Assembly: GCA_039096225.1 (NCBI GenBank)
Contig: JBBPEB010000031.1
Location: 92,501 to 114,926 of the forward strand
DNA length: 22,426 nucleotides
Source: Blastocystis sp. Blastoise
Taxonomy: Eukaryota > Sar > Bigyra > Opalinata > Blastocystidae
Reading direction: 5' to 3'
Shown: positions 1 through 22,426 of the stretch, in pieces
How positions within the stretch are numbered: the first letter of the stretch is position 1
How the letters are laid out: every line of letters begins with the position of its first letter
Notes under the pieces: model-generated
The model's input: the letters and a program-made list of their open reading frames with translations, nothing else
The model's database searches: none
Told to the model about the DNA's origin: nothing
Made by a program: the position numbers and the translations under genes

Positions 1-158
1 TTATGTTTATTAATTTAAGAATCCTAGTTTTTTCATTTTTTATTCATTATATACTATACTACATTTATTGTTTTCACACAAATTCTATTATATATGATTG
101 AATATTCATATTTTATTATTTTTTCTTATCAATATAATTCATATACTATTCTATATAG
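1..158 (+). other. Probable intron of the ABC transporter gene (5' end outside window)
   Basis: This AT-rich, T-biased stretch has no sustained reading frame and ends in a tract closing with AG at 157-158. Coding sequence in the transporter frame begins immediately after it. It is therefore read as the 3' part of an intron or of the untranslated region before the first exon seen here. The upstream half of the transporter is not in the window. Confidence 0.6.
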
Positions 159-3062
159 ACAAAATCTGCTGAAGAAGAAGAAGAAGAGGAAGATGGTGAT
201 TCTGTTACTCTTGATCCCCGTGGTAAATTAGTCCTAAAGAAATCGTCTTTAAAGCGTATGAAGAAGGCTATTAGTGAAAAGAAAGAGAAAGAATCAATAG
301 AAACATCTCCTCTTGAGACTGGTCCTGAAACAAAATCAGAAGATAATAATAAAGATAAAGATATAAAGACTACGGAAACTATTGAATCGGGTCCTACTCC
401 CCAAGGGAAGTTGGTAAAAGAAGAAGAAAGAGAAAAAGGTCGTGTTCCATTTTCTGTATATAGTTCGTATATACATGCTGCAGGTGGTTATGCTTTCTTC
501 ATATTTGTTATGTTCTGCTTTATATTCACAGAATTACTTAAAGTAGCCAGTTCCTACTGGCTTACTATTTGGAGTAATAGTAATGGAGGTATTTATTTAT
601 TATTTATTATTATTATTTATTATTATTTATTATTATTTGTTATTTATTATTATTTATTATTTATTATTTATTATTTATTATTATTATTATTATTTATTAT
701 ACTTATTATTATTTATTATTATTATTTATTATTATTTATTATTATTTATTATTTATTATTTATTATTTATTTTAATTAATATATATATAATAAATCAATT
801 TGATTGGCTGTATTTTATAGAGCATCCAATGGGGTTCTATGTTGGTATATATACATTATTAGGTTTTGGTGCTGTTATTCTTTATGTTTGTCGTTATATA
901 TTTACTTATATATTTGGATTAAAAGCTTCTAAAGTATATAATAATAATTATTATTATTATTAAATTATTATTATCTATAGGTTTTACATCAAAATACAAT
1001 TAACACGGTTATTCATCTTCCTATGTCTTTCTTTGATAAAACTCCCATGGGAAGAGTTGTCAATAGATTCTCTAAGGATATGTATATATTTTATAATTAT
1101 TTTAATTTGAATATTTTTTATTTTTATCTACTATTATGTGCACATTAAATAATAATAATTATTATTATTATTCTCTACTATTTATATAATAAATAATAAT
1201 ATATAATTATAGTTATACAATTGATAAGACCTTACCAAATTGTTTTACAGATGTAGGTAATACATTTATGAATGTCGTTAGTACTATTCTAGTTATTGTT
1301 ATTTCTACTCCTATCTTTATTGTTGCTCTTATTCCTATTGCCTTCTATTATATGTATCAACAACAAGTATATGTAAAAACATCAAGAGAAGTTAAACGTA
1401 TTGAATCTATTACTCGTTCTCCTGTGTATATATATAGATATCAAATTAGTTTTTTATTATTTATATATTTATATATATATTATTTAATTTATATATATAG
1501 ATATGCTTTCTTCTCTGAAACTATTGATGGCATGTATTCTATTCGGTATATATATATATTAATAATATTATTATTATTATATTCATAGTGCATATAATTC
1601 TCAATCTATTTTTACTTCTAATAATAATCAAAAATTAACAAATAATCAGAAAGCTTATTTTGTTACTGTTGCTACCAATTGTTGGCTTTCCCTCCGTTTA
1701 GAATTGGTGGGAAATTTAGTTGTTACTGCTGCTTCACTTGCTGCTGTTATTGCAAAGATATATAAAGGAAGTGATTTTGCTGGTATTGCTGCATATATCC
1801 TTTTTATTCTTATTTTCATTTATTTATATATTTATATTATCTATGTATAAATATTTTTAAAATTATATACTATTGTTTCTTTAATATTATTTACTATCTC
1901 TATCATACGCTTTATCCGTTACTCAATCCCTCAATCTCGTTATTCGTCAGTTAACAGAAGTCGAAACACAAATCGTTTCTGTTGAACGTTTACATCAGTA
2001 TATATATTACCATTATTCTAGTATACTATTGTATACTATTCATATTATATATAATATAAAATTAATATAACTATATATATATAGATATTCTGATTTGAAA
2101 GAAGAAGCTCCTTATTCTATTCCCGAGCATATACCTCGTGAAACATGGCCAGAAATGGGTAATATTGATATAGAAGATTTAGTAATGAGATATAGACCCG
2201 AATTAGAGCCTGTATTACATCATTTAAGTTTACATATAAATAGTAAAGAGAAAGTAGGTGTTGTAGGAAGAACAGGAGCAGGTAAAAGTAGTATTTTAAT
2301 GGCATTATTACGATTAGTACCTTTTGAAGAAGGGAAAATACTTATTGATGGTGTTGATATTACTAGTATTGGCGTTGGGGACTTAAGAAAGAAAATCGCA
2401 GTTATTCCTCAAGAACCAATGTTATTTAGTGGTTCTATTCGTTATAATATGGATCCTTTTAATCAATATACAGATGCTCAAATTTGGGATATCTTAGAAG
2501 TATGTATTATTGTGTTTATTGTTATTATGTTTATTATGTTATTATGTTTATTATTATTATTATTTTTTTGTTCATGGTTATAATTACATCTATTATTATT
2601 GTATATATATCTACTATTTCCATAAAAAATATATAATAATAACATATATATATCTATTTGAATAAATAAGTTATAAATATAAATAATAATATCTCTTTTA
2701 GATGGCTCAGATGAAAGATACAATTAAAGATTTACCAGGAATGTTATCTTATGAAATTCAGGAAAGAGGAGAGAATTTCAGTGTTGGTCAACGTCAATTA
2801 TTATGTTTAGCTAGAGCTATATTAAATAACTGTAAGATTATTTTCTTAGATGAAGCTACAGCTTCTATTGATATTGAAACCGATTTATATATTCAAACAA
2901 TTATTAAGAAAGTATTTAAGAACAGTACAGTGATCACCATTGCTCATAGAATTCATACTATATTAGATAGTGATAAGATATTAGTATTAGATGCAGGTCA
3001 AGTTAAAGAATATGATGAACCCAAAAAACTCCTAGATAATCCTAATAGGTATATATATATAA

Positions 3063-3131
<69 letters not shown>

Positions 3132-3221
3132 TATTATATATATTATTATTATTATCATAGTATGTTCTCTGGATTTGTAAATGTTTGGCAAGAAGGTAAA
3201 GAAAAAACTATTAATAACTAA
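159..3221 (+). CDS. ABCC/MRP-type ABC transporter, C-terminal half (TMD2-NBD2), 10 exons, 5' partial
   Basis: Full ABCC/MRP proteins use ATP to export conjugates and other organic anions across plasma or vacuolar membranes; the substrate cannot be told from sequence. Exons are 159-588, 821-933, 981-1081, 1213-1425, 1501-1545, 1589-1794, 1895-1997, 2085-2499, 2702-3048 and 3161-3221. They sum to 2034 nt, every phase agrees, and translation ends at TAA after 677 residues. The start is an acidic and Lys-rich linker ([10 protein letters not shown]), then [10 protein letters not shown] before the second membrane domain. [20 protein letters not shown] is the typical cytoplasmic coupling segment. 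NBD2 shows Walker [10 protein letters not shown] (about residue 462), Q-loop PQEP, signature FSVGQRQ (about 567), Walker [13 protein letters not shown] (about 590) and H-loop TIAHR (about 622), all intact. All introns are GT-AG except 1795-1894, which is AT-AC. NBD1 and TMD1 lie left of the window. Family assignment is secure; subfamily member is not. Confidence 0.93.
589..820 (+). repeat. TTA/TTTA microsatellite filling an ABC-gene intron
   Basis: This 232-nt GT-AG intron is mostly (TTA)n and (TTTATTA)n from about 593 to 770. Its three forward frames read as Leu, Tyr and Ile codons without stops. That produces long false hydrophobic reading frames through the intron. The exon-exon join (G then AG, giving NGEHPMGFY) is in phase. 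Confidence 0.85.
1795..1894 (+). other. Predicted U12-type AT-AC intron in the ABC transporter gene
   Basis: No GT-AG intron can join the flanking exons: between 1795 and 1909 there is no AG in a usable place. Removing 1795-1894 exactly restores the frame, giving [13 protein letters not shown], the expected ABCC membrane-helix sequence. The intron opens with ATATCCTTTT, the minor-spliceosome 5' splice-site consensus. It closes with TTAC and has TTCTTTAAT at 1877-1885, which matches the U12 branch-site consensus TTCCTTAAC at 7 of 9 positions. The branch adenine lies 10-11 nt from the 3' splice site, the normal U12 spacing. Length is 100 nt. Confidence 0.85.
3049..3160 (+). repeat. TTA microsatellite intron near the 3' end of the ABC gene
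   Basis: This GT-AG intron of 112 nt is nearly pure (TTA/ATT)n. It separates the last two coding exons; the join AG then T gives Ser before [12 protein letters not shown] and the stop. Confidence 0.85.
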
Positions 3222-3848
3222 GAATTATGTATGTCTATATATATTATGTTAATACATTTTATTTAAAAGAAAAAATTATTTCTGTTTTTATCTTGAAATA
3301 TCAATTTTTATATCAGTAGAGATATAAATTTATGCTCGAAATAATTTGTATGAACTTTTATCTGCGTTCGTTACATTTTTATAATATTTAAATTGAGTTT
3401 TGTTCCATTTGTTTTTTATAATTACATGAATATTCCTTGAATTTGTTAAATTACATTTACTCCGATTATAGAATAGCATTCATAATCATTTTAATGCAAC
3501 TTATCGTTATAATTACATTCGAATCGAAACTAATTTCTATTCTGTAAAGGAATTAAATATAAAAATCATTTCATAAGCATTTACATTAAGTTAACTGCAT
3601 TAGTGTATAATCCAAATAGATAATCATACAAATAAAAGAAGAAATTTAAAAAATCATGAAACATAATGAGATTATAATGAATAAAATAAAAATATTCGTG
3701 AAAAAAGAAAATAATTATTGTTTTCTTTTTACTTACTAAATAAGTATAATCAATAGAATTTACTTTTTTTTTAATCAATTATCAATGTAATTGATCAATA
3801 TAATATTATATTTTCTCTTTAGCTCTAATTATATCAAATCTGAAAATT
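3222..3848. other. Intergenic region between the ABC transporter and UBC12-like genes
   Basis: These 627 bases hold the 3' flank of the transporter gene and the promoter and leader of the E2 gene, both on the plus strand. No frame with coding character, no RNA gene and no clear repeat was seen. A 65-codon minus-strand frame at 3581-3778 is Phe/Tyr/Asn-rich and looks incidental. The sequence just before 3849 is pyrimidine-rich and ends in AG (about 3822), so a 5'-UTR intron is possible. Confidence 0.6.
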
Positions 3849-4766
3849 ATGTTTGGATTTAAAAAGAGACTAGAGCAGGCAAAGAATCAAGGTAAAGTTA
3901 TAGATGAGGTTAAAATAAGAAATGAAATTAATTCAAAAATGGCATTTCAAAGTTTGCAAAAATGGTTGGCAGACTTTTGTCCATGTAGTACATATGAATT
4001 ACGAGATGTGAACTTAAATGATCCATTTCATTTTATTGTAGTTATTAAACCAGATATGGGATTATATAAAGGAGGAATGTATGTATATATGCTTATATAG
4101 ATATACTGTAATTAATAGTATATAGATATTGTTTTTCTTTCACGTCAAATGATCAGTTTCCATATGAACCACCAAAGGTTATTTGTCAAACGCAAGTAAG
4201 TCTTTTATTTTATATATTTTATTCAAAACGAAAATTCTCTATTATAACTTCATTTTCAAATTGTTTTTGTAGATTCTTCATCCTAATATATCTTTCAAAG
4301 GCAACGTTTGTTTAGATATTATTAGAGAACGTTGGACACCAGCTATTAGTTTAGAAAACATAGCAGTTGGCTTACGTATATTATTAGAAGAACCTGTTGC
4401 TGATGATGCACTTAATATTTGTATGATATTATTATTTTATTTATTATTTATTATTATTATTTTATTTATTATTTATTATTATTATTTTATTTATTATTTA
4501 TTATTATTATTTTATTTATTATTTATTATTATTATTTATTTATTATTATTATTTATTTATATTTTATTTATTGTTTATTCATATTTTATTTATTATTTAT
4601 TATTTATTTATATTTTATTTATTATTTATTATTTATTATAGATGTAAAAGACATTATGGAAAGAGATATACATGAATATGAAACAATGGTGGAACATTCT
4701 TTAAAAGGTGAATCAATAACTATAGACAACAACATTACTTTAAAATTTCCAAAGTTTTTAGAATAA
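3849..4766 (+). CDS. UBC12-like NEDD8-conjugating E2 enzyme
   Basis: E2 enzymes of this type accept NEDD8 as a thioester from the NAE1/UBA3 E1 and pass it to cullins, activating cullin-RING ligases in cytosol and nucleus. Exons 3849-4078, 4126-4195, 4273-4420 and 4642-4766 total 573 nt (190 residues plus TAA) with consistent phases. The joined protein has KPDMGLYKGGIYCFSF, then FPYEPPKV, then HPN (103-105) and GNVCLDII with the catalytic Cys at 113, then RERWTPAISLENI. This follows UBC12 rather than ordinary ubiquitin E2s, and it lacks the insertion after the Cys seen in UBE2F. The protein opens with Met-Phe, matching the hydrophobic N terminus that UBC12 presents to DCN1. The start is the first ATG after stops. 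Unusual points are the CPC motif near residue 49 and EEPVADDALNI in place of the common LEPNPEDPLN. UBC12 is the best call; another UBC-fold E2 is possible. Confidence 0.88.
4421..4641 (+). repeat. TTA/TTTA/TTATTTAT microsatellite intron of the UBC12-like gene
   Basis: This 221-nt GT-AG intron is built almost wholly of ATTATTTATT-type units. It splits codon Tyr (T then AT) between LNI and VKDIMERD. It is readable in several frames and so produces spurious Leu/Ile/Tyr reading frames. Confidence 0.85.
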
Positions 4767-5400
4767 TTAAAATAAATATATTCATTTTTGTTTATTGTTT
4801 ATCATTCGTTATAAGACCAAAATCAATATTCACTTTTTTATAAATTCTATTATATAAAAAGAAGTCACAAAAAATGACTTTTAAAACCATCTTGTTATTA
4901 CATATTTTTTTGTATGAATTATTCTAGATACCTTTATTATAATCTATAGTGATTGCTCTTATTTACAGAAAATAATTAAGCTTAAATAAAAATCACACTT
5001 AAATATAACTTCATAATTCATAAAATATGACTTGCATATAGATATTTATATTTAAATACAGTATATACACCAAATCCATATCTAGGAACTCACAATAAAT
5101 GAATGAAAACAGAAGATTATGAAAAACAATAAAAGACAGTACATATAGATGATATAAGTAGTGTTGACAACTAATTATCCATATTAGATTAATCCTGTTA
5201 TATCTTGAAAGAATCAAAAATACCACTATTAGATACAACAAATGGAACAAAGCATATAAATAATCACAGCAAATCAATTAAACTGTTTAGATATTTGATC
5301 TGATTGAGTTAGGGACTTTGTTTATCAATTACTAAACTTATTCATAGAACAACAACCATTAAATGATTATTGAAAAAAATAGGGACAAATTTACAAATTG

Positions 5401-5560
5401 ACTTTCGGCAGCGTTCGCCATAGGCTACCCAGGGTAGGGACTCTACCCCAGACAATTTTTGTCCAACGCCTTGAGCCGCCAGAAGTACCCTTAAAACTGG
5501 CTATTTTGGGAATTCTCTACCCCAGCAGAGTCTTCGTGGCGAACCCTGCCCTATCGTAAA
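5401..5560. repeat. GC-richer island with nested inverted and direct repeats
   Basis: This is a sharp island of higher G+C in otherwise AT-rich DNA. It is bounded by TTCGCCA (5414-5420) and its inverse TGGCGAA (5537-5543). Inside are a palindrome CTACCCAGGGTAG (5425-5437), a small hairpin GACAATTTTTGTC (about 5451-5463), and a direct repeat CTCTACCCCAG at 5441 and 5515. One forward frame is open for roughly 60 codons but has no Met start and no recognised motif. A short non-autonomous mobile element or structured RNA would fit; identity is unknown. Confidence 0.5.
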
Positions 5561-5582
5561 AGAATAATAAAGACTACTGCCT

Positions 5583-5616
5583 TTCTATTGGCTCAAGTAA
5601 TAGTAAACCAATAGAA
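5583..5616. repeat. 9-bp inverted repeat of CCAAT boxes
   Basis: TTCTATTGG (5583-5591) and CCAATAGAA (5608-5616) form a perfect 9-bp inverted repeat with a 16-nt spacer. Both arms contain a CCAAT pentamer. It follows the GC island by about 25 bases and may belong to the same element. Confidence 0.55.
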
Positions 5617-7159
5617 TCACTGCGCAAAGTTAACGGAAAAATGTTGAAACACACCGATAATCAGTTTCTGGAACAAACCCGGAATTTTTTTTTTGCTGCT
5701 TTATCCTATACAAAATATGAAGAATCTGGGAAAAGCCAGAAGATTGTTTTCGTTTAGTAATAAAAAATGATATTCAAAAATAAAATGGCAAATCATTTTC
5801 TAAAACGAGCCAGATACTTATTTTATATACCAAGTTTCTGGGAACTACCGATAAATATATATACTAGACGTATACCTTTATTTACTATAACAACCCAACT
5901 GTTTTAGCTGCCAGATATTTTGCATATCGTGGATATAAAAAATTATCTATCTATTCATCGAATGGAAACAAAAATGTCAGTGACTATGTCTATTAAGACT
6001 CTAATGTTAAGTCAAAAAGTATCAGTAAAACACTCTTTAGTTATGTAAAATCATATTCTAAGCAATACTGAAAACAGACTTTAATTCAACTGACAAAAAG
6101 TGTCTAATACTCATTTTATTTTATATCATTTATTAGGAAGCATTTAGTGTGCATTCACAAAAATTCAATTATTGCAAAATAACAACTAATCGTAACAAAA
6201 ACATTTCCAATGTCTATAGACAACATATATATATCATAATATGTGAATGTATATGAAATTTAAATATCATTTATATATAATAAAGTTAAGTTTTAAGCAT
6301 TTCTTTTTAAAAACATCAAAAATCAAATAACAGCATAAATTTCCATAGTAAATTTAATTGTTTTCTTGTATGTGAAGACTTAATATTATAATTTATGAAA
6401 ATTTATATTTTGTTAGTCTTAAGATATTACATATACAATTATAAGTCTATGGATACTATTTGATGCTATTTTAAGAATATATATTCATTACATTTTTTTA
6501 GTTGATCATTATTTGATTTTTAATACTTGCTATTGGATAAATGAATATATTGAAAACACAATAAACTACTATATATATCAATTACTCTTAAGAATAACAT
6601 CTCTTTTTTGTATAATCAAGATAAAAAAACGCATAACACTCTTTCTCATAGTCTATTATAGATACCAACACAATAAAAACTATTGTTGACGCTTTCATGT
6701 ATAGTTTAAATTTCTTTTTTTTTTCTAATTCCGCAATAACAAAACTAAATGAACTTTAAATCTTTCTGGAGAGCTAAATATTCATGTCAAATTCTATATT
6801 GTTGACAATACGTCATGTATAAATTTTGTTTTGTTTCTCAATTATTATGTGCTATTGTTATTTAAAATATCACTTTTAGGATTTTTCTATTTCTTCTTAT
6901 TCTAAATTCTTTATGAGTGGCAATTTCTTTTAATTAATCAGATTATTTGTTTGATAGGAAAACAATTTTCTTTTCTATATATAACTTGACATGAAACCTA
7001 TCTCTTCATATTTATTATAGATCTCTTTGAAAAGAATATGAATAATCAGTTACATCTTAACTGACATTACCTATTTGAAATGGAATACCATTAAACGTTT
7101 TCCTAAGTTAACAATGAAACAATTCTTCAGTATTTTTGATTAATCTAGAATGTCATTGT

Positions 7160-7186
7160 ATTGGCTCTTGAAGAATATTATCCAAT
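7160..7186 (+). promoter_or_regulatory. Divergent CCAAT-box pair upstream of the pectate-lyase-like gene
   Basis: ATTGGCT at 7160-7166 is an inverted CCAAT box, and CCAAT at 7182-7186 is a direct one. They sit about 150-176 bases before the ATG at 7336, a usual distance for HAP/NF-Y sites in fungi. No TATA box can be singled out in such AT-rich DNA. The function is inferred from motif and position only. Confidence 0.35.
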
Positions 7187-7335
7187 AAAAAAGTATCATT
7201 TTATTGTCGTCTTTGCTTTTCAGTTTGTCATTCAAATGATCAAGCATGCATCATGAACTCCGTTTTGTTTAAACACAATCCAAAAAGAATACAAAAATAA
7301 TTTGTTTTTGTTTGTAAAGAAAAAGTCATTTAATA

Positions 7336-8028
7336 ATGAAAAGTTCTTTATTTTGTTTATGTTTAGTATTTGTTGTTCTTGTTTCTGCCCATCGTGGACC
7401 TCAACCTGAAGGAGAATTACCTAATTATGGTCAACGTTTTGCTAATCTTCGTCAATCTAGATATACATTACCTTCTACTGAGATGAATTCTTTTGTTATC
7501 TATCCTACTACTTATGGTGCTGATCCTACTGCTACTGTAGATAGTTCTGATGCCTTTGATTTAGCTGTAAAAGAATTACTTTCTCGTTGTGGAAATTATT
7601 CTATGGCTGATAGTATTAAGGATTGTGGTGGTGCTACTATTGATTTAGCTGGAGGTCAATATTTACTTTCTCGTCCTATAAAATTCCCTCAAATGTATGG
7701 TAATTTCAAGATGACTTCTGGTACTCTTCGTGCTGCTGATAACTTTGCTAAAGGACATTATTTAGTTGAAGTTGGTGCTAAAGAGTGTGGTAATAAACAA
7801 CAATCTTGTAATGAACATGTTGGCTTTAGTCATATGGATTTTGATGCTAGTGTTGTAGCTGATGGTGGTTTATATATTGGTGCTACTATGGGATGCAATG
7901 TTGGTCCTTTTGTATTCTTTGTTGGTTATACTTATGCTGGTGTTTACATTGAAGCACTGGTAGGCACTTTTGAGTTTTTGAAAGTTTTTGATTGGCTGAT
8001 TTTCGTTCAAGACTCATTCAGCCAATAA
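7336..8028 (+). CDS. Secreted pectate-lyase-superfamily (QRT3-like beta-helix) protein, truncated
   Basis: The start is an ATG followed by a clear signal peptide (MKSSLFCLCLVFVVLVSA, cleavage near residue 18). FVIYPTTYGADPTATVDSSD is the usual entry into a right-handed beta-helix of the pectate lyase/exopolygalacturonase superfamily. CGGATIDLAGGQYLLSRPI, GTLRA and GLYIGATMGCNVGP are typical of plant QRT3-like and related microbial proteins. Such proteins act on polysaccharides outside the cell. Homology ends near residue 207 at GVYIEA; family members normally continue through at least as much again of the helix with the catalytic face. The last 23 residues (from about 7958) read into non-coding repeat-like DNA and stop at TAA 8026-8028. 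The frame favours T-ending codons (GGT, GCT, ATT) more than its neighbours. No intron is present in the 620 coding bases. The gene is probably a pseudogene interrupted by an insertion; an intron starting GTAGGC at 7958 is possible but unlike the other donors here. Confidence 0.8.
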   Translation: MKSSLFCLCLVFVVLVSAHRGPQPEGELPNYGQRFANLRQSRYTLPSTEMNSFVIYPTTYGADPTATVDSSDAFDLAVKELLSRCGNYSMADSIKDCGGATIDLAGGQYLLSRPIKFPQMYGNFKMTSGTLRAADNFAKGHYLVEVGAKECGNKQQSCNEHVGFSHMDFDASVVADGGLYIGATMGCNVGPFVFFVGYTYAGVYIEALVGTFEFLKVFDWLIFVQDSFSQ

Positions 8029-8923
8029 GAATTCAATAAAAAAAAGACTTAGGCAAAAAAATGAAAATTTTCACAAAAATTTTAAGACGACTTTTGATTT
8101 AGACTCAAAGACCCTATTTGACATATTTTAACAAAGAATTGACATTAATTTTTGTTTATTGAGGGTCGCACAATATCAAAAATACTTTTCTTTTATTTTA
8201 AGTCGTAATTCCGACAAATAATGGGGTCAATATTTTAAAACCTCTTGTTGTTCTGTTTAAAGTTTAGACCCTCTGAAAGTCACAAGTATGTGTAAAAGTG
8301 AATAAAAAGACCTCTATGGGTCAAAACCAAAATTCAGCCAAAAAGTCAAAAATTTATATTTTTTTTACACTGAAAAATTGAGCCGAGCCTATTTGTATCA
8401 TGGGCAATCAGACCAGAGTTTTCAATTTTTAAAATATTTACGGGAATAACTTTCTTGTTCAAAACTGAGTCTATTTATATTTTATTATATATAAGAGGAC
8501 ACAAGTGTTTTAAAAAAGGTTTTTCATTAAATTTTATTATGACTCAAAGTTCCGCATACAAAAAGTATGTCAAAGCTTATAAATAAAGAGTTTTTTTTCA
8601 GAATCAACTAAAAGTCTTTTTTTAAGTCATTTTTAGAGTTAATTCATCAACGAATGGACGTTTTAAGTTATAATTAATAGTTTTTGGACGAGTTAGTGAA
8701 CAGATCAGAGAGTCAACAAAAATGAGTTATTTTTTTAAAGGTTAAAAGTGTGGGATGCAGTAGTATTGTATAGATGGTGTAGTGTGAAACGTGTCATAAC
8801 TTATAAATATGATAGTGAGTCATAAAAAATTTAAAAAATTAAAGAAAGGTATTTTCATGAAAAATTTTGTATTTCACTTGAACATTTGAATTTATTAGTG
8901 AATTTATAATTATTTTTATTTTA
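7958..8923. mobile_element. Non-coding insert interrupting the pectate-lyase-like gene
   Basis: Coding homology stops abruptly at about 7957 and about 950 bases follow with no frame of substance. Near its left edge is a hairpin, ATTGGCTGA (7991-7999) with TCAGCCAAT (8018-8026). The words TTTTTGATTGGCT and AGGCAAAAAAAT found here recur near 17300-17545 in the insert that splits the transposase gene. No target duplication or terminal repeat could be fixed by eye because the downstream half of the host gene was not found. Confidence 0.4.
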
Positions 8924-9226
8924 TTGTCTCTAAGAGGAATTAGAGCCTCTCACAGTGTTTATGTATGTTTAGAAGACAAGAATGTATTGTGTCAGTATTT
9001 ATTTATTAAATATTTTATATTTATTTTCATAATTCTTTTAGGTTTTCCATTCTGGAGTCCCTCTTCGTATCAGACTGTCTCCTTGGTCAACCTCAAAAAT
9101 TTAATCAACAGAGTTGCTGCTACTTTTGTTTAACAAGGTATTTTTTTACATTTTGTTTTTAATTCTTTTAGATTATTTCCTTGTTCTTATTCCAACGCTT
9201 TCAAGAAACAACTTGCCATGCTATAA
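8924..9226 (+). CDS. Possible three-exon reading frame, unrecognised, 5' incomplete
   Basis: The segments 8924-8994, 9042-9137 and 9172-9226 join in frame across two GT-AG introns (47 and 34 nt). Both introns begin GTATTT and end with the same AATTCTTTTAG. The joined product reads LSLRGIRASHSVYVCLEDKN through FSILESLFVSDCLLGQP to QLAMLstop, Cys- and Leu-rich, about 74 residues. No Met precedes it in frame (a TGA lies at 8879), so a real gene would need an upstream exon. No family is recognised. It does not look like the missing end of the pectate-lyase-like protein. The matched introns and the single frame open across all three parts are the only support; it may be a gene remnant. Confidence 0.35.
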
Positions 9227-9438
9227 AAAGTATATAAATGTATTATTTGTTTTTCTATTCATTACTTTTTTTTTCAATTACTAAATATAAATATGTTTTT
9301 AATATTGGCTTATTTTAAATTGTATACAATTTATATTAATTATAATTTATATTATATAGAATGATAGGTTTTGTTGTCTATTCATACATCAAATTGTTAG
9401 TTAAGTCCTGTTAAAGATTAAACGGTATATAGATAGAA

Positions 9439-9495
<57 letters not shown>

Positions 9496-9588
9496 TGATT
9501 ATTTATACGGGTATTCTTAAAAAAATTAATAAATTACCCTAAAATTATTAATAATTTTTTTATTTTCTAAAAATATTTTATATATAGA
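9227..9588. other. Intergenic or 5' intronic DNA with (ATT)n tract
   Basis: No gene is seen. A pure (TTA)n/(ATT)n run occupies about 9439-9496. The stretch from GTATATAG (9425) to TATATATAG (about 9588) behaves like the TTA-filled introns of the other genes, so an upstream exon of the Asn-rich gene may end near 9424. That exon cannot be traced to a start codon. Confidence 0.5.
9439..9496 (+). repeat. (TTA)n microsatellite
   Basis: Nearly uninterrupted TTA trinucleotide repeat of about 58 bases, T-rich on the same strand as the gene that follows. It is probably intronic. Confidence 0.9.
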
Positions 9589-11308
9589 TCTAAAAGAGAT
9601 AGTTCTAGACTAAATAATCTACATATAAATTCTAATAAAATAAATAAAATTGATATAAATGGATCAGCTATAAATAATATGAATAAAGATAAAAATAATA
9701 AAGAAACAGATGAATCTTATCTATTTATTAAAGATTATTCTATATCTACAGATTATAATAATATGCGTTCAAATAAACATCGTAAAGAATCAAATGTTTC
9801 TAATTCTTCATCTTCTTCATCTCAAGATAAAAATATAAATAATTCAAAAGATATATCAAATAATAAGAATAACTCTGCTGTTAAAGGTAATAATATTCAT
9901 GATTCTTCTAAGAATATTATAAATGACATGAATTATATGAATAATAGAAATCATAGTATTGATTATTCAAATATAAATAATATACAAGAAAAAGAAAGAA
10001 AAGAAGAAAAAATTGAAAATCATAAAGGAAAAGAAACATGAGAAGAAAGAAAAGAAGAAGAAGAAGAAGAAGAAGAAATAAAAGAAAGAGAAGAAGAAGA
10101 AGAAGAAATAAAAGAAAGAGAAGAAGAAGAAGAAAAAGAAGATAATGATAATGATGATGATACTACAAGTATAATAACAGATACCGATAGAGTATCTAAT
10201 CCTATTATTCGTGGCCGTGGTCGTGGACGTGGTAAATTACGATCTCATGGTAGAGGAAGAGGAAGAGGAAGAGGAAGAGGTTCATTCTATCATTATGATG
10301 ATAGTGATAATCAAAGTGAAAATGAAAATGATGAAACATTTGAAATAGATAATGATAAAAATGATAAAAAAAAATTATCATTCTATTTCACATCATAATT
10401 ATGATCCTACTTATAATATAGATGGAAATGATTTAGATAAATATAAACGTAAAGGTATGAATATGAAATTAAAAAAGAATAAAAGTCGTAATAATGATGA
10501 TGATAGTTCTGATGATTATGTGAAACACAGAAGGAATAGTATTTCTAAAGAATCTTTAAAAAGAAAATCAAGTATTAAAAGTGATGATTCTTCTATAAGT
10601 AAATCTAAAGAAGATAGTATAAAGAGTTCTACTATCAATAATTCTATAAAGAATAATTCTATTCATATTAATAAACCATTATCTTCAATAGATGGTAAAA
10701 CATTATTAGATTTAGAAAAATCTACTCATAAAAATTCACGATTATTTGAAGAATATCATTCTATGGATTTATCAAATGAAACTAATAGTAATATTAATAA
10801 TAATAATAATGTAAATAATAATAATAATTCAAATAATAATAATCAAAACTCACCAACAGATACAGTATCAACAAATTCCCGTGGAAATAATTCATCAAAT
10901 AATCATGCTAATGATAAATCTACTACTACTACTAATAATAATAATAATACTAATGCTTCTAAAGATATTCCTAATGATAAATTTATTGATAAATCAGGTA
11001 TATTAAATGATACAAAGAATGATCATGAATCTGAAATGGATATAGAAAAAGAAGAACGAAAACAATTACCTTATATTAATCCACCTCCAAGAACATGTAT
11101 ATTAAATAATACATATATAGAAGAATGTGCATTATGTTTAAAAGAATATAAATATAAAGATCAAAATGAAAAAGAATTATATAAATCCAATCATAATCAT
11201 GAAGAAGAAATACACATAAATATAGATATAAATGTAGATATGAATAATATTAGAGATATAACGATCCAAATTCAAGATAATTCAGTAAAGAATTCAATGA
11301 GAATTTAA
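9589..11308 (+). pseudogene. Asn/Glu/RG-rich low-complexity protein gene with one nonsense codon and one frameshift
   Basis: A long exon opens after TATATATAG at 9588 (SKRDSSRLNN) and stays open to TGA at 10039-10041. The same frame then resumes without a break through Glu-rich repeats (two copies of an EEEEIKERE unit), an acidic patch and two Arg-Gly tracts (RGRGRGRG at 10210-10233, RGRGRGRGRGRG at about 10252-10281). At a run of nine A (10366-10374) the coding frame shifts by one and continues to TAA at 11306-11308. That last part has runs of Asn, many Ser/Lys, and near the end a short ordered-looking piece, YINPPPRTC with CALC. Arg-Gly tracts usually bind RNA or nucleolar partners, but no folded domain is recognised. 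The nine-A run suggests a sequencing indel for the frameshift; the TGA (AGA to TGA would explain it) is less easily an error. The 5' end is unresolved; ATG 9679 is the first Met in frame. Confidence 0.6.
10042..10138 (+). repeat. GAA-rich tandem repeat within the Asn/Glu-rich gene
   Basis: Purine-only GAA/AAA/AGA sequence encodes poly-Glu broken by two copies of IKERE spaced about 29-30 bases apart. It is a plausible slippage site, directly downstream of the in-frame TGA. Confidence 0.75.
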
Positions 11309-14300
11309 AATACTCTATATCGTTTTTTTAATTTTTGTCTTCATCTCATTCTATATATCATGTTATTAAGAAACATATTTATTATCAAAACACAACTATT
11401 GGATGTTCAAATCTATATTGATAAATTTATTCAATAGAAGTCCTTTCTTTAAGTCCATACTAATGAAATTTGATCAACACGATTTGAAATTCATTAATAT
11501 AAATATATCCATGATGACGCATTACTTTTTTGTTTATGAACATGAAAAGGGAAATGTGAATGAATATAATTATTTAATCATTAATTACTTTGATAATATA
11601 CATACAAATATTTCGATATCTATATAAATACTTTCATTCATCTACTCTTATAAATAATTCGTGAACAATGTGTTTTCTTCAATATACAATATATTTCCTT
11701 CTTATTATTCTACTTCTAATACTACTAACATTAATATTATTATTATTATTATATACTATTATTATACTTTTCTTTTATTATTCTTTTAATACTATTCTTT
11801 CTACTATGAATTTCTTATAAAGCTAAGCATATTTAAATTATGGTTACTTTTCTATAATGATAATAATGATTCATTTAATATTACTACTAAAACTTTTATT
11901 GTTTGTGTTATATACTGACACTACTATTCTACCTTCTTCTTTATACTAGTAATTATATTCTTATAAAATTTCAATCTATCCTGTTATTATTTTTTTATAC
12001 TATCCAAAAAATACTTTTAAAATTCGTATATTATTACTATATTGTTATATATAAATTTGTTGTATTATTATTCCTATAATATTATTGATAATAATTATTT
12101 CTGCTTCTACTATTTTTATCTCTTACTATGTTATTAGTTGGGTTATAACTATTTCTGCTTGTATTTCATTAATTATATCACTATTACAATTATTGCAAAG
12201 CTATTATTCTTACTGGCTCATTATTTGTCTATTATTCTTCTAAAATAAAAATTATTACTATTCATATGATTCATTTATATGATACTATTACTTCTATTAT
12301 ACTCCTATCTACTATGACTACTGTTTCTACTTTTAGTAATTTTATTTCCATGCTATTATCGTTGTTTATGTAACTATTGGTAGTACTATTACATACTACA
12401 AATATTTAACACTATTACTACCATTCCTATATTTTAATAGCACTTATTATTACTATTATTACAATAAGTATATAAAATATTATGGTTAAAATGTATAGAA
12501 AAAGCAAAAAGCAAAATATTTTCTGGATAGAATATTATTAGTAATAACAATATAATTAATACAATGTTTAATTTTTTATAATATTTAAAATATCAAATAG
12601 TATACGTGAAATATTTGATCGAAATAAGATTATAAACTACCTTAGATATAAGTATAGTGACATAATTAATGGCTTATTATTAATATAAAATAATATATGA
12701 GAATATGAAGTATAAAGTAATTATTGCAATCATTATTTAATATAATATTATTTCCATTGAAGAGTTATTATAAAATAAGATATGCAAAGATAACGAGTTT
12801 TATAAAACACGAATATAATACTATCATAGTTTATTATCTCTTATTGAAGGAGAGCAAATATTATTTAATATAATTAATAATGAAAGCATACTAATCTAAT
12901 TTAAAATTCCAGATTATTTAATGGTTTCTCTTCATTTTTTAATGAAATAATTATGCAGATTCTTATTATTATTAGCATTATAAATCTTGCTATTACATGT
13001 TATATAATAATTTTTAATATAAATTTTTCTAGAACTTTAACTTAATATATCAGAAAATATAAAAAGAAATATCATGGGATATATATATAAATAATATATG
13101 ATACGATTTTAATCGTTATGAAGCATACACTAAGTTCCAATTATGTATTGTTCATTATAAGCAATTCATATAATACATGATATTTTATTTGTACTACTAC
13201 ATTTGTTTTTATATTGTTATATAAAGTATTATTTTAATATTACTACATATTATGTAGCATTACAATATAAAATTATTAATATTTATGTTATAATAATTTA
13301 TGCCTTTAGTTATGTTTGATATTCAAAGTATTTTACTGGTCTTAATAAGTATTTAACATATTTAAATGCATATTTATATTTTATGTATAATGGGTTATTA
13401 TTATATCATTATATGGATTCCTATAAAGTAATTAATACTTTATTAGATATACAAATGAGACTATTCTCTATATTTTTTTGAACAATATGTTATCTTCATA
13501 TTACCTTTCTCATTTTGTATTAACCACTTTATTGATCTTTTAACAATTATTAGTGTTATCTCAAACTATCTATTAGTAATTAGTTGTTACTAATACTTAT
13601 TTCTAATTTGAGCACTCAACTATTCCTATTGAATATCTGCTATAATGCAATTATTGATGATGTCTGCATTATTGAAGATCATTCATTTTGTTTGTAAACT
13701 ATTATTAGTATAGAAATTCATTAATAGTATAAAATAAATATTTAATATTTCAAATGATATAATGAATTGAATAAAGATTTCTATTATATGTATACTATGT
13801 CCATACATACTATGAATAATGATACTTATATTTCAGTATATTTAATATTCAAGAATTATCTATAACAATTATCAATCCTCTATTAATCTTATCCTTCAAT
13901 TGATAATGTTTTATATTCGTATTATTCCTATAAACTATTATTCTTATGGTACTACTAATTATAGTGTTATGATTTATATTTTTTTTTGTATCATTATATA
14001 TATGCTGTGTCATTTTTATTATGAATCGATGATTAATTTAGAACCATTTATACTTATTTATTATATCTAATATTGTATTTACTTCTATATCTGCATTTTT
14101 TTATTCTTATTATTTTATTTTATCGTTATATACTAATGTTATTCATACTATAACTATGTTCCATCAAATTTAATAGGAATTATCATAGTCACGTCAACTT
14201 AATGTCCTACTTATTACTACCACTTCTATGTCAATACTTATAACTAGAACTAATTCTATACAATAATCAATACTATATTTAAAATGCATATAATTGAACA

Positions 14301-15489
14301 ACTACTTCGTAATAATGTGAATATAGTTATTTATATGGACAATAATAACTCCCTTGATCCTAAATGTATTGTATTTAAAGTAATAATTTTGCATCAAATT
14401 GATATTAAATCTATCTATCTATCTATCTATTTGTTCATAAAATTTTTAGTTATAATAATAACTATCTTAATAATGATAATAGAATAACGTTAATCCTTAT
14501 AGGAAACTATTAACGAAATCGAATAAATTATTCTTCTAACTATACTTCCTACATCGACATATTTCTACAAACTAGTCTTCATCTTATGTATAGCTATTTT
14601 TTTTTATAAATTATGCATTTTGCTCTAAACAGTAGATGAGGTAAAGATCTAATAGTAATATTCATTTAATTTATTATCAAATAATGTTATTTGAAGAATT
14701 TGCATACTATTCATAATAGAATACATTTCTCCTAAATTATTCATTCTAACAAAACTCCTGATGATTATATATAATCACTTTTGTAAGACCTTAAAAATAT
14801 ATTAACTGATATGATTATTTTTTTTTAAATATTATTTAAATATAGCTAAATAAATGTAATAAACATTTCCCATTTAAATTGCTATTTCACATAATGAAAG
14901 AAATTTATATTGCGTTTATTCTTCTAAATAATCTTCTCTTTCTGTCATATTTTATTACTATATTTTAAATCATTACGTCCTATTATATTTAATTGGCATG
15001 TATTTATTGCCACAACTCTTGTATTACTACAATATAACTTGATTCTTTATACATTATTCCAACAATAATACTTTATTTATTCACTTTATATGTATACCTA
15101 GCATTAATGAGAATAGTTCAAATATATTATCTCATTTTATCTGATTGTTTTATGTAGTAATAGTTCATTATTTAATTTAATATTGATGAATACAAAGAAT
15201 ATTGATATTATTTGAAATACAAAATGAAATTATTACATAACTTTAGTTAAAATACGTTAAATATATTATAAGAATATAAAAGAAATGGATATTAGATACA
15301 TATTACAAGAATGTAAAAGATAAAATCATGCATAACATAAAAAAATATATATATATATATATGAAATTTAAATGATTTATAATATGAAAACATAAAAGAA
15401 AATGATATTATATATAATATAATAAAATTATTAGTATTTATAATATAAAAAAGTAAAGGTTATTGTTATTCATATATTGGCTATCGCAA
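11309..15489. other. Gene-poor 4.2-kb AT-rich region
   Basis: No frame here has coding character. Short frames at 11403-11627 (plus, 74 codons) and 14284-14487 (plus, 67 codons) have Asn/Ile-rich compositions expected by chance. Much of 11690-12480 and parts up to 14500 look like decayed TTA/CTA/TAT trinucleotide repeat, with T and C on the plus strand. A (TATC)n run lies at 14411-14430. A (TA)n run lies near 15346-15362. Confidence 0.6.
14411..14430. repeat. (CTAT)5 microsatellite
   Basis: Five perfect CTAT tetranucleotide units in otherwise irregular AT-rich DNA. Confidence 0.9.
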
Positions 15490-15619
15490 TTATATTGAAA
15501 TTTTATTACGAGTCATAAATACAGTATTTGTGATAACTGTATTAGAAGTCACAACCCTTTTATTATTTCCTTCTTCTCCTTCCTTTTCCTATATACGTAA
15601 ATAATTGTTATATTAAAGA

Positions 15620-15679
<60 letters not shown>

Positions 15680-17285
15680 TTTCTGGAACATATGAGTCAT
15701 CAACTTTTGTTTGCCTATATTCATGAATATCTGCAATAATCAAATTATCTGGTTCAATATTACATATAGATATAAATTTTGGAAAATCTCGTTTTCTTTT
15801 TGATAAAATTTCATTTGAATCATTAATAATATAGAATAATCCTGTATTAGATATTCGTACTTCTGGATATTCATATTGTTTTATTATTACCAACGATCCT
15901 ATTTGAATGTAGCAAAGTGATTTAATTAAATGTACCTTTCTTTCTCTTCCTTGATCATGTGTAAAATACATTATGTATGAGTTATCAGTGGTTTCAATCC
16001 CTTCATCTATATCTGAACAAGTAAATATAACTGAATCGTTTATTAATACTTCTGAATAAAATGTCATAGTTATTCTTCTTAAATTATTAATTATAATATT
16101 ACATATGTTTGAATCAGTTAGAATATCATAAGGAACAATATCATTTTTATTTACATTATGGAACAGTATTTCTTTGAGTGACTCATCATTTGATGCTAGA
16201 ATTATGTTTATTATTTCTTTCATGTCATTATCAGATAAGTCAATTCTTTCTGATCCTCGAATTCCTTTAACGGTACTAATTTTGTTTCTATTAACTATAA
16301 TGGTATTGTAACTTTCACATATTAATTCCTTATTTGATATATCATCGTTAATAATAGATTCCTCTTCATTATATAGTTCTTTATTAATCTCTAGTTGCGT
16401 TTCATCAGTTATATCATCACTTATATTAGTTGTTGTATTCATATCTGCTACTTCTCTTTCTATAATACGTCTAATAGACGATTCATTAAAATTCTTTCTT
16501 CCAAAAGAAATTCTTTTAAGAAAAGAATAAAACCTTTCTGATTGATAGGTAGATCCAGAGAAGATAGAACCAGAGTTTATTATTGAATAGTAAAGATGTT
16601 GTACAAGATGAATTTGAGTATTTAGAAGCTCCTTTGGTATCAAAAGCTCACACAAAAAGCAAAATATATTACATTGATCTCTAAACACTTCCAATAAATG
16701 TTTTGATGTATTACCATGATATAGGTATACTTGACGTATTATTGTAGCTAAAGGGTCAATAAGTACAACAAGTGGTGAATCACTGGAATTAAAATCTAAA
16801 GTTATTAATGGAAGAATACAAGAAGTGAAGAAAATCCTTGTGTGAGAGGACATGTTCCAAAATTTTTTTTCATTTAGAATATACCTAAACTCATATTCAT
16901 TATCATTATATAGTGTATTAATGGCTAAAATCCTGGAGTTAAGAATTGATATATTTTCATCTTTTAAACAAAATGTACTAAGAATTGATTCAGTGTTTAA
17001 TGCTTTATTTTTAGATATCTTAGAAGTATAATCAGCTACATTGTAATGAAATAATAAATTTAAAATTAGAGTACAAATATTATTGAATAGATGCATGGGA
17101 TCTAGTAAATAACTAGTAGATGCATCAAAGTATGCCAATGATTCGAAGATACCAGGATTATGTTTAATACCTAAGAAAGATCCATTTTCAGATGAATTGC
17201 ATCTATTCATATTTATTGTTTCTTGTGTTCTCTGTGAATATTCCTTTTCTTCAAAAGCATCATAGTATATACATTCATTAGGAAA
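15490..17285 (-). pseudogene. Transposase, C-terminal half (DPMHL block)
   Basis: This is the back half of a 'transposase domain-containing protein' that would cut and paste its own DNA. The frame is open from just after a TGA at 17286-17288 to a donor at 15677. A GT-AG intron filled with (TA)n (15589-15677) follows, then a last exon 15490-15588 that ends in TAA in frame. The ATG at 17210 is probably internal: 25 codons upstream are open and end in SQRTQETIN, which suits the family. GSFLGIKHNPGIFESLAYF followed by DPMHLFNN (Asp about residue 62 of the block) is the family's diagnostic run; the Asp-Pro-Met-His is likely part of the catalytic region (inference). The later part is less conserved and contains an acidic, Asp/Glu-rich stretch. 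Both splice junctions suggest the block was once expressed. Without its N-terminal half it cannot make a complete enzyme. Confidence 0.75.
15619..15677. repeat. (TA)n run in the last transposase intron
   Basis: About 57 bases of pure TA dinucleotide repeat just inside the 5' splice site of the minus-strand intron. Read through, it gives a false Tyr-Ile repeat tail to the upstream exon. Confidence 0.9.
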
Positions 17286-17870
17286 TCATTACTATATATA
17301 TGAGAATAGGCAAAAAAATTCCCATTGGTCAGTTTTTGGAAAATGCATTTGATTGGCTACTATATACTATAGTTTGTCGCCGCAACTCCTCTAAACTTAC
17401 GGGGAGTTAACTTTTGAGTGAAACACAGTTCAATAGGATATAACATGTAGTTGTGCACCATATATTTGGTTAAGCGATATAATTAATAATTAAAAAGATA
17501 TTAATAAAAGAACAGAAAACATGATTTTTGAGTCGTTTTTGATTGGCTCTTTGGGGTGACCCCGATAAAAATTGTTGACCAGACAATTGGAAAATAAACA
17601 TGGGGTAAACTTGATTTTTTCTCAATCCCACAATATACGTTATCCGTGTTTATTCTTTATATTTATCTATTTTTTAATACTTTTTCATATTGAACACGTG
17701 AGGCCTTAACGGTCAAATTTAGATTCTTATTTTGACATGATATTCTGATTCAGGAGGTCGAAAAACCTAGGTGTACCAATTTTGAGTTCCTGAGGACGAT
17801 TTTTGAGTGATCGATATTTTCTTCGATCTTCTTATAATGGACTAATATTGTATAATGGTAATCAATAGGT
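17286..17870. other. Left part of the DNA separating the transposase halves
   Basis: No coding frame is seen. It contains CCAAT-type words: ATTGGTCAG near 17325, TTTGATTGGCT near 17350 and TTTTTGATTGGCT near 17534. It also has TAGGCAAAAAAAT near 17308, a word shared with the insert at 7958-8923. A short GC-richer patch (about 17375-17405, GTCGCCGCAACTCC) stands out. The precise insertion boundary lies between about 17285 and 17330. Confidence 0.45.
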
Positions 17871-19270
17871 CCTCAAACTACTATAGTTAAAACAAGGTCT
17901 TAAAATAATGAGTTTGAGTGTCACAATTTTGAAAAATGTGAATTAAGTGGTCTTAGAGGATAAGATTCAATATAATGACTTTTGTTTAGTAAACTAGAGA
18001 TAATACTCTATTCTATGTTAAAAGGAGAGTCAAAATTATGATGGTCAAAGTGTATCACCAAATGACAAAATGTGTCTTAAAAAGTAAAAGTGTTTGCATA
18101 TGTGTATAGAATCATGTATTAAGTATATTCTATGAATAAGAACTTTAAATAAATAGTTTAAGGTTGCCAAATTTAAATAAATGTGTAAAACATAGTCTTA
18201 AACTATGAATAAAAAATTTATAGATTTTAATTAGTGTACAGCTGTAGTAGCTCTACAACATATCAAAAGTGCAAAGAAAATAATTTTTAGAGAGTGGATG
18301 TGTGAGGTGTTGTGAGAGTTATTAAAAATTTATTTTTACTTCAGTTTATTTAAAATCGTGAATTTCGTGCACTGTAGAAAAATTGAGTCAAAAAATCAAC
18401 TCTAAGGGTCTTAAATTTAAAAAAATGTAAAAATGAGTGACTTAGAGGACGAGATTCAAAATAAGAGTGTTTATTCATTAAACTAGAGTGTATGAGCTAT
18501 ATTATGTTAAAAGAAGGGACGAAAATGTTTTGATCAAAGTGTATGACCAAATGGTAAAGTGTCCTTAAAAAGTCTAAAGTGTTGACTAATGTGCTTATAG
18601 AGTCATATAAAGTCTACTATGTAAATATTAGCTTTTAAAAATATGTTTAAGCCTTTCAATTAGTAAAAATATGTTCAAAGAGAGTCATAAAATGAGAGTT
18701 TTAAGAAACGAGATATTGTTCAGTATACACTAAGAGACACTCTACAACATATCAAAAATATAGCAAAAACTATTTTTAGAGACTGGATGTGTGAAGGGTT
18801 GTGAGAGTTATTGAAAAAATATTTTTACTTCAGTTTATCCAAAATCGTGTTTTTGGAACACTGTAGAAAAATTAACTTCAAAAATCAACTCTAAGGGTCT
18901 TAATTTTAAAAAATGTGAAAATGATTGACTTAGAGGACGAGATTCAAAATTCCCCATCGCTTTCATATAATTAGACAACACACTCTATATTATGTCAAAA
19001 GGAGGGATGAAAATATTTTGGTCGAAGTAAATGAGCAAATGCAAAAGGTTTACAAAATGTTTTAAAGTGATCACCAATGTGTAGCTATGGTCATATTAAG
19101 TAAAGTGTGTAAATATTAGCATTTAAAAATGAGTTTAAGTGTGTCAACTTTTCATAATGTGTCAAAAAGGGTCTTTAAGAAAGAGATTCAAAACATTTAC
19201 TTTTATTTAATAAATAGTATGATAAACTCTATATTATATCAAAAGACTGACGGAAACTGTTTTGATACAG
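17870..19270. repeat. Degenerate tandem repeat, period about 489 bp
   Basis: CTTAGAGGA occurs at 17952, 18441 and 18929. CTCTACAACATATCAAAA occurs at 18251 and 18740. TGGATGTGTGA occurs at 18295 and 18784. AAAATCAACTCTAAGGGTCT occurs at 18392 and 18881. The offsets are 488-489 throughout. A fourth, shortened copy begins near 19170 (about 240 bases after the third). Copies differ by many substitutions but few indels. No frame is open through them, so the repeat is non-coding satellite-like DNA. Confidence 0.8.
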
Positions 19271-19713
19271 TGGATCTTGAATGGGTAAAGTCTATTTAAA
19301 AGTTACTATTTTGAGTTATTTATGTTAAAATCATTATTTGAGACGAATATAAAAATATTAACTTTTTAAATAATGTTTTAGTTGTCAAAGTTAGAATGAA
19401 TGCTGACTTTGTTATGATTAAAGCTTTCTAATTCTTTTAAAAAGTATTAAAATGAGTTAAAATTATTATATTATGCTTATTTAAATGAATTTTATGAATT
19501 AAAAATACTTTACACTACTTCACATTGGTACTCATTTCTAAAGTTATTGACTTTAAAAACTCAAAGAATGTTTTAAACAGTTGTTTAATTATTACTAAAT
19601 ACAAAATATATTTTAAAAATAAATTGTTGTGAAAAAATTGACTTAGAAAGTGATTTTAATTAAACAATAATTTTTTCTCTTTTTTAATTTCTTATTTAAA
19701 AAGTCTAAAATAA
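19271..19713. other. Right part of the inserted DNA, no gene seen
   Basis: AT-rich sequence with occasional words like those of the tandem repeat but no alignable copy. No frame or RNA gene is supported. Confidence 0.5.
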
Positions 19714-19781
19714 TCTTATATCAGGAATTGAACCTGATTACAATCATAAAATAATTGTAACTCTCCATATAGAGTATAAGA
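19714..19781 (-). tRNA. tRNA-like cloverleaf, anticodon position reads UUU (Lys?)
   Basis: Read on the minus strand, 68 nt fold into four perfect arms. The acceptor is TCTTATA with TATAAGA (7 bp). The D-like arm is CTCT/AGAG with loop ATATGG. The anticodon arm is TTACAATT/GATTGTAA with a 7-nt loop ATTTTAT. The T arm is TCAGG/CCTGA with the classical loop TTCAATT. U33, A37 and the G53-C61 pair are as expected, and GGTTCAATTCC is a perfect B-box. The linkers normally found at positions 8-9 and the variable loop are absent, and the anticodon stem is longer than normal. The AT-only acceptor and AT-rich surroundings resemble an organellar tRNA or a copy of one. It could be a decayed nuclear tRNA or an element-borne structure, so function is doubtful. 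Confidence 0.45.
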
Positions 19782-19919
19782 AATTAATATTTAATAAATA
19801 ATAAATAATATATATAATATATAATATATAATATATAATAAATGACTCATATTAAAAACTATATATATATAATATATAAGATAAAAGATAATAAATATTT
19901 TTTATATACTCTTTATGCA
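19782..19919. repeat. TATAATA-rich spacer between the tRNA-like sequence and the GC hairpin
   Basis: Repeats of AATATAT and TAATATA units from about 19790 to 19845, then irregular AT sequence. It has almost no G or C, unlike the 489-bp repeat region, and resembles fungal mitochondrial intergenic DNA in composition. Confidence 0.5.
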
Positions 19920-19963
19920 GCCGCGGTCCGGGGCCGTTAGGCACTGGACCTGCGGCGTGACCC
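19920..19963. other. GC-rich hairpin cluster at the transposase break
   Basis: About three quarters of these 44 bases are G or C, in a window that is otherwise strongly AT-rich. GCCGCGGTCC (19920-19929) pairs with GGACCTGCGGC (19946-19956) with a single bulged T, and the loop holds a smaller GCC-GTTA-GGC stem. It abuts the transposase coding sequence and supplies its last residues (SRRRSSA) and an artificial stop. GC clusters of this kind are known mobile units in fungal mitochondrial DNA; whether this is one is inference. A chimeric assembly join or adaptor remnant must also be considered. Confidence 0.6.
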
Positions 19964-21633
19964 TAGTTTGTCAATAATAGTATTAGTAGTAACAGGTAAA
20001 TCATCTATAAGAGGAGTAGTTGGAGATATATTAGAATCATTTATGGCTACAAAAACAGAAGGATATAGAATTTCATTTATCTTTTTCTTATCTTCTGTTA
20101 AATGAATATATTTCTTTATACTCTTATAAGCACATTTTATACCTTCGTGAAAGCCTTCGTTCTTTCTATTCCAAGAAATCTCACAATATCTACATGGGAA
20201 TGTTGAAGAGGGTCCAGTAAAGCTTCCAACGCTTGTAATAGCCATACAATCCCCATAAACATTTAGTAGAACTGCTACAACTCGCCTTTTTTCAATTCGT
20301 TCATTAATAAATACATCCATTTCAATTCCAGATGATAGAAGAATTAACTCTTTCATAAGTAATACAAGAACAGTATTAGATAGCGATTCTTTTGTTATAC
20401 AATATGTCCAGAATACTCTCTGATCATGTAATCTAGTATTATTATAATTTAATAATTTAAGAAGAATAGGAAAAGATGATTGATTAGTATCAGAGATAGG
20501 ATTTGAAAAGACACAAATTCCATCACAAGTTAAATCAAAAAATAAGAAAATATCACCATTATTAATAACTTTATTCATATATTTGCGATAATTTTGTCCT
20601 AACATATATTCTGGAATTGTACTTGGCAAATGTTCTATTGGCATCGATAAATAGTATTGAATTTCCTCCTTCTTGTAATAACTAATATCTTGTATTAATG
20701 GTTTAGAAGACATCAAGTAACGTATACGTGGGATTAAAGGTATAACAGACACTTTTATGCCTTTATATAAATAAAATATTAATCAGAATAATGAAAGTTA
20801 ATTTATATTCACATATAAATAGTGTATCATATACTATAAGAATATATATAAAACGTTATATATAATAAATAATATCTTGTATTGTCATATATTATATGAA
20901 GAAAAGAAAATAAATATAATAGAAAGAATAATAATAAAAAGAATAATAGTAGTATAAATAGAAATGAATTATATATATATATATATACTTTTGCTTTCAC
21001 TACATTCCTCGTTTTTACATTGAGTCTTTTCTTTATTAAGTAGATTTCTTCCTCCATTAAATGATACTAGTTCTTTACAATTATCACATATGTAGATATT
21101 TTTATGTAGTGGAGTTTCAGAATGGCAAGAACAGTATTTCCGTATTATATCCTGCCCATTCTTTGGAACAAAAAGTAATTCATGTTCAGGAACCAAAAGT
21201 TTTATGACATCATTTATTAGTTCGTATAGTTTCTTAATCTTCTCGGTACTTATTTTAAGCTGACACCAACAATCATAAACGAAATCTTCAATTCTTGAAT
21301 TATCATTTATATTATTTTTTGATGATGGCTTCTAAATAGTTTAAAGAGAGTTATATGAAATAAAAATAGACGAAATAAAATATTATAATGTTTTTAAAAT
21401 ACCGAATTTATAATTTTTTCCAAAAATACATCAGATATTTGTTTGGTACTGTTTGAGTTCACGTCTTCATCTGAATCTAATTCTTCCATCAAGTGAGAAG
21501 TTTCGATTATTATATTCTCTTCATGAAGAGAGACATGATCAGTTGAAATTGCTAAATATATAAATAAAATTAAAAGTCTCTTACATCTACGTTTTGATGG
21601 AAACCCAGGAAGATCATATTGACGTCCTGTCAT
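19937..21633 (-). pseudogene. Transposase, N-terminal half with zinc-binding region
   Basis: The front half of the split transposase. Exons (minus) are 21585-21633, 21403-21551, 20989-21331 and 20751 down to about 19966; introns are 33, 71 and 237 nt, all GT-AG, and phases agree. The joined protein starts MTGRQYDLPGFPSKRR, has an acidic Asp/Glu patch, then a zinc-ribbon-like set: C133, C135, H136, C148, C151, C171 and C176. Exon four gives MSVIPLIPRIRYLMSSKPL, then FFDLTCDGICVF, LNVYGDCMAI and FTGPSSTFPCRYC. These are the conserved order of this transposase family, with a DG Asp and a GD Asp as likely catalytic-core residues (inference). Coding homology ends near 19966 at TTNTIIDKL. The last residues before the stop at 19937 come from the GC hairpin. 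The gene is intact up to the break, so it may have been active recently. Confidence 0.75.
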
Positions 21634-22426
21634 TAGTAATGTTGAATATAATTTTTTAATTTTTTCTGATTATTTCCTTTTTTTTCATGGATAGAAATAC
21701 TTTTATAGCAATTATTCCCTATAATTTTGGTTTCTTAATGAAGTTCATGGTTATGTATTAACAATTTTTGGAATTACATAAACTTAATGTCGGCATGATT
21801 TTTATGATTGTAGATTATTTGAATGAAAAATTGATGCTTAATCTTTATTTAGGTAGTTAAACACAAAATAATGTTACAAATGTCAATATTAGAGAATATT
21901 GGATTTATATTAGAATTAATTTATTGCTGATATTTCAAAATAGCCAAATTTTTCAATATGGAATAAGTTGAATTAAGTTTTTACTTTCATGGATAAATGA
22001 TTAGAGAACATATTTAATTTCTATCTTGTTTTTTTCTTCTAATTATTTTCATAAATAAGCGTTTCAATATTAATATATTTCTTTATGAATAATTTGTTTA
22101 CATAGAAATGATAATAATATATTTATATCTATATTAACAATTACAAGAATGCTTACTATATGATTCAAACTGTAAATTTAAGCAATATGATATATTCTTA
22201 TATGAATTCTCAAGATGTATATGGTTTAGTAGTATATACTATTATATACTAGAATATATTTTAATTATATTCTATAATGTTTTTCATATTTTGTTTAATA
22301 AATCTTTGAATATTTTTTATTTTATATATAGTTTAGATAGTATCTTACAACAATCATTTAATTAAATGAAATAATAAGAAAGTAATTGAAAATACACAAA
22401 GAATTATATATATATATATATATATA
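21634..22426. other. Upstream flank of the transposase gene
   Basis: About 790 bases of AT-rich DNA with no coding frame. It should contain the transposase promoter and possibly the element's terminal repeat, but neither can be named. The window ends in a (TA)n run (22405-22426). Confidence 0.55.

Follow-up and report, generated by a model that had tools for sequence, protein, structure and literature searches.

We asked whether, in the gut protist Blastocystis sp. Blastoise (Stramenopiles, Bigyra, Opalinata), a gene for an ABCC transporter is interrupted by a minor-type intron, and whether the genome holds the RNAs that would remove it. The window, which is the whole stretch of DNA analysed (22,426 nucleotides), contains the C-terminal half of this gene. 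As judged from the DNA sequence, positions 1795-1894 are very probably a minor (U12-type) AT-AC spliceosomal intron, as the preliminary description of the locus had claimed.

The ABCC gene and its sixth intron

The gene was reconstructed with nine introns. The sixth had AT-AC ends, and the other eight were GT-AG introns of 43-232 nt, set by eye, which started with GTATAT, GTATTT or GTATGT. In the gene fragment, GC content was 0.32 in exons and 0.08 in introns. The spliced product matched ABC_membrane with 139 bits and ABC_tran with 102 bits, and its closest solved relatives were MRP1, the best match, and ABCC2. With both domains present and ABCC proteins as the best match, the earlier identification as an ABCC transporter was supported.

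Table 1. Features of the ABCC gene fragment in the window, and minor snRNA genes and candidates located in the genome (C numbers denote contigs)
Feature	Position	Strand	Remarks
ABCC/MRP-type transporter gene, C-terminal half	159..3221	+	ten exons, stop included
ABCC exons 1-5	159-588, 821-933, 981-1081, 1213-1425, 1501-1545	+	
ABCC exons 6-10	1589-1794, 1895-1997, 2085-2499, 2702-3048, 3161-3221	+	
Probable AT-AC U12-type intron	1795..1894	+	phase 1, 100 nt; homology of the join, frame and stop analysis
Putative U12-type 5' splice site ATATCCTTTT	1795..1804	+	sequence; pairing with own U11 5' end
Putative branch site TTTCTTTAAT	1876..1885	+	branch A 1883 or 1884; sequence, pairing with own U12
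Putative 3' splice site TTAC	1891..1894	+	sequence
Upstream ABCC exon	1589..1794	+	ends ...GCT GCA T; spliced translation
Downstream ABCC exon	1895..1997	+	begins TA TCT CTA...; spliced translation, gap-free homologues
U11	C4:1684165-1684293	-	62.9 bits, Rfam cut-off 39
U6atac	C21:544821-544937 (G000; L010 1501-1617)	-	63.8 bits, Rfam cut-off 33; T run at end
U12	C24:844725-844868	+	46.8 bits, below Rfam cut-off 53; E 6e-7
U4atac candidate	C8:151033-151167	-	29.7 bits, below Rfam cut-off 53; E 0.045

Removal of 1795-1894 gave an open frame of 677 aa, and retention led to a stop, in agreement with the restored frame noted before. The join was then compared with all others in the region. In-frame joins were enumerated with donors at 1641-1900, acceptors at 1791-1990 and an intron length of at least 35, which gave 78 joins (14 GT-AG, 10 GC-AG and 54 AT-AC). 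For scoring, a profile was built from 60 of 120 listed homologues, namely the first 60 in the list, which had been sought among proteins 0.55 to 1.75 times as long as the query. The 1795-1894 join ranked first with 950.6 bits and the runner-up, also AT-AC, had 935.1 bits, while the top GT-AG join (1845-1950) reached 902.7 bits and the top GC-AG join 881.4 bits. The preliminary description had stated that the exon join fails with any GT-AG choice. This was wrong, as 14 of the 78 in-frame joins were GT-AG, though with a clearly poorer fit.

The GT-AG join at 1845-1950 would imply a different gene structure. In this case, 50 nt of 1795-1894 would be coding, with hydrophobic residues, and 1895-1950 would be intronic. 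The frame is kept and a protein of 675 aa results. However, this join fell 48 bits below 1795-1894 against the 60 homologues, and it swapped a conserved stretch of 19 residues for AT-rich sequence. It would also make the full set of U12 signals at 1795-1894 a coincidence; the combination of ATATCCTTT, a branch site of at least 7/9 and a well-spaced AC occurred in 1 of 20,000 dinucleotide-preserving shuffles of 1781-1900. We consider this structure very improbable. The alignments favoured the AT-AC join: none of the 60 homologues had a gap around 1794/1895, and in the alignment with MRP1 from a PDB sequence search the join was gap-free, the nearest gap being one of 3 residues roughly ten residues upstream.

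The signals of the AT-AC intron were those given in the preliminary description, and each was found in the sequence: an exact 5' site, a 7/9 branch site, a spacing of 10-11 nt and a TTAC acceptor. The 5' site consensus RTATCCTTT was satisfied by ATATCCTTTT at the intron start. Inside TTTCTTTAAT, TTCTTTAAT matched the branch consensus TTCCTTAAC at 7 of 9 positions, and the final C of the intron lay 10-11 nt 3' of the candidate branch adenosines 1884/1883. In computed duplexes, the 5' end of the organism's own U11 formed 6 consecutive pairs with ATATCCTTTT (-4.7 kcal/mol), and its own U12 formed 8 consecutive pairs with TTTCTTTAAT, with the following A unpaired (-5.3 kcal/mol).

AT-AC ends alone are no proof of the U12 type (PMC3584512, in the part available), and such an intron might be excised by the major (U2) spliceosome. 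This is hardly to be expected here, since ATATCCTTTT at the 5' end and the branch site both belong to the U12 type, the major introns of the same gene have the GT starts listed above, and minor snRNAs are present in the genome. Even less probable is a pseudogene or an assembly artefact that would lack functional splicing. Splicing was deduced here from DNA and the gene is represented by its C-terminal half, which would leave room for such a case. However, each of the ten exons kept an open frame, the exons were conserved across the two ABC domains, and the same intron type was found in other genes of the genome.

For the U12-type intron, a course of splicing may be proposed, in which the order of events in ABCC is inferred and the later steps follow what is established for the minor spliceosome in general (PMC3584512, in the part available). 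U11 would bind ATATCCTTTT by pairing, and U12 would do so at TTTCTTTAAT. The U4atac/U6atac.U5 tri-snRNP would join next, and U6atac would then take the place of U11 at the 5' site. The intron would finally be excised and T1794 joined to T1895.

Other genes were seen in the window. Positions 3849-4766 (+) held a gene for a ubiquitin-conjugating enzyme, interrupted by three GT-AG introns (UQ_con 83.8 bits; the by-eye splice was seven residues short). Positions 7336-9060 (+) held a pectate-lyase-like protein with a signal-like start, which matched PF12708 with 22.3 bits against a cut-off of 27; its frame stopped at 8028, and it may be interrupted, or else spliced across a distance of about 1 kb. 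Open frames of 553 aa and 271 aa lay at 15549-17210 (-) and 19937-20752 (-), respectively.

Minor-spliceosome RNAs and the U6atac element

The preliminary description had concluded from the intron that the organism keeps U11, U12, U4atac and U6atac. A survey of the genome (33.3 Mb, 34 contigs) located all four, U4atac by a weak Rfam score together with pairing with the organism's own U6atac. U11 and U6atac scored above their Rfam cut-offs, and U12 scored below, with its branch-pairing element GAGUAAGGAAA intact. In the case of U6atac, the core GAGAGAAGGUUAGCA, stems I and II with U4atac, the 3' stem-loop and the terminal T-run were all present.

U4atac was the weakest match. The Rfam model gave nothing in the genome at E<=0.001 and a single place at E<=10, a level at which 11 of 14 control prokaryote genomes gave matches too. 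The 5' end of this candidate formed at least 13 consecutive pairs with the organism's own U6atac (-29.5 kcal/mol), and none of 5000 mononucleotide shuffles was as strong. When 31,888 other 25-nt segments from the loci under study were paired with U6atac, only U6atac's own locus outpaired the candidate, and the next, a chance segment at L041, came close with -28.2 kcal/mol. In the candidate, stem I had 8 bp, the 5' stem-loop was foldable, and an Sm-like AGUUUUUGA was present. We took C8:151033-151167 as the probable U4atac on the weak Rfam score and the strong pairing with U6atac. A separate pattern search for U4atac gave 2 places versus 2 in the backward control, and neither of the loci to which it pointed, L012 and L013, showed U4atac.

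Among the seven minor-spliceosome proteins named in PMC5608401 (in the part available), PDCD7/U11-59K alone was sought. PDCD7 had been suggested before as a protein to look for, and a homologue was found with 25.3 bits on one exon and 48.0 bits over two joined exons, against a cut-off of 27.

The U6atac sequence differed from the Rfam consensus in the region that contacts the 5' splice site. Positions 12-14 were GCC versus AAG in the consensus. Positions 11-16 read AGCCGA, and the AAAGGA element, which pairs with UCCUUU of the 5' site, was absent. Computation showed that AAAGGA of the consensus (11-16) can pair with UCCUUU at +4 to +9. In the same canonical register, the organism's own U6atac can pair with +4, +5, +8 (by G-U) and +9; because of GCC at 12-14, +6 and +7 of ATATCCTT cannot be paired. 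The best duplex of the own U6atac with the 5' site was a shifted one of -2.9 kcal/mol, compared with -7.1 kcal/mol for the consensus. One U6atac copy was found, with 46 of 946 first-look candidates scored, and a second, canonical copy in the genome is unlikely.

The 5' site itself was examined at these two positions. The ABCC intron, whose join was established by homology and picked by no motif search, had C6 and U7, and so did the intron in the glycyl-tRNA synthetase gene (GlyRS, below). The motif searches all demanded ATATCCTT, so the bases at +6 and +7 were preset in the introns that they gave.

Pairing at this place has been probed in CHO cells by compensatory mutation of U6atac 14/15 and intron positions 5/6, and the helix was reported to matter (PMC4980772, in the part available). 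The human U6atac/P120 (NOL1) intron system of that work shares CC at +5/+6 with the present one, and there G14 and G15 of human U6atac form the pairs (same source). In contrast to human U6atac, the own U6atac retains G15 and has C14 and C13, and +6/+7 are left unpaired in the canonical register. A tentative reading, less probable than not, is that the minor spliceosome would excise AT-AC introns despite a U6atac without the two central pairs (to +6/+7) of this helix; recognition would then go via U11 and proteins, with U6atac providing outer pairs only. The altered element may be a new point. In the passages of the literature covered, no statement on an alteration of Blastocystis U6atac was found. 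For comparison with other eukaryotes, the U6atac core pattern was searched in genome_contigs and viral_contigs and gave 0 matches.

Further AT-AC introns in the genome

Two further AT-AC joins were supported by homology, giving three with ABCC. The GlyRS gene had an AT-AC intron of 105 nt in phase 0, and the join was gap-free against the solved GlyRS 2q5h, which we take to be human GlyRS. Over 682 aa, the product spliced from C5 showed 100% identity with the deposited protein WA158_005788, and the AT-AC intron is also used in the deposited gene model. Two GlyRS copies were found, L046 (C5) and L047 (C22), and both carried this phase-0 AT-AC intron. Pfam gave no synthetase domain in the GlyRS piece, and its identity came from the solved GlyRS and WA158_005788. 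The third join was in an amino-acid transporter, where an Aa_trans match of 58.3 bits spanned the AT-AC intron.

Genome-wide, the pattern ATATCCTTN{20,50}TTYTTTAAY gave 88 places versus 19 in the backward control, of which 39 belonged to seven multi-copy families (by eye) and are not independent, so that the excess overstates the number of independent introns. The pattern ATATCCTTN{50,80}TTYCTTNAAY gave 34 places versus 22 in the control. We analysed 60 loci on both strands, namely 30 of the 34 places with the 50-80 gap and 30 of the 88 with the 20-50 gap. A branch site with an AC or AG arrangement was found in 48 loci and not in the other 12. Among the 48, 30 arrangements had one flank that was open over less than 100 nt. 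Both flanks were open over at least 100 nt in 18 rows, or 17 places (L019 is the same as L020), including the ABCC intron. All 18 terminated in AC, with AG permitted, and carried TTTCTTTAAT, in nine genes or gene families; here the donor was fixed by the search pattern and the branch site was required in a looser form. With permuted donor words, 0 of 147 sites had both flanks open over 100 nt, compared with 20 of 88 for ATATCCTT; this control was unfair because the loci had been preselected by ATATCCTT with a branch site.

Several other loci were noted in these searches. Long open frames on both sides were seen at L041 and in the L039 and L074 families. Pfam gave no match for L041, L039 and L074 and a weak match only for L023 (E 0.063), and among solved structures no credible relative of L041 was found (E 0.59). 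AT-AC-like introns were seen in two multi-copy families, one at L028, L036, L039, L043, L075 and L079 and the other at L070, L073, L074, L076 and L080; one family encodes a cysteine-rich protein and one is unknown. The introns lay at a matching place in the family copies, which suggested that minor introns were multiplied with their genes. L017, L026, L031, L040, L044 and others were unsupported candidates and were left out of the evidence. In addition, ATATCCTTTACTACAT...TTCTTTAAT was repeated at L065, L068 and nine further places among the 88, and the flanks of L068 were very AT-rich and had no long open frames; this element may be a repeat and not an intron.

GT-AG minor introns were also searched. 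The first pattern gave 0 places versus 3 in the control, and it was badly chosen, as it demanded C at a position that is T in the local branch site. With GTATCCTTN{40,70}TTYTTTAAY, 6 places versus 5 in the control were obtained, which was no excess; the gap here was 40-70, compared with 20-50 for the AT pattern. The data fit AT-AC being the main minor-intron subtype in this genome, as in Blastocystis subtype ST1.

Minor introns within Blastocystis

The preliminary description had placed the gene in a fungal setting, in which retention of minor introns would be surprising, and the AT-rich introns also pointed to a fungus. The host is no fungus, and a fungal origin is out, as the spliced GlyRS was the Blastocystis sp. 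Blastoise protein with 100% identity. Early-diverging fungi (Rhizophagus, Basidiobolus, Neocallimastigomycetes and Spizellomyces) likewise have U12-type 5' and branch sites and have kept minor snRNAs (PMC10639083, in the part available), but the Blastoise genome is that of a stramenopile, and the fungal minor introns themselves were already published in the same source. The surprise at retention is also largely gone, since minor introns and the four snRNAs of Blastocystis have been published (PMC5608401 and PMC10639083, in the parts available).

In ST1, 346 U12-type introns, all four snRNAs and the complete set of seven U12-specific proteins were reported (Gentekaki et al. 2017, PMC5608401, in the part available), and 77% of the minor introns were AT-AC (Larue and Roy 2023, PMC10639083, in the part available). 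According to the available parts of these two papers, ST1 and ST7 resemble Blastoise in genus and AT-AC prevalence, and also in having all four minor snRNAs as well as the 59K protein. As AT-AC minor introns and the four snRNAs have been published for Blastocystis since 2017, the ABCC intron adds a member to a known intron type. No mention of 'Blastoise' together with Blastocystis was found in the literature searched.

Intron length differed within the genus. Minor introns of ST1 have a mean of just under 42 bp and a median of 39 bp, and a length of 30 bp is found in more than half of all introns of ST1 (PMC5608401 and PMC10639083, in the parts available). In contrast to these minor introns of about 40 bp, those of Blastoise measured 100 nt in ABCC and 105 nt in GlyRS, and the major introns of ABCC measured 43-232 nt. 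Blastoise would thus be a Blastocystis with expanded minor introns, by its two best cases, compared with those of about 40 bp described, and this makes a change of intron length comparable within one genus. In the case of U6atac, the tentative reading would, if true, mean that nature has departed here from a pairing with the 5' site that has been shown to be important in mammalian cells. If the observation on U6atac stands, the extent to which a working minor spliceosome depends on the helix between U6atac and the 5' site would become testable.
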